From positions 3,906,001-3,970,000 of the forward strand of contig NZ_CP125957.1 of NCBI RefSeq assembly GCF_030064125.1: DNA of 64,000 nt, given 5' to 3'. This document shows positions 1 to 64,000 of this stretch, piece by piece. Under the pieces are notes generated by a model. It was not told where the DNA came from. It ran no database searches and saw only the letters and a list, made by a program, of their open reading frames with translations. The stretch's first letter is position 1. Each line of letters begins with the position of its first letter. Source of the DNA: Pseudomonas sp. G2-4. Lineage in GTDB: Bacteria > Pseudomonadota > Gammaproteobacteria > Pseudomonadales > Pseudomonadaceae. Both the position numbers and the translations under genes were made by a program.

Positions 1-598
1 GCGTGAAATCTTCATCGTTTTCACGAATACAAATGCAGCGGTGCTCGGCGAGTTGGTCAGGAGATGCCGGTTTCCCGTACTGGTCCAGGTAGGCAGGGCT
101 GGCGCACAACCATCGGTCGTTTTGCGTGAGGGGCCGGGCCACCCACTGGCTGTCGCTGAGGTGGCCGATGTGAATCACGGCGTCGCTGTCATGGCGATCG
201 GGCCAGGGGGTTTCCCGTAGATCCAGATGCAGGCAGAGCTGCGGGTGCAACCGGGCAAAACGCGCCAGCAATGGCGCGATGTGTTGGCGCCCATAGCCGA
301 ACGGTGCCGCCAGCCTGAGCGTACCGACCAGTTGATCGTCCGGCTGCTTGAACGATTCGGGCAGCGCCTCCAGTTGTTCCAGCAGCACCGCGCTCTGGCG
401 CGAGAAGCGCTCACCATCGGCGGTCAGGCTCAGGCGCCGGGCGTCGCGGTTGGCCAAGGTCAGACCCAGCAACGTCTCCAGTTTGCGCAAACGCATGGAC
501 AGCGCCGGTGGCGAGACATTGAGGGCCCGGGCGGCGGCGCTCAACGACTCGGAGCGGGCCAGCGTCACGACCATCCTCAGGTCTTCGAGGCTAAGCAT
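1..598 (-). CDS. LysR-family transcriptional regulator (partial, C-terminus beyond window)
   Basis: The reading frame starts at the ATG at 598 and runs off the left edge, giving about 199 residues. The N-terminus (MLSLEDLRMVVTLARSESLS, then AARALNVSPPALSMRLRKLE) is a typical LysR winged helix-turn-helix. It is followed by the start of the substrate-binding domain (VGTLRLAAPFGYGRQHIAPL). It is divergent from the DSD1-like gene at 694, and LysR proteins usually control the divergent neighbour, so it is a likely regulator of the 694-2206 gene pair. The effector is unknown. Because the gene is cut by the window edge, intactness cannot be judged. Confidence 0.9.
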   Translation of the reverse strand, partial: MLSLEDLRMVVTLARSESLSAAARALNVSPPALSMRLRKLETLLGLTLANRDARRLSLTADGERFSRQSAVLLEQLEALPESFKQPDDQLVGTLRLAAPFGYGRQHIAPLLARFARLHPQLCLHLDLRETPWPDRHDSDAVIHIGHLSDSQWVARPLTQNDRWLCASPAYLDQYGKPASPDQLAEHRCICIRENDEDFT

Positions 599-601
599 TC
601 A

Positions 602-635
602 GTTCAACTTAATGATTGATGACGATGCATTGAAC
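602..635. promoter_or_regulatory. Possible LysR-type dyad between divergent genes
   Basis: GTTCAA at 602-607 and TTGAAC at 630-635 form a 6-bp inverted repeat in the 95-bp gap between the LysR gene and the DSD1-like gene. Position fits an operator, but arms are short and the spacer is long, so this is tentative. Confidence 0.25.
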
Positions 636-693
636 CACAGCTTCACGCTGACTGAGTAGAGTCGAGCCTGCCCTTCATCACCGAGCCCTGTTC

Positions 694-1830
694 ATGCCAG
701 CCTCCATTGCCTCCCTCGATACCCCGGTCGCGCTCATCGACGTACCACGCATGCAGCGCAATATCCAGCGCATGCAGCAACGCATGGACGCCCTGGGCGT
801 ACGCCTGCGTCCCCACATCAAGACCAGCAAATGCCTGCCGGTGGTCCAGGCGCAAATCGCCGCAGGCGCCAGCGGTGTCACGGTATCCACTTTGAAGGAA
901 GCCGAGCATTGTTTCGCCGCTGGCATCCAGGATATTTTTTATGCCGTGGCCATGGCTCCCGGCAAACTGGCCCAGGCCCTGACGCTGCGACGCAAAGGCT
1001 GCCGCTTGAGCCTCTTGACCGACAGCCTGGCGGCGGCCCAGGCCATCGTCGATTTCGGCAGGCAACACGACGAACGTTTCGATGTCTGGATCGAGATTGA
1101 TTGCGACGGTCACCGATCCGGAGTCCGTGTCGAAGACGATTCACTCATCGAGATCGCAAGGCTACTCAACGACGGGGGTCTGCAGCTTTACGGCGTCATG
1201 ACCCATGCCGGATCCAGTTACGAACTCGACACCCCCCAGGCGCTGCAAGCCCTGGCCGAACAGGAGCGCAGCGTCTGCGTCAGCGCTGCCCAACGCATCC
1301 GCGAGGCCGGGCTGGCCTGCCCACAGGTCAGCATCGGCTCGACGCCCACGGCGCTGTCGGCGACGAGTCTGGAAGGCGTCACCGAAGTGCGCGCCGGTGT
1401 CTATGTGTTCTTCGACCTGGTGATGCACAACGTCGGCGTCTGCGCGGCCGACGAGTTGGCCCTGAGCGTGCTGACCACCGTCATTGGTCATCAGCCAGGT
1501 AAAGGCTGGGTCATCACCGATGCCGGCTGGATGGCCATGAGTCGTGATCGAGGCACGCAGCGCCAGCAGCGAGACTTCGGCTATGGGCAGGTCTGTAGCG
1601 AAGACGGCGTCTGGATCGAAGGCGCACTGCTCACCAGTGCCAATCAGGAACACGGCATCATCACCCTCTCAAGCTCCGACAGTGTCGATATCGCCACGCG
1701 CTTTCCCATTGGTAGCCGCCTGCGCATCCTGCCTAACCATGCCTGCGCCACCGGTGCGCAGTTTCCTCATTACAGCGCCTGTGATGCAACGGGCGAAGTG
1801 CACACGTGGAGTCGTCTACATGGCTGGTGA
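694..1830 (+). CDS. DSD1/D-threonine aldolase-like PLP-dependent enzyme
   Basis: This 378-residue protein has the alanine-racemase-type PLP barrel at its N-terminus: an early LDTPVALID strand, then HIKTSK, in which Lys43 is the expected PLP lysine. It has a D-serine dehydratase-like C-terminal domain with PNHAC (about residue 350), which in this family supplies His and Cys metal ligands. Members act on D-amino acids with a beta-hydroxyl: D-threonine aldolase, D-serine dehydratase or D-threo-3-hydroxyaspartate dehydratase. Sequence alone does not separate these. The stop overlaps the start of a RidA gene by 11 bp, and an aldehyde dehydrogenase lies downstream. RidA would fit an enamine-producing dehydratase; the aldehyde dehydrogenase would fit an aldolase that releases acetaldehyde. 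The substrate remains inferred. Confidence 0.88.
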   Translation: MPASIASLDTPVALIDVPRMQRNIQRMQQRMDALGVRLRPHIKTSKCLPVVQAQIAAGASGVTVSTLKEAEHCFAAGIQDIFYAVAMAPGKLAQALTLRRKGCRLSLLTDSLAAAQAIVDFGRQHDERFDVWIEIDCDGHRSGVRVEDDSLIEIARLLNDGGLQLYGVMTHAGSSYELDTPQALQALAEQERSVCVSAAQRIREAGLACPQVSIGSTPTALSATSLEGVTEVRAGVYVFFDLVMHNVGVCAADELALSVLTTVIGHQPGKGWVITDAGWMAMSRDRGTQRQQRDFGYGQVCSEDGVWIEGALLTSANQEHGIITLSSSDSVDIATRFPIGSRLRILPNHACATGAQFPHYSACDATGEVHTWSRLHGW

Positions 1831-2206
1831 GATCGAGTTGATTCACACAACCCAGGCGGCCGCTCCGGGCGGGCATTACGCCCAGGCCGTGTCGCACCAG
1901 GACGTCTTGTATGTGTCCGGGCAACTGCCGGTACGCGTCGATGGCAGCCACAGTGCCGACCAACCGTTCGAAGTGCAGGCCGGCATTGCCCTGGATAACC
2001 TGATGGCGATTCTCAGCGCGGCTGGCCGGGGTCCGACGGACCTGTTGAAGGTGACTGTGTACGTCGTCGGCATCGAACACTGGCCGGCTTTCGACCGGAT
2101 CTACGCCCGTTATCTGGGCGAGCACCGCCCTGCCCGCGCCGTGGTACCCGTCCCGGCCTTGCACCATGGCTACCTGATCGAAATCGAAGCGCTGGCCCGG
2201 GGCTGA
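1820..2206 (+). CDS. RidA family enamine/imine deaminase-like protein
   Basis: It encodes 128 residues from the ATG at 1820 and overlaps the upstream PLP-enzyme gene by 11 bp, so translation is probably coupled. The RidA/YjgF fold is visible in YVSGQLPVRVDG, the central FEVQAGIALDNLMAILSAAG segment, KVTVYVV and the C-terminal EIEAL. RidA proteins hydrolyse reactive 2-aminoacrylate-type intermediates made by PLP enzymes, which gives a direct reason for the pairing. The canonical Arg of the RidA active site lies in a divergent C-terminal stretch (HRPARAVVPVPAL). A longer in-frame start exists upstream but would run far into the preceding gene. Confidence 0.88.
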   Translation: MAGEIELIHTTQAAAPGGHYAQAVSHQDVLYVSGQLPVRVDGSHSADQPFEVQAGIALDNLMAILSAAGRGPTDLLKVTVYVVGIEHWPAFDRIYARYLGEHRPARAVVPVPALHHGYLIEIEALARG

Positions 2207-2235
2207 CATCATTCATGAGGCCACGAGATGAACGT

Positions 2236-2328
2236 GTGGCGAGGGAGCTTGCTCGCGCTGGAGAGCGAAGCGCTCATCGCTTTTCTGGGGCCGCTGCGCG
2301 ACCCAGCGGGAGCAAGCTCCCTCGCCAC
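2236..2328. repeat. Family A REPIN (paired inverted REPs)
   Basis: The left arm GTGGCGAGGGAGCTTGCTCG and right arm GAGCAAGCTCCCTCGCCAC are inverted around a GC-rich spacer. It fills much of the gap between the RidA gene and the aldehyde dehydrogenase gene. The left arm carries a variant base (GCTCGC for GCTCCC) compared with the family consensus. Confidence 0.9.
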
Positions 2329-2504
2329 AGGTGTCCTGGGCCGTTGGTTAACCGTGGGCATCCTTGGCCCTGAAACGGGCGCCGCTACCTTTGCGAAGTT
2401 AGCCCTCCCGATACAGCAGATTATTCTTTGCCGGGCGCAACAACGGCACATGTCAGCAGGACGGCTTTGTTAGCTTATTGAGAACACTCCAGGGAGCCCG
2501 TCGG

Positions 2505-3965
2505 ATGACCACCCACACCTCGAATCACTACAGCGTCGACCCGCAAATGTCCCGGCAGCTTTATATCAATGGCACCTGGTCGTCCCCGGCCCAACCGGCA
2601 ACGCTGGCGGTGGTCAATCCGGCGACCGAGGAAGTGATCGCCGAGGTCGCCCAAGGTTCTGCCGCAGACGTCGACCGTGCGGTAGCGGCCGCGCGTGCCG
2701 CATTTCCCGGCTGGTCCGCGACACCTGTAGACGCCCGCGTATCGATCCTTGGCAAGATCCACGAACTGATCCTTGAGCGCCAGGAAGCGCTGGCCCAGGT
2801 GCTCTCGCTGGAAATGGGCGCGGCCATCGGTTTCGCCCGGGCCATGCAAGTGCCGCTGGCGGCCGAACACGTGCGGGTCGCCCGTGATGTACTGGCCACC
2901 TACCGTTTTCAGAACGTCGAAAATGGCACCGCCATTCAACGCGAACCCATCGGCGTCTGCGGCCTCATCACGCCGTGGAACTGGCCGCTGTATCAAATCA
3001 CCGCCAAAGTCGCCCCGGCGATTGCCGCTGGCTGCACGGTGGTGTTGAAACCGAGCGAACTGTCACCACTGAGCGCGCTGCTGTTCGCCCAATTGGTGCA
3101 TGACGCGGGCCTTCCACCGGGTGTCTTCAACCTGGTGAACGGCAGCGGTGCCGAGGTCGGCGCGGCCATGGCCGAGCATCCCGACATCGACATGATCTCC
3201 ATCACCGGCTCGAACCGCGCCGGCGCACTGGTGGCCCAGGCCGCCGCCCCCACGGTGAAACGCGTCACCCAGGAACTGGGCGGCAAGTCACCGAACGTGT
3301 TGCTGCCGGACGCGGACTTCGCCAAAGCCGTACCACCGGGGGTGATGTCGGCCTTGCGCAATGTCGGCCAATCGTGCAGCGCACCGACCCGAATGATCGT
3401 GCCAAGAAACCGCTTGGCGGAAGTCGAAGCGTTGGCTGCCGCAACCGCCAATGCGATCATCGTCGGCGACCCGCAATCGGAAGCAACGGTCCTCGGCCCC
3501 ATCGCCAACGAGCCCCAGTTCAATCGCGTCCAGACGCTGATCGAAGTGGGCTTGAGGGAAGGCGCCAAACTGGTGTGCGGCGGCCCGGGACGAGTACCGG
3601 GTTTCGACAAAGGCTTCTACACCCGCCCGACGGTTTTCTCACAGGTGGACAGCGCCATGCGCATCGCCCAGGAAGAAATCTTCGGGCCTGTGCTGTGCAT
3701 CATTCCCTATGACACGGTGGATGAAGCGGTCGCCATCGCCAACGATACGGTCTATGGGCTGGGTGCGCATGTCCAGGGGCAGGACCTTGAGCAGGCGCGC
3801 AGCGTTGCCCTGCGTATCCGCTCCGGACAAGTGCTATTGAACTACCCGGCGTGGAACCCCATGGCACCGTTCGGCGGCTACAAGCGCTCCGGGAACGGGC
3901 GTGAATACGGTATCCACGGTTTCGAGGAATACCTGGAGATCAAGGCGATTGTCGGGTTTGGCTGA
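2505..3965 (+). CDS. NAD(P)-dependent aldehyde dehydrogenase family protein
   Basis: It encodes 486 residues from the ATG at 2505, preceded by AGGGAG at 2491-2496; an in-frame TTG at 2478 lacks such a site. The ALDH landmarks are present: PWNWPLYQI near residue 160, VTQELGGKSP with the general base Glu257, GQSCSAPTRM with the catalytic Cys291, EEIFGPVL, and PFGGYKRSG near the end. The GQSCSAP form is seen in several broad-substrate members. It is cytosolic and oxidises an aldehyde to an acid. Its position after the DSD1-like gene suggests a role with that enzyme's product, but a REPIN separates them and a shared transcript is not shown. Confidence 0.92.
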   Translation: MTTHTSNHYSVDPQMSRQLYINGTWSSPAQPATLAVVNPATEEVIAEVAQGSAADVDRAVAAARAAFPGWSATPVDARVSILGKIHELILERQEALAQVLSLEMGAAIGFARAMQVPLAAEHVRVARDVLATYRFQNVENGTAIQREPIGVCGLITPWNWPLYQITAKVAPAIAAGCTVVLKPSELSPLSALLFAQLVHDAGLPPGVFNLVNGSGAEVGAAMAEHPDIDMISITGSNRAGALVAQAAAPTVKRVTQELGGKSPNVLLPDADFAKAVPPGVMSALRNVGQSCSAPTRMIVPRNRLAEVEALAAATANAIIVGDPQSEATVLGPIANEPQFNRVQTLIEVGLREGAKLVCGGPGRVPGFDKGFYTRPTVFSQVDSAMRIAQEEIFGPVLCIIPYDTVDEAVAIANDTVYGLGAHVQGQDLEQARSVALRIRSGQVLLNYPAWNPMAPFGGYKRSGNGREYGIHGFEEYLEIKAIVGFG

Positions 3966-4362
3966 TCGCCTGGTCCTCGGATCGATCCTTGCCTTCGCGG
4001 TCCCCTACGTAATGGTGCGCGAGCGCAAATGACGGTAGCCAGGCTTCGCGGCGCAGGGTCCAGCTTTCGTAGGTGGGCACCAGTTGATCGGGAGCATCGA
4101 GCGCGCCCAGGTGCACTTCGATTTCATCGTCGCTGCGGGCAAACACCGACGAGCCGCAGCGCGGGCAGAAATGGCGCCCGGCATAATCCCGTGTCTCGCC
4201 TTGGATCGTCACCGCATCCTGGGGAAACACGGCAGCGGCGTAGAAAAGCGCGCCATGGTGCTTGCGGCAATCCAGGCAGTGACAAAGGCCAACCCGATAG
4301 GGCCGCCCCGAAGCTTCGATGCGGACGTCGCCACAGAGGCAACCGCCGGTGAATCGGTCCAT
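3940..4362 (-). CDS. GFA family zinc protein
   Basis: This 140-residue protein has the GFA/CENP-V cysteine pattern: GGCLCGDVR at the N-terminus, GLCHCLDCRKHHG in the middle and RHFCPRCGSSVF later. These bind two zinc ions. The family was named for glutathione-dependent formaldehyde-activating enzyme, but most members have no proven activity. The 3' end overlaps the convergent aldehyde dehydrogenase gene by 26 bp. A role in aldehyde or thiol adduct handling is possible but inferred only from the family name and neighbour. Confidence 0.88.
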   Translation of the reverse strand: MDRFTGGCLCGDVRIEASGRPYRVGLCHCLDCRKHHGALFYAAAVFPQDAVTIQGETRDYAGRHFCPRCGSSVFARSDDEIEVHLGALDAPDQLVPTYESWTLRREAWLPSFALAHHYVGDREGKDRSEDQAISQTRQSP

Positions 4363-4389
4363 GGTGTGTCTCCTGCAATTTGATCCGGT

Positions 4390-5316
4390 TCACAACTTCT
4401 GGCTATCAATGACAGGCGCATGTTCCGCCATCAGCTCCACCACCCATGCAATGAACACCCGCAACTTGGCGCTGATGTGCCGGTTCGGCGGATAGGCCAG
4501 GTAGAGCGGCATCGGATCGAGGCGCCAATCTTCGAACAGACGCACCAACTCGCCTCGCGCTTCGTGATGCCGGGACATGTATTCGGGCAGCCAGAGCACG
4601 CCCAGCCCCGCCAAACCGGCCGCGAGGTAGGCGTTGCCATCGTCGATGGCCAGCGCGTAGCGTCCTTTGATGTGCAGGTGCTCGTTGTGATTGTGCAGGG
4701 CGTAGGGTACGGCTTTGCCGGTGCGAGCCCACAAGAAGCCGACGATGCGCTGCGGCGAATCTTCCAGTTCGCGCGGATGCGCAGGCGTGCCGACCCGTGC
4801 CAGGTAGCTCGGCGCGGCAAAGACGCCCAGGGCCAGGTCGCCGACGTGTCGGGCAATCAAGGATTGATCCGTCAGCTCACCGCCGCGCACCACGCAATCG
4901 ACGTTTTCATCGATGATGTCGACGATGCGATCGCTCACGCCCATGTCGATCTGGATGTCCGGGTATCGCGCATAGAACCCTGGCAATGCCGGCACCAGGA
5001 TCATCGCGGCCAGCGGGCTCGGCACGTCCACCCGCAGTCGCCCCCGGGGCAGTGCCAACGCGCCGGACAGGCTGGTTTCGGCATCGTCCATGTCGGCGAG
5101 CAGGCGGATCACCCGCTCGTAATAAACGGCGCCGTCGGCGGTGATATTGACTTTGCGCGTGGTGCGGTTGAGCAGCTTGACCCGCAGGCGTGCCTCCAAC
5201 TGCTGGACCAGTTGGGTCACGGTGGTCTTGCTCATGTGCAGTGTTTCGGCTGCCTTGGTGAAACTGCCCGTCTCCACCACGCGAACGAATGCCTGCATCG
5301 CATCGAAACGGTCCAT
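4390..5316 (-). CDS. LysR-family transcriptional regulator
   Basis: It encodes 308 residues, the usual LysR length. The N-terminus MDRFDAMQAFVRVVETGSFT followed by KAAETLHMSKTTVTQLVQQLE is the winged HTH of the CrgA-like branch, and RGRLRVDVPSPLA opens the substrate-binding domain. It is divergent from the RidA gene at 5461, with an inverted repeat in the gap, so it probably controls that gene and itself. The GFA gene lies 27 bp downstream on the same strand and could be co-transcribed. Confidence 0.92.
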   Translation of the reverse strand: MDRFDAMQAFVRVVETGSFTKAAETLHMSKTTVTQLVQQLEARLRVKLLNRTTRKVNITADGAVYYERVIRLLADMDDAETSLSGALALPRGRLRVDVPSPLAAMILVPALPGFYARYPDIQIDMGVSDRIVDIIDENVDCVVRGGELTDQSLIARHVGDLALGVFAAPSYLARVGTPAHPRELEDSPQRIVGFLWARTGKAVPYALHNHNEHLHIKGRYALAIDDGNAYLAAGLAGLGVLWLPEYMSRHHEARGELVRLFEDWRLDPMPLYLAYPPNRHISAKLRVFIAWVVELMAEHAPVIDSQKL

Positions 5317-5334
5317 GTGTGCCTCGGTTAAATC

Positions 5335-5367
5335 GATCAGATTGTTTGGCTTTCACAAACAGTGATC
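5335..5367. promoter_or_regulatory. Candidate LysR-type operator
   Basis: An interrupted dyad lies between the divergent LysR and RidA genes: GATCA (5335-5339) and TGTTTG (5343-5348) mirror CAAACA (5356-5361) and TGATC (5363-5367). Two matched half-site blocks in this position are typical of a LysR-regulated divergent promoter. Binding is inferred. Confidence 0.5.
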
Positions 5368-5460
5368 GCCAAGGTTGCTCGTTTATCGTCCGGGCACAAG
5401 CCCCTAGAGTGGGTTCATCGTTGGTTTTGAATCAATCTTGACCCCTTGATGGAGGCACTT

Positions 5461-5862
5461 ATGACACAGCGTGACGTTGTTTTTCCAGCCGGACGCCAGG
5501 CGCTTTATGAGCGCAATCGTTATTCACCGGCTATCCGTTCCAATGGCTTTTTATTCGTGTCGGGACAGGTGGGCAGCACTGAAGACGGTTCGCCGGAACC
5601 CGAACTGGAGACCCAGGTTCGGCAAGCGTTCAACAATCTGAAGGCGATACTCGCCGCAGCCGAGTGCACCTTTGACGATGTGGTGGACGTCACGGTCTTC
5701 ATGGTTGATCCCGAATCGACCTTCGAGCGAGTCTGGAGCGTCGTTCCCGAGTTCTGGGGTAACGCACCGCATCCGACGCTGACGGCGGTGGGCGTGACGT
5801 GGCTGTATGGGTTTCAGTTCGAGATCAAGGTGATTGCCAGGTTGCCTGAAACCGTCGGCTGA
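5461..5862 (+). CDS. RidA family protein
   Basis: It encodes 133 residues from the ATG at 5461. GGAGG at 5451-5455 supports this start over an in-frame ATG at 5449. Family features are FVSGQVGSTEDGSPEP, the helix LETQVRQAFNNLKAILAAAE, VDVTVFMVD and the C-terminal FEIKVIARL. It resembles the branch of RidA-like proteins found beside LysR genes, where the canonical catalytic Arg is often not kept (here HPTLTAVGV). Activity as a deaminase is therefore uncertain. Divergent from the LysR gene. Confidence 0.88.
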   Translation: MTQRDVVFPAGRQALYERNRYSPAIRSNGFLFVSGQVGSTEDGSPEPELETQVRQAFNNLKAILAAAECTFDDVVDVTVFMVDPESTFERVWSVVPEFWGNAPHPTLTAVGVTWLYGFQFEIKVIARLPETVG

Positions 5863-5900
5863 TCGACGGGTTCGCGAGGGGGTTGAAGGTTCTGGCATCA

Positions 5901-6059
5901 TCGCGAGCAAGCGCGCTCCCACAGGGCATCTGGTGCCGAGCACGATATTTCTGTTCACTGAAGGTCCAGTGTGGGAGCGAGCTTGCTCGCGAAGGCGGCG
6001 GCACATTCAATATCAATGCATGCTGCCCCACCGCTTTCGCGAGCAGGCTCGCTCCCACA
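5901..6059. repeat. Cluster of three family B REP sequences
   Basis: REPs lie at 5901-5923, 5970-5992 and 6037-6059. The first and third have the same orientation, and the middle one is inverted. All match the TGTGGGAGCGAGCTTGCTCG consensus closely. They occupy the gap between two convergent genes. Confidence 0.9.
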
Positions 6060-6081
6060 GGAATCGTCGGTGAAGCACCGG

Positions 6082-6561
6082 CTAACCTTTCACCGCTGCC
6101 TCGATCGCCGCGATGTCGATCCTGGTCATCTGCATCATGGCCTCGAAGGCGCGCTTGGCGGCGGCTTTATCAGAGCCGGTGATTGCATCCACCAGGACGC
6201 GCGGGGAGATCTGCCAGGACAGCCCCCACCTGTCCTTGCACCAGCCGCAGGCACTGGCCTGGCCGCCGTTGTCGATAATCGCATTCCACAGCCGGTCTGT
6301 TTCGGCCTGGTCGTCGGTGGCGACCTGGAATGAGAAAGCTTCACTGTGCTTGAACGCCGATCCTCCGTTCAATCCGAGACAAGGGATACCCATTACCGTG
6401 AAATCGACTGTCAGCACATCGCCCTGCTTGCCCGCCGGATAGTCGCCAGGGGCGTGATGAACGGCCAGTACCGCGCTGTTGGGGAACGTCGCCGCATAGA
6501 ACTGTGCGGCTTCCAACGCAGTGCCGTCGTACCAGAGACAAATCGTGTTTTTATTATTCAT
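6082..6561 (-). CDS. VOC family (PhnB/3-demethylubiquinone methyltransferase-like) protein
   Basis: It encodes 159 residues. The N-terminus NTICLWYDGTALEAAQFYAA and the repeats VDFTVMGIPCLGLNGG and WNAIIDNGGQASACGWCKDRWG are those of the PF06983 vicinal-oxygen-chelate family. Despite the database label, these proteins are not methyltransferases, and the substrate is unknown. It is a single-gene unit on the minus strand, with a REP cluster downstream. Confidence 0.88.
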   Translation of the reverse strand: MNNKNTICLWYDGTALEAAQFYAATFPNSAVLAVHHAPGDYPAGKQGDVLTVDFTVMGIPCLGLNGGSAFKHSEAFSFQVATDDQAETDRLWNAIIDNGGQASACGWCKDRWGLSWQISPRVLVDAITGSDKAAAKRAFEAMMQMTRIDIAAIEAAVKG

Positions 6562-6726
6562 CCGGGTTCTCCGAGAAGGGGGACTGGACGGTGAAGTCTA
6601 GCAGTCTCCCTATCGGATGAAGGCCGATCCCGGCATCCTCCGCAGGCCGGCAGACACTGCGCAACGATCATTACCCGGTGCTTTACGGGCTGCAGCATGG
6701 AGCCTGCAAGCCTCGTCGCCCCCCGA

Positions 6727-6963
6727 CTAGACACTCTCCGGTTCGCCGTGATTCACCATCCAGCGAATCATGCTCGCCAGCGGCACCCGATAATGCTCGA
6801 CCGTGCATTCGCCCTCGTGCTCCTGGCTGTACAACTCAAGGTAACGACTGAGCAGGATATGACGGCCATCCTCCGCCAACCGCAGCTCAAGCTCCCGACA
6901 ATGCAGCGCACCCCGGCCAAGCGCTTTCACCCGCCGATGCAACACCAGCACCTCATTGTTCAT
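6727..6963 (-). CDS. Small conserved hypothetical protein
   Basis: It encodes 78 residues beginning MNNEVLVLHRRVKALGRGAL. The start overlaps the end of the MlaA-type gene by 11 bp, so the two are probably translated together. No signal peptide or membrane segment is seen. I do not recognise a named family. Coupling suggests a role tied to the lipoprotein or its outer-membrane lipid function, but this is inference. Confidence 0.7.
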   Translation of the reverse strand: MNNEVLVLHRRVKALGRGALHCRELELRLAEDGRHILLSRYLELYSQEHEGECTVEHYRVPLASMIRWMVNHGEPESV

Positions 6964-7744
6964 CTGCGGAGCCTCCCTCCTGGCAATGGGCAGTGTCCTG
7001 CTCCACCGACCCCAGTTTCCCTTGCGCGACGAAATCGGCGCGCCGTTGTGCCACCGCGTCTCGCAGCGCCACGTAGTAATCCGGCCGGGTCTGCAGCTCA
7101 TCCGTCAGCGGCAACGCCTGCGCACGACCATCGACGATGCCGCCGACGGTGTCGACCGTACCCAACGTGTCGACGGTGCTGCTGTTATCGCCGAACGGAT
7201 CGACCGCAGAACTCAATACCTTGCCCGTGGCGTCCCGCAGGTTGGCAGTGCCCAGCAACGGCAGCTCCACGATCGGCCCTGGGGCGATGTTCCAGACGCC
7301 GAATGTCTGGCCGAAATCAGCCTTGTGCCGCTCGATGCCGAGCTTGCCCGACACATCGATCAAGCCGACGATGCCTGCGGTGGTGTTGATGACGAAACGG
7401 CCGAGGGTGTTGACCGAGCGCTGGGCGTTGCCTTGCAGCAAGTCGTTGATGAACACCTTGGGTTCGCCGAAGTTCGCCACGAAGTTGTGAACGCCGGTCT
7501 GGAACACCTCAGGCAGTTTGCGATAGCCACGGGCGACGGGGGCCAACGCGTAATCGTCTACAGTCCGGTTGAAGGCGAAAAGGCCGCGATTGATGGGTTC
7601 TGCAGGATCGTGAACGGCGTAGGGAACACTTTCACAACTGCCCGGCTTGGCAGCGGGTGTGCTGGTGCAGCCACTGGCGAGTGCCGTCAATACAACCACA
7701 ACGGTGGATCGAACAAACAACGGAGCGGGTTTGGTGATCGGCAT
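6953..7744 (-). CDS. mlaA: MlaA/VacJ family outer-membrane lipoprotein
   Basis: It encodes 263 residues with a lipoprotein signal ending in the lipobox LASGC, followed by the MlaA domain: DPAEPINRGLFAFNRTVDDY, VNTLGRFVINTTAG, and FGQTFGVW then GPIVELPLLG. MlaA sits in the outer membrane and removes misplaced phospholipids from the outer leaflet, passing them to MlaC. The rest of the Mla system is not in this window. Pseudomonads often carry more than one MlaA paralogue, so equivalence to the main mlaA is not certain. Confidence 0.88.
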   Translation of the reverse strand: MPITKPAPLFVRSTVVVVLTALASGCTSTPAAKPGSCESVPYAVHDPAEPINRGLFAFNRTVDDYALAPVARGYRKLPEVFQTGVHNFVANFGEPKVFINDLLQGNAQRSVNTLGRFVINTTAGIVGLIDVSGKLGIERHKADFGQTFGVWNIAPGPIVELPLLGTANLRDATGKVLSSAVDPFGDNSSTVDTLGTVDTVGGIVDGRAQALPLTDELQTRPDYYVALRDAVAQRRADFVAQGKLGSVEQDTAHCQEGGSADEQ

Positions 7745-7802
7745 ACAGGGTTATCTCGGCGAGGAATGGGGTGCTGCCTATGCCGGTTAAAAGCCGAACC
7801 CT

Positions 7803-7896
7803 GTGGCGAGGGAGCTTGCTCCCGCTTGAGTGCGAAGTGCTCACCGCTTTTTTTGGGGCCGCTTCGCGACCCAGCGGGAGCAAGCTCCCTCGCCAC
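7803..7896. repeat. Family A REPIN
   Basis: The arms GTGGCGAGGGAGCTTGCTCC and GGAGCAAGCTCCCTCGCCAC are inverted around a short spacer. It lies in the 333-bp gap between the divergent mlaA-like and response-regulator genes. The rest of that gap (7897-8077) shows no coding frame and presumably holds the promoter of the two-component pair. Confidence 0.92.
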
Positions 7897-8077
7897 AGGT
7901 CCGGTGTTGGCTGGCTATTAACTGACTGACATCGAGGCCATCCTGCCGCTGTTTTTTTGCCTGGAGATTTCCAGAACATTGCCCGCCGGCAACTTTATTG
8001 CCGGATTGAAATATATGACGCAGGCCATGGATTGACCCTAGTATCGCCTCCTGTATTCATCACCCAGCGTACCCACC

Positions 8078-8788
8078 GTGAGCCATTTATTACTGGTGGA
8101 CGATGACCTCGAAGTCCTCGCCCTCTTGCGCAAATTCCTCGAACAACATGGCTACAGCGTGGAAGTGGCCGCCGACGGCACTGCCCTGTGGCAAGCGGTC
8201 GAGCGACGGTTGCCGGACCTCATCATCCTCGACGTCATGTTGCCGGGAGACAACGGGCTGGTGCTCTGCCAACGGCTGCGTGCCGAGCACACGGTCGGCA
8301 TCATCATGCTCACGGCCATGGGCGAGTTGAGTGACCGCGTCGTCGGCCTGGAGCTAGGGGCGGACGACTACCTGACCAAGCCTTTTGACGCACGAGAACT
8401 GTTGGCCCGGGTGCGCGCCGTCCTCAGGCGCACCGGCGAAGCCCGGGGCTCGTTGAACGACGCCTCCCGACCGATCCTGGAGTTCGAAAACTGGCAACTG
8501 GACGTCACCCGTCGCGAATTACGCTCGCCGGAAAAAGTCATGATCCCGCTGTCCACGGGCGAGTTCGAACTATTGCTGGTATTCGCCGAGCACCCGCGAC
8601 GGGTACTGAGCCGCCAGCAGTTGCTGGACCTGGCGCGTGGCGAAACCTTCGATGCGTTCGACCGCAGCATTGATGTCCAGGTCAGCCGTTTGCGCCGCAA
8701 GCTGGAGACCGATATCACCGGCGCCGCCATGATCCGTACCGTGCGCAACAGCGGCTATCTCTTCAGCCCCCACGTGGTGAAGCGATGA
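8078..8788 (+). CDS. OmpR-family response regulator
   Basis: It encodes 236 residues with a GTG start at 8078. The receiver domain has the acidic pocket at LLVDDD, the phospho-acceptor Asp52 in LIILDVMLPG, and Lys101 in DDYLTKPF. The C-terminal half is the winged-helix DNA-binding domain (VLSRQQLLDLARG, RSIDVQVSRLRRKLE, IRTVRNSGYLF). Its stop overlaps the kinase start by 4 bp (ATGA), so the two proteins form a cognate pair. The signal and target genes are unknown; the KefF/KefC genes follow directly. Confidence 0.93.
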   Translation: MSHLLLVDDDLEVLALLRKFLEQHGYSVEVAADGTALWQAVERRLPDLIILDVMLPGDNGLVLCQRLRAEHTVGIIMLTAMGELSDRVVGLELGADDYLTKPFDARELLARVRAVLRRTGEARGSLNDASRPILEFENWQLDVTRRELRSPEKVMIPLSTGEFELLLVFAEHPRRVLSRQQLLDLARGETFDAFDRSIDVQVSRLRRKLETDITGAAMIRTVRNSGYLFSPHVVKR

Positions 8789-10131
8789 AGCCGTTGCGCT
8801 CGGCCACTCATCGACCACGGGATACCGTGGCACGCTGGATCGCCCTGACCACCATGGTCGCCATGCTGACGTTGCTGGCCTTGAACGAGCTGTTCAGCCT
8901 GCTGGCCGGTGCCTGGGCGCACCCTCCCCTGATGGAAACCGGCCTGATGGACAAGGCCGCCTCCATCACCCGCATCATTGACTCAGTCGCACCGGAACAA
9001 AGGCCCGAAATTGCCAGGGCCGCCAGCGACCCAACGTTCAACGCGCAATGGTTGCGGCGCCATGAAGATGCCCGGTTGCCGGTGATTGTCGATCCGCAGT
9101 TCAGTGAAGGCTCGAGGTTCCTGCGTCAACAGTTGGGCCGGCACGACGCCCGGATAGAGGCCTACGAGCCGGGCGACTGGCCGGCCGATCAATCCGATGC
9201 ACGCTACGCGGTGATCATCGAATTGAGCGACCATTCGTGGGTGATATTCTCGGTGCCCTCCCGCAGTTGGGGGCTGGGGGAATGGGCCCGCAATCTGATC
9301 ATTATCGCGTTGATCCTGCTGTCGACGCTGATCGTGGCCCTGATCGCCGCGCGGCACTTGGCGGCGCCACTGGAACGTTTTGCCGAAGGCGCCAGGCGCT
9401 TCGGGGTGGATCACAGGGCGCCCCCCATCCCGGTCGTCGGCCCCTACGAAATCCGCCAGGCAATCAGCGCCTTCAACGCCATGCAGGCCCAGCTCAAGCA
9501 TTTTCTGCAAGACCGCACACAAATGCTCGCCGCCATCTCCCATGATCTGCGCGCGCCATTGACCCGCATGCGCCTGCGCGGGGAGTTCATCGAGGATGCC
9601 GAGCAGCAATCCAAACTGTTCAGGGATGTGGATGAAATGCAGGCGATGATAAATTCGGCCCTGGAGTTCTTCCGCGACGATGCGCGGCTGGAACATGCCA
9701 CCGCGTTCGACTTGGCTGAACTGCTGCACACCATCGTCGATGACCTGAAGGATGCCGGCACCGAGGTGTCATTCGAGGGTGCCCACCGCTTCGTTTATGT
9801 CGGCCGACCCATTGGGATCAAACGGGCGTTGATCAACCTGATCGACAACGCGATCAAATATGGCGGCGAACCGGCTGTGCAACTCAGGGCCGCTGCCGAT
9901 CGAGTTGAAATCCGCATCCTGGACCGAGGCCCGGGCATCGCCTCCGAATACCATGAGCAGGTATTCGCACCGTTCTTTCGCCTCGAAGGTTCACGCAACA
10001 AAAACACTGGCGGTGTCGGGCTGGGTCTGTCGACGGCGCGGGCGACGGTGCTGGAGCATGGCGGGACGCTGAGTCTCAGGAATCGGCGTGATGGCGGGCT
10101 GGAGGTCAAGGTCTCGCTGCCATTGCATTGA
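8785..10131 (+). CDS. EnvZ-like sensor histidine kinase
   Basis: It encodes 448 residues. Membrane segments at about 18-42 and 170-190 enclose a periplasmic domain of about 125 residues. A HAMP linker follows (about 190-240), then HisKA with the phospho-acceptor His253 (AAISHDLRAPLTRMRLR) and an HATPase_c domain with N (NLIDNAIKYG), G1 (DRGPGI) and G2 (GGVGLGLS) boxes. The organisation is that of EnvZ/RstB-type inner-membrane kinases. It is translationally coupled to the upstream response regulator. Confidence 0.93.
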   Translation: MKPLRSATHRPRDTVARWIALTTMVAMLTLLALNELFSLLAGAWAHPPLMETGLMDKAASITRIIDSVAPEQRPEIARAASDPTFNAQWLRRHEDARLPVIVDPQFSEGSRFLRQQLGRHDARIEAYEPGDWPADQSDARYAVIIELSDHSWVIFSVPSRSWGLGEWARNLIIIALILLSTLIVALIAARHLAAPLERFAEGARRFGVDHRAPPIPVVGPYEIRQAISAFNAMQAQLKHFLQDRTQMLAAISHDLRAPLTRMRLRGEFIEDAEQQSKLFRDVDEMQAMINSALEFFRDDARLEHATAFDLAELLHTIVDDLKDAGTEVSFEGAHRFVYVGRPIGIKRALINLIDNAIKYGGEPAVQLRAAADRVEIRILDRGPGIASEYHEQVFAPFFRLEGSRNKNTGGVGLGLSTARATVLEHGGTLSLRNRRDGGLEVKVSLPLH

Positions 10132-10233
10132 CCCACGCGGGGGCCCTTGACGAACAATGTTCTAAACAACCGGCGCCTTCCTCGGTAGGATGTCCGGCCT
10201 TTTGGCCTGGACCCAGCCCCTGGAATTGCTCCG

Positions 10234-10755
10234 ATGATCCTGATCGTTTACGCCCACCCCTACCCCGACCAATCGCGGGTCAACCAGCAGATGCTCAAGC
10301 GGGCATCCAGCCATCCGGACGTGGTGGTACGGTCCCTCTATGATCTCTACCCGGACTTTGACATCGACGTCGAGGCCGAACAACGCGCCGTCGAACAGGC
10401 ACGGTTGGTCGTCCTCCAGCACCCGATGTACTGGTACAGCATGCCGCCGCTGCTGAAATTGTGGATCGATAAAGTGTTCACCCACGGCTGGGCATACGGC
10501 CGGGGTACCACGGCCCTCAAGGACAAGAGCCTGCTGTGGGCCGTCACCACGGGTGGCGAGCCCGATCATTTCCAGATCGGCGCCCATCCGGGCTTTTTCG
10601 TGTTGGCCCAGCCGCTCCAGGCGACGGCTATCTATTGCCACATGCGCTGGCTGGAGCCGGTCGTGGTGCACGGCGCGTATGCCGCTGATTCCGCAGCCCA
10701 ACACGCACAAATCGAACACTACGGCGCCCGACTGGCCTCCTGGAAGGAAGATTGA
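10234..10755 (+). CDS. kefF: KefF-like NAD(P)H oxidoreductase, ancillary to KefC
   Basis: It encodes 173 residues with a flavodoxin-like fold: [20 protein letters not shown] at the start, [21 protein letters not shown] for the FMN-site region, and THGWAYGRG. KefF is a quinone oxidoreductase that activates the glutathione-gated K+ efflux channel KefC under electrophile stress. The next gene is kefC, with 1 bp between stop and start, so function by context is strong. Confidence 0.9.
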
Positions 10756-10756
10756 T

Positions 10757-12583
10757 ATGGAGACGCACAGCCTGATTGAAATGCTTATCTACCTGGGCGC
10801 GGCGACGTTGATCGTGCCGATTGCCGTCCGGTTGGGGCTGGGCCCGGTATTGGGTTATCTCCTGGCCGGGTGCGTCATCGGTCCGTGGGGGTTGAAGCTC
10901 ATTACTGATGTGAAGGCCATCTTGGAATTCGCCGAAATTGGCGTCGTGCTGATGCTGTTCATCATCGGCCTTGAGCTCGACCCCAAGCGGCTGTGGGCGT
11001 TGCGCAGGATGGTGTTCGGTGGAGGGGCCTTGCAGATGCTGGCCTGTGGCGCAGCGATCGCGGCTTTCTGCGCGGCGCTGGGCCTGAACTGGACGGCCGC
11101 GTTGCTGGTGGGACTGACCCTGAGCCTGTCTTCCACGGCAATCGCCATGCAGGCGATGAATGAACGCAACCTGACGTCAACCGCCGTCGGGCGCAGCAGT
11201 TTTGCCGTCTTGCTGTTCCAGGACATCGCGGCCATTCCCCTGGTCGCCATGATTCCCTTGTTGTCAGCCCACGGTGAAACACCGTCAGGCACCGCCCTGG
11301 CGCTGTCGATTGTCAAAATCGTTGCCGCGATCAGCGTCGTCGTGCTGTTGGGGCGCTACCTAACGAGGCCACTGCTGCGCTTCGCCGCACGCTCAGGCTT
11401 GCGTGAGATTTTCAGCGCCGTAGCGCTGTTCCTGGTGTTCGGTTTCGGTTTTCTCCTGGAAGAAGCCGGCCTGTCGATGGCCATGGGCGCCTTCCTCGCC
11501 GGGGTGTTGCTGGCCAGTTCTGAATACCGGCACGCCTTGGAGAGCGACATTGAACCGTTCAAAGGCCTGCTGCTGGGTCTGTTCTTCATCGGCGTCGGCA
11601 TGTCGATTGATTTCGGTACCCTGATCAATGCGCCGTTGAAGGTCATGACCCTGACCCTGGGTTTCATCCTCATCAAGCTGCTGGTGATCAAGTCCGCGGG
11701 TCGTTTCCTCAACGTCCCCGCCGGCCAGCGCTCATGGCAGGCCGTGTTGCTGGGCCAGGGCAGCGAATTTGCCTTCGTGGTGTTCGGCGCGGCGACGGTC
11801 GCCGGCATACTGACCGATCAATGGGGCAAAAGCCTGACGCTGGCGGTGGCGCTGTCCATGTGCCTGACGCCCCTGCTCATCCTGCTGCTGGATCGAGTAG
11901 AGACCGCGACCAAGAAAGACCGTCGGGAATCCGACCTCATCGACCAACAAAACCCACGAATCATCATTGCCGGGTTCGGCCGTTTCGGGCAGATCGCCGG
12001 CCGCCTGCTGATGTCCTGCGGCGTCGAGGTGGTGGTGCTGGATCACGACCCCGACAACATCGAGACGCTGCGCAAATTCGGCGTGAAAGTGTTCTACGGC
12101 GACGCCACGCGCCTCGATTTGCTGCACGCTGCGGGCGCGGGCCAGGCCGTTGTGCTGATCAACGCGATTGACGATCAGCAGGACAACCTGACGCTGACCC
12201 GGCTGGTCCAAGAGCACTTCCCCGCGTTGAAGCTGATCGTGCGGGCGCGGGACATGGGGCACTTGATCACCCTGCGGCAGATGGGCGTGGAAACCGCCGA
12301 GCGGGAAACCTTCGAGAGCGCGTTGTCGTTGGGCCGCCGTGCCCTGATGCAGATGGGCGTCGGCGCTTACGAGGCGCGCGAGCGCGCGGATCAGTTCCGT
12401 CGCCTGAACCTGCAGATGCTGGAGGAAATCGTCGCCCAGCCGGAAGACGACCTCAAGTTCCGCCACGACGCCTACCGGCGCGCCAACGCGCTGCTTACGG
12501 AAATGTTCAACGAAGACCGGGCGCGCCCTGCCGACAGCTGGCCCGAACACCATCGCAACGAGACGGATGAACAGCACAGCTAA
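10757..12583 (+). CDS. kefC: Glutathione-regulated K+/H+ antiporter KefC
   Basis: It encodes 608 residues from the ATG at 10757, directly after kefF. The N-terminal CPA2 antiporter domain has about 12 membrane segments, with motifs such as [28 protein letters not shown], the KefB/C-type [12 protein letters not shown], and [20 protein letters not shown] cytosolic RCK-N domain begins at [19 protein letters not shown] (about residue 400) and binds nucleotide and glutathione adducts. It expels K+ to acidify and protect the cell during electrophile attack. Confidence 0.93.
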
Positions 12584-12604
12584 GGGACGCGGCCTTCAGG
12601 CTGT

Positions 12605-13252
12605 CTAGGCCAAGCCTTCCAACTCGGCCAGCATCGACGCCGGAATCTGCAGTTCGCTCGCCGTGAGGTTCTCCCGCAAGTGCGCCACCGACGACGTACC
12701 GGGAATCAGCAGGATATTCGGCGCGCGTTGCAGCAGCCAGGCCAGTGCTACGCACAGCGGCGACGCCTCCAGGCGCGCCGCTACGGCCGAAAGGGTTTCC
12801 GATTGCAGCGGTGTAAATCCACCCAGCGGGAAAAACGGTACGTAGGCGATACCCTGCTCGCCCAGGTCGGCAATGAGTTGCTCGTCACCTCGGTGGGTGA
12901 GGTTGTAGTGGTTCTGCACGCAGACCACTTTGGCGATGCCTTGGGCCTGCTTGACCTGCGCCGCCGTGACGTTGCTCAGCCCCAACTGGCGGATGAGGCC
13001 TTGACGTTGCAGCTTCGCCAGTGTGGTGAACGCTTCTTCGATGGAACCCTCCGTGGGCGCTTGTATGTTGCCCCAGGCCCGTAGGTTGACCACGTCCAAT
13101 ACGTCCACGCCCAGATTACGCAGGTTGTCATGAACGGCCTGGGTCAACTCGGCCGGACTCAGTGCAGGGTTCCAGGACGCGTCGGAACCACGGACGGCAC
13201 CGACTTTGGTCACGATCACCAGGTCCTGGGCGTACGGGTGCAGCGCTTCGCG
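12605..13252 (-). pseudogene. Aldo/keto reductase, 5'-truncated remnant
   Basis: The frame keeps the C-terminal three quarters of an aldo/keto reductase: REALHPYAQDLVIVTKVGA, then DLRNLG..DVVNLR, GLSN, CVQNHYNLTHR and PGTSSVAHLRENL. About 70-75 N-terminal residues are missing, including the catalytic Asp and Tyr (family DTSDFYG region). No proper start is present; the GTG at 13219 is an internal valine codon. Homology stops at 13243-13252, where a LysR C-terminal half begins on the other strand. In pseudomonads this reductase is commonly divergent from a LysR gene, so one deletion would explain both truncations. Function is presumably lost. Confidence 0.75.
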
Positions 13253-13666
13253 ACCGCCGCCTCACCGGCGTACCTCGACGCCAGGGGACGTCCCGAGCAT
13301 CCACGGGATTTGCTCCAGCACGCCTGCCTGAGGGGCAAGTTTCCCAGCGGCGCCATGCCACTCTGGGAATTCGAGCGCGACGGCGAAACCGTGAGCGTCG
13401 ACCCGAGCGGCCCGCTGATAGTGCGCATCGGCGGCGCGGTGGACCTGTCGGTGCAGGCCGCGGTGGATGGGCTGGGCATCGTCTACCTGTTCGAAGACTG
13501 GCTACGGCCGTACCTGGACAGCGGCGCCCTCGAGCCGGTGCTCGAACCCTGGTGGCAGCGCTTTACCGGGCCGCTCCTCTACTACCCCGGCCGCCGCTAC
13601 CTGCCCTCGCCGCTGCGGGCTTTTGTGGATTTTATCCAGGCACAGCGGGATTCGCTGCCTACATAG
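13243..13666 (+). pseudogene. LysR-family regulator, 3' remnant
   Basis: The frame encodes only the end of a LysR substrate-binding domain: FATAASPAYLDARGRPEHPRDL, HACLRGKFPSGAMPLWEFER, QAAVDGLGIVYLFEDWLRPY and PLLYYPGRRYLPSPLRAFVD. The DNA-binding domain and the first half of the effector domain (about 160 residues) are absent. Upstream in this frame the codons belong to the antisense of the aldo/keto reductase remnant. An in-frame ATG at 13130 would make a chimeric protein that is very unlikely to be functional. Confidence 0.78.
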
Positions 13667-13677
13667 CCTGGGAAAAA

Positions 13678-13700
13678 TGTGGGAGCAAGCTTGCTCGCGA
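13678..13700. repeat. Single family B REP
   Basis: TGTGGGAGCAAGCTTGCTCG followed by CGA. It has no inverted partner nearby. The rest of the 13667-13903 gap shows no coding frame. Confidence 0.85.
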
Positions 13701-13903
13701 TGACGGCCGTGAATCCAACACCCCTGCCCCTGGTCAGCCCACCCTCCCGCTCGTCTCCTCGTCGGCAGGATTTTCGAACCAAGCCCACCGCCACGGCTCG
13801 GAGATAACATGACACCGCCGAAAGCCTTGATCGCACGCTGATACCCTGGCTTGAACAGCGGGACCCAGAGATGCTTTGCGCTTCACTGCCGGGAGTTTCC
13901 GCC

Positions 13904-14566
13904 ATGTTCGAATGTCTTGTTCAGCAGGTTTCCTCAAAGGACTCACTGGCATTTTTCTCCCGGCGAGACGCCCATGGCGCCAGCGCAGGGCTGTATATAA
14001 CGGCAGACCTGAAACCACACGCTCAGCAATATGTGATCAAGCCCAGCATGCAGGTCAGCGCCATTCGCCGGCGCGGCGGGCATCTTGAGTGCATCAAGGT
14101 CCGCTGGGGCTGGTCGCCTGTCTGGTCCATGGGGACGATGGCGCCGCTGACTCACCTGCCCCTGCACCTGGTGATGCGCTCCAAGGTCTTTGATCGGATC
14201 AAACGTGAAGGACGGGTCCTGGTCGCGGTAGACGGTTGGTACGAATCGTCCGAGCAGACGATGGCGCCCCCGGCCCAACGCTTGCGCTATACGACGACCC
14301 GACAGCCGACTCCGATCTTCCTCGCCGCCCTGGCCCAGGCCAGCGAAACCCCCAACGGCTGCGATGGACTGACTCTGGTGACCTATGGCGAAATCGCCAG
14401 CAAACAGCAACGTCTCCTGGCGTTCACCGGTGAGGAGGCACTCCAGTGGTTGCAGCCAGACCTGGATTGGGAACGGGCGCAACATATCGCAGCGAATGCC
14501 GCGGTTGCCGAATCACCACTCGAACACGTGCCGGCCACCTCGCCGAAGGCCCAGGCCGGTGGCTGA
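13904..14566 (+). CDS. SRAP/YedK-like protein with degenerate active site
   Basis: It encodes 220 residues from the ATG at 13904, with GGGAG at 13891-13895; an upstream ATG at 13871 is less well placed. The SRAP core is recognisable in VRWGWSPVW (about 67-75), the RSKVFDRIKREGRVLVAVDGW segment and WYES with Glu114. Genuine SRAP proteins begin MCGR, where Cys2 forms a thiazolidine link to abasic sites, and carry NARAE and a catalytic His. Here the N-terminus is MFECL, NARAE is replaced by LVMRSK, and the His motif is not seen. DNA-protein crosslinking activity is therefore doubtful. It may have another role or be decaying. Confidence 0.72.
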   Translation: MFECLVQQVSSKDSLAFFSRRDAHGASAGLYITADLKPHAQQYVIKPSMQVSAIRRRGGHLECIKVRWGWSPVWSMGTMAPLTHLPLHLVMRSKVFDRIKREGRVLVAVDGWYESSEQTMAPPAQRLRYTTTRQPTPIFLAALAQASETPNGCDGLTLVTYGEIASKQQRLLAFTGEEALQWLQPDLDWERAQHIAANAAVAESPLEHVPATSPKAQAGG

Positions 14567-14684
14567 CCGGTTGGCCCGCAACAAGGGATCAAGGAACTCG
14601 AGAAAGCTCGGTGATGGGCGGTAAACTGGCGCACGGTCACCTTGATGCGGTGCCCCCTCACCTTTTTTCGAACCAGGGATTTCC

Positions 14685-15065
14685 ATGGCAAACCAAGACA
14701 TCACGTTTACACCTGACCCGGATCCGGACTCCATTTCCTCCGACGTCGCCGGCTTCGGCGGCCTGCTGGTATCGACCCAGATCCCGACCCGCGCCGACGG
14801 CAGCCTGGAGCTGGGGGATATCACCCTGCAAAGCGAGTGCACGTTGCAGGCGCTCAAGACCGCGCTGGAACGCGCCGGCAGTTCCATGGACCGGGTCTTG
14901 CACCTGACCATCTACCTCACCGACATGGCCGATCGCGCTGCTTTCAATGAGGTGTACCAGCGCTTCTTCGCCAAGCCATGGCCGGTTCGTGCAGCGGTGG
15001 GCGTCGCGGCGCTGGCGGTTGAGGGGATGCGCGTGGAAGTGACGGCGATGGCGGCGAAGGGCTGA
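14685..15065 (+). CDS. RidA family protein
   Basis: It encodes 126 residues and is the third RidA-like gene in 15 kb. Features are GGLLVSTQIPTRADGSLELG, the helix SECTLQALKTALERAGSSMD, LHLTIYLTDM, and the C-terminal PVRAAVGVAALAVEGMRVEV. This last stretch keeps the PxRxxVGVxxL pattern, with the Arg that binds substrate carboxylates in canonical RidA. Of the three paralogues here, it best fits an active deaminase. It has no obvious operon partner. Confidence 0.88.
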   Translation: MANQDITFTPDPDPDSISSDVAGFGGLLVSTQIPTRADGSLELGDITLQSECTLQALKTALERAGSSMDRVLHLTIYLTDMADRAAFNEVYQRFFAKPWPVRAAVGVAALAVEGMRVEVTAMAAKG

Positions 15066-15099
15066 ACGCCCCCCTTTTTGTAGCCTTGTGAGCGGTTTT

Positions 15100-15210
15100 G
15101 TGGCGAGGGAGCTTGCTCCCGCTGGGTGGCGAAGCAGCCCCAAGATTGTGTGCCAAAGCAAAGAACTTGGGCCTGCTGCGCAGTCCAGCGGGAGCAAGCT
15201 CCCTCGCCAC
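15100..15210. repeat. Family A REPIN
   Basis: The arms GTGGCGAGGGAGCTTGCTCC and GGAGCAAGCTCCCTCGCCAC are inverted. The inner spacer is the reverse complement of the spacer in the REPIN at 15900-16010, so the two copies lie in opposite orientation. Confidence 0.92.
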
Positions 15211-15328
15211 GAAGCATCCCGCACATGTCCCAAATGCGCGATTGCCACGCAAATCGTCATTTACGCACCTAGCCCGGCCCACACGGCGAGGCTAAAGTGC
15301 GCCGTGTTTCCCCTCTCACGGCGTACTT

Positions 15329-15880
15329 ATGAATCTCTGGTTCCGACTGTTGTTGATGTTGTTCCGTCGTCCCTGGCGCAAGCCAACGGATCCCCTGGGC
15401 ACCACCGTGGTGCGCATGCGGGTGTGGCCACTGGACCTGGACCTCAACCGCCATGTCACCAACGGGCGGTATTTCACCCTGGCCGACGTGGGCCGCATGG
15501 ATTACGTGCTGCGCAGCGGTGCTTATAAAGTGGCGCTACGCAATCGGGCGGTGCCGATCGTGGGGGATGTCTGGGGCAAGTTCCGGCGGGAGTTGAAGCT
15601 GTTCGAGGCCTTCGAAGTGCACACCCGAATGCTCGGTTGGGACGACAAATGGACCTTCATGGAACACCGCTTCATGAGCCAGGGGCGCGTGGCCGGGGTC
15701 GTGATCATGCGGGGCCTGTTCCGCTCGGCCAAGGGCACCCTTGCACCGGGGGAATTCATCCGCGAGCTGGGCCTGGCCGAACAGTCGCCGGCCATGCCCG
15801 ATTGGCTTACCGACTGGTCACAAAGCTGCGATGGCTTGAGCCTTGAGCTTCGCCAGGAGGAAGGTGGGCACCCACGCTAG
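15329..15880 (+). CDS. Hotdog-fold thioesterase family protein
   Basis: It encodes 183 residues. A basic, hydrophobic N-terminus (MNLWFRLLLMLFRRPWRK) suggests membrane association. The hotdog core follows: VRMRVWPLDLDLNRHVTNGR, with the LDxNxHVTNGRY motif of THEM6/acyl-CoA thioesterase-like proteins, then ADVGRMDYVLRSG and KFRRELKLFEAFEVHTRML. A role in hydrolysing acyl-CoA or acyl carrier thioesters is inferred. It is a single gene between two REPINs. Confidence 0.85.
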   Translation: MNLWFRLLLMLFRRPWRKPTDPLGTTVVRMRVWPLDLDLNRHVTNGRYFTLADVGRMDYVLRSGAYKVALRNRAVPIVGDVWGKFRRELKLFEAFEVHTRMLGWDDKWTFMEHRFMSQGRVAGVVIMRGLFRSAKGTLAPGEFIRELGLAEQSPAMPDWLTDWSQSCDGLSLELRQEEGGHPR

Positions 15881-15899
15881 CCAGCACACCACTTACCCT

Positions 15900-16010
15900 G
15901 TGGCGAGGGAGCTTGCTCCCGCTGGACTGCGAAGCAGGCCCAAGTTCTTTGTTTGAGCACAAATTCTTGGGGCGGCTTCGCCACCCAGCGGGAGCAAGCT
16001 TCCTCGCCAC
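15900..16010. repeat. Family A REPIN
   Basis: The arms are GTGGCGAGGGAGCTTGCTCC and GGAGCAAGCTTCCTCGCCAC. The right arm has one substitution. The spacer closely matches that of the REPIN at 20597-20707. Confidence 0.92.
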
Positions 16011-16113
16011 AGGGCATTGCTGATCCCCCATTGCTGCGCCAATCCCCGCCTATACTTCTCTGCCAATCCCCCCGGGGGCCTGCACTTCCAACAATAAAAA
16101 GCAGAGGTGGAAC

Positions 16114-17877
16114 ATGGTCTGGCAACAAGTCTACGATCCCTTCGGTAACGCGGTGCTGTCGACGCTCCTGGCGGCGGTTCCGGTGGTGGTGATGCTGGCG
16201 TCCCTGGCGTTCTTTCATATCAAGGCGCACCTGGCGGCGTTGCTGGCCCTGGCCTCGGCCTTGCTGATCGCGATTTTCGCCTTCGGCATGCCCGCCAATA
16301 TGGCCGGTTCGGCGGCGCTGTATGGCGCGGCCAACGGCTTGCTGCCCATCGGCTGGATCGTGCTCAACATCATTTTCCTGCACCGATTGACCACCGAGAA
16401 CGGCTCGTTCAAGGTCTTGCAGGATTCCCTGGCGCGCATCACCGACGACCGGCGTCTGCAGTTGCTGCTGATCGCCTTTTGCTTTGGCGCGTTCTTCGAA
16501 GGCGCGGCCGGCTTCGGTACGCCGGTGGCGGTGACCGGTGCGATCCTGATCGGGCTGGGCTTTTCGCCCCTGGCCGCCTCGGGCCTGGCATTGATCGCCA
16601 ACACCGCGCCAGTGGCGTTCGGTGCCCTGGGCACGCCGATCATCACCCTCGCCAAGGTCACCGGGTTGGATGAGATGGAGCTGTCGATGATGGTCGGTCG
16701 GCAGTTGCCGTTTTTCTCGGTGATCGTGCCGTTCTGGTTGATCTGGGCCTTTGCCGGGTGGCGCAAGATGTTGGAGATCTGGCCGGCAATCCTGGTGGCT
16801 GGCGTCAGCTTCGCCATCCCGCAATTCCTGGTGTCCAACTACCACGGGCCGATGCTGGTGGATGTCATCGCCGCGCTGATTTCCATGGCCTGCCTCACGG
16901 GCTTCCTCAAGGTCTGGAAACCGGCCACGGTGCACACCTCCGCTGCGCTGTCGGGGCGGGTCGACAATTCGAAAATCGATGCCAGCGAGGATAAAACACC
17001 CGTCGCCAGCGCAGCATTTGCCAGTGACACCCGCCCCGCCGTGCTAAGGGCCTGGATGCCGTGGATCATCCTCACGGTGTTCGTGTTCGCCTGGGGTACC
17101 CAGGGTTTCAAGAACCTGTTCGATACCCGCCCGGCCATCGATCCGCAGACCCAATCGGCGCGACTCGATCCCCAGGGTAAGCCCATGCGCGAGGCGAACC
17201 CGATCTTCTCTCCCTTGGTGACCTTCGGAACCATCCATCAGCAGATCGAAAAAGTCCCGCCCGTGGTGCCCCAGCCGAAAACCGAGGAAGCGATCTACAA
17301 ATTCAACTGGTTCACCTCCACCGGCAGCGGCATCTTCCTGGCGGCGATTCTCGGTGGTTTGCTGATGGGCTATTCCATTCCGCAACTGGTGCACCATTAC
17401 CTGCGAACGCTCTGGGTGGTGCGCTATTCGCTGATCACCATCGTGGCGATGCTGGCCCTGGGGTTTCTCACGCGTTATTCGGGGCTGGACGCCACCATGG
17501 GCCTGGCCTTCGCCGCCACAGGTATTTTCTATCCGATGTTCGGCACCCTGCTGGGTTGGCTCGGCGTGGCGCTGACCGGCTCGGACACCGCGTCCAACGT
17601 GCTATTCGGTGGCTTGCAACGAGTGACGGCGGAGCAGCTGGGGATCAGCCCGGTGCTGATGGCTGCGGCGAACAGTTCGGGTGGGGTCATGGGCAAGATG
17701 GTCGATGCCCAGTCGATCGTGGTCGCCTCCACCGCGACCCGCTGGTACGGCCATGAAGGGGAGATTTTGCGCTACGTGTTCTTCCACTCGGTGGTGCTGG
17801 CGATCCTGGTGGGCGGGCTGGTGACGTTGCAGGCGTATGTGGCGCCGTTCAGTCATATGGTGGTGGGAGGACGTTGA
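16114..17877 (+). CDS. L-lactate permease (LctP/LldP family)
   Basis: It encodes 587 residues with many hydrophobic segments. Family signatures include GAFFEGAAGFGTPVAVTGAI, NTAPVAFGALGTPI, the conserved late segment GWLGVALTGSDTASNVLFGG, and SPVLMAAANSSGGVMGKMVD. It acts as a proton-coupled inner-membrane importer of L-lactate, D-lactate or glycolate. In pseudomonads lldP often sits with lldD and dld; neither is here, so this may be a second permease with a different physiological substrate. Confidence 0.9.
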   Translation: MVWQQVYDPFGNAVLSTLLAAVPVVVMLASLAFFHIKAHLAALLALASALLIAIFAFGMPANMAGSAALYGAANGLLPIGWIVLNIIFLHRLTTENGSFKVLQDSLARITDDRRLQLLLIAFCFGAFFEGAAGFGTPVAVTGAILIGLGFSPLAASGLALIANTAPVAFGALGTPIITLAKVTGLDEMELSMMVGRQLPFFSVIVPFWLIWAFAGWRKMLEIWPAILVAGVSFAIPQFLVSNYHGPMLVDVIAALISMACLTGFLKVWKPATVHTSAALSGRVDNSKIDASEDKTPVASAAFASDTRPAVLRAWMPWIILTVFVFAWGTQGFKNLFDTRPAIDPQTQSARLDPQGKPMREANPIFSPLVTFGTIHQQIEKVPPVVPQPKTEEAIYKFNWFTSTGSGIFLAAILGGLLMGYSIPQLVHHYLRTLWVVRYSLITIVAMLALGFLTRYSGLDATMGLAFAATGIFYPMFGTLLGWLGVALTGSDTASNVLFGGLQRVTAEQLGISPVLMAAANSSGGVMGKMVDAQSIVVASTATRWYGHEGEILRYVFFHSVVLAILVGGLVTLQAYVAPFSHMVVGGR

Positions 17878-17900
17878 TCGAGTGCGCATGAATGGCTTTT

Positions 17901-17990
17901 GTGGCGAGGGAGCTTGCTCCCGCTCGATTGCGCAGCAATCGCAAGATCAGGACTGCTTCGCAGTCCAACGGGAGCAAGCTCCCTCGCCAC
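17901..17990. repeat. Family A REPIN
   Basis: The arms GTGGCGAGGGAGCTTGCTCC and GGAGCAAGCTCCCTCGCCAC are inverted, with a shortened spacer. It lies between convergent genes. Confidence 0.92.
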
Positions 17991-18038
17991 AGGCAAAAGC
18001 CTTACAACAGGTCAGCTCACTGACCTTTAAAGCACGGT

Positions 18039-18374
18039 TTACTGAACGTTCTTCAGTTTGACCACATCACCGGACACCGAGGTGGTGTAGCCGGTCAGGA
18101 CCCAGGCCCAGAACCAGTTTTCCTGGACTTGGGTATTGATCATGGCGTCGCCGCCCTTGGCCTTGATCGCCGCGGTCTGCGCACGGACGAAACGGTTGTT
18201 CTGGCGGATCGGGATCACGCCAAACAGCAGCAGGCCGGTGGCCTTCGCTTCACTGTGACCGACGACGGTGTATTGGCTGCTGTCGTATTGCTGGGTCTTC
18301 ATCGGGGTGCCGGTGCAACCCGCCAGGGCCAGGCCGAACAGTGCGCAGGCGACAACTTTACTGATGTGATTCAT
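18039..18374 (-). CDS. Small putative lipoprotein
   Basis: It encodes 111 residues from the ATG at 18374, with GGAG 7 bp upstream; a longer frame adds an implausible N-terminus. The signal peptide MNHISKVVACALFGLALAGC ends in a lipobox, predicting attachment to a membrane. The mature part contains QQYDSSQYTVVGHSEAKATG and RFVRAQTAAIKAKGGDAMIN. The latter resembles small envelope proteins of unknown function that share an AxxxGGDAxI motif. I do not assign a function. Confidence 0.8.
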   Translation of the reverse strand: MNHISKVVACALFGLALAGCTGTPMKTQQYDSSQYTVVGHSEAKATGLLLFGVIPIRQNNRFVRAQTAAIKAKGGDAMINTQVQENWFWAWVLTGYTTSVSGDVVKLKNVQ

Positions 18375-18610
18375 TGAGTACTCCATGAGAAAACGCCCGG
18401 GATCCATCTCTCGGGCGGCGCGTACTCTAACCGATCAGAATCAAATTGACATTACCCGGCGGCTCCCTGGGAGGCGCCACGCAGAGCCATTCGTCAGATG
18501 CCTCTGCAGCGAAACGGGACCTCGTCGATAACATGAACACTGTGCCACAGAAGGTAATCTTGCCCATTCCGGCTGATGCGTAATGGCCGGTTCTGTTGGA
18601 GCATTTGATC

Positions 18611-19267
18611 ATGATCGACCTGACTATCTGGAACATTACCCTCCCCGTACAGACCCCGGCGCAGGTCGTGGCGACGAAGGCCATGCCGACCCTGCGAAAC
18701 AAGTATTTCGACCGCACCGGTCAACGCATCATTTTCTGGGCGCCGGTGAACGGCTCCCATACCGGCAAAAGCGATTACCCGCGCTCCGAACTGCGGGAAA
18801 CCACCAAGGACGGCAAGCTGCGCAACTGGCGCTACAACAGCGGCGTCAACACCCTCAAGGGCACTTTGGCGGTAAACCAGGTGCCTTCCGAAGGCCGTGT
18901 GGTGGTGGCGCAGATCCACGCCAAGGATGCCCCCACGCCCCTGTTGAAACTGGTGTACCGCTACGCCAAGGGTACCGGCAACATCGACGTGGAATACCGG
19001 GTCAAGCCCAAGGACAAGAAGAGCCCGGTGCTCTTCAGTGTGCCGAACATGGCGCTGAACAAAGCCTTCAACTACTCCCTGCAAATGGACAAACAGGGCA
19101 AGCTCACGGTGCTGATCAACAATGCCGGCAAGCAGGTGAAGCTGGATCCGTCCTGGTACGGCTACAACTTCTATTTCAAGGCCGGCGTCTACACCCTGGA
19201 TAACGTTGGGTATTCCACCGAAGGCGGGAAAGTGACCTACACCAAGCTGGACGTCAGCCATAAATGA
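18611..19267 (+). CDS. Polysaccharide lyase family 7 (alginate lyase)
   Basis: It encodes 218 residues from the ATG at 18611, preceded by TTGGAG at 18596-18601. PL7 motifs are all present: SDYPRSELRE (R/E-rich substrate site), VAQIHAKD (QIH catalytic motif) and YFKAGVYTLD (YFKAG signature with the catalytic Tyr). The enzyme cleaves alginate by beta-elimination. No signal peptide is visible, so the protein is predicted to be cytosolic or exported by a non-classical route. It stands alone, away from any alginate biosynthesis genes. Confidence 0.9.
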   Translation: MIDLTIWNITLPVQTPAQVVATKAMPTLRNKYFDRTGQRIIFWAPVNGSHTGKSDYPRSELRETTKDGKLRNWRYNSGVNTLKGTLAVNQVPSEGRVVVAQIHAKDAPTPLLKLVYRYAKGTGNIDVEYRVKPKDKKSPVLFSVPNMALNKAFNYSLQMDKQGKLTVLINNAGKQVKLDPSWYGYNFYFKAGVYTLDNVGYSTEGGKVTYTKLDVSHK

Positions 19268-19293
19268 CTGACGCCCAGCCCATCGGCTCTGCG

Positions 19294-20526
19294 TCAGGCC
19301 TTTGAAGGCGCGACGACCGCCTGGCGGCCGTTGAAGGTAAACAGGAAGCAGACCAGCACCACCAACGCGAAACCGGCCGGGAACAGCCAGATGCTTTTCC
19401 AGTCATGGCCGCCGGCCACGGCAAAGTGATCAGTCACCTGCCCCGCCACCCAGAACCCAATCAGCATGCCCACCCCATAAGTTGCCAAGGTGATCAGCCC
19501 CTGGGCCGAGCTGCGCAGGTGCTTCGGCGCCTTGGCATCGGTGTAGATCTGCCCCGAGACAAAAAAGAAGTCGTAGCAGATGCCGTGCAGGGCAATGCCA
19601 GTGAACAGCATGAATGCCAGGTCGCCGTTATTGCCGTAGGCGAACAACAAGTAGCGCAATGCCCACGCCAGCATGCCTACCAACAGTGCCAGCTTGATCC
19701 CGAAGCGCTGGATGAACAGCGGCAGCAGCAGCATGAACAGCACCTCGGAGACTTGCCCGATGGCCATCTTCGCCGTGGGGTTGGTCATGCCGGTCTCGGC
19801 CAGGAACGGGTTGGCATTCTGGTAGTAGAACGCCAAGGGAATGCAGATCAGGATCGAGGCGATGAAGAACACCAGGTAGCTGCGGTCCTTCAACAGCCCC
19901 AAGGCGTCCAGCCCCAGCAATTGCTTGATGCCGCCGTCGCTCGCCGGGTCTTTGAGCGGGGCGGTGTTTGGCAGTGTGAAGCTGTAGAGTCCCAGGACCA
20001 AAGACGCGATGGCCGCCATCAGGAAGGTATTGCGCAAACCACCGGCCGAGATCGCTTCGCGCGAATCCCAGGCAAACACAAAGCTGATCACCACGCCCGC
20101 AACGATCCAGCCGACGGTGCCCCACACCCGGATGCGGGAAAACTCCAGCGCCGGGTCGCGCATCTGCCGGAACGCCACGGAATTGACCAGGGCCAGGGTC
20201 GGCATGTAGACCACCATGTACGCCAGCACGTACGGGTAGAACACGCTGAAATCAGGCGCCGAATACAGCTGGTACAGCAACACCGCGCCCAGCAGGTGCA
20301 GGACCGCCAGGATGCGCTCGGCATTGAAATAGCGATCGGCGATCAGGCCGATCACGAATGGCGCGATGATCGCGCCCCACGACTGCGTGGAAAACGCCAT
20401 GCCGACCTGCCCGCCGCTGGCACCCAGCGTGCTGGAGAGGAAGGTACCAAGGGTGACGAACCAGCCACCCCAGATGAAGAACTGCAGGAACATCATCACG
20501 CTCAAGCGTGCATTCATTGTGGTCAT
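19294..20526 (-). CDS. MFS transporter, nucleoside:H+ symporter (NupG/XapB) family
   Basis: It encodes 410 residues from the ATG at 20526; the ATG at 20517 is an alternative. There are about 12 membrane segments. Family features are LSVMMFLQFFIWGGWFVTLG at the N-terminus, SWGAIIAPFVIGLIADRYF, and the later GIALHGICYDFFFVSGQIYT. It is the last gene of a three-gene catabolic unit with a sugar epimerase-like protein and a Gfo/Idh dehydrogenase. A REPIN lies between it and the epimerase gene. By context it imports the sugar or glycoside that this unit degrades, so a nucleoside substrate should not be assumed. Confidence 0.88.
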   Translation of the reverse strand: MTTMNARLSVMMFLQFFIWGGWFVTLGTFLSSTLGASGGQVGMAFSTQSWGAIIAPFVIGLIADRYFNAERILAVLHLLGAVLLYQLYSAPDFSVFYPYVLAYMVVYMPTLALVNSVAFRQMRDPALEFSRIRVWGTVGWIVAGVVISFVFAWDSREAISAGGLRNTFLMAAIASLVLGLYSFTLPNTAPLKDPASDGGIKQLLGLDALGLLKDRSYLVFFIASILICIPLAFYYQNANPFLAETGMTNPTAKMAIGQVSEVLFMLLLPLFIQRFGIKLALLVGMLAWALRYLLFAYGNNGDLAFMLFTGIALHGICYDFFFVSGQIYTDAKAPKHLRSSAQGLITLATYGVGMLIGFWVAGQVTDHFAVAGGHDWKSIWLFPAGFALVVLVCFLFTFNGRQAVVAPSKA

Positions 20527-20596
20527 GACCGTCACCGTTTTTATTTGTTGTTGTTCTTGTGGGGCAGCTAAAGAACTAAGGCCTTGCACAGCTGTT

Positions 20597-20707
20597 GTGG
20601 CGAGGGAGCTTGCTCCCGCTGGACTGCGAAGCAGGCCCAAGTTCTTTGTTCCAGCACAAATTCTTGGGGGCTACTTCGTAGCCCAGCGGGGATAAACCTC
20701 TCACCAC
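20597..20707. repeat. Family A REPIN with decayed right arm
   Basis: The left arm is consensus. The right arm reads GGATAAACCTCTCACCAC instead of GGAGCAAGCTCCCTCGCCAC. The spacer is nearly identical to that at 15900-16010. It lies inside the three-gene catabolic unit, between epimerase and permease genes. Confidence 0.85.
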
Positions 20708-20720
20708 AGTGTTGGATCGA

Positions 20721-21800
20721 TTACCTTGATAGGCCCAACAGCCGTCGATTGGAGTCTTCATCGGCCGTCACCCCGGCAAAATCATCGAACGCCTTGCGGG
20801 TCTTGCTGATCATGTGCCGCTGGATAAACGCCGCCCCTTCTGCGGCGCCTTGCTGCGAATCCTTCAGGCAGCACTCCCATTCCAGAACCGCCCAGCCGCT
20901 GAAGTCGTATTGAGTCAGTTTGCTGAAGATCGATTTGAAATCGATCTGGCCATCGCCCAGCGAGCGGAACCGGCCGGGACGATCCACCCAGCCCTGGTAA
21001 CCGCCGTACACGCCAGAACGGGCATCGGGGCGGAACTCGGCGTCCTTGACGTGGAACATGCGGATGCGCTCGTGATAACGGTCGATGAAGCCCAGGTAAT
21101 CCATCTGTTGCAGCAGCAAATGGCTGGGATCGTAGAGAATCGCGGCTCGCGGATGATGATCGACCGCTTTCAGGAAGCGCTCGAACGAGGCGCCGTCGTG
21201 GAGGTCTTCGCCGGGGTGGATTTCGTAGCACAGGTCCACACCGGCCGCATCGAAGGCGTCCAGGATCGGCAACCAGCGCCGGGCCAGTTCAGCGAAACCT
21301 TGCTCTACCAAACCAGCCGGGCGCTGTGGCCATGGGTACAGGTACGGCCACAACAGCGCACCGGAAAACGTCGCGTGGGCCTTGAGGCCCAGGCGTTGGC
21401 TGGCGCGTGCGGCAAGCTTCAATTGCTCGATCGCCCACGCCGTCCGTGTCTCGGGCTGGCCACGCAAATGGGCCGGGGCGAAGTCGTCGAACAGCGCGTC
21501 GAATGCCGGGTGCACCGCCACCAACTGGCCTTGCAGGTGCGTCGACAACTCGCTGATCTCGACACCGAACTGCGCACAAGTGGCCTTGAGTTCGTCGCAG
21601 TAGTCCTGGCTCTCGGCGGCCCGGGCCAGGTCGATGTACTGCGTGCCCGAGGTCGGCAATTGCACAGCCTTGTAGCCTTGCGACGCGGCCCACCGGGCGA
21701 TGTTGGCCAGGGTGTCGAACGGCGCTTCGGCGGACATGAACTGCGCCAGGAAAATACCCGGGCCGCGCAGGCCTGCGGGTGCTTCGAGAGGGGAAGTCAT
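20721..21800 (-). CDS. Sugar phosphate isomerase/epimerase family protein
   Basis: It encodes 359 residues from the ATG at 21800, with GGAG 6 bp upstream; a longer frame starting at 21842 overlaps the previous gene. The AP-endonuclease-2-type TIM barrel is seen in GPGIFLAQFMSAEAPFDTLA, GYKAVQLPTSG, VDLCYEIHPGEDLHDG, ILYDPSHLLLQQ, and FHVKDAEF. The Glu, Asp and His metal ligands are at these strand ends. Such enzymes isomerise or epimerise sugars or act on keto-sugars. It probably works with the adjacent Gfo/Idh dehydrogenase; the exact sugar is unknown. Confidence 0.88.
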   Translation of the reverse strand: MTSPLEAPAGLRGPGIFLAQFMSAEAPFDTLANIARWAASQGYKAVQLPTSGTQYIDLARAAESQDYCDELKATCAQFGVEISELSTHLQGQLVAVHPAFDALFDDFAPAHLRGQPETRTAWAIEQLKLAARASQRLGLKAHATFSGALLWPYLYPWPQRPAGLVEQGFAELARRWLPILDAFDAAGVDLCYEIHPGEDLHDGASFERFLKAVDHHPRAAILYDPSHLLLQQMDYLGFIDRYHERIRMFHVKDAEFRPDARSGVYGGYQGWVDRPGRFRSLGDGQIDFKSIFSKLTQYDFSGWAVLEWECCLKDSQQGAAEGAAFIQRHMISKTRKAFDDFAGVTADEDSNRRLLGLSR

Positions 21801-21814
21801 AGGGTTCTCCGGAT

Positions 21815-22981
21815 TCATAGGGTGCAGGCCAGAGCGGTCCATTTGGCCTCGCCACGATGATTGGCAACGGCCGCCTCGATGAACGCCATGCCCCGCAAAC
21901 CGACTTCGATGCCGGGTACGCCGGGGGCTTCGTGGCCACGGACATTACCGCGAATGGCGCGGGCGAAATCGCCGTAGAGATTGGCCATGGCCTCCAGATA
22001 GCCTTCGGGATGTCCGGCCGGCAGGCGCATGCGCTGGTTGGCAGCCTCGCACAACCAGGGCTGGCCGACACCGGAGCGCAGGATGCGCAGGGGTTGGTCG
22101 AGGGCGCGATGGATCAGGCTTGCCGGCTCTTCCTGGCGCCACTCCAGCGCGCCCTTGTCGCCATAGACGCGGATCTTCAGCGGATTCTCTTCACCGGCGC
22201 AGACTTGGCTGGCAATCAACACGCCACTGGCACCAGCGGTCATTTGGAGCAGCATCGACACATCATCGTCCAACTGCCGACCCTGGATGTGGGTGCCCAA
22301 CGTCGCGCAGATCCGCTCCACAGATTGGTCAGCAACGAACTCCGCCAGGGAAAACGCGTGGGTGCCGATGTCGCCAATACAGCCGCCCAGCCCCGACTGT
22401 TGCGGGTCGTCGCGCCAGCCGGCCTGCTTGTTGCCCTGCCCGGCGATGTCCTGGCTGAGCCAGCCTTGAGGGTATTCCACCAGCACTTTGCGCACCGCGC
22501 CGATCACACCCGAGCGCACCATGTCCCGGGCCTGCCAGACCATGGGATAACCCAGGTACGTGTGGGCCAGGCCGTAGAGCCGGTCGCTGCTTTCAAGCAC
22601 TTCCTTTAAGGCGAGCAATTCATTCAAGTTCAGCGCCGCGGGCTTTTCGCTGAACACATGGAAACCGGCCTTCAGCGCCTGGCTGGCGATGGGTGCGTGC
22701 AGGTGATTGGGGGTGACGATGACCAACAGCTCCATACGCCGGTCCGCCGGCAGCGCCGCTTCGGTGTCCAGCATGTGTTGCCAGCCGCTGTAGCAGCGGG
22801 ACGCGGGCAGGCCCAGGGCCGCGCCGGTTTGCTGATTGTTCTGTCCATCACGGCTGAACGCGCCGCACACCAGCTCGAAACCGCCGTCCAGGCCAGCGGC
22901 CTGGCGATGGGCCTGGCCGATGAAAGCGCCCTCTCCTCCGCCGACAAAGCCGATTCTTATTTTCGGTGCTACAGGATTCAT
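21815..22981 (-). CDS. Gfo/Idh/MocA family dehydrogenase
   Basis: It encodes 388 residues. The N-terminal Rossmann domain starts IRIGFVGGGEGAFIGQAHRQ, and VIVTPNHLHAPIASQALKAG and HVFSEKPAALNLNE carry the EKP motif of this family. The C-terminal domain includes GGCIGDIGTHAFSLAEFV, with the catalytic Asp/His pair. It oxidises or reduces a sugar hydroxyl with NAD(P). It is the first gene of a three-gene minus-strand unit and has a perfect 18-bp palindrome just upstream. Confidence 0.9.
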   Translation of the reverse strand: MNPVAPKIRIGFVGGGEGAFIGQAHRQAAGLDGGFELVCGAFSRDGQNNQQTGAALGLPASRCYSGWQHMLDTEAALPADRRMELLVIVTPNHLHAPIASQALKAGFHVFSEKPAALNLNELLALKEVLESSDRLYGLAHTYLGYPMVWQARDMVRSGVIGAVRKVLVEYPQGWLSQDIAGQGNKQAGWRDDPQQSGLGGCIGDIGTHAFSLAEFVADQSVERICATLGTHIQGRQLDDDVSMLLQMTAGASGVLIASQVCAGEENPLKIRVYGDKGALEWRQEEPASLIHRALDQPLRILRSGVGQPWLCEAANQRMRLPAGHPEGYLEAMANLYGDFARAIRGNVRGHEAPGVPGIEVGLRGMAFIEAAVANHRGEAKWTALACTL

Positions 22982-23007
22982 CGCGATTCTCTTCTGTGGC
23001 CGCTGAC

Positions 23008-23025
23008 GATGTAACCGGTTACATC
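23008..23025. promoter_or_regulatory. LacI-type operator, perfect 18-bp palindrome
   Basis: GATGTAACCGGTTACATC reads the same on both strands and has the central CG typical of LacI/GalR sites. It sits 27 bp upstream of the dehydrogenase gene and 131 bp upstream of the LacI-family gene, so one site could control both directions. Binding by the adjacent regulator is inferred. Confidence 0.75.
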
Positions 23026-23156
23026 ATGGCGGAAATCTAGGCTCAGTTTTCCGTCGTGTCAAACCCCACGCGTCATGAATGGGCGTTTGTGAGGCGCGCA
23101 ACCTGCGGTAAGCTCCCCCTCCGTGCCGACATTCCTGGCGCCGAATCGAGGTGATC

Positions 23157-24155
23157 TTGTCCAATATCCGTGAAGTGGCCCGGTTGGCCGGTGTGTCGGT
23201 GGCCACGGTGTCCAGAACGCTGAAATCCCCCGAGCGGGTGCTTCCCGAAACGCGGGACAAGGTCAATGCAGCGGTGGAACAGGCCGGCTATCGACCGAAC
23301 CTGATGGCCGTGCAGTTTCGCTCCCGCCGGACCGGTAACCTGGTGATCCTGGTGCCGACCATCGCCAATACTTTTTTTGCCCGGGTCATCAGTGGTGCCC
23401 AGCAGGCGGCGCAGGCGGCGGGCTACCGATTACTGTTGTGCGACACCCAGGGCCGGGCGCAAATCGAACGGGAGTTCGCCGCCCTGGTCTACGCCCACCA
23501 GGCCGACGGGGTGATCCAGTTGCGGGCCAGCGACCCGTTCGAGTCGCTTCCCCTGGGCGTCGATTCCCTGCCGCTGGTCAACGCTTGCGAAGTGGTCAAA
23601 AACGCCCCCTACCCGACCATCAGCCTCGATAACCGGGCCGCCGCCCAGGCCGTGACCCAGCATCTGATTGACCTCGGTCACCGCCGGATCGGCATCATCA
23701 AGGGACCTCGCAGCAGCCCGCTGACCCTGGACCGTGTAGCCGGTTATCAGCAAGCCCTGCAGCAGGCCGGCATCGCGGCCGACCCCAACCTGATCTGCCA
23801 TGGCGACTTCACATTGAAGGCCGGTTATGAGGGGGCTGGCACCATGCTGGAGCGGGCCGATCGCCCCAGCGCGCTGTTCTGTGAAAACGATGAAATGGCC
23901 ATCGGCGCGCTCAAGCGCATCAAGCAAATGGGCCTGCGGGTGCCCGAGGATATTTCCCTGGTGGGTTTTGACGACATTCCTTTCGCCGCCTATTGCGACC
24001 CACCCCTGACCACCATTTCGCAACCTGCCGAAGCGTTTGGCCAAAAAGCGGTGGAAATGTTGATCGCCCTGATCGAGAAGAAGCCGATTGCCCAACGGCA
24101 TGTGTTGCTGCCCTTTGAGTTGACGGTGCGTGGCAGCACGGCCCCCTCGGCATAA
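23157..24155 (+). CDS. LacI-family transcriptional regulator
   Basis: It encodes 332 residues from a TTG at 23157, preceded by GAGGTGA; a GTG at 23151 would add two residues but leaves little room for a ribosome site. SNIREVARLAGVSVATVSRT is the LacI HTH, followed by the hinge and a periplasmic-binding-protein-like domain (FFARVISGAQQAAQAAGYRL, ISLVGFDDIPFA). It is divergent from the dehydrogenase-epimerase-permease unit and is probably its local repressor. Confidence 0.9.
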   Translation: MSNIREVARLAGVSVATVSRTLKSPERVLPETRDKVNAAVEQAGYRPNLMAVQFRSRRTGNLVILVPTIANTFFARVISGAQQAAQAAGYRLLLCDTQGRAQIEREFAALVYAHQADGVIQLRASDPFESLPLGVDSLPLVNACEVVKNAPYPTISLDNRAAAQAVTQHLIDLGHRRIGIIKGPRSSPLTLDRVAGYQQALQQAGIAADPNLICHGDFTLKAGYEGAGTMLERADRPSALFCENDEMAIGALKRIKQMGLRVPEDISLVGFDDIPFAAYCDPPLTTISQPAEAFGQKAVEMLIALIEKKPIAQRHVLLPFELTVRGSTAPSA

Positions 24156-24165
24156 CCAGGAACCC

Positions 24166-24273
24166 GTGGCGAGGGAGCTTGCTCCCGCTGGGCTGCGAAG
24201 CGGCCCCTGCTTTGCCAGTCATCACACCGTAGGGGATGCTGGCGCATCCAGCGGGAGCAAGCTCCCTCGCCAC
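24166..24273. repeat. Family A REPIN
   Basis: The arms GTGGCGAGGGAGCTTGCTCC and GGAGCAAGCTCCCTCGCCAC are inverted around a GC-rich spacer, 3' of the LacI gene. Confidence 0.92.
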
Positions 24274-24367
24274 AAAACGCCTTTGCGGTGCCTCGACTCG
24301 CCATCATCCCCGTTTGAACTACAGTGGAAGGACTCTGCATAAAGCCATAACAAGACGGAGAGTTCCC

Positions 24368-25318
24368 ATGCGAGTCGACAAGCGCTTTACCCTTCTGGCC
24401 GCCGCGGCGGCCTTGGTGGTCACAACCGCGGCCCAGGCGGCCCCGGTGTATATCAACATCCTGACCGGAGGCACCAGCGGCGTTTATTACCCGATAGGGG
24501 TCGGGTTGTCGCAGATCTACAGCAGCGGGATCAAGGATGCCAAGACGTCGGTACAGGCCACCAAGGCCTCGGTGGAAAACCTGAACCTGTTGCAGGCTGG
24601 ACGCGGGGAACTGGCGTTGGCCTTGGGCGACTCCGTGGCCGACGCCAAGAACGGCGTGGAAGATGCCGGTTTCAAGGCTCCCTTGACCAAACTGCGCGCC
24701 ATCGCCGGGGCCTACCCCAATTACATCCAGATCGTCGCCAGCCAAGAGTCCGGGATCAAGACATTGGCCGACCTCAAGGGCAAGACCGTGTCGGTTGGCG
24801 CAGCGAAATCCGGCACCGAACTCAATGCCCGGGCGATCTTCAAAGCGGCGGGACTGACCTATCAGGACATGAAGGTACAGTACCTGCCGTTCGCCGAATC
24901 AGTGGACCTGATCAAGAACCGGCAACTGGACGCAACGCTTCAGTCCTCCGGCCTGGGGATGGCCGCCATTCGTGACCTGGCCTCGACCATGGCGTTGAGC
25001 TATGTGGCGGTTCCCAGCGATGTCGTGGAGAAAATCGGCAACCCGGCCTACCAGAGCGCGATGATTCCGGCCAACACCTACGACGGGCAAACCGATGCCG
25101 TACCGACGGTGGCCATCACCAACATTCTGGTCACCCGCGAGGATGTGCCGGATGAGGTGGCCTACCAGATGACCAAGCTGATCTTCGATAACCTCAATCG
25201 CCTGGGTACCTCCCATTCAGCGGCCAAGGACATAACGCTGAAAAACGCCGCGAAAAACCTGCCAATCGCACTCCACCCCGGTGCCGAGCGCTACTACAAG
25301 GAAGTGGGCGCGCTGTAG
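24368..25318 (+). CDS. TAXI-family TRAP transporter solute-binding protein
   Basis: It encodes 316 residues from the ATG at 24368, with ACGGAG at 24355-24360. A Sec signal peptide (MRVDKRFTLLAAAAALVVTT, ending AAQAA) leads to the periplasm. The mature protein has the TAXI signature INILTGGTSGVYYPIGVGLS, then VQATKASVENLNLLQAGRGE and LKGKTVSVGAAKSGTELNAR. TAXI proteins deliver dicarboxylates, amino acids or related acids to a fused TRAP permease, which is encoded next. The substrate is not identifiable here. Confidence 0.92.
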   Translation: MRVDKRFTLLAAAAALVVTTAAQAAPVYINILTGGTSGVYYPIGVGLSQIYSSGIKDAKTSVQATKASVENLNLLQAGRGELALALGDSVADAKNGVEDAGFKAPLTKLRAIAGAYPNYIQIVASQESGIKTLADLKGKTVSVGAAKSGTELNARAIFKAAGLTYQDMKVQYLPFAESVDLIKNRQLDATLQSSGLGMAAIRDLASTMALSYVAVPSDVVEKIGNPAYQSAMIPANTYDGQTDAVPTVAITNILVTREDVPDEVAYQMTKLIFDNLNRLGTSHSAAKDITLKNAAKNLPIALHPGAERYYKEVGAL

Positions 25319-25324
25319 CCTCTC

Positions 25325-25357
25325 ACGCATCAGCGGTGCTGGTCGCCGTTGATGCGT
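25325..25357 (+). promoter_or_regulatory. Intercistronic stem-loop in the TRAP operon
   Basis: ACGCATCAGCGG (25325-25336) pairs with CCGTTGATGCGT (25346-25357) around a 9-nt loop: 12 positions with one G-U pair. It sits in the 81-bp gap between the binding-protein and permease genes, with only a short T-run after it. This suggests mRNA stabilisation or partial termination that would favour the binding protein over the permease. Confidence 0.6.
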
Positions 25358-25399
25358 CGCGTTTTCGCACTTTGAATGTGAACAGAAGGCAGGCACCTC

Positions 25400-27427
25400 A
25401 TGAGTGAAGATCAACACGGCATCGCCACCGACCCGCGGGACTGGCCCAAGACCCTGTTTTACGTGGCCTTGCTGTTTTCCGTATTCCAGATCGTCACCGC
25501 TGCGTTTTCTCCGGTCTCCAGCATCGTGCTTCGGGCGGTGCACGTCGGATTTCTGCTGTGGGTGGTATTCCTCAGCTACCCGGCCTACGGCAAGCAACGT
25601 CCGTGGCAACCCTTGGCCTGGGCCTTGAGTCTGGCGGGCGTGGCGACAGCGCTCTATCAGTGGGTGTTCGAGGCCGATCTTATCCAGCGTTCTGGCGATC
25701 TGACCCCTGCCGACATGGTGATCGGCGTTGTGCTGATCGCGCTGGTATTCGAAGCCGCTCGACGGGTGATGGGCATCGCGCTGCCGATCATTTGCAGCTT
25801 GTTCCTCGCCTATGGCCTGTTCGGCGAGTATCTGCCGGGGGACTTGGCCCATCGCGGCTATGGCTTTGATCAAATCGTCAACCAACTGTCCTTCGGCACC
25901 GAAGGGCTGTACGGCACGCCGACCTACGTATCGGCCACCTACATCTTCCTGTTCATCCTGTTCGGGGCCTTTTTGGAAAAGGCCGGAATGATCAAGCTGT
26001 TCACCGATTTCGCCATGGGCCTGTTCGGCCACAAGCTTGGCGGGCCGGCGAAAGTGGCGGTGGTGTCATCAGCGCTGATGGGCACCATCACCGGTTCGGG
26101 TATCGCCAATGTGGTGACCACTGGGCAATTCACCATTCCACTGATGAAGCGCTTCGGCTACAAGGCCGCGTTTGCCGGCGGGGTGGAAGCCACCTCCAGC
26201 ATGGGCAGCCAGATCATGCCGCCAGTGATGGGCGCGGTGGCCTTCATCATGGCCGAAACCATCAATGTGCCGTTTGTTGAAATCGCCAAGGCAGCGCTGA
26301 TACCGGCGTGCCTGTACTTCGGCTCGGTATTCTGGATGGTTCACCTGGAAGCCAAGCGCTCCGACCTCAAGGGTTTGCCCAAGGACCAGTGTCCCAGCGC
26401 CTGGAGCGCCGTCAAGGAGAGCTGGTACCTGCTGATCCCGCTCGGGGTATTGGTCTACCTGCTGTTTTCCGGACGCACGCCGCTGTTTTCCGGCATGGTC
26501 GGCCTGGCGTTGACGGCCATTGTGATTCTCGGCTCGGCGATCATTCTCAAGGTCTCGAACTACGCCTTGCGCTGTGCATTCTGGATCGCGCTGGGGGTGC
26601 TCTGCGTCGGTTTTTTCCGGCTGGGCATCGGTGTGGTCTTTGCGGTAATAGCCGTGCTGGTGGTGACCTGCTGGTTCATGAAGGGTACTCGAGAAACCCT
26701 CGTCATTTGCCTGTACGCCTTGGTGGACGGCGCTCGTCACGCCGTCCCGGTGGGGATCGCCTGCGCATTGGTGGGCAGCATCATCGCCGTGGTGTCACTG
26801 ACCGGCGTAGCGTCCACCTTTGCCGGCTACATCCTCGCCATCGGCAGGGACAACCTGCTGCTGTCGCTGATCCTGACCATGCTCACCTGCCTGGTGTTGG
26901 GCATGGGTATCCCGACCATTCCCAACTACATCATCACCAGTTCCATCGCCGCGCCTGCCCTGCTGGAACTGGGCGTACCGCTGATCGTGTCGCACATGTT
27001 CGTGTTCTATTTCGGCATCCTCGCCGACCTGACGCCGCCGGTGGCGCTGGCCTGTTTCGCCGCCGCGCCAATTGCCAGGGAAAGTGGCCTGAAAATCAGC
27101 TTCTGGGCGGTGCGCATCGCCCTTGCTGGCTTTGTCATTCCATTCATGGCGGTCTATAACCCGGCATTGATGCTCCAAGGTGACAATTTATGGATGACGG
27201 CGTACATGCTGATCAAGACGTTGTTGGCGGTCGGACTTTGGGGCATGGCGTCCACCGGCTATCTGCAACAGAAGATGCCGATCTGGGAACGCTTGATGTG
27301 TTTTGCCGCCGGCGCATTGCTGGTGGTGGCGCTACCGCTGACCGATGAGATCGGTTTCGTGCTGGCCGGACTAATGATCTTCCAACACATCTGGCGCTCG
27401 CGGCGCACCGGGCGGGCCTTGGCGTGA
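25400..27427 (+). CDS. Fused TRAP transporter permease (DctQM type)
   Basis: It encodes 675 residues, the length of permeases in which the small DctQ-like and large DctM-like subunits are joined. An N-terminal set of membrane segments (about 20-150) precedes the DctM core: YIFLFILFGAFLEKAGMIKL, MGTITGSGIANVVTTGQFTI, SSMGSQIMPPVMGAVAFIMA and GMGIPTIPNYIITSSIAAPA. With the TAXI binding protein it forms a Na+- or H+-driven importer. It overlaps the DUF1850 gene by 4 bp. Confidence 0.92.
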   Translation: MSEDQHGIATDPRDWPKTLFYVALLFSVFQIVTAAFSPVSSIVLRAVHVGFLLWVVFLSYPAYGKQRPWQPLAWALSLAGVATALYQWVFEADLIQRSGDLTPADMVIGVVLIALVFEAARRVMGIALPIICSLFLAYGLFGEYLPGDLAHRGYGFDQIVNQLSFGTEGLYGTPTYVSATYIFLFILFGAFLEKAGMIKLFTDFAMGLFGHKLGGPAKVAVVSSALMGTITGSGIANVVTTGQFTIPLMKRFGYKAAFAGGVEATSSMGSQIMPPVMGAVAFIMAETINVPFVEIAKAALIPACLYFGSVFWMVHLEAKRSDLKGLPKDQCPSAWSAVKESWYLLIPLGVLVYLLFSGRTPLFSGMVGLALTAIVILGSAIILKVSNYALRCAFWIALGVLCVGFFRLGIGVVFAVIAVLVVTCWFMKGTRETLVICLYALVDGARHAVPVGIACALVGSIIAVVSLTGVASTFAGYILAIGRDNLLLSLILTMLTCLVLGMGIPTIPNYIITSSIAAPALLELGVPLIVSHMFVFYFGILADLTPPVALACFAAAPIARESGLKISFWAVRIALAGFVIPFMAVYNPALMLQGDNLWMTAYMLIKTLLAVGLWGMASTGYLQQKMPIWERLMCFAAGALLVVALPLTDEIGFVLAGLMIFQHIWRSRRTGRALA

Positions 27428-27810
27428 TCGGCTTGTGCCTGGGCTTGGCCGGGGTGGTCTGGGCACAGCTTGAGATCAGCAGCTTCACACTGGCGTGGAA
27501 CCACACCATCGAGAAGGTCCGCTGGGAGGAAGACTATCGCGTGACCGCACAGGGACTGGTCTTGGGTGAAGCCAGGGTCAAAGGCAATGGCGCAGGCATG
27601 GACATTCCCGACGGTGCCCGGCTGGAAAACGGCAGTTGGCATTACCAGCGTCCGTTGCCGCCCCTGCAACCGTTGAAACTGGGCCGCACCCCGCAGGCCG
27701 GCGATTACGAGTTGTGCTTCGATGGCGGTTGCAGGCCGATGAGCCATTGGCTTGGGCCGCCTGCAACACGTCAGCCAACCGTGGAGCTGTGGAGTTGCGG
27801 ACAGTCCTGA
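27424..27810 (+). CDS. DUF1850 family protein
   Basis: It encodes 128 residues from a GTG at 27424 that overlaps the permease stop (GTGA). A hydrophobic N-terminus (MIGLCLGLAGVVWAQLEISS) acts as a signal or anchor. FTLAWNHTIEKVRWEEDYRV is the conserved DUF1850 segment (a substrate-mimic-like TLxWxHSVExxxWxE motif). The family is found almost only with TAXI-TRAP permeases and is thought to be an accessory component, though its role is unproven. Confidence 0.88.
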   Translation: MIGLCLGLAGVVWAQLEISSFTLAWNHTIEKVRWEEDYRVTAQGLVLGEARVKGNGAGMDIPDGARLENGSWHYQRPLPPLQPLKLGRTPQAGDYELCFDGGCRPMSHWLGPPATRQPTVELWSCGQS

Positions 27811-27842
27811 ACCCCACAGCGTAATACTCTCGCGCAGAATAG

Positions 27843-27866
27843 GGCGAGGGGATGAATCCCCTCGCC
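27843..27866. repeat. Short perfect hairpin between convergent genes
   Basis: GGCGAGGGGAT (27843-27853) and ATCCCCTCGCC (27856-27866) form an 11-bp stem with a 2-nt gap. It lies between the convergent DUF1850 and SMP-30 genes. It resembles a short REP singlet; there is no T-run to make it a classical terminator. Confidence 0.6.
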
Positions 27867-27870
27867 ACCC

Positions 27871-28962
27871 TCAGGCAAATGTCGCCCCCCGGGTATTCAC
27901 GAACAGCGAATACAGCGAATGGCTGCCGGCCATGAACAACCGATTGCCTTCCCGGCCACCGAAGCAGACGTTAGGGCAGCGCTCCGGCAGGGAAATATGC
28001 CCGATGGCTTTGCCTTCCGGGTTGAACACCCGTACGCCATCGAGTTTTTCCAGGTCGGCCTTGGGATCACCATTGCCGCCCCAGCCGCACCAGAGGTTGC
28101 CGCTCTCATCGCACTTGATCCCATCGATAGCCGCGTAATCCAGGCCTTCGATGTGCTTGCGCCGGTCGCCCAACGTGCCGTCGTCCTTGACGGTGATCGC
28201 CCAGATCAAGCGGTTGGGTTTGGCCCGGCCTTCGACCACGTAGAGGGTTTTCTCGTCTGGGGAAAAACACAAGCCGTTCGGCCCCGCCAGGTCGTCGATG
28301 ACCCGGGTGACCTTGCCGGTCTCGCCATCAACGCGGTACACCGCGTGGGGTTGGGCGGGGGTGACTTTGTGTCCTTCGTAGTTGTTGCCGGTCTGGAACG
28401 GCGGGTCGGTGAACCAGACCGATCCGTCCCGTTTGCACACGATGTCATTGGGCGAATTGAAAGGCTTGCCCTCGAAACTGTCCGCCAGCACGGTAACGGT
28501 GCCATTGTGCTCGGTGCGGGTGACGCGCCGGCCTTCGCTGGAGGTGGTGGAGCCTTCGCACACCAGCAGCCGCCCCTGGCGATCGCGGCACATGCCGTTG
28601 GAGAAGTTGGAATTCTCACGGTACACCGACAGGCCGCCGGTGATTTCGTCCCAGCGCACGATGCGGTTGTTCGGAATGTCACTGACCAGCAGATAACGGC
28701 CGTCGCCAATCCACACCGGCCCTTCCGCCCAACGCAAGCCAGTGGCGAGCTTTTCCACACTGGCGTTGAAAAGGCGCAAGTCCATGAAGCTTGGGTCAAG
28801 GATATTGATCAGCGGGTCGGGGTAACGCTGGGTCAAGGGCTCTGCCTGAGCGAGCCCTGGCAAGTTGCCCAGGGTGGCGGCAGCGGCCGAGACCACCAGG
28901 GATTTTTTCAGGAATACCCGGCGGCCCTGATCGGCGGCGGTTGCAGATTGCGAAGCATCCAT
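27871..28962 (-). CDS. SMP-30/gluconolactonase family protein, Tat-exported
   Basis: It encodes 363 residues. The leader GRRVFLKKSLVVSAAAATLG has a twin-arginine motif and a hydrophobic stretch ending near PGLAQA, so export by Tat is predicted. The six-bladed propeller is seen in GLRWAEGPVWIGDGRYLLVS, then NGMCRDRQGRLLVCE, SPNDIVCKRDGSVWFTDPPF, and DLAGPNGLCFSPDEKTLYVV. The Glu, Asn and Asp ligands of the central metal are recognisable. It probably hydrolyses a sugar lactone in the periplasm. Confidence 0.88.
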   Translation of the reverse strand: MDASQSATAADQGRRVFLKKSLVVSAAAATLGNLPGLAQAEPLTQRYPDPLINILDPSFMDLRLFNASVEKLATGLRWAEGPVWIGDGRYLLVSDIPNNRIVRWDEITGGLSVYRENSNFSNGMCRDRQGRLLVCEGSTTSSEGRRVTRTEHNGTVTVLADSFEGKPFNSPNDIVCKRDGSVWFTDPPFQTGNNYEGHKVTPAQPHAVYRVDGETGKVTRVIDDLAGPNGLCFSPDEKTLYVVEGRAKPNRLIWAITVKDDGTLGDRRKHIEGLDYAAIDGIKCDESGNLWCGWGGNGDPKADLEKLDGVRVFNPEGKAIGHISLPERCPNVCFGGREGNRLFMAGSHSLYSLFVNTRGATFA

Positions 28963-29058
28963 CGTGCGTCTCCGTTAATTATTATTGGACGGCACGACAG
29001 TTTTACTACGTGATAAGACATCGTACAAGCATGAGCATCAGCTCACGAAAGCAACCAA

Positions 29059-30189
29059 TCAGTCAGGGTGCAGCGGGATACGAACGGTAAACGTGGTGCC
29101 CGCTCGCGCCTTGGAGTGAACCTCGATGGTGCCCTTATGCGCCGACACGATCGCCGAGGCGATGTGCAGGCCAAGTCCCAATCCGGCCGCAGAACCGTAT
29201 TGCAAGTCACCGCTGCGCAGATGCCGGATCATTGGGTTGAAGATGCTCGCAATGGCGTCTTTCTCGATAGGCTTGCCCTGGTTGTTAATCGCGATGACCG
29301 CCATATCTTCTTCAGTGCTCAGCGAAACAGTCACCGGCGTGCCCTCGGTGCCATGCTGGACGGCGTTGCCGATCAGGTTAGAGAACACCTGCTCCATTCG
29401 TGCCTGATCGAACAGCCCTTCCAGAGGACCGGTGGTTTCAAACAGGATGGTGTTTTCCGGGTGATAAGCCCGCGCCTCCTCCACCATGCCTTCGCAGGCC
29501 GCCACCAGGTCACCGTTGAAGCGCTGCACCGGAATGCCCGATCCCAGTTGGGTCCGGGTGAAATCCAGCAGGTCGCCGACGATCTTATTGGCCCGCTTGA
29601 CGCTGGTGTAGATGCGCGATGAGATCTTGGTGGCTTTGGCGGGCAGGTCTCCGGCCCGCAGCAGCACCTCGGAACTCAGCAGGATCGCCCCCAAGGGGCT
29701 TCGCAGGTCATGTCCGAGGATCCCGAGAAAGATATTGCGCGAGGCATCCACCGCCCCCGAGTAACTGACGACCGACTCTGCCAAAGCTTGGTCCACGGCC
29801 TCGTTGAAGCGAATCAGGTCGGTCATGACCTGATCGTGATCCAGTTGCGTATGGGGCATCCAGAGCATCAGCACACTGGTACGCAGCGCTCGATACTCCG
29901 AGACCATTTGCTCCACCGTAAACCCTGACGACTGGCGAATGACCGCATGGGTTTCGGCAGCGGTTTCAGCCTCAGTCGACGGGGCGTCGCCGTGGGACTT
30001 GGCAATCTGCTCCTTGCGCGTCTGCGAGGTGCGCAGGTCAGCAGCGATGGTGTGCAGCATCTGCTCGGCATGATCACGCAGGGCCGCGGAATCCATGCCA
30101 TGGGAGGCAGGCGTGATGGTTTTGGCGAAGTCTTCCCACGCCTGCAGTATCGGCTCGATGTTATCGAGAATGAAATCGGCCAGGCGCAT
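29059..30189 (-). CDS. Soluble sensor histidine kinase with RsbRD-like N-terminal domain
   Basis: It encodes 376 residues without clear membrane segments. Residues 1 to about 145 form an all-helical domain (LADFILDNIEPILQAWEDFA, with conserved HAEQMLHTIAADL) like the N-terminal domain seen in RsbRD-type stress sensors. HisKA contains His160 (FLGILGHDLRSPLGAILLSS). HATPase_c has NLIGNAVQHG and GLGLGLHIAS. It has no receiver or response regulator beside it, so it is an orphan kinase. It is transcribed away from the EamA gene at 30409. Confidence 0.88.
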   Translation of the reverse strand: MRLADFILDNIEPILQAWEDFAKTITPASHGMDSAALRDHAEQMLHTIAADLRTSQTRKEQIAKSHGDAPSTEAETAAETHAVIRQSSGFTVEQMVSEYRALRTSVLMLWMPHTQLDHDQVMTDLIRFNEAVDQALAESVVSYSGAVDASRNIFLGILGHDLRSPLGAILLSSEVLLRAGDLPAKATKISSRIYTSVKRANKIVGDLLDFTRTQLGSGIPVQRFNGDLVAACEGMVEEARAYHPENTILFETTGPLEGLFDQARMEQVFSNLIGNAVQHGTEGTPVTVSLSTEEDMAVIAINNQGKPIEKDAIASIFNPMIRHLRSGDLQYGSAAGLGLGLHIASAIVSAHKGTIEVHSKARAGTTFTVRIPLHPD

Positions 30190-30350
30190 GGGTCACTCCG
30201 CAATAGGGACGATGCTGTAAACAGCACACCAGTGCGGTGTTGTACAGCAAACCGCAGGATCACGTGCGAGGTCTCACGAAGTATCGTCGCCTCGACAGCA
30301 CCCCGCCCTGGGGATCCAGACCTTGTTTCTTCCGACGCCGTAAGGTAAAA

Positions 30351-30375
30351 ACCTATAGTTGTACGACAACCTATA
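30351..30375. promoter_or_regulatory. Candidate GntR/MocR-type operator
   Basis: TTGTACGACAA (30359-30369) fits the GntR consensus TNGTNNNACNA exactly. It is bracketed by two ACCTATA direct repeats (30351-30357 and 30369-30375). It lies about 35-55 bp upstream of the EamA exporter gene. No GntR-family gene is within this window, so the regulator would be encoded elsewhere. Confidence 0.45.
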
Positions 30376-30408
30376 ACTAAAAAATATTGATCCTTTGAGA
30401 CATCTGCC

Positions 30409-31371
30409 ATGGTTCGCTCCACCGCTGTACATCACGCCCCCGCTCCATTACCCCGCCACCTCGCGGTCCTCGTCCTGCTGTGCATGGGCTGCGCCTTCGC
30501 CGGCAACCACGTCGCTGCCCGGGCGGCCTTCGATGACGGCGCCGGTGTGTTGCTGGCGATCCTGCTGCGCTCGGGCGGCACACTGTTAGTGTTGGCTGCG
30601 ATGGTCCTGTGGCAACGCCAAAGCCTGCGCCTGCCGCCCGGTGCATGGCGTTGGCAATTGACACTGGGGCTGTTGATCGGCGCCCAGAGCCTGTGCCTGT
30701 ACTCCGCCGTGGCGCGGGTGCCGGTCGCGTTGGCTCTGTTGGTGGGGAATGTCTTTCCGATTCTGCTGGCGTTGCTGACTTGGGCGCTGGGCGGGCCACG
30801 ACCGACCACGCGCACCGCCGCGTTGATGGGGATGATCCTCGTGGGGCTGGTGTTCGTGCTGGAAGTGCCGGCCCGGTTATCGTCTGAACAGAGTGTCGGT
30901 CCGCAATGGCTGCTGGGGGTGGGCTTGGCCTTCTGTGCCGCCTGCGTCTTCGCCTGCGCACTGTGGATCACCGATCACAAGCTGTCCCAGGTGCGCGGTT
31001 CGGTACGCAGCCTGCTGACGATTTTCATTGTCTTCAGCAGCGTCAACCTCGCCGGCCTGACCGGCGCCCTCCCCGGCGGCTTCGACCTGCCGGCCACCAG
31101 CACCGGCTGGTATGCCCTGGCAACCCTGGTGGTGCTCTACGGCACCGGGTTTATCGTGCTGTTCATTTCCGTGCCCCGCCTGGACATGCCGCGCAACGCC
31201 CCGGTGATGAACATCGAACCGCTGGCGACCCTGTTGATCGGCTGGCTGGTGCTGGACCAAATGCTCAACCCGGGTCAGGTGATGGGTGGAGTGATTGTAG
31301 TGACGGGCATTGTATTGCTGACTTATCGCAAGGTTGAGCGGGTCAAGGTGCCGGTGGCTGAGCACAATTGA
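30409..31371 (+). CDS. EamA/DMT family transporter
   Basis: It encodes 320 residues with about ten hydrophobic helices in two EamA repeats. Examples are HLAVLVLLCMGCAFAGNHVA at the start, IGAQSLCLYSAVARVPVALA, and GTGFIVLFISVPRLDMPRNA then PVMNIEPLATLLIGWLVLDQ at the end. DMT proteins of this group usually export amino acids or other metabolites. A GntR-like site upstream suggests control by a metabolite-sensing regulator. Confidence 0.88.
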   Translation: MVRSTAVHHAPAPLPRHLAVLVLLCMGCAFAGNHVAARAAFDDGAGVLLAILLRSGGTLLVLAAMVLWQRQSLRLPPGAWRWQLTLGLLIGAQSLCLYSAVARVPVALALLVGNVFPILLALLTWALGGPRPTTRTAALMGMILVGLVFVLEVPARLSSEQSVGPQWLLGVGLAFCAACVFACALWITDHKLSQVRGSVRSLLTIFIVFSSVNLAGLTGALPGGFDLPATSTGWYALATLVVLYGTGFIVLFISVPRLDMPRNAPVMNIEPLATLLIGWLVLDQMLNPGQVMGGVIVVTGIVLLTYRKVERVKVPVAEHN

Positions 31372-31388
31372 ACTGACTGAACCCCATT

Positions 31389-31479
31389 GTGGCGAGGGAG
31401 CTTGCTCCCGCTGGGTTGCGAAGCGACCCCAATTTTTGCGACCGCTTCGCGCTCGAGCGGGAGCAAGCTCCCTCGCCAC
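31389..31479. repeat. Family A REPIN
   Basis: The arms GTGGCGAGGGAGCTTGCTCC and GGAGCAAGCTCCCTCGCCAC are inverted. It lies between convergent genes. Confidence 0.92.
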
Positions 31480-31503
31480 AGTTGTATCGTGCCGATGCCC
31501 CAG

Positions 31504-32037
31504 CTACAGGCGCACTTGCGCCGCCGGCACAATATCAATCCGCGACACCGCGCTGCTCAAGCGCCCCAGCCGGTTGTTGTGGTTAGCGATGATCTGCTCG
31601 GCGGCCATGCTGCCGTTGTCCACCGTGGAGTGAGCGTCGGCAGCCAGGACCACCTCATACCCCAAAGCATGGGCCTGGCGCACGGTGGCGTTGATGCAAT
31701 AGTCGGTTTGCAGCCCGCAGATCACCAGGCGGTCGATGCCTCGGGCCTGCAACAGCGAAAGCAGATCAGTCTGGTAGAAGGCGTCCGGCGTGGTCTTGCG
31801 CACCCGTAGGTCATCTGCGGCGGTCAGCAGGTCGTCGGCCAGTTGCCAGGCGGCAGAGCCATGGGTCAGCGAGCCTTCCAGCTCTTCGTGCTGGACCAGA
31901 ATCACCGTTAAACCCAGGGCCCTGGCTTTGGCGCCGAGGTCATTGATGGTCCGGATGATGCGCTGGATGTCGAAGCATTCCTCTTCGCCGCTGCACAGTC
32001 CGTTCTGGACGTCGATGATCAGCAATGCGGTGTTCAT
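31504..32037 (-). CDS. Isochorismatase-family cysteine hydrolase
   Basis: It encodes 177 residues. The catalytic triad is visible: Asp9 (LLIIDVQNG), Lys81 (RVRKTTPDAFYQT) and Cys114 (CGLQTDYCINATV). Enzymes of this fold hydrolyse amides such as nicotinamide, N-carbamoylsarcosine, or the ether of isochorismate; sequence alone does not fix the substrate. The gene lies 40 bp downstream of ggt on the same strand and may be co-transcribed with it. Confidence 0.88.
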   Translation of the reverse strand: MNTALLIIDVQNGLCSGEEECFDIQRIIRTINDLGAKARALGLTVILVQHEELEGSLTHGSAAWQLADDLLTAADDLRVRKTTPDAFYQTDLLSLLQARGIDRLVICGLQTDYCINATVRQAHALGYEVVLAADAHSTVDNGSMAAEQIIANHNNRLGRLSSAVSRIDIVPAAQVRL

Positions 32038-32077
32038 GACTTTCCCTCTTCAAGCGGTGTTGAATGCTCGCAGTCCA

Positions 32078-33805
32078 TTAATAACCCAGCGACAACCCAG
32101 TGTTGCGACGGGGGTCATTGGCGCCATAGAAGCGGTTCTTGCCCACGGGCTTGCCGCCCAACGACGGGGCGCCCACCAGGATCGCGGCGATGTGGTTGGG
32201 GTCCTGCGGGCCGGCAAACTTGTGGCCCCAGCTCTCCAACAGTTTCAGGGTATCCGGGCTGGCCGCGAAGGTCTCCAGGTTGGTTTCCTCGGGCATCCAC
32301 TGCTGGTGGAAACGCGGCGCGTCGACGGCTTCCTGCAGGTTCATGCCGTAGTCGATCACGTTGAGGATGGTCAGCAAGGTCGCCGTGATGATGCGGCTGC
32401 CGCCCGGAGTCCCCACCACCATCACCGTCTTGCCGTCCTTGGTGACAATGGTCGGGCTCATGGACGACAGCGGCGCCTTGCCCGGCGCGATGGCGTTGGC
32501 TTCGCCCTGCACCAGCCCATACATGTTAGGCACACCGATCTTGGCGGTGAAGTCGTCCATTTCATCGTTGAGGATGACCCCGGTCTTGCTCGCCATGACG
32601 CCAGCGCCGAACCAGTCGTTGAGGGTGTAGGTGACGGAAACGGCGTTGCCCCATTGATCGACGATGGAGTAATGGGTGGTGTTGCTGCCCTCGTGGGGTG
32701 CCACGCCAGGTTTGATTTTCTGCGACTCACCGGCCTTTTGCGGCTCGATCGCGGCCCGCAGTTTGGCGGCGTAGTTTTTGTCCAGCAGATGGTCGATGGG
32801 GTTCTGTACAAAGTCCGGATCACCCAGGTAGCTGTTGCGGTCCACGTAGGCATGACGCATGGCTTCGATCTGATAATGCATGCCCTGGGCCGAATGGAAG
32901 CCCAGGTCTTTCATCGGATAGCCGTCGAGGATGTTCATGATCTGGCACAGCACCACCCCGCCAGAACTGGGTGGCGGCGCTGAAATGATGTGGTAGCCAC
33001 GGTAATCGCATTCCACCGGGGCCAGCTCGCGGGTCTTGTACTTGTCCAGGTCGGCCTGGGTGATGATGCCTTTGTTGGCCTGGCTGGACGTGACGAGGGC
33101 ATCGGCTACCCAACCTTTATAGAAGCCATCGGCGCCCTTGGCGGAGATTTCCCGCAAGGTCTTGGCGAGGTCTTTTTGCACCAGCTTCTGGCCGACCTGC
33201 ATCGGCTCGCCGTTGTGCAGGAAGATCGCGCCGGAGTCGCGCATGTCCTTCTTGAACACATCGGTGGCGGTGTCCAGCAGATCGACATCGCCCTGCTCCA
33301 GGGTGAAGCCGTCCTCGGCGAACCGGATGGCCGGGGCGATCAGCTCGGCCCGGGGTTTGCTGCCGTACTTCTGTAACGCCAGTTCCATGCCGGAAACGGT
33401 GCCTGGCACACCGACCGCCAGGTGCCCGCGGGTGCTGAGGTCGGGGACGACGTTACCGTCCTTGTCCAGGTACATGTCGGCCGTGGCGGCCAGGGGAGCC
33501 TTTTCACGGAAGTCCAGAAAGGTCTTGCGGCCATCGGCCAGTTGCAGCGTCATGAACCCACCGCCGCCCAGGTTCCCCGCCGCCGGATACACCACCGCCA
33601 GGGCATACCCCACCGCCACCGCCGCATCCACGGCATTGCCGCCGTTCTTGAGCACGTCGACTCCCACATGGGTCGCCAAGTGCTGGGCGGTGACCACCAT
33701 GCCGTTCTCGGCGGCGACCGGCGCCTGGGAGGCCGCCTGGGCATACAAACAACCGAGGGTCAGGGAAGTGGCAACGAGGGCCCGCGCAAAGGATTCGAAC
33801 TTCAT
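32078..33805 (-). CDS. ggt: Gamma-glutamyltransferase
   Basis: It encodes 575 residues with a signal peptide (MKFESFARALVATSLTLGCL, ending near AQA), so it is periplasmic. The large subunit includes GGNAVDAAVAVGYALAVV, GGGGFMTLQL and DFREKAP. Autocleavage should occur before Thr376 in GSNTTHYSIVD, generating the N-terminal nucleophile of the small subunit. GGSRI and the late NLQEAVDAPRFH complete the family pattern. It removes the gamma-glutamyl group from glutathione and related peptides. Confidence 0.93.
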   Translation of the reverse strand: MKFESFARALVATSLTLGCLYAQAASQAPVAAENGMVVTAQHLATHVGVDVLKNGGNAVDAAVAVGYALAVVYPAAGNLGGGGFMTLQLADGRKTFLDFREKAPLAATADMYLDKDGNVVPDLSTRGHLAVGVPGTVSGMELALQKYGSKPRAELIAPAIRFAEDGFTLEQGDVDLLDTATDVFKKDMRDSGAIFLHNGEPMQVGQKLVQKDLAKTLREISAKGADGFYKGWVADALVTSSQANKGIITQADLDKYKTRELAPVECDYRGYHIISAPPPSSGGVVLCQIMNILDGYPMKDLGFHSAQGMHYQIEAMRHAYVDRNSYLGDPDFVQNPIDHLLDKNYAAKLRAAIEPQKAGESQKIKPGVAPHEGSNTTHYSIVDQWGNAVSVTYTLNDWFGAGVMASKTGVILNDEMDDFTAKIGVPNMYGLVQGEANAIAPGKAPLSSMSPTIVTKDGKTVMVVGTPGGSRIITATLLTILNVIDYGMNLQEAVDAPRFHQQWMPEETNLETFAASPDTLKLLESWGHKFAGPQDPNHIAAILVGAPSLGGKPVGKNRFYGANDPRRNTGLSLGY

Positions 33806-33964
33806 GAGTCGGTCTCTTCTTGTTTTAAAGGGGATCGCATCAAGAGCATTAGGCAGTATGGCCCGGTTTGCGTAATGCGCCTGTTTCCTGACAGCCGGGT
33901 GACTTCAGGTTTCCCTTTGCGATAGGCTCGGCGGCTCATCCATACATGCATAAGGACATCGCCG

Positions 33965-34399
33965 ATGACGCTGCGAATCGAACGCACGGACGCCCCGACC
34001 GACGAAGAACGCCAAGCCATCCTCGCCCCGCTGCGCGCCTACAATACGGCCAAGACCGGCGGAACAACGCCTGAATTGGTCGCCTGGCTGGTGCGCGACG
34101 AACACAGCAACGAGGTCGTGGGTGGGCTCTACGGGCGAGTGTTTTTCCGTTGGTTCTATATCGAGTTGCTGGTGGTGCCGGAACAGGCCCGAGGCCAAGG
34201 CACGGGGTCGGCGTTGATGCAGATGGCCGAAGACCTGGCCAGGGAGAAAAACTGCGTGGGCATCTGGCTGGACACCTTCGACTTCCAGGCGCCGGCGTTC
34301 TACAGGAAGCACGGTTTCACGGAGATCGGCCAGATCGACGATTATCCACCAGGCCACCAGCACTTCTTCTTCCAGAAGCGCCTGGACATCCCTGGTTGA
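33965..34399 (+). CDS. GNAT family N-acetyltransferase
   Basis: It encodes 144 residues. The acetyl-CoA-binding motif A is LLVVPEQARGQGTGSALMQM (R/QxxGxG/A type), followed by GIWLDTFDFQAPAFYRKHGF. The substrate is unknown. The 3' end lies 11 bp from a REP arm that is interrupted by an IS110 element. Confidence 0.88.
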   Translation: MTLRIERTDAPTDEERQAILAPLRAYNTAKTGGTTPELVAWLVRDEHSNEVVGGLYGRVFFRWFYIELLVVPEQARGQGTGSALMQMAEDLAREKNCVGIWLDTFDFQAPAFYRKHGFTEIGQIDDYPPGHQHFFFQKRLDIPG

Positions 34400-34410
34400 A
34401 ACGCGGGCCC

Positions 34411-34418
34411 TGTGGGAG
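34411..34418. repeat. Left piece of a family B REP split by an IS element
   Basis: TGTGGGAG is the first 8 bp of a family B REP. Its continuation (CGAGCTTGCTCGCGATAGC) resumes at 35596 on the far side of the IS110 element. Joined, they give an exact mirror of the intact arm at 35651-35677. Confidence 0.85.
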
Positions 34419-34441
34419 ATTCTATGGTGCAGGGCTACCCC

Positions 34442-35389
34442 CTAAATGCCTTTCGGTAAGTATTCGCTCTGATTCTTCAGCAGGGCGAATACCACTCGGG
34501 CAAGCTTGCGGGCCAGTGCCACTAATGCTTCGGTTGTGCTGAGTCCCCGGGCCCTTAGTGCCTCATAAAAACCCTTCCATGCCGCTGTGCGCCTCGCCGA
34601 CATCGCGGCGTTGTGCATCAATCGACGGGCCTCTGGGTCACCTCGCTTAGACAGGCAGCGGCGTCCCTTCTTTTTCCCTGAGTCCGATATACGCAGGTCT
34701 AGGCCCAGAAAAGCGATGAAGGCATCGGCATTTCTGAAATCCCCACGCTGAAACGACGTGAGCAAACGGGCACCGTTCAACAGGCCAATGCCTTCGACTT
34801 TCATGCAGCGCTTGAGCTGAGCGCCCAAGCCAGCGGCTTCCAACTGCGTCTGGATTGTTTTCTCGAGCAAGATCTCCAGTCGTTGCATGGCCTTTATCTG
34901 GTTCTCAAAGGCCCTTTTGAGCAACGGTTCGTTGGACCAACTTTGCTTGAGGCTGACACGCGCCTGGACCAAGGCTGCCCGACGCCGGAAGAGGCTTATA
35001 AGCCGGCAATACAAGGGCGATGGCGGGGTCCACGGGTGCAACTGGTGGCCTTCGTTGTTCAAGTAGCGAGCCAACAACCGAGCATCCAGCGCATCGGTTT
35101 TAGCGCGAACTTTCACACCTTTGCGGTAATGGCTGAGCTCGTAGCCGCCGATCATGTAGATCACACAGCCTTGCGCATAAGCCAGATCGGCGAATTCCTG
35201 ATGATAGATATTGGTGGCTTCGATGGCGACATCCACTGGCGCGGACAATTCCTTGAGCCACTTCTTGATCGCTGCCTTGGTGTTGGGGATCGCTTCCAGT
35301 CGATCTGTTTCTGCGTGATAAATCACCAACTCATCTTTGGCGACATCAACACCCACGATCGGCTTTGCGACAGAAACCGGCATTGCCAT
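34442..35389 (-). CDS. IS110-family transposase (DEDD recombinase)
   Basis: It encodes 315 residues. The RuvC-like N-terminal domain supplies the DEDD residues Asp15 (IVGVDVAKDE), Glu57 (VAIEATN), Asp99 and Asp102 (KTDALDARLLARY). The C-terminal Transposase_20 domain has VEGIGLLNGARLLTSF and DSGKKKGRRCLSKRGDPEAR with the conserved serine. A GGAGG lies 7-11 bp before the ATG at 35389. The frame is complete, so the element may be active. IS110 enzymes use an RNA encoded in the element to choose target and donor sites; here the long non-coding end is 5' of the gene, as in the IS110 subgroup rather than IS1111. Confidence 0.95.
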   Translation of the reverse strand: MAMPVSVAKPIVGVDVAKDELVIYHAETDRLEAIPNTKAAIKKWLKELSAPVDVAIEATNIYHQEFADLAYAQGCVIYMIGGYELSHYRKGVKVRAKTDALDARLLARYLNNEGHQLHPWTPPSPLYCRLISLFRRRAALVQARVSLKQSWSNEPLLKRAFENQIKAMQRLEILLEKTIQTQLEAAGLGAQLKRCMKVEGIGLLNGARLLTSFQRGDFRNADAFIAFLGLDLRISDSGKKKGRRCLSKRGDPEARRLMHNAAMSARRTAAWKGFYEALRARGLSTTEALVALARKLARVVFALLKNQSEYLPKGI

Positions 35390-35401
35390 TGAAAATCCTC
35401 C

Positions 35402-35595
35402 GGGCTAAGGTTTGAACACTTGAAGGGTTCACCCAGAGGCGCAGGCTTGTTCCTATCGTCGGTCTAGGCCAGATGCATTCTTTATCGGCGCTTGGGTGAA
35501 AGGAGGAGGGGTGAAATCTCCCACGGTCTGTACTGCGGCTAACAGTCAGAATCGAGCTTTGTCCCTCCTCCTCCCTTCAAGTCCTACCATACAAG
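35402..35595 (-). ncRNA. Candidate IS110 bridge RNA
   Basis: On the transposase strand, this non-coding end can fold into two stem-loops. Hairpin 1 has a perfect 9-bp stem (35563-35571 with 35502-35510). Its loop carries AAGCTCG (35559-35553), identical to the left REP flank, and GTGGGAG (35524-35518), complementary to the right flank. Hairpin 2 has stems 35494-35500 with 35428-35434 and 35488-35491 with 35439-35442. Its loop carries GATAAAGAAT and GATAGGAACAAG, which partly match the element's right end (ATAGAAT) and the complement of its left end (CCATACAAG). The order matches the target-binding and donor-binding loops of known IS110 bridge RNAs. Transcription is not shown. Confidence 0.7.
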
Positions 35596-35677
35596 CGAGC
35601 TTGCTCGCGATAGCCATTTAACGGTCAATATTTCTGTCCACTGACCCGCCGCTATCGCGAGCAAGCTCGCTCCCACA
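35596..35677. repeat. Family B REPIN, left arm split by the IS110 element
   Basis: The remainder of the left arm is at 35596-35614. The intact right arm is at 35651-35677, ending TCGCGAGCAAGCTCGCTCCC plus ACA. The left arm's missing 8 bp are at 34411-34418, before the IS element. Confidence 0.85.
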
Positions 35678-35705
35678 TAGGATCCGGGGCGTTAGTGCAA
35701 GCTGT

Positions 35706-36065
35706 TTACAAGCAGGTCGCCAGCGCCGCCAACCGGCGCTTGGCCACGAAGTCGTCATGCTTGGCGTAATAATTCAACGCGGTGCCCGTCGCACTGGCCT
35801 CCAAATCGACAAAGGACTCAGCAGAACGCGTGTAAACCGTCGATCCACCCTTCTTGCCCGGTTGCAGGTAAGCGCCGGCATCGACCCCGAACACCGCTTC
35901 GTCCTGCCAGGAAAACTGTATGCACTGGGCAACGACCTGCTCGGGTTTGTCCGAAGCCAGGGTCTTGTAAGGGGCTTGAGTCCGGGCCTGGTTCATCGCC
36001 GAACCCGCGCAGCCGGCCAGCAAGGTGGCGGCCAGGGCCACTGTCAACATACGCATTGCATTCAC
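35706..36065 (-). CDS. Small putative lipoprotein
   Basis: It encodes 119 residues with signal MNAMRMLTVALAATLLAGC ending in a lipobox. The mature protein contains KPEQVVAQCIQFSWQDEAVF and ESFVDLEASATGTALNYYAK, seen in small Pseudomonas lipoproteins without known function. A second ATG (MRMLTV) is possible. No operon partner is evident. Confidence 0.8.
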   Translation of the reverse strand: MNAMRMLTVALAATLLAGCAGSAMNQARTQAPYKTLASDKPEQVVAQCIQFSWQDEAVFGVDAGAYLQPGKKGGSTVYTRSAESFVDLEASATGTALNYYAKHDDFVAKRRLAALATCL

Positions 36066-36199
36066 TCATCGAGAAAAAAACGGACTTTAGCACTGCGGCC
36101 CCCGCCTTCATGCTGCTTTACTGAAATTTACACGCGACATCGGCCAACGATTCCCGCACCCTGTCGCGCCATTGCCACCAGCCACTGCGGAACAGCCCC

Positions 36200-36454
36200 A
36201 TGACACCCAACGCCGAGTTCTACAAACCCACCGCCGAATATGCCGACAAACTGATCAGCCAGATCGGCCAGACGCCGGCCTGGATCGCCAAGCGAATCGG
36301 CGTCACCGACAAGCGGATTCGCTACATCCTCGATGGCGAACGCACCGTCAAGGGCGAAACCACGCCGATCCAGATGACCTACCCCGAACAATTCGCCCTC
36401 GAATGCCTGGCGGCTGCGGCCAAGGCCAGCAAGAAGCAGTCACCCAAGGAGTAA
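36200..36454 (+). CDS. Small protein with helix-turn-helix-like segment
   Basis: It encodes 84 residues. The stretch AWIAKRIGVTDKRIRYILDG (about 27-46) looks like a Cro/XRE-type HTH: helix, VT turn and recognition helix. The rest is short and ends in a basic tail (AKASKKQSPKE). It lies 2 bp upstream of the DUF6388-like gene, so the two probably form an operon. The function is unknown. Confidence 0.7.
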   Translation: MTPNAEFYKPTAEYADKLISQIGQTPAWIAKRIGVTDKRIRYILDGERTVKGETTPIQMTYPEQFALECLAAAAKASKKQSPKE

Positions 36455-36456
36455 CC

Positions 36457-36786
36457 ATGGCGGCAACCGAACAGCAACACGAACGGGCCCTGGAAAAATT
36501 CCTCGATGAGCGCCCCGAGCTACGCGTCGAGCTGGACAACCTCAACCCGCTGCTGGCCCAGGCCAAGGGCGAGACCGCGGCGCAGTACCGCGCCGAGCGG
36601 TTGCATGAAGCGTTCGAAGCCGAGGCCGAGCGCCTGGGCCTGTTTGCCTGGGAACTGACTTTGCAACTGACCGCCGCCTCGCCCGAGGAGTACCAGGCCC
36701 AGCGCCTGGAGGTGCACAGGGAAGTGGCGGAGATGGCGGGGATGGAGTGGGCGGAGTATTGCGAGTTGCATGGTCTCAAGGTCTAG
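36457..36786 (+). CDS. DUF6388-like small hypothetical protein
   Basis: It encodes 109 residues from the ATG at 36457, with AAGGAG just upstream at the end of the previous gene. It is acidic, and probably all-helical: HERALEKFLDERPELRVELD, then AEAERLGLFAWELTLQLTAA and EVAEMAGMEWAEYCELHGLK. I recall such proteins in pseudomonads as a domain of unknown function, and offer no role. Confidence 0.72.
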   Translation: MAATEQQHERALEKFLDERPELRVELDNLNPLLAQAKGETAAQYRAERLHEAFEAEAERLGLFAWELTLQLTAASPEEYQAQRLEVHREVAEMAGMEWAEYCELHGLKV

Positions 36787-36797
36787 CACAGCCCCCT

Positions 36798-36927
36798 GTG
36801 GCGAGGGAGCTTGCTCCCGCTGGGGCGCGTAGCGCCCCCAAAACCTGCCAACGCGGTGTGTCAGCCAAACCACAGCGGATGAGTTGGGGCTGCTGCGCAG
36901 CCCAGCGGGAGCAAGCTCCCTCGCCAC
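36798..36927. repeat. Family A REPIN
   Basis: The arms GTGGCGAGGGAGCTTGCTCC and GGAGCAAGCTCCCTCGCCAC are inverted. The spacer is the longest of the family A copies here (about 80 bp). Confidence 0.92.
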
Positions 36928-37007
36928 CAGAGGCTCGCCTCTGCTGCCAATCGCCCCACCGCCCATAAAGCTTTATCATGGCCGCAGTTTTGCTGATCGG
37001 GTCTGTC

Positions 37008-37400
37008 ATGAAGTTCGCCATCGCGCTGTTTTCCGCCGCCCATGCGCCCTCCTCGCGCCGTGCCCTGCTGTTTGCCCAGGCCGCGTTGGCCGGTGGGCAT
37101 GAAATCGTGCGGCTGTTTTTCTATCAGGACGGCGTCTACAACGCCTGCGCCAGTGTCGTCACGCCCCAGGACGAGCAGGATCTGCCTCAGCAATGGCGCA
37201 CGTTCGTCAGCGACCACCAGCTCGACGGCGTGGTCTGCATCGCGGCGGCGTTGCGCCGGGGTGTGCTGAACGACGAAGAAGCCCAGCGCTACCAGCGTTC
37301 GGCGGTCAGCGTCGAGGCCCCTTGGGCCTTGTCCGGGCTGGGTCAGTTGCACGATGCGATTCAGGACGCCGACCGTTTGATCTGTTTTGGAGGCGCGTGA
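37008..37400 (+). CDS. tusD: Sulfurtransferase TusD
   Basis: It encodes 130 residues from the ATG at 37008, the length of E. coli TusD; upstream in-frame ATGs add an unlike leader. Features are the start MKFAIALFSAAHAPSSRRAL, FFYQDGVYNACASVV, and the sulfur-carrying Cys77 in LDGVVCIAAALRRG. TusD with TusB and TusC forms the hexamer that takes persulfide from TusA and gives it to TusE, for 2-thiouridine in tRNA. It is the first gene of tusDCBE-ybiB. Confidence 0.94.
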   Translation: MKFAIALFSAAHAPSSRRALLFAQAALAGGHEIVRLFFYQDGVYNACASVVTPQDEQDLPQQWRTFVSDHQLDGVVCIAAALRRGVLNDEEAQRYQRSAVSVEAPWALSGLGQLHDAIQDADRLICFGGA

Positions 37401-37762
37401 TGGCCAAGTCTTTGTTGCTGATCAGTCGCCAGGCCCCCTGGTCCGGCCCCGGCGCCCGGGAAGCGCTGGATATCGTGTTGGCCGGCGGCGCGTTCGACCT
37501 GCCCATCGGCCTGCTGTTTCTCGATGACGGGGTGTTCCAGCTGACGAGCGGCCAAAACGCCAAGGCCGTCCAGCAGAAAGATCTGAGCGCGAACCTGCAG
37601 GCGTTGCCGATGTTTGGCGTCGACGACCTGTTTGTCTGCAGCGACAGCGCCGCCGAACGCGGTGTCGCCATCGACACCCTGGCGCTGGCCGACATGAAAG
37701 CACTGAGCGCGCCGCAAATCGCCGCGCTCATCGACCGTTACGACCAAGTGATTACCCTCTGA
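37400..37762 (+). CDS. tusC: Sulfurtransferase complex subunit TusC
   Basis: It encodes 120 residues from the ATG at 37400, which overlaps the tusD stop by 1 bp. SLLLISRQAPWSGPGAREAL, DLPIGLLFLDDGVFQLTSGQ and LPMFGVDDLFVCSDSAAERG are typical of TusC. It is a structural partner of TusB and TusD and lacks the active cysteine. Confidence 0.93.
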   Translation: MAKSLLLISRQAPWSGPGAREALDIVLAGGAFDLPIGLLFLDDGVFQLTSGQNAKAVQQKDLSANLQALPMFGVDDLFVCSDSAAERGVAIDTLALADMKALSAPQIAALIDRYDQVITL

Positions 37763-38055
37763 TGTCGACTCTGCATGTGTTGTCTCATTCGCCCTTCGGC
37801 GATAACCGTCTCGCCAGTTGCCTGCGGGTACTGGGCGATCAGGATGCGCTGCTGCTCTGCGGCGACGCGACGTACGCGTTGCAACCGGGCAGCCCACCGT
37901 TTGAACGGCTGCAGGCCGCCGGCCTGAATCTGTTCGTGCTGGCCGAAGATCTCCAGGCCCGCGCCCTGGACACGCCAGACTGGGCCGAAGCCATCAACTA
38001 CTCGGGTTTCGTCGAGTTGTCGATTGAACACGACAAGGTCAACACCTGGCTATGA
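37762..38055 (+). CDS. tusB: Sulfurtransferase complex subunit TusB
   Basis: It encodes 97 residues. The DsrH-like fold is seen in STLHVLSHSPFGDNRLASCL, DALLLCGDATYAL and LFVLAEDLQARAL. It overlaps tusC by 1 bp and tusE by 4 bp, which would keep the subunit ratio. Confidence 0.92.
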   Translation: MSTLHVLSHSPFGDNRLASCLRVLGDQDALLLCGDATYALQPGSPPFERLQAAGLNLFVLAEDLQARALDTPDWAEAINYSGFVELSIEHDKVNTWL

Positions 38056-38387
38056 AGACGCTGAACCTGGGCGAGCGCACCATCGCGTTGGACAAGGACG
38101 GCTACCTGGCCGACCTTGACGACTGGTCGGCCGACGTCGCCACCGCCCTGGCCGCCGTCGAAGACATCGAGTTGAGCCCCGAGCACTGGGAGATCCTCGA
38201 ATTGCTGCGCGGCTTCTATCATGAATTCCAGCTCTCCCCCGCGACCCGGCCGCTGATCAAGTACACCGCGCTGAAACTGGGCGCGGACAAGGGCAACAGC
38301 CTGCACCTGAACCGATTGTTCAAAGGCACTCCCGCCAAACTCGCCGCCAAGCTGGCGGGCCTGCCCAAACCGACGAATTGCTTATGA
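38052..38387 (+). CDS. tusE: Sulfurtransferase TusE (DsrC family)
   Basis: It encodes 111 residues. DsrC-family markers are DKDGYLADLDDWSADVATAL, EHWEILELLRGFYHEFQLSP and the C-terminal arm with penultimate Cys110 (PKPTNCL), which receives sulfur from TusD and passes it to MnmA. mnmA itself is 20 kb away in this window. Confidence 0.94.
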   Translation: MKTLNLGERTIALDKDGYLADLDDWSADVATALAAVEDIELSPEHWEILELLRGFYHEFQLSPATRPLIKYTALKLGADKGNSLHLNRLFKGTPAKLAAKLAGLPKPTNCL

Positions 38388-39385
38388 CCGACTTCCCATC
38401 GCTGACCCTGGAAACCCCGGCCGAACATCCGTTCGCCCAATTCGTGCGCATCCTGGGCAAAGGCAAGCGCGGCGCCCGTAACCTGACCCGCGAAGAAGCC
38501 CGCGAGGCCATGGGCCTGGTGCTGGACGAAAAGGTCGAGGACACCCAGCTCGGCGCCTTCCTGATGCTGTTGCGGCACAAGGAAGAAAGCGCCGAGGAAA
38601 TGGCCGGTTTCACCGAAGCCCTGCGTGAACGCCTGGTCGTCCCGGCGTTGACGGTGGACCTCGACTGGCCAACCTACGCCGGCAAGAAGCGTCATTTGCC
38701 GTGGTACCTGCTGGCGGCCAAGTGCCTTGGACAGAACGGCGTGCGGATTTTCATGCACGGCGGTGGCGCTCACACGGCGGGCCGGCTCTACAGCGAGCAA
38801 TTGCTCGGGTTTCTGCAAATCCCGCTGTGCCGCGACTGGCAGCAAGTTGGCACCGCGCTGGACAACGGCGGCCTGGCCTTCATGCCGCTGGTGGACTGGG
38901 CGCCGCAGATGCAGCGGATGATCGACCTGCGCAATACCCTGGGCCTGCGCTCGCCGATCCACTCCCTGGCGCGGATTCTCAATCCACTGGGCGCCCGCTG
39001 CGGGCTGCAAAGCATTTTCCATCCGGGCTACCAGGCCGTGCATCGCGACGCCAGCGGCTTGCTCGGCGACACCGCCATCGTGATCAAGGGCGACGGCGGC
39101 GAGATCGAGATCAACCCGGACGCCGACAGCCACCTGTACGGCACCACCGGCGGCGCCAACTGGGACGAAGAATGGCCACGCCTGGCCGAGCAGCGCCATG
39201 TCAAACCGGAAAGCCTCGACGCCGAACACCTGAAAGCCATTTGGCGCGGTGACGTGGAGGACAGCTACCCGCAACTGGCCTTGATCGCCACCATGGCCCT
39301 GGCCTTGCGCGGACTGGGCCTGACTCGCGACGAAGGCTTCGATCGCGCCCAACAGTATTGGGCGGCCCGGGACCGTTCGATTTAA
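38384..39385 (+). CDS. ybiB: YbiB/TrpD2-like protein
   Basis: It encodes 333 residues from the ATG at 38384, overlapping tusE by 4 bp. The fold is that of anthranilate phosphoribosyltransferase-like TrpD2 proteins: EEAREAMGLVLDEKVEDTQL, GAFLMLLRHKEESAEEMAGF, FMHGGGAHTAGRLYSEQLLG and IFHPGYQAVHRDAS. The E. coli homologue YbiB binds DNA and lacks phosphoribosyltransferase activity. Linkage to tus genes is common in pseudomonads. Confidence 0.9.
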   Translation: MTDFPSLTLETPAEHPFAQFVRILGKGKRGARNLTREEAREAMGLVLDEKVEDTQLGAFLMLLRHKEESAEEMAGFTEALRERLVVPALTVDLDWPTYAGKKRHLPWYLLAAKCLGQNGVRIFMHGGGAHTAGRLYSEQLLGFLQIPLCRDWQQVGTALDNGGLAFMPLVDWAPQMQRMIDLRNTLGLRSPIHSLARILNPLGARCGLQSIFHPGYQAVHRDASGLLGDTAIVIKGDGGEIEINPDADSHLYGTTGGANWDEEWPRLAEQRHVKPESLDAEHLKAIWRGDVEDSYPQLALIATMALALRGLGLTRDEGFDRAQQYWAARDRSI

Positions 39386-39394
39386 CCGATCATT

Positions 39395-39418
39395 AGCGCC
39401 TAACCTTTGCGCTTTTTG
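39395..39418 (+). terminator. Weak terminator after tusDCBE-ybiB
   Basis: AGCGC and GCGCT form a 5-bp stem with a 9-nt loop followed by TTTTTG. The stem is short, so strength is doubtful. Confidence 0.4.
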
Positions 39419-39473
39419 TTCGAACCTATCGGAATAGACTCGTCTCCAACGTTTATTGGCCGAGGAGACCGAG

Positions 39474-40478
39474 ATGGGTTTGTTAGTCGAAGGCCGCTGG
39501 CAGGATCAGTGGTATGAAAGCAAGGACGGCACGTTCCAGCGCGAACAGGCGCAACGCCGTCACTGGGTCACCGCCGACGGCAGCGCCGGCCCCACGGGCG
39601 AGAGCGGCTTTGTCGCCGAGGCCGGGCGCTACCATTTATATGTGTCCCTGGCTTGCCCTTGGGCCCACCGCACGCTGATTTTCCGTAAGCTCAAAGGCCT
39701 GGAAGACCTGATCGATGTCTCGGTGGTCAGCTACCTGATGCTGGAAAACGGCTGGACCTTCGACAAAGCCCACGGCTCCACCGGCGACAAACTGGGCAAT
39801 CTAAGCTTGCTGCACCAGCGCTACACGGCCGACACCGCCGATTACACCGGTCGCGTCACCGTGCCGGTGCTGTGGGACAAACGCCAACAGCGCATCGTGA
39901 ACAACGAATCGGCGGAAATCATCCGCATGTTCAACAGCGCCTTCGACGGCGTGACCGGCAACGGCCTGGACCTCTATCCCGAACACCTGCGCAGCGACAT
40001 CGACGCGTTGAACGAGCAGATTTATCCGGCGGTGAACAATGGCGTGTATCGCGCTGGATTCGCCACGACCCAGGCGGCGTACGAAGAAGCGTTCGATGGG
40101 CTGTTTGCCGAGCTGGACCGACTCGAAGCTTTGCTGGATAGCCGGCGCTACCTGGCCGGCGAACACCTGACCGAAGCCGATATCCGCCTGTTCACCACCA
40201 TCATCCGTTTCGATGCGGTGTATTTCGGCCATTTCAAATGCAACCTGCGGCGCATCGCCGATTACCCGAACCTGTCGAACTGGCTGCGGGAGTTGTATCA
40301 ATGGCCGGGCATTGCCGAGACCGTGGACTTCACGCATATCCAGGGCCACTACTATGGCAGCCACAAGACCATCAACCCCAATGGGATCGTGCCCAAGGGG
40401 CCGAAGCAGGATTTCATGGCGGCCCATGATCGGGGGCGGTTGAGCGGAAAAGGGATTTGGCGTGGGGCCCGAGACTGA
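39474..40478 (+). CDS. Glutathionyl-hydroquinone reductase (Xi-class GST)
   Basis: It encodes 334 residues from the ATG at 39474, with GAGGAG at 39462-39467. The Xi-class signature is YVSLACPWAHRTLIF with catalytic Cys61. Other family blocks are VPVLWDKRQQRIVNNESAEI, NNGVYRAGFATTQAAYEEAF, and IQGHYYGSHKTINPNGIVPK. It removes glutathione from glutathionyl-hydroquinones (YqjG/EcfG/PcpF family). It is a single gene flanked by REPs downstream. Confidence 0.92.
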   Translation: MGLLVEGRWQDQWYESKDGTFQREQAQRRHWVTADGSAGPTGESGFVAEAGRYHLYVSLACPWAHRTLIFRKLKGLEDLIDVSVVSYLMLENGWTFDKAHGSTGDKLGNLSLLHQRYTADTADYTGRVTVPVLWDKRQQRIVNNESAEIIRMFNSAFDGVTGNGLDLYPEHLRSDIDALNEQIYPAVNNGVYRAGFATTQAAYEEAFDGLFAELDRLEALLDSRRYLAGEHLTEADIRLFTTIIRFDAVYFGHFKCNLRRIADYPNLSNWLRELYQWPGIAETVDFTHIQGHYYGSHKTINPNGIVPKGPKQDFMAAHDRGRLSGKGIWRGARD

Positions 40479-40509
40479 TCCCGAGCGTGTGCTGAATATA
40501 AGGGCCTCA

Positions 40510-40580
40510 TCGCGAGCAAGCTCGCTCCCACAGGTTTTGTGCCCACTGGAGAGCCAGTGTGGGAGCGAGCTTGCTCGCGA
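40510..40580. repeat. Family B REPIN, inverted order
   Basis: REPs are at 40510-40532 (TCGCGAGCAAGCTCGCTCCC) and 40558-40580 (TGTGGGAGCGAGCTTGCTCG). The arms face outward relative to most pairs in this window. Confidence 0.9.
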
Positions 40581-40600
40581 TTGGGCGCGACGCAGTCTTC

Positions 40601-41995
40601 CTAGACCTGCCCCTGAGCCCCTTCGAACCACGCCAGTTTCTCGCGCAGTTGCACCACTTCCCCAACAATCACCAGGGTTGGCGCATGCACCTCATGCTCA
40701 GCCACCAAACGCGGCAAGTCCGCCAGGGTACCGGTGAACACCCGCTGGTTCGACGTGGTGCCTTGCTGGATCAATGCCGCTGGCGTGTCCGCCGCGCGAC
40801 CGTGCTTGATCAGCTCGTTGCAAATCACCGGCAACCCCACCAATCCCATATAGAACACCAGGGTCTGGGCCGGGGACACCAGGTCCGCCCACGGCAAGTC
40901 ACTGGTGCCGTCCTTGAGGTGGCCGGTGATGAACCGCACTGACTGGGCATAATCACGATGGGTCAACGGGATCCCGGCGTAGGCCGCGCAACCGCTGGCC
41001 GCCGTGATGCCCGGAACGACCTGGAACGGGATGCCATGGGCCGCCAGCTCCTCGATCTCTTCGCCACCGCGACCGAAGATGAACGGATCACCGCCTTTCA
41101 ATCGCACCACGCGCTTGCCCTGTCGGGCCAGGTCCACCAGTTGCTGGTTGATCTGGTCTTGAGGCACGGCGTGCTCAGAGCGGCGCTTGCCGACATAGAT
41201 CCGTTCAGCGTCACGCCGACACAGTTCCAGGATCGCCGGCGCCACCAGGCGGTCGTACAGCACCACGTCGGCCTGCTGCATCAGGCGCAGGGCGCGGAAA
41301 GTCAGTAGGTCCGGATCACCCGGTCCGGCGCCCACCAGGTAAACCTCACCCGGCGCGTTCGGCGCCTGGCCGGCGATTTTCTCCCGCAGCAGGCGCTCAG
41401 CCTCGGCGCCCTGCCCGGCCAACTGACGATCGGCGATCGGCCCTTGGAACACCTCTTCCCAGAACGCCCGACGCTGCTGCACGTCCGGAAACAGGCCTTT
41501 GACCTGGCTGCGAAAACGCGCCGCCAGTCCGGCCAATTGCCCGTAGGTCGAAGGAATCCAGGTTTCCAGCTTGGCCCGGATCAGCCGCGCCAGCACCGGC
41601 GCGTCGCCCCCACTGGACACCGCGATCACCAGGGGCGAGCGGTCGACAATCGCCGGGAAGATCACGCTGCACAGGGCTGGCGCATCCACCACGTTGACCG
41701 GCACGCAGCGCTTATGGGCGTCGGCCGACACCTGGGCGTTGAGGGGTTCGTCGTCGGTGGCGGCAATGATCAGGCCACAGCCGTTCAGGTCTGCTTCCAG
41801 GTAACCGCGCAGGACGCATTCGCCACCGCTGCCACTGACCAATTCCCGCAACTGCGGTTCGATCTCGGGCGCGACCACCCGCAACAGCGCGCCAGCATCG
41901 GCCAGCAGGCGAGACTTGCGCAAGGCAATCTCCCCGCCGCCAACCACCAGCACGCGGCTACCGCGCAGGTTGTGGAACAGTGGCAAATAGTCCAT
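40601..41995 (-). CDS. cysG: Siroheme synthase CysG
   Basis: It encodes 464 residues. The N-terminal CysG-B part (1 to about 200) starts [20 protein letters not shown] and has precorrin-2 dehydrogenase/ferrochelatase motifs ([20 protein letters not shown]). The C-terminal CysG-A part is uroporphyrinogen-III methyltransferase: [47 protein letters not shown] and [16 protein letters not shown]. It makes siroheme for sulfite and nitrite reductases. It directly follows serS, with no gap. Confidence 0.95.
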
Positions 41996-43288
<1,293 letters not shown>

Positions 43289-43291
43289 TTA

Positions 43292-43666
43292 TCAAAGTTT
43301 GGTCAGGGACAGGCCGGCCCAGGTGGCGAGCAGCCCGCCGAATACGCTAATGGCCGCATAGCCCACGGCCAGCGGCACCTGCCCGCTTTCCAGCAGGCGC
43401 ACCGTATCCAGTGAAAAGGATGAAAAAGTCGTCAGGCCGCCGAGAAAGCCGACCATCAGGCCCGCACGTACCTCGATGGGCACTTCCGGGCGCATCAAAA
43501 ACAGACCGTATAGAACGCCGATCAGCAGACAGCCCACGATATTAACGGCCAGCGTCGCGGTATAAAAGTGCCGGGGCCAATTTGCGTTGATCCAGTTGCC
43601 CGTGGCGAAACGCAACAATGTACCGGCCACGCCGCCGGCGGAAACTGCAAGGATCAAGGGGATCAA
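43292..43666 (-). CDS. crcB: Fluoride exporter CrcB (Fluc)
   Basis: It encodes 124 residues with four membrane helices. Family motifs are [31 protein letters not shown]-like [17 protein letters not shown], and the pore segment [20 protein letters not shown]. It works as a dual-topology dimer that exports fluoride. It overlaps rarA by 4 bp. No fluoride riboswitch can be placed here because the gene is inside an operon. Confidence 0.94.
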
Positions 43667-44988
43667 GGTTTTCTCCGCTGCCGTGGACTCAAGCGGTCCA
43701 GTTGCGCCAAGTGGTTGAGCTTCTCGCCGATCTTCAACTCCAGGCCACGGGGCACCGGCTGATAGAACCGTTGAGGTTCGAGTTCGTCGGGAAAATAGTC
43801 TTCGCCGGCGGCATAGGCGTCCGGCTCATCGTGGGCATAACGGTATTCATCGCCATAGCCCAGCTGTTTCATGAGCTTGGTTGGCGCGTTGCGCAGGTGC
43901 AACGGCACTTCGAGGGAGCCGTGCTCGGTGGCGCTGCGCATCGCTGCCTTGAAGCCCATGTACACCGCGTTGCTTTTCGGCGCGCAGGCCAGGTAAGTGA
44001 TGGCCTGGGCCACGGCGAGCTCGCCTTCCGGGCTGCCGAGGCGCTCCTGCACATCCCAGGCCGCCAGGCACAGGCTCAGGGCCCGCGGGTCGGCATTGCC
44101 GATGTCTTCGCTGGCCATGCGCACCACCCGCCGCGCCAGGTACAGCGGATCGCAACCGCCGTCGATCATGCGCGCAAACCAATACAAGGCGGCGTCGGGG
44201 TTGGAGCCGCGGATGGATTTGTGCAGCGCCGAAATCTGGTCGTAGAACGCCTCGCCGCCCTTGTCGAAGCGTCGCCGGGTATCCCCCAGCAGGCTTTGCA
44301 ACAGCTCGACGTCGATCTCGGCGTTGTCTTCGGCCAGGTCCGAGGCGTTTTCCAGCAGGTTGAGCAAGCGCCGGCCATCGCCATCGGCGGCTGAAAACAG
44401 GATCTGGAAGCCTTCATCGCTGAGGCTCAGCTGGCGCTTGCCCAGGCCGCGCTCTTCGGTCAGCGCCCGGTGCACCAGCTTGCGCATCGCCGCCTCGTCG
44501 AGGCTCTTGAGCACATAGACCCGCGCCCGGGACAGCAAGGCGTTATTGAGTTCGAACGAAGGGTTTTCGGTGGTCGCACCGATGAAAATCAGCGTGCCGT
44601 CTTCGACGTAGGGCAGGAACGCATCCTGTTGGGATTTGTTGAAGCGGTGTACTTCGTCGACGAACAGGATCGTGCGCTTGCCGTACTGCCCGGCCTGCTG
44701 CTTGGCCACTTCCACCGCCTGGCGGATTTCCTTGACCCCGGCCAGTACCGCCGAAACCGTTTCGAAATGGGCGTCCGAGACTTCCGCCAACAGCCGCGCC
44801 AGGGTGGTCTTGCCCACGCCCGGCGGGCCCCAGAAAATCATCGAATGCAGCGCGCCCTGCTCCAGCGCTTCGCGCAAAGGCTTACCGCGAGCGAGCACAT
44901 GCTCCTGGCCGACGTACTCATCCAGGTTGGCCGCACGCAAGCGGGCGGCCAATGGCTGGGCAATCGGGGCGCTTCGAAACAGGTCCAT
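43663..44988 (-). CDS. rarA: Replication-associated recombination protein RarA (MgsA)
   Basis: It encodes 441 residues. AAA+ motifs are [15 protein letters not shown] (Walker A), [20 protein letters not shown] (Walker B) and [20 protein letters not shown] (sensor 1). The C-terminal tetramerisation domain has [20 protein letters not shown] and [20 protein letters not shown]. It acts at stalled replication forks. It is transcribed with crcB and serS. Confidence 0.95.
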
Positions 44989-45048
44989 GATTACTTACAA
45001 AACCTCCGCTGGGTCCTGTTGCCGACTCTATTGAACACTACAGCACCT

Positions 45049-45137
45049 TGTGGGAGCGAGCTTGCTCGCGATAGCGTCGGATCAGCTGAAATAGATGTGA
45101 CTGACCCACCGCTATCGCGAGCAAGCTCGCTCCCACA
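45049..45137. repeat. Family B REPIN
   Basis: The arms TGTGGGAGCGAGCTTGCTCG and CGAGCAAGCTCGCTCCCACA are inverted around a 43-bp spacer. It lies between rarA and lolA inside a minus-strand gene series. Confidence 0.93.
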
Positions 45138-45157
45138 TTCGGTTCCGAGGTGCCCCG

Positions 45158-45781
45158 TTATTCCTGGATCACATCGGCACCCTTGGGGATGTCGAACTTG
45201 AACTTGGACGCGGCGATCGGCTCGTTGGCCTTGACCCCGGTGAAGAGGATATTGGTGCGCTGGCCGACGCTGTCGATCAGTTGCATGTCGTTGACCAAGC
45301 CGTTGCGGAACGACAGGCGCAGGCTGTCGAACAGGCTGTCCTTGGTCTTGGGCTTGAGGGTGAAGTCGATCACACCGCCCGCTTCCTTGGCACTGATGTC
45401 GAAGCTCTGGCTGATCTTGGAAATGTCGCCGGACAGCAGCAACGCCGGGGTTTGGGTCAGACGCTGGTCGAGGGTCTTGATGGTGACCTGCTCCAGGTCC
45501 GGGTCCCACAGGGAGACTTTCTTGCCATCGGACACCATCAGTTGCTCAGCCGGCGCATCGGTGTGCCAGTAGAACAGGCCCGGACGCTGCAGGGCCATGT
45601 CGCCGGCGGTTTCCTGCAACTGGGTGCCGCTGCCGTCGAGGGTCAGTTGGGAAAAGCGCGCGGTCAGGGTCTGGGACCGTTCCAGTAGCTGGGTCAGGCG
45701 GGCCACATCCTTTTCATCGGCGTGGGCCGACAAGGTGGTCAGGGCCAATACGGGCAACAGCAACATGCGAATCAGGCGCAT
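45158..45781 (-). CDS. lolA: Outer-membrane lipoprotein carrier protein LolA
   Basis: It encodes 207 residues from the ATG at 45781, preceded by GAGGA; an upstream in-frame ATG at 45793 is less likely. The signal peptide [20 protein letters not shown] leads to the periplasm, with cleavage near AHA. The LolA fold is seen in [40 protein letters not shown] and [17 protein letters not shown]. It carries lipoproteins from LolCDE to LolB. Confidence 0.95.
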
Positions 45782-45838
45782 GGGAGTCCTCATGAAGTCG
45801 TGGGGGTCGAGCGACCTGTCGCCAGGCCGCCCGGGTTG

Positions 45839-48244
45839 TTAGTCGCGCATCGGGCCCGGCGCCAGTACTTCGCGCGAACCGTTGGTGTTCATGGCCGTCA
45901 CGACCCCGGCCATTTCCATGGCTTCGATCATGCGGGCGGCGCGGTTGTAGCCGATCTTCAGCTTGCGCTGAACGGCAGAAATCGAGGCCCGGCGGCTTTC
46001 CAGGACGAATTGCACCGCTTCGTCATAAAGCGCATCGGTTTCCGCATCGTCGTCACCGCCGCCGCTGCTGCCCTCGAAACCGCTGCCGGCTTCTTCGACA
46101 CCGTTGAGGATGTCGTCGTTGTACTCAGGGGCGCCCCGCAGTTTCCAGGCTTCCACCACACGGTGCACTTCCTCGTCGGAGACGAACGCGCCGTGCACAC
46201 GAATCGGCAGGCTGGTGCCCGGCGGCATGTAGAGCATGTCACCGTGCCCGAGCAACTGCTCGGCGCCGCCCTGGTCGATGATGGTCCGCGAGTCGATCTT
46301 GCTCGACACCTGGAACGCCATGCGGGTCGGAATGTTGGCCTTGATCAGGCCGGTGATCACGTCCACCGACGGCCGCTGCGTGGCGAGAATCAAGTGGATA
46401 CCGGCTGCACGAGCCTTCTGGGCGATACGGGCAATCAGTTCCTCGACCTTCTTGCCGACGATCATCATCATGTCGGCGAATTCGTCCACCACCACCACGA
46501 TGGTCGGCAGCTTATGCAGCAGCGGCGCTTCGTCGTGGATGTTTTCGCGGTGGTACAGCGGGTCGCTCAACGGCGTACCGGCCTCTTCGGCTTCCTTGAC
46601 CTTGGCGTTGAAGCCCGAGAGGTTACGCACGCCCATCTTCGCCATCAGCTTGTAGCGGCGCTCCATCTCGGCAACGCTCCAGCGCAAGGCGTTGGCGGCG
46701 TCCTTCATGTCGGTGACCACGGGGCACAGCAGGTGCGGAATGCCCTCGTAGATCGACAGCTCGAGCATTTTCGGGTCGATCATGATCAGCTTGGCGTCTT
46801 CGGGGCCCGACTTGAACAGAATCGACAGGATCATCGCGTTCACCCCCACCGACTTACCGGAACCGGTGGTACCGGCCACCAGCAAATGCGGCATTTTCGC
46901 CAGGTCGGTGATGACCGGCTTACCGCCGATGTCATGCCCGAGGGCCAGGGTGACCGGCGACTTGTGGTTGTCATACTCAGGCGTCGACAGCACCTCGGAG
47001 AAGCGCACGATCTGCCGGTCTTCGTTGGGAATTTCGATACCCACGGTGGTCTTGCCGGGAATCACTTCCACCACCCGCACGCTGGTCACGGCCAGGGAGC
47101 GCGCCAGGTCCTTGGCGAGGTTGGAGATGCGGCTGACCTTCACGCCGGCGGCCGGCTGGATTTCGTAGCGGGTGATGACCGGACCCGGGTGGATCGAATC
47201 CACCGAGACCTCGACCCCAAACTCCTTGAGTTTGATCTCCAGCAGGTGACCAACGGCCGCCAGGGACTCGGGGGAATAGTTGAGCTGTTTCTTTTCCGCC
47301 GGGTCCAGGATCGAGATTGGCGGCAAGGTGCCTTCCACCGCGCTGTCGACGAACAGCGGCGCCTGCTTCTCTTTCTGCACGCGCTTGCTTTGCTCCGGCG
47401 GCTTGGCCGGGGCCATGGTGATGACCGGCGGCACCTGCTTCTCGCGCTCGGACATGTGCTTGCTCAACGCCTGCTCACGCTCGATCAGGCGCTCCTTGAC
47501 CTTGGCCTGCTCGCGTTTGTCCGGCGTCGTCGGGGCCACCACGTCGTGGACCCGGTCGTCGACTTCACGCAGTTGCGCCACCAGTTGCTTGCGCTCGGTG
47601 CGCGCCGCCCACCAGCGGTTCATGGCCCCCTGGATCAACTCGATCAGGTCCAGGGTGATCTTGCCAGTGACGTCCATGACCTTGAACCACGACAGGTCGG
47701 TGAACACTGTCAGGCCGAACAGGAACAGGGCAATGAACAGCAGCGTGCTGCCCTGGATGTTCAGGGCGTTCCTGGCCAGGTCGCCGAGGCTTTCCCCCAG
47801 GGCACCGCCCGCCCCGGCCGGCAGGCCAGTGGGCGCGTGGAAATGGATATGGGCCAGCGCGGCCCCCGACAACACCAGGAATACCAGGCCGATCAGGCGC
47901 CAGGAGAACAGCCAGCCACTCCACTGCCATGGCTCGTGGCGCTGGCGGAAGATCTGGTAGGCCTTGATCGCCAGCAGCAGCGGGAAGATATAGGCGAAAT
48001 AGCCCAGCACCATGAACAGGATGTCAGCGCTGTAGGAACCGGCCGGACCGCCGAAATTCTGCACGTCGTCGATCTTGCTGTTATGGCTCCAGCCCGGATC
48101 GTCCTTGCCGTAGGTCAGCAAGGCCATCATCAGGAACAGGCACAAGGCACCGATGGCGATCAATGCACCTTCCTTGAGCCGGTAGTGCAATTGCTGGCGC
48201 CAAAGCGGAACGACTGTTTTGGGTGCTGCGGTGGATTTCTTCAA
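45839..48244 (-). CDS. ftsK: DNA translocase FtsK
   Basis: It encodes 801 residues. About four N-terminal membrane helices (residues 25-190) anchor it at the septum; the linker is rich in K, E and P. The motor has [20 protein letters not shown] (Walker A) and [12 protein letters not shown] (Walker B). The C-terminal gamma winged helix ([20 protein letters not shown]) reads KOPS and activates XerCD at dif. It is upstream of lolA on the same strand, as in P. aeruginosa. Confidence 0.96.
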
Positions 48245-48563
48245 AACGCTTCTTTTCCTGCGCCAATGGCGCGTCCATCTGTTGAATGACTATAAAAAAC
48301 TGCCCATGACGAGCAGGTAAAAAAGTGAATGTGCACAACCGGTACTACTTTTACCACTGAGAGGTGCATCCAGAAAACCGCAGGTGTAGCCGAAATTTTT
48401 GATTTTTAGACCATCCTGCGTGCAAAACTCAAGCATTGTACGGGTTTGTCGGCCCCAAGGCATCGCCCGCGCGCTGGGTGACAGCATCGCCAGATACGCG
48501 GGGCACACTCGCCAATTGGAGCACGCATTCTCTTTTGTGACAAAGGCTTATGAGGTGTTTTTT

Positions 48564-48608
48564 ATGAGCGAAGTGAAGCAGTATCTCGATGACATCCCCG
48601 TCGCTTGA
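48564..48608 (+). pseudogene. Possible trxB remnant (14-codon reading frame)
   Basis: An ATG at 48564 with GAGGTG 7-12 bp upstream opens a frame of 14 residues, MSEVKQYLDDIPVA, then TGA. Pseudomonas TrxB proteins begin MSEV(R/K)HS and end with a YLDG/YLDD-type tail. In P. aeruginosa trxB1 lies between ftsK and aat, exactly here. The frame may be what remains after an in-frame deletion of almost all of trxB. The rest of the 48245-48676 gap shows no coding frame I can support. A tiny unrelated peptide is the alternative. Confidence 0.4.
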
Positions 48609-48676
48609 CGGTTAACCTCTAGGCGGGCTCTCGCTTGCGGGCGGAGCCGCCCTCCCCTACTGCAAGCCGGATAACG

Positions 48677-49357
48677 ATGCTGACTTGGTTACAACGCAAT
48701 ACTTTCGATTTCCCGCCACTGGCCAAAGCCATGCGCGAACCTAACGGGCTATTGGCCGCCGGCGGCGATCTGTCCGCCGACCGGTTGATCCAAGCCTATC
48801 GCCACGGCTGCTTCCCGTGGTTTTCCGAGGGCCAGCCGATCCTGTGGTGGTCTCCGGATCCACGCACCGTGCTGTTTCCCGACGAACTGCATGTCTCCCG
48901 CAGCCTGGGCAAGCTGTTGCGCAAGCAGCGCTATGAAGTGACGTTCGACAGGGATTTTGCGGCGGTCATCAAGGCCTGCGCCGAGCCGCGGGACTATGCC
49001 GACGGCACCTGGATCACCGAAGCCATGCAAACCGCTTATCTGGAGCTGCACCGTCGTGGCTTCGCCCATTCGGTGGAGGTTTGGGACCAGGGCCAACTGG
49101 TGGGAGGCCTGTACGGCCTGGCCATGGGGCAGTTGTTTTTTGGCGAATCCATGTTCAGCCGGGCCGATAACGCGTCGAAATTCGGCTTCGCGACGCTGGT
49201 CCAACACCTCAAGGCGGCCGGTTTTGTACTCATCGACTGCCAGATGCCCACCGAGCACCTGCATAGCCTGGGTGCGCGCTCGATTCCACGCGCTGAATTT
49301 GCGGGCTATCTAAAGGGACATCTGGACCTGCCCAACCAGGCGACATGGGTTTGCTGA
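48677..49357 (+). CDS. aat: Leucyl/phenylalanyl-tRNA-protein transferase
   Basis: It encodes 226 residues from the ATG at 48677. Family motifs are [59 protein letters not shown], and [18 protein letters not shown]. It adds Leu or Phe to proteins that start with Lys or Arg, making them ClpS substrates. It begins the aat-bpt-infA series, and clpA/clpS lie just beyond. Confidence 0.96.
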
Positions 49358-49414
49358 GCGACATTCGCGCTCCTGGCTTACAATTAAATTCAAAGCTTAT
49401 CCCGAGGGCCGATC

Positions 49415-50122
49415 ATGACCGAGTTGGCGCGTTTGAAGTTCTATGCCACTCAGCCCCATTCTTGCAGTTACCTGCCCGAGGAGCAGGCCACGACGCTGTT
49501 CCTCGACCCTAGCCAGCCCATGGATGTGCATGTCTACGCAGACCTGTCGGAGATGGGCTTTCGGCGCAGCGGCGATCATCTCTACCGGCCGCATTGCCAG
49601 CATTGCAATGCGTGCGTTCCCGCGCGCATCCCCGTGGCCCAGTTCGTCCCCAATCGCCAGCAGAAACGCATTTTCAAACGCAATGCCGATCTTCTGGTCC
49701 GGCCAGCCAAGCCTCAATTCAGCGAAGAGTATTTCGACCTGTACCAACGCTACATTGAACAACGCCACGCCGATGGCGACATGTACCCGCCCAGTCGAGA
49801 TCAGTTTTCAACCTTCCTGGTGCGCGACCTGCCGTTTTCCCGCTTCTATGAATTCCGCCTCGAAGGACGACTGGTGGCCATTGCCGTCACGGATTTGCTG
49901 CCCAACGGGCTGTCCGCGGTCTACACCTTCTATGAGCCCGGCGAAGAACGGCGCAGCCTGGGGCGCTTTGCCATTCTTTGGCAAATCAACGAAGCCCGGC
50001 GCCTGGGGCTGGAAGCGGTGTACTTGGGCTACTGGATCAAAAACTGCAAAAAAATGAATTACAAAACCCAATATCGACCCATTGAGCTGCTAATTAACCA
50101 GCGATGGGTTGTTCTCAGTTAG
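49415..50122 (+). CDS. bpt: Aspartate/glutamate leucyltransferase (Bpt, ATE family)
   Basis: It encodes 235 residues. ATE motifs are [20 protein letters not shown], the Cys-rich [38 protein letters not shown] and the late [20 protein letters not shown]. Bacterial Bpt adds Leu to proteins starting with Asp or Glu. With aat it feeds the N-degron pathway served by ClpS and ClpA next door. Confidence 0.95.
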
Positions 50123-50222
50123 AACCCCTTGGCTTAAACCCCCTTTTTCGGGCACAATGCACGCCGCTTTTGCCTGGCGCAGTTGCACCGGGCCATTCAC
50201 TGGATACCGAGGGCTTTACTGC

Positions 50223-50441
50223 ATGTCGAAAGAAGACAGCTTCGAAATGGAAGGCACTGTCGTCGACACCCTGCCCAACACCATGTTTCGTGTGGAGTTG
50301 GAAAATGGGCACGTCGTAACCGCGCACATCTCCGGCAAGATGCGCAAGAACTACATTCGTATTCTTACCGGTGACAAAGTGCGCGTCGAGCTGACGCCCT
50401 ATGACTTGAGCAAAGGGCGCATCACTTACCGCGCTCGCTAA
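50223..50441 (+). CDS. infA: Translation initiation factor IF-1
   Basis: It encodes 72 residues from the ATG at 50223, the exact IF-1 length. The S1/OB fold is seen in [20 protein letters not shown], then [40 protein letters not shown] and [12 protein letters not shown]. It binds the ribosomal A site during initiation. A strong terminator follows. Confidence 0.98.
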
Positions 50442-50455
50442 CAAGTCAATACAAA

Positions 50456-50485
50456 ACGCCCGGCTGATGCCGGGCGTTTTTGTTT
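50456..50485 (+). terminator. Rho-independent terminator of infA
   Basis: ACGCCCGGC (50456-50464) pairs with GCCGGGCGT (50469-50477) around TGAT, followed by a T-run. Confidence 0.93.
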
Positions 50486-50525
50486 GTCCGCGATTTACCC
50501 CTCTCTCCATGAACACACAGAACCC

Positions 50526-50614
50526 TGCGGGAGCGAGCTTGCTCTTGATTCGGTGGGCCAGCTTGCACCAATGCCGAATGCACCGCCGCCATCGCGAGCA
50601 AGCTCGCTCCCACA
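50526..50614. repeat. Family B REPIN with variant left arm
   Basis: The left arm is TGCGGGAGCGAGCTTGCTCT and the right arm CGAGCAAGCTCGCTCCCACA. It lies between the convergent infA and clpA terminators. Confidence 0.9.
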
Positions 50615-50640
50615 GGGGATTGATGCGAGTTCGGAATAGC

Positions 50641-50665
50641 AAAAAGGCGCCTTTCGGCGCCTTTT
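50641..50665 (-). terminator. Rho-independent terminator of clpA
   Basis: AAAAGGCGCC (50642-50651) pairs with GGCGCCTTTT (50656-50665) around TTTC. Read on the minus strand it ends in a T-run directly downstream of clpA. Confidence 0.9.
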
Positions 50666-50684
50666 GCTTTGTTGCGGATAACGA

Positions 50685-52955
50685 TCAGGCCATTTCGGCC
50701 GTGGTTTCGAAGTCGAAGGTCAGTTCGCCGTCCTTGATGTCGATGTGAACCACACCGCCATGTTCGGCCAGTTCGCCAAAGAGGATTTCCTCGGCCAGCG
50801 GACGCTTGATCTTGTCCTGGATCAGGCGAGCCATTGGTCGCGCCCCCATCGTCACATCGTAACCACCTTCCGCCAGCCAGCTTCGGGCCGCGTCGGTGAC
50901 TTCCAGCAGCACACGCTTGTCTTCGAGCTGCGCCTGAAGTTCGGTAAGGAACTTGTCCACCACGCTTTTGATGACCTCATGGCTGAGGCGACCAAACTGG
51001 ATAATGGTGTCCAGGCGGTTGCGGAATTCAGGCGTGAAGCTCTTCTTGATCACTTCCATCGCATCGGACGAATGGTCCTGATGGGTGAAACCGATCGAAG
51101 CGCGCGCCGCGGTTTCGGCACCAGCGTTCGTGGTCATGATGATGATCACGTTGCGGAAGTCCGCCTTGCGCCCGTTGTTGTCGGTCAGCGTGCCGTGGTC
51201 CATGACCTGCAGCAGCAGGTTGAAGACTTCCGGATGCGCCTTCTCGATTTCGTCGAGCAGCAATACGCAGTGTGGCTGCTTGGTGATGGCTTCGGTCAGC
51301 AGGCCGCCCTGGTCGAAACCGACATAGCCCGGAGGCGCACCGATCAGACGCGATACGGTGTGGCGCTCCATGTACTCGGACATGTCGAAGCGCACCAGTT
51401 CGATGCCCATCGCCTTGGCCAGCTGCCGTGCCGCCTCGGTCTTGCCCACACCGGTAGGACCGGCGAACAGGAAGGAACCGACTGGCTTGTCTGGCGACTT
51501 GAGACCGGCGCGAGACAGTTTGATGGCTGTCGACAGCGAGTCGATGGCCGCATCCTGGCCGAACACCGTCAGCTTCAGGTCACGCTCCAGGTTACGCAGC
51601 AGCTCCTTGTCGGAACTGGTGACGTGCTTAGGTGGAATCCGCGCGATTTTCGCCACGATATCCTCGACCTGAGGCACTTCGATGCGCTTGACGCGTTTTT
51701 CCACTGGCTGCAGGCGCTGGTAGGCGCCCGCCTCGTCGATGACGTCGATGGCCTTGTCCGGCATGTGCCGGTCATTGATGTAGCGCGAGGCCAGCTCAGC
51801 CGCGGCGCGCAGGGCTTCATCGCTGTATTCGATGTTGTGGTGCAGCTCGAAACGACCCTTCAGGCCGCGCAGGATGCCAATGGTGTCTTCCACCGAAGGC
51901 TCCGACACATCGACCTTCTGGAAACGCCGGGCCAGGGCACGGTCTTTCTCGAAAATCCCGCGAAATTCCTGGAACGTCGTCGAACCGATGCAGCGGATAT
52001 CACCCGAAGACAGCAGCGGCTTGAGCAGGTTCGAGGCATCCATGACGCCACCGGAGGCAGCCCCGGCACCGATGATGGTGTGGATTTCATCGATGAACAG
52101 GATCGCCTGCGGACGCTTTTTCAGCTCGCCGAGCAACGCCTTGAAGCGCTTCTCGAAATCGCCGCGGTACTTGGTGCCGGCCAGCAAGGCACCCAGGTCA
52201 AGGGAATACACCACGCTGTTGGCCAGCAGGTCTGGCACCTGGTTGTCGACGATGCGCTTGGCCAGGCCTTCGGCAATCGCGGTCTTGCCCACGCCCGCCT
52301 CGCCCACCAGCAGCGGATTGTTCTTGCGACGCCGGGCCAGGATCTGCGCAACGCGCTCGACCTCGGCCTCGCGCCCGACCAGCGGGTCGATACGCCCCTG
52401 GCGAGCCAGCTCATTCAGATTGCTGGCATAGGCATCCAGTGGGTTGCCTGAGGAAGAAGACTCACCGCCCTCGTCGTCCTGCATATCCTGCTCACCCTCG
52501 GAATGATCGCCATGCCCCGGCACCTTGGAGATGCCATGGGCGATGTAGTTGACGACATCGATGCGCGCAACGCTCTGCTGCTTGAGCAGGAAAACCGCCT
52601 GGCTTTCCTGTTCGCTGAAGATGGCAACCAGCACGTTGGCGCCGGTGACTTCACGTTTGCCCGAGCTCTGTACATGAAAGACAGCACGCTGCAGGACACG
52701 CTGGAAGCCCAGGGTTGGCTGGGTTTCCCGATCCTCATCATGGACGGGGATCAAGGGCGTGGTGGAGTCGATGAACTCCTGCAGATCATGCTTGAGTTTA
52801 TCGAGGTTCGCGCCGCAGGCACGCAGAACGGTGGCGGCAGCCTCGTTATCCAATAGGGCCAGCAACAGGTGCTCGACGGTCATGAATTCATGACGCTTCG
52901 AACGAGCCTCCTTGAAGGCAAGATTGAGGGTGACTTCGAGCTCGCGGTTTAACAT
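50685..52955 (-). CDS. clpA: ATP-dependent protease unfoldase ClpA
   Basis: It encodes 756 residues. The N-domain (LNRELEVTLNLAFKEARSKR) binds ClpS. The two AAA+ modules have VGEAGVGKTAIAEGLAKRIV (D1 Walker A) and FAGPTGVGKTEAARQLAKAM (D2 Walker A). An IGL-type ClpP-binding loop is expected near residue 610-620 and is represented by ARASIGFTHQD. It unfolds N-degron and ssrA-tagged substrates for ClpP. It is transcribed after clpS. Confidence 0.96.
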   Translation of the reverse strand: MLNRELEVTLNLAFKEARSKRHEFMTVEHLLLALLDNEAAATVLRACGANLDKLKHDLQEFIDSTTPLIPVHDEDRETQPTLGFQRVLQRAVFHVQSSGKREVTGANVLVAIFSEQESQAVFLLKQQSVARIDVVNYIAHGISKVPGHGDHSEGEQDMQDDEGGESSSSGNPLDAYASNLNELARQGRIDPLVGREAEVERVAQILARRRKNNPLLVGEAGVGKTAIAEGLAKRIVDNQVPDLLANSVVYSLDLGALLAGTKYRGDFEKRFKALLGELKKRPQAILFIDEIHTIIGAGAASGGVMDASNLLKPLLSSGDIRCIGSTTFQEFRGIFEKDRALARRFQKVDVSEPSVEDTIGILRGLKGRFELHHNIEYSDEALRAAAELASRYINDRHMPDKAIDVIDEAGAYQRLQPVEKRVKRIEVPQVEDIVAKIARIPPKHVTSSDKELLRNLERDLKLTVFGQDAAIDSLSTAIKLSRAGLKSPDKPVGSFLFAGPTGVGKTEAARQLAKAMGIELVRFDMSEYMERHTVSRLIGAPPGYVGFDQGGLLTEAITKQPHCVLLLDEIEKAHPEVFNLLLQVMDHGTLTDNNGRKADFRNVIIIMTTNAGAETAARASIGFTHQDHSSDAMEVIKKSFTPEFRNRLDTIIQFGRLSHEVIKSVVDKFLTELQAQLEDKRVLLEVTDAARSWLAEGGYDVTMGARPMARLIQDKIKRPLAEEILFGELAEHGGVVHIDIKDGELTFDFETTAEMA

Positions 52956-52984
52956 AGCTTCACCTCATACCCAAGTGGTCGGCG

Positions 52985-53347
52985 TTAACCGTCCTTCTCG
53001 ATTTCACAGAGTAGCGGATGCTGGCTTTCCCGGGCGTACTGGTTGACCTGCATTGCCTTTGTCTCGGCGATGTCGCGGGTAAACACTCCACATACTGCCC
53101 GTCCCTCTGTATGGACGGCCAGCATGACCTTGGTCGCCAGCTCGCGATTCAGGTTAAAAAACACCTCGAGCACTTCGACGACGAAATCCATCGGTGTGTA
53201 GTCATCGTTGAACAAAACCACCTTGTACATCGGTGGCGCCTGTAATGCGGGCTTTGCTTCCTGAACAGCAATGCCTGCGGAATCGTCGTCATGTAGATCC
53301 GGGCGATCCTGATTGAATGTTAGTCGAATCTGGCTGATTGCATGCAT
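52985..53347 (-). CDS. clpS: ClpS adaptor
   Basis: It encodes 120 residues. The core is [40 protein letters not shown], and [20 protein letters not shown]. The [10 protein letters not shown] and HxxG elements form the pocket that binds N-terminal Leu, Phe, Trp or Tyr. It delivers substrates made by Aat and Bpt to ClpA. Confidence 0.95.
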
Positions 53348-53574
53348 GGAAAGAAAGGTTCGTTTAGTTGGCGAATACAGTGATGGGGGCGCTTGCAGGC
53401 GATTTCAACCGCGACCACCCGGTCACCTTGACTATCGGGAAAACGGTGTTACAACCAATAGAGCCCATCGTGGGTTAAAAAGGTCCGTGGAATCGAATCC
53501 TGTCTTCAAGATTAGCCTGCGGATGAACTGGATGATACTCCAGTGATGGAGTGTGTTGCAGAGGGATGTGGGTT

Positions 53575-53844
53575 ATGTCGGTCGTCAAGATGAGTGGCAA
53601 GGTGAAATGGTTCAACAATTCCAAGGGTTACGGTTTCATTCTCGCGGCCGGCAGGGACGATGAAGATCTTTTCGCCCACTACTCGGCAATCAACATGGAT
53701 GGCTACAAGACCCTGAAGGCCGGACAGCCTGTGACATTCGACATCATCCAGGGGCCCAAAGGGCTGCACGCGGTAAACATCAGCGTGATCACCGTCGAAG
53801 ATACGCCGATCCCTGTCAATGCAAGGGTCACCGAGACCCATTGA
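53575..53844 (+). CDS. cspD: Cold-shock-domain protein CspD
   Basis: It encodes 89 residues from the ATG at 53575, with GAGGGA at 53561-53566. RNP1 (KGYGFI) and RNP2-like (DLFAHYS) motifs are in SGKVKWFNNSKGYGFILAAG and the next strand. The C-terminal extension beyond the cold-shock domain is typical of CspD, which inhibits replication in stationary phase. It is divergent from clpS, as in other pseudomonads. An ATG further upstream (53566) is possible. Confidence 0.93.
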   Translation: MSVVKMSGKVKWFNNSKGYGFILAAGRDDEDLFAHYSAINMDGYKTLKAGQPVTFDIIQGPKGLHAVNISVITVEDTPIPVNARVTETH

Positions 53845-53871
53845 CCGGCCGTCGCCGCCCTGGCAAATGAA

Positions 53872-53903
53872 AATGCCCGGCTCGATCACTCGAGCCGGGC
53901 ATT
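53872..53903. terminator. Bidirectional terminator between cspD and icd
   Basis: A perfect 14-bp stem (53872-53885 with 53890-53903) around TCAC separates two convergent genes. It has A/T-rich edges on both sides. Confidence 0.88.
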
Positions 53904-53923
53904 GTTGCTACGTGCCGATCCGC

Positions 53924-55180
53924 TTACATGTGCGAGATCAGGGCATCGCCGAAGCCCGAGGACGACACCAGCTTGGCGCCCTCCATCAGGCGTTCGAAGT
54001 CATAGGTCACGGTCTTGGCCGAAATCGCGCCGTTGGTGCCCTTGATGATCAGGTCGGCCGCTTCGGTCCAACCCATGTGGCGCAGCATCATTTCAGCCGA
54101 CAGGATCAATGACCCTGGGTTGACCTGATCCTTGCCAGCGTACTTGGGCGCAGTACCGTGGGTGGCTTCGAACATGGCCACGGTGTCGGACAGGTTGGCA
54201 CCTGGCGCAATACCGATACCGCCCACTTCCGCCGCCAGGGCGTCGGAGAGGTAGTCACCGTTGAGGTTCAGCGTCGCGATCACGTCATATTCGGCCGGAC
54301 GCAGCAGGATCTGCTGGAGCATGGCGTCGGCAATGGCGTCCTTGACGATGACATTCTTGCCGGTCCGCGGGTTCTTGAACTGCATCCAAGGCCCGCCGTC
54401 GAGCAAGGTCGCACCGAATTCCTCGGCAGCCACTTCGTAGGCCCATTCCTTGAAGGCACCTTCGGTGAACTTCATGATGTTGCCTTTGTGCACGATGGTC
54501 AGCGAATCGCGATCGTTATCGACAACGTATTGCAAGGCCTTGCGCGCCAGGCGCTTGGTACCCTGCTTGGAGACCGGCTTGACGCCGATGCCGCAGTCCT
54601 GGTCGAAACGGATCTTGGTGACGCCCATTTCTTCTTTCAGGAACTTGATGACCTTGGTCGCTTCAGGCGAACCGGCCTTCCACTCGATACCAGCGTAGAT
54701 GTCTTCGGAGTTCTCGCGAAAGATCGTCATGTCCACGTCGCCAGGCTTCTTGACCGGGCTTGGCACACCTTCGAACCAGCGCACCGGGCGCAGGCACACA
54801 TAAAGGTCCAGCTGCTGACGCAGGGCCACGTTCAACGAACGGATACCGCCACCGACCGGCGTGGTCAGCGGGCCCTTGATGGAAACCACGTAATCCTTGA
54901 CCGCGTCCAGGGTCTCCTGAGGGAGCCAGGTGTCCTGGTCGTAAACTTGAGTCGCTTTCTCACCGGCATAGACTTCCATCCAGGAAATCTTGCGCTTGCC
55001 GCCGTAGGCTTTCTGAACTGCAGCGTCCACAACCTTGATCATGACCGGACTGATATCGACGCCAATGCCGTCACCTTCGATGAAGGGGATGATCGGGTTG
55101 TCGGGAACATTAAGAGAATGGTCTGCATTGACGGTGATTTTGTCACCGACAGCTGGAACCTGAATCTTTTGATACCCCAT
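53924..55180 (-). CDS. icd: NADP-dependent isocitrate dehydrogenase (homodimeric type)
   Basis: It encodes 418 residues from the ATG at 55180, with GGAGT 6 bp upstream. Signatures are [20 protein letters not shown], the regulatory phosphoserine loop [20 protein letters not shown], and [20 protein letters not shown] then [20 protein letters not shown]. It converts isocitrate to 2-oxoglutarate in the TCA cycle. It is divergent from the unrelated monomeric enzyme gene idh. Confidence 0.96.
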
Positions 55181-55423
55181 GCTGAACTCCGTTGCTTGGA
55201 TTGAACATCTGGCTGCGTTCGAGCGTACCCCACTTGAATCGGCACGCAAACCCTACGTTCGGCTCATGCGGCATAAAGCGTAGCAGTAGGTGCCATACAA
55301 GGCCGAAGCTCAAGGGAAAAGCGCCAAACATGAGCATAGCCTGTCGCCCTGGCCCTGCGACGTTAAGACCAATGGACGTGTACGAAAGTCTATGAAGCAT
55401 CGGCAGATTGCCAGCTACCTATG

Positions 55424-55429
55424 TATAAT
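55424..55429 (+). promoter_or_regulatory. Possible -10 element of idh
   Basis: A TATAAT lies 232 bp before the idh start in the 480-bp gap between icd and idh. No good -35 hexamer is at the expected distance. If used, it gives a long 5' leader. The rest of the gap (55181-55660) shows no gene I can support. Confidence 0.35.
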
Positions 55430-55591
55430 GCCGCCGCTGACCACAGGGTCACGCCGGTTGACGGCTCTATGACAGGGCTTTCGGCCAGTTAGAAGCCGGA
55501 CCGTTACCGCGGCCCGACCGCTTGACGCTCGACTGATGCACCCAACATCACCGCGAAGAAACCTCGACACTCGGTTCACGGAAGACTTTGA

Positions 55592-57886
<2,295 letters not shown>

Positions 57887-57906
57887 GGTTGTAAGGGAAC
57901 ACCACG

Positions 57907-57930
57907 AACCCCGGCCTTGTGCCGGGGTTT
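57907..57930 (+). terminator. Terminator of idh
   Basis: AACCCCGGC (57907-57915) pairs with GCCGGGGTT (57921-57929) around CTTGT, with a short T-rich tail. Confidence 0.85.
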
Positions 57931-57956
57931 GTGTTTCCAGACCCACCCATATCCCT

Positions 57957-58046
57957 TGTGGGAGCGAGCCTGCTCGCGATAGCGGTATAACATTCAACAC
58001 TGATACTGACTGCCCCACCGCTATCGCGAGCAAGCTCGCTCCCACA
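57957..58046. repeat. Family B REPIN
   Basis: The arms are TGTGGGAGCGAGCCTGCTCG and CGAGCAAGCTCGCTCCCACA. The left arm has one substitution. It lies between idh and nudJ. Confidence 0.92.
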
Positions 58047-58084
58047 GGGGGCTGCATTCCAATATGAGAATTAGAGGAGTCCCC

Positions 58085-58531
58085 ATGGACTGGAACCCCC
58101 ACATCACCGTCGCCACCATCGTCGAAGACAACGGCCGCTTCCTGATGGTGGAAGAATCCAAGGGTGGGCGCGCAGTGCTCAACCAGCCCGCCGGCCACCT
58201 GGACCCGAATGAAACCCTGATCGAAGCCGCCGTACGCGAGACCCTGGAGGAAACCGGCTGGGACGTCGAACCTACGAGCGTGGTAGGCATCTACCTGTAC
58301 ACCGCCCCCAGCAACGGCGTGACTTACCAACGGGTCTGTTTCGCCGCGAAGGCCTTGAACCATCGCCCTGACTATCAACTGGACGACGGGATCCTCGGCG
58401 CCAAATGGCTAAGCCGAGACGAACTGCTCGAACAGCGCGACCGCTGGCGCAGCGAACTGATCATCCGCTGCATCGACGATTATCTGGCCGGCCATTGCCA
58501 CAGTCTGACGCTGATCCGCCCATCTCTTTAG
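58085..58531 (+). CDS. nudJ: NUDIX hydrolase, NudJ-like
   Basis: It encodes 148 residues from the ATG at 58085, with GAGGAG just upstream. The Nudix box fits GX5EX7REUXEEXGU at residues 37-59 (GHLDPNETLIEAAVRETLEE, then TGW). It starts WNPHITVATIVEDNGRFLMV, like E. coli NudJ, which hydrolyses HMP-PP and nucleoside tri- and diphosphates. In E. coli and pseudomonads this gene precedes mnmA, as here. Confidence 0.9.
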   Translation: MDWNPHITVATIVEDNGRFLMVEESKGGRAVLNQPAGHLDPNETLIEAAVRETLEETGWDVEPTSVVGIYLYTAPSNGVTYQRVCFAAKALNHRPDYQLDDGILGAKWLSRDELLEQRDRWRSELIIRCIDDYLAGHCHSLTLIRPSL

Positions 58532-58590
58532 CCTTGCGCGCGCGGGCCTGATAGAATCGCGTCCTTTTTCAAGACACTCATTGAATTCCT

Positions 58591-59715
58591 ATGCGTGATC
58601 CAGCCCCTTCTGACACATCCAAGAAGCGCGTCATTGTCGGCATGTCCGGCGGCGTAGACTCTTCCGTTTCCGCCCTTCTGCTGATCGAGCAGGGTTATGA
58701 GGTGGAAGGCCTGTTCATGAAGAACTGGGAAGAAGACGACGGAACCGAATACTGCACGGCCATGGACGACCTTGCGGACGCCCAGGCCGTGTGCGACAAG
58801 ATCGGCATCAAGCTGCACACCGCCAATTTTGCCGCCGAGTACTGGGACAACGTGTTCGAGCACTTCCTGGCCGAATACAAGGCCGGCCGCACGCCGAACC
58901 CGGACATCCTCTGCAACCGCGAAATCAAGTTCAAGGCGTTCCTCGACTACGCCATGATGCTCGGTGCCGACCTGATTGCCACCGGCCACTATGTGCGCCG
59001 CCGCGACATCGACGGCCGTACCGAGCTGCTCAAGGGCCTGGATCCGAACAAGGACCAGAGCTACTTCCTGCATGCCGTCGGTGGCGAACAGATCGCCAAG
59101 ACCCTGTTCCCGGTGGGCGAGCTGGAAAAGCCCGAAGTGCGCGCGATTGCCGAGAAACATGAGCTCGCCACCGCCAAGAAGAAAGACTCCACCGGCATCT
59201 GCTTCATCGGCGAGCGCCGCTTCAGCGACTTTCTCAAGCAATACCTGCCGGCCCAGCCGGGCGAGATCAAGACCACCGAAGGCGAGGTCATCGGCCGTCA
59301 CCATGGCCTGATGTACCACACCATCGGCCAGCGCCAGGGCCTGGGCATCGGCGGATTGAAAGACGCCGGTGAAGAGCCGTGGTATGTGCTGATCAAGGAC
59401 CTGGAGCACAACGAGTTGATCGTCGGCCAGGGCAACGACCATCCGTGGCTGTTTTCCCGCGCCCTGCTCGCCTCCGACATCTACTGGGTCAACCCGATCG
59501 ACCTGAGCGAACCGCGCCGCCTGACGGCCAAGGTTCGCTACCGCCAGAGCGACCAGCCCTGCACCCTGGAAAAAACCGCCACGGGCTATCGGGCCATTTT
59601 CGATGACCCGCAACGCGCGGTCACACCCGGTCAGTCCGTGGTGTTCTACGACGGCGAAATCTGCCTGGGCGGTGGCGTGATCGAAATCGCAGAGCCCTGG
59701 AGCAGCAAGGCATGA
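58591..59715 (+). CDS. mnmA: tRNA-specific 2-thiouridylase MnmA
   Basis: It encodes 374 residues. The PP-loop is [20 protein letters not shown]. The catalytic cysteines are Cys108 ([12 protein letters not shown]) and Cys204 ([13 protein letters not shown]). It makes s2U34 in tRNA-Lys, -Glu and -Gln using sulfur supplied through TusE, whose operon is at 37-38 kb. It overlaps hflD by 4 bp. Confidence 0.97.
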
Positions 59716-60335
59716 CGCCTATTCAGGAACAACTGACGGCATTGGGCGGCGTGTTTCTCGCCGCCGTGCTGGTGGACCGGATCGCCAAGACCGGCCAGGC
59801 CACCGAAGCGGGCCTGGGCTGCATGCTCGGCAGCCTGCTGGTTCGCGACCCCAAGGACACCCTGGAAGTCTACGGAGGCGACGACCTGAACCTGCGTGAA
59901 GGCTACCGTGCGCTGGTCGGCGCCCTGGAGCGCGACCCCAGCGCCCTGCAACGCGAACCGCTGCGCTACGCCCTGTCGATGCTGGGCCTTGAGCGTCAGT
60001 TGGCCAAGCGTGACGACCTGCTGGAAACCATTGGCAAACGCCTGCCGCAGATCCAGTCCCAGGTCGAACACTTCGGCCCGTCCCACGAAAACGTCATTGC
60101 CGCCTGCGGCGCGCTGTACCAGGACACCCTGAGCACCTTGCGCCAACGCATCCAGGTGCATGGCGACATGCGCAACCTGCAGCAACCGAGCAACGCCTCG
60201 AAGATCCGCGCCCTATTGCTGGCGGGGATTCGCTCGGCACGGTTGTGGCGGCAGTTGGGCGGCCATCGCTGGCAGTTGGTGGTCAGCCGGCGCAAATTGC
60301 TTAAAGAGCTTTACCCGTTGATGCGCAACGAATAA
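59712..60335 (+). CDS. hflD: High frequency lysogenization protein HflD
   Basis: It encodes 207 residues, all-helical. [20 protein letters not shown] at the start and [20 protein letters not shown] near the end are conserved. HflD is a peripheral inner-membrane protein known from lambda CII control in E. coli; its host function is unclear. The mnmA-hflD-purB order is conserved. Confidence 0.95.
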
Positions 60336-60356
60336 GTCGCCTCAACCTGTTTTTTT

Positions 60357-60475
60357 GTGGCGAGGGAGCTTGCTCCCGCTGGGCTGCAACGCAGCCCCTT
60401 GTGTCCAACTGATACAACGGATTGCCAGGATTCAGGGCCGCTTCGCGCCCCAGCGGGAGCAAGCTCCCTCGCCAC
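60357..60475. repeat. Family A REPIN
   Basis: The arms GTGGCGAGGGAGCTTGCTCC and GGAGCAAGCTCCCTCGCCAC are inverted. It lies between hflD and purB. Confidence 0.93.
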
Positions 60476-60505
60476 AAGTAATAACTAGTGTCTCGTTACG
60501 CGTAA

Positions 60506-61963
<1,458 letters not shown>

Positions 61964-61982
61964 CACACAGCTATACCTTGAG

Positions 61983-62008
61983 ACGCCCGGCCGCGCCGGG
62001 CGTTTTTA
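61983..62008 (+). terminator. Rho-independent terminator of purB
   Basis: ACGCCCGGC (61983-61991) pairs with GCCGGGCGT (61995-62003) around CGC, followed by TTTT. Confidence 0.92.
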
Positions 62009-62046
62009 TTCGCGTCTGAAAAGTAATTTTTTTCAATAGGTTACAC

Positions 62047-63213
62047 ATGAATCCTGATATTCCTCTGCAACTCTTGGGCGGCATCACGGCACGGGAGTTC
62101 CTGCGCGACTACTGGCAGAAAAAACCGCTGCTGATCCGTCAGGCAATCCCTGACTTCGAAAGCCCCCTCGACGCCGACGAACTGGCCGGCCTGGCGCTGG
62201 AAGAAGAAGTCGAATCGCGCCTGGTGATCGAGCACGGCGAAACCCCTTGGGAAATGCGTCGCGGCCCGTTCGCCGAAGACGAATTCAGCAAACTGCCGGA
62301 ACGCGAATGGACCCTGCTGGTGCAGGCCGTCGACCAGTTCGTGCCCGAGGTCGGCGAATTGCTGGAGCACTTCCGTTTCCTGCCAAGCTGGCGCATCGAC
62401 GATGTGATGATCAGCTTTGCCGCCCCGGGTGGCAGTGTCGGTCCGCACTTCGATAACTATGACGTGTTCCTGCTGCAGGGTCATGGCAAGCGCAACTGGA
62501 AAATCGGCCAGATGTGCGACTCCCAGAGCCCGCTGCTGGAGCACGCCGACCTGCGCATCCTCGCGGACTTCGAGACCACTGACGAGTGGATCCTGGAACC
62601 GGGCGACATGCTCTACCTGCCGCCGCGCCTGGCCCACTGCGGCGTGGCCGTGGATGACTGCATGACTTACTCGGTGGGTTTCCGTGCACCGAGTGCGGCC
62701 GAAGTGCTGACCCACTTCACCGACTTCCTCAGCCAGTTCCTGCCGGACGAAGAGCGCTACACTGACGCCGACGCCCGCCCCGTGGCCGACCCGCATCAGA
62801 TCCAGCACGACGCCCTGGACCGCCTCAAGGGCCTGCTGGCCGAGCACATGAGCGACGAGCGCTTGCTGCTGACCTGGTTCGGCCAGTTCATGACCGAGCC
62901 GCGCTACCCGGAACTGGTGGTAGGTCCGGAAATGGAAGATGACGAGCTGTTGGCCGGCCTGGAGCAAGGCGCGGTGATCATCCGCAACCCAAGTGCTCGC
63001 CTGGCCTGGTCGGAAGTTGACGACGACCTGCTGCTGTTCGCCAGCGGCCAGAGCCGTTATCTGCCGGGCAAGCTGCGCGAACTGCTGAAAATGATTTGCG
63101 CCGCCGACGCCCTGCACAGCGAAAACCTTGGCCCGTGGCTGGCCGACGAAGACGGTCGCAGCCTGATCTGCGAGTTGGTCAAGCAAGGCAGCCTGGGGTT
63201 CGCCGATGAATAA
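62047..63213 (+). CDS. roxA: JmjC-domain ribosomal oxygenase (RoxA/YcfD-like)
   Basis: It encodes 388 residues. The 2-oxoglutarate/iron facial triad is His134 and Asp136 (GPHFDNYDVFLLQ) and His197 (LPPRLAHCGVAV). The C-terminal dimerisation and winged-helix regions follow. E. coli YcfD hydroxylates an arginine of ribosomal protein uL16. The N-terminus GGITAREFLRDYWQKKPLLI is typical of the group. It overlaps the GNAT gene by 8 bp. Confidence 0.92.
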   Translation: MNPDIPLQLLGGITAREFLRDYWQKKPLLIRQAIPDFESPLDADELAGLALEEEVESRLVIEHGETPWEMRRGPFAEDEFSKLPEREWTLLVQAVDQFVPEVGELLEHFRFLPSWRIDDVMISFAAPGGSVGPHFDNYDVFLLQGHGKRNWKIGQMCDSQSPLLEHADLRILADFETTDEWILEPGDMLYLPPRLAHCGVAVDDCMTYSVGFRAPSAAEVLTHFTDFLSQFLPDEERYTDADARPVADPHQIQHDALDRLKGLLAEHMSDERLLLTWFGQFMTEPRYPELVVGPEMEDDELLAGLEQGAVIIRNPSARLAWSEVDDDLLLFASGQSRYLPGKLRELLKMICAADALHSENLGPWLADEDGRSLICELVKQGSLGFADE

Positions 63214-63631
63214 AATCCACGTTCGTGTCGCAGACTGGCAAAAGGATAACGCCGAGATCCGGCGCATTCGTGAGACCGTGTTCATTGCCGAGCAATCCGT
63301 GCCGCCCGAGTTGGAATGGGATGCCGATGACCAAGGTGCCGTGCACTTCCTGGCGTTTGAAGGCGACTTCCCCATCGGCACTGCACGCCTGCTGACCGAC
63401 GGCCATGTCGGTCGTGTCTCGGTCCTCAAGGACTGGCGCGGCCTGAAGGTCGGCGATGCGCTGATGCATGCGGTGATCGCCGAAGCCGAGAAGCGAGGAC
63501 TCAAGCAGCAGATGCTCAGCGCCCAGGTGCATGCCACGCCATTCTATGAGCGGCTGGGTTTTGCGGTGGTCAGCGAGGAGTTCCTCGAGGCTGGGATTCC
63601 TCATGTGGACATGGTGCGGCATTCGGCTTGA
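63206..63631 (+). CDS. GNAT family N-acetyltransferase (ElaA-like group)
   Basis: It encodes 141 residues. HVRVADWQKDNAEIRRIRET, then VFIAEQSVPPELEWDADDQG, and motif A VSVLKDWRGLKVGDALMHAV are typical of this GNAT branch; YERLGFAVVSEEFLEAGIPH closes the fold. It is translationally coupled to roxA. The acceptor is unknown. Confidence 0.9.
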   Translation: MNKIHVRVADWQKDNAEIRRIRETVFIAEQSVPPELEWDADDQGAVHFLAFEGDFPIGTARLLTDGHVGRVSVLKDWRGLKVGDALMHAVIAEAEKRGLKQQMLSAQVHATPFYERLGFAVVSEEFLEAGIPHVDMVRHSA

Positions 63632-63659
63632 CCCATCCTCCAGCAAGATGATGGCCTCT

Positions 63660-63687
63660 GTGGCGAGGGAGCTTGCTCCCTCGCCAC
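63660..63687. repeat. Collapsed family A REPIN, 28-bp perfect palindrome
   Basis: GTGGCGAGGGAGCT is followed directly by its mirror, with no spacer. It looks like a fusion of a left outer half-arm with a right outer half-arm. Confidence 0.88.
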
Positions 63688-63707
63688 AAGAGCATCCTGC
63701 AACACTC

Positions 63708-63743
63708 AAACGCCCCGCCATCCCTCGATGCCGGGGCGTTTTG
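63708..63743 (+). terminator. Probable terminator after the GNAT gene
   Basis: AAACGCCCCG (63708-63717) pairs with CGGGGCGTTT (63732-63741) around a 14-nt loop, followed by a short T-run. Confidence 0.75.
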
Positions 63744-63820
63744 CCGTCTACCATTCAACTTACCCCATCCGGGGCCGACAAACTGGCAATATCAAGCCTT
63801 TGTCTCGCGGAGAAATGGAC

Positions 63821-64000
63821 ATGCCTCTACGCACCTTCCTGGCCACCCTGCTGCTCAGCTGCAGCCTGTCGCTCATGGCCGCCACGGAGATCGTGCCGCT
63901 GAACTACCGTACCAGCGCCGACCTGCTGCCGGTGGCGCAGAATTTCATTGGCAAGGACGGTCAGGTCAGCGCCTACGGCAACCAACTGATCGTCAACGCC
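63821..64000 (+). CDS. Secreted protein with secretin/STN-like start (partial)
   Basis: The frame starts at the ATG at 63821, with GGAG at 63809-63812, and runs off the right edge after 60 residues. The signal peptide MPLRTFLATLLLSCSLSLMA is followed by ATEIVPLNYRTSADLLPVAQ and FIGKDGQVSAYGNQLIVNA. This beta-alpha pattern resembles the N-terminal N0/STN domain of secretins. It may belong to a secretin-domain envelope protein; the main body lies outside the window. Confidence 0.75.
   Translation, partial: MPLRTFLATLLLSCSLSLMAATEIVPLNYRTSADLLPVAQNFIGKDGQVSAYGNQLIVNA

Follow-up and report, generated by a model that had tools for sequence, protein, structure and literature searches.

An IS110-family element inside a Pseudomonas REP, and the co-variation of predicted bridge RNA guides with their targets among its relatives

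The stretch of DNA that we analysed (64,000 nucleotides of contig NZ_CP125957.1 of Pseudomonas sp. G2-4, hereafter the window) carries an IS110-family element on its minus strand. The element spans 1,177 bp when counted with one CT core (34419-35595, Table 1) and interrupts a REP: joining both flanks restores the intact repeat, ..GCTATCGCGAGCAAGCTCG-CT-CCCACAGGG.. An earlier reading made from the sequence alone (the sequence-only reading) had recognised the insertion of an IS110 element in a REP. This part of it stands, but the extent then given (34411-35614) takes in pieces of the REP. The genome (6.65 Mb) was found to contain three copies, all of them inside REPs, at GCAAGCTCG-CT...CT-CCCACA. 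The two other copies occupy the same REP position and show no difference across the 1,150 bp compared. We searched for the element among 72,556 plasmid records and found no match. The layout is that of the IS110 group, with a left end (LE) of 206 bp upstream of the gene and 23 bp from the stop codon to the right core. The interrupted REP belongs to an inverted (REPIN-like) pair of REPs, whose other arm, at 35651-35677, has kept its match to the guide intact. There are more inverted REP pairs within the window, e.g., at 40516/40559 and 45050/45121. Tandem REP arrays, regularly spaced at about 135, 108, and 136 bp, were seen at G111:C1:3267-4767, G094:C2:1636722-1637605, and G000:C1:923873-924978.

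The recombinase scored above the cut-off for two domains, PF01548 (E 4.3e-21) and PF02371 (E 6.3e-16). It also matched NF033542, which NCBIfam names "IS110 family RNA-guided transposase", with 176.5 bits (cut-off 140). Its length lies within the range of the family (DEDD plus Transposase_20, about 300-460 aa). Residues 11-306 align to the solved recombinase of IS621 (8wt6, E 3.5e-19), and in this alignment, inspected by eye, GVDVAKD, IEAT, KTDALDAR, and DSG stand opposite the catalytic D, E, D, D, and Ser motifs of IS621 (residues named as in PMC11208158). Judged by its sequence, the element is a member of the IS110 family, IS110 group. The recombinase also matched, weakly, the NCBIfam model for the RNA-guided endonuclease TIGR-Tas (E 1.1e-7, 32 bits, cut-off 100).

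Table 1. Features of the element and of the REP that it interrupts (positions in the window).
Feature	Position	Strand	Basis or remark
IS110-family element	34419..35595	-	boundaries from three copies at different sites; coordinates computed
Right-target half of interrupted REP, TGTGGG	34411..34416	+	
Second CT core (right junction)	34417..34418	-	first core = 35594-35595
Right end / left donor ATAGAAT	34419..34425	-	used in element selection, no independent test
DEDD recombinase (transposase), 315 aa	34442..35389	-	PF01548, PF02371, NF033542, alignment to IS621 8wt6
Predicted bridge RNA, about 165 nt, two hairpins and closing terminal stem	35418..35582	-	folds of 12 left ends, pair counts; ends are fold ends
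Terminal stem 3' arm, CCCTTCAAGT	35418..35427	-	
Putative right donor guide ATAGGAACAAG	35446..35456	-	discontinuous pairing of AT and ACAAG with CTTGTAT possible
Putative left donor guide region GATAAAGAATGC	35475..35486	-	resembles right end ATAGAAT; position and sequence only
Right target guide GTGGGAG	35518..35524 (LE 72-78)	-	complementary to core and right REP flank, CTCCCAC
Small stem-loop separating target guides, TCTGACTG...CAGTACAGA	35527..35550	-	
Left target guide AAGCTCG	35553..35559 (LE 37-43)	-	identical to left REP flank
Terminal stem 5' arm, ACTTGAAGGG	35573..35582	-	
Left end / right donor CTTGTAT (core plus TGTAT)	35589..35595	-	used in element selection, no independent test
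Left-target half of interrupted REP, CGAGCTTGCTCGCGATAGCC	35596..35615	+	

Relatives of the element were collected in several samples. A scan of genome contigs yielded 47 loci. At least 56 of the 398 genomes of a genus sample had a match at 1e-30, with at most five candidates scored per genome; in an order sample, 6 of the 390 genomes had one at 1e-60 (the element's own genome counted). We fetched 100 further places listed in the genus search, which cover some genomes in part (G340 2/5, G213 3/4, G139 2/4). This gave 180 loci with a recombinase match, of which 16 were dropped because they had no end recognisable by the motifs CTTGTATG / ATAGAATCT. The remaining 164 loci yielded 146 distinct insertions, de-duplicated by their flanks, which together with 8 from other genera make up a final set of 154 distinct insertions and 61 unique left ends among the matches listed. 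Since a CT core and the end motifs were both required in this selection, insertions without them would be missed. The right flank at the core (gene strand) was CTCCYAC in 151 of the 154 insertions, and the position and orientation of insertion are therefore nearly fixed. In genome G080, the loci L083 and L152-L154 show the left target and guide CAAGCCGCC, whereas the usual right end ATAGAATCT is absent within 160 nt; they have nearly identical downstream sequence in common, which contains a REP-like stretch.

The left end is predicted to fold into a bridge RNA. Two hairpins had been proposed in the 5' non-coding end, and the fold of the window element's left end agrees with them, but a terminal stem around both has to be added. 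Of 12 left ends folded, 10 have the two hairpins closed by such a stem, the window element's included. The left ends of L171 and L182 fold without such a stem, and the interior of the donor hairpin differs among the 12 folds. No Rfam family matches the left end. The two target guides flank a small stem-loop inside one hairpin, left then right, and meet at the core. The identity of the left guide with the left REP flank, the complementarity of the right guide to the CT core and the right flank, and the order of the two are as the sequence-only reading had them. When the left end was shuffled 100,000 times with its dinucleotides preserved, AAGCTCG occurred in 994 of the shuffles, GTGGGAG in 2,293, and both in 23, counts that take no account of order and position. 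The left guide of the window element is followed by AT instead of CT, so it would not pair with the first base of the core.

The second hairpin could fit the element's own ends, ATAGAAT-CT-TGTAT, in the manner of IS621, by means of GATAAAGAATGC and ATAGGAACAAG. The putative donor loop has the pattern AT-n(2-4)-RCAAG in 55 of the 61 left-end units, plus a GAAT motif, and the donor is nearly invariant. Because the donor hardly varies, the putative donor guides were assigned by resemblance. With regard to a promoter that would be reconstituted across the predicted circle junction, a -35-like match was better there than in the flank in 53 of 55 left ends (3.22 vs 1.55 of 6); at the window element's own predicted junction the match is poor (TAGCCC, 3/6). 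In one relative, L077 of genome G091, the left end measures just 121 nt: the donor-binding hairpin is absent from it, the target loop is kept, and the recombinase frame is still open. The hairpin was apparently lost by deletion between CCCCTTC repeats.

We then asked how far the stems co-vary among left ends. RNAalifold, applied to 52 left ends as aligned by MAFFT, missed the target-loop stem and indicated little covariation (-0.28). The sequences were re-anchored on the stem after this result, which gave an alignment of 44 of the 55 unique left ends (42 distinct) that we compared with 500 shuffles. Paired cells made up 87.8%, vs 83.5% in shuffles (0/500) and 33-48% with slid partners. The covariation score was 0.100 vs 0.034 (0/500), and six pairs had a double change vs 3.4, a number reached by 7 of the 500 shuffles. 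The number of pair types was not above that of the shuffles in this alignment (11 vs 11.1, reached by 328/500), and the slid-partner controls equalled it once (11 at +3). One pair of the target-loop stem occurs as A-U, U-A, and C-G. In one subclade of the alignment, the outer donor stem is shifted out of register; when it is read apart from the alignment, it changes from TCACC/GGTGA to CTACC/GGTAG. A lack of covariation in the two stems had been named in advance as an observation that would speak against the bridge RNA. We found instead 42 double-change cells against 13.9 in shuffles (0/500), with one of the five measures null. The stem covariation appears moderate, and the two-hairpin structure recurs across the left ends of the stem-anchored alignment.

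Guides were located by a conserved anchor that lies outside the guide. The identity between a left guide and its own target was 6.16/7, vs 4.86 (sd 0.10) with shuffled guides (0/20,000; 61 left-end units, 154 insertions). The result was similar when left ends were collapsed to 17 guide types (5.65 vs 4.30, 0/20,000; 54 units, 145 insertions), a test in which L182 has no guide anchor, although it is included in that of the 61 units. Six of the seven left-target positions (-7 to -2) co-vary with the guide, with at most 2/5,000 shuffles each, although these shuffles ignore relatedness; position -1 varies too little in the 61 units to tell. Relatedness was considered in a test on the recombinase tree, where 16 disjoint pairs gave 13 for, 1 against, and 2 ties (p 0.0018). 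These pairs were non-overlapping, with different guides and different majority targets, and two frames were allowed in both the observed data and the null. This test was revised after a first result was known: with looser guide anchoring, 18 pairs had given 9 for, 3 against, and 6 ties (p 0.15). The first version took the wrong stretch as the guide of L048, had a fixed frame unsuited to L155, L167, and L169, and allowed pairs with equal main targets. The guide co-varies with the target across orthologues, as in bridge RNA systems, with the first tree-pair test not significant. The right guide is effectively of 7 nt: taken over eight bases, it matched at 8/8 in 13, at 7/8 in 136, and at 6/8 in 5 of the 154 insertions, and by our own reading the usual miss is the outermost base.

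Three insertions have no CTCCYAC at the core: L157 lies at a weak site (CTCTCAC), and the distant L048 and L188 have guides that fit their own different flanks. L048, from a Woeseiaceae MAG, targets CGGTCCG-CT-TTATTC, which is unlike the Pseudomonas REP, and its guides CGGTCCG and GAATAAAG match both sides. Other elements outside the genus include L186, where guide and target are both AAGCACG at a REP-like site, and L190 and two more, with guide AAGCAAG and target GGGCAAG. Equal guides at unrelated sites would have spoken against RNA guiding, and such cases are largely lacking. The left guide matched its target exactly in 82 insertions, at six positions in 48, and at five or fewer of 7 in 24 of the 154. 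In L039 and L066, which are the same insertion at TTGGTAG-CT-CCCACATTTGGTAG with guide AAGCCCG, the right side only matches. The element of L066 is flanked by an 18-bp direct repeat, CTCCCACATTTGGTAGCT (L066 2640-2720), so that only the right guide fits. A claim of wobble pairing was dropped, since the mismatches of the 17-guide-type test comprised 31 wobble-compatible ones vs 29 A:C and 52 transversions.

Two explanations that make no use of a guide were considered here. The recombinase might read the REP DNA, or a cruciform formed by it, the likeness of the loop to the REP being incidental. REPs are indeed palindromic, and a fixed point of the REP is likewise the insertion site of ISPsy8, an element with two transposase ORFs (PMC1525189). 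Yet insertion takes place at the edge of the palindrome and not at its axis, in a single orientation, loop and target vary together among relatives, and L048 is found in a sequence that is not REP-like, with guides that fit it. We regard recognition by the protein on its own as very unlikely. It is still less likely that the left end is merely a regulatory 5' UTR or antisense-RNA region, whose REP match would come from pairing with REP-containing transcripts. Such a role has been proposed for ISPpu9, which has two sRNAs besides a structured 244-nt 5' UTR and transposes more when extra Asr9 is supplied (PMC8450116). This explanation leaves unaccounted for a two-sided, strand-specific match that ends at the core and co-varies with the insertion site. 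Regulation could nevertheless coexist with guiding.

Agreement between guide and target could reflect only differences between hosts in their REPs. We therefore counted REP variants in each genome (AAGCTCG, AGGCTCG, and AAGCCCG, each followed by CTCCYAC). The census covered 36 genomes, of which we used the 22 whose elements carry one of these three guides. They hold 68 insertions, 63 of which are in counted variants; the five outside them were set aside. Of these 63 insertions, 51 match the guide exactly, vs 35.3 expected from the mix of variants of each genome (0/200,000). For example, the guide of G039 is AAGCTCG, which makes up 27% of the counted sites (census 334/291/628), and five out of five insertions are in AAGCTCG (including L007 and L040, which are outside the 154). 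In G251, all five insertions are in AAGCCCG, the variant of the guide, which accounts for 36% of the counted sites (census 609/51/376). In G204, G289, and G266, all six AGGCTCG-guided insertions fell into AAGCTCG, which differs by one base, and targets are mixed in G100, G111, G125, G139, and G213. Ten of the 12 inexact hits of this test were wobble-compatible, by our own reading of the table and uncorrected for availability. AAGCTCG represents 929 of the 1,193 counted sites of the window genome, so that the element's own three insertions out of three are uninformative alone.

That the guide predicts the variant used within a genome argues further against recognition by the protein on its own. 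It also means that REP copies are unequal as targets: the sequence-only reading had held every copy in the genome to be a potential one, which is too broad. The agreement might otherwise stem from identity by descent, or from conversion of the loop by flanking REPs, with no selection by RNA. Guides do often, though not in every case, equal the commonest REP variant of the host, and related elements have guides in common. However, insertions were de-duplicated by their flanks and lie at different sites, the chosen variant was not the commonest of the three counted in G039, G204, and G251, and gene conversion accounts for no insertion preference. We consider this the least probable of the three alternatives.

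Similar systems have been described. Insertion into REPs by ISPpu9, ISPpu10, and ISPa11 was reported in 2006 (PMC1525189), and in 2024 IS110 and IS1111 elements were shown to be guided by RNA, in work on the bridge RNA (PMC11208160) and the seekRNA (PMC11187229). In the former study (Durrant 2024), bridge RNAs are predicted for ISPpu10 and ISPa11 among others, and covariation is reported across 5,511 target pairs; the latter (Siddiquee 2024) examines the seekRNA of the REP-targeting ISPa11. The element resembles IS621 in its DEDD and serine recombinase, in the non-coding end upstream of the gene, in having CT as the core, a REP as the target, and CTTGTAT as the right donor, in its short subterminal ATA/TAT repeats, and in its predicted RNA of two loops, where the left target guide precedes the right one (PMC11208160, PMC11208158). 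It differs in several details. The left guide is here of 7 nt, mostly without CT after it, whereas the nine of IS621 include the core; the right guide is of 7 nt, whereas that of IS621 has 4, extendable to 7. The predicted terminal stem closes both hairpins, whereas descriptions of IS621 give a 5' stem loop. The right donor guide of IS621 pairs discontinuously (PMC11208158), and the gap within the putative one looks longer here. The REP family is the Pseudomonas one.

The pairing of the core dinucleotide with both target guides, a detail of IS621, was not found: the right guide alone ends in AG, and the two bases after the left guide are AT in 40, CT in 11, CA in 9, and AA in 1 of the 61 units. 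As the left guide stops before the core in most of the lineage, the core would be read by the right guide only. Core pairing with both guides is not a criterion of the family, and we did not file the element as IS621-type. Compared by description, the element is like ISPpu10 and ISPpu9 of Pseudomonas putida in targeting Pseudomonas REPs, with all copies at one REP position, and in the two-base repeats at its junctions (PMC1525189). The sRNA of ISPpu9, of about 180 nt, sits downstream of the gene (PMC8450116), where the 23-bp right end of our element would be too short. RNA-guided insertion and a REP target in Pseudomonas are common to ISPa11 with its seekRNA and to this element, for which guiding is predicted from sequence. 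Unlike the latter, ISPa11 belongs to the IS1111 family, has its RNA downstream of the transposase gene, and shows the target matches in reversed order (PMC11187229).

We conclude, with a probability of about 94%, that this is an autonomous IS110-group insertion sequence working with a bridge RNA. An RNA transcribed from the left end would bind the DEDD/serine recombinase encoded by the element, its donor-binding loop would pair with the RE-LE junction of an excised circle, and recombination at CT would put the element into the REP in one orientation. We infer transcription, RNA binding, donor pairing, and the circle intermediate from the comparison of sequences. The comparative tests support the RNA-guided explanation that the sequence-only reading had offered for the landing of such elements in REPs, although this explanation was already published for relatives. 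Since the mechanism and the predictions for REP-targeting elements date from 2024, the element is a clear further example and not a new mechanism. We regard the finding as correct and well supported, and as ordinary in kind. In a search of open-access literature, we found no paper measuring the choice of guides among Pseudomonas REP variants.

For one lineage, these results answer the question of how IS110 elements find REPs, by a principle that was already published for relatives. What they add to the known mechanism is a natural retargeting series, in which guides and chosen repeats change together across relatives. They provide natural, availability-corrected evidence that an IS110 bridge RNA, through its guide, chooses among genomic repeats that are nearly identical. 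The 17 anchored guide types are ready-made variants for measuring the tolerance of mismatches and wobbles, and the guide variants are usable in finding compact recombinases with 7+7-nt target recognition. Somewhat speculatively, the lineage may be seen as a natural series of retargeted bridge RNAs that tracks the turnover of Pseudomonas REPs mainly by point changes of the left guide, while the donor guides, the core, and, with few exceptions, the right guide stay fixed. A guide that carries G or U at variable positions would then tolerate a second REP variant by wobble. Such a process would amount to a co-adaptation of host and mobile element that may be readable in genomes.
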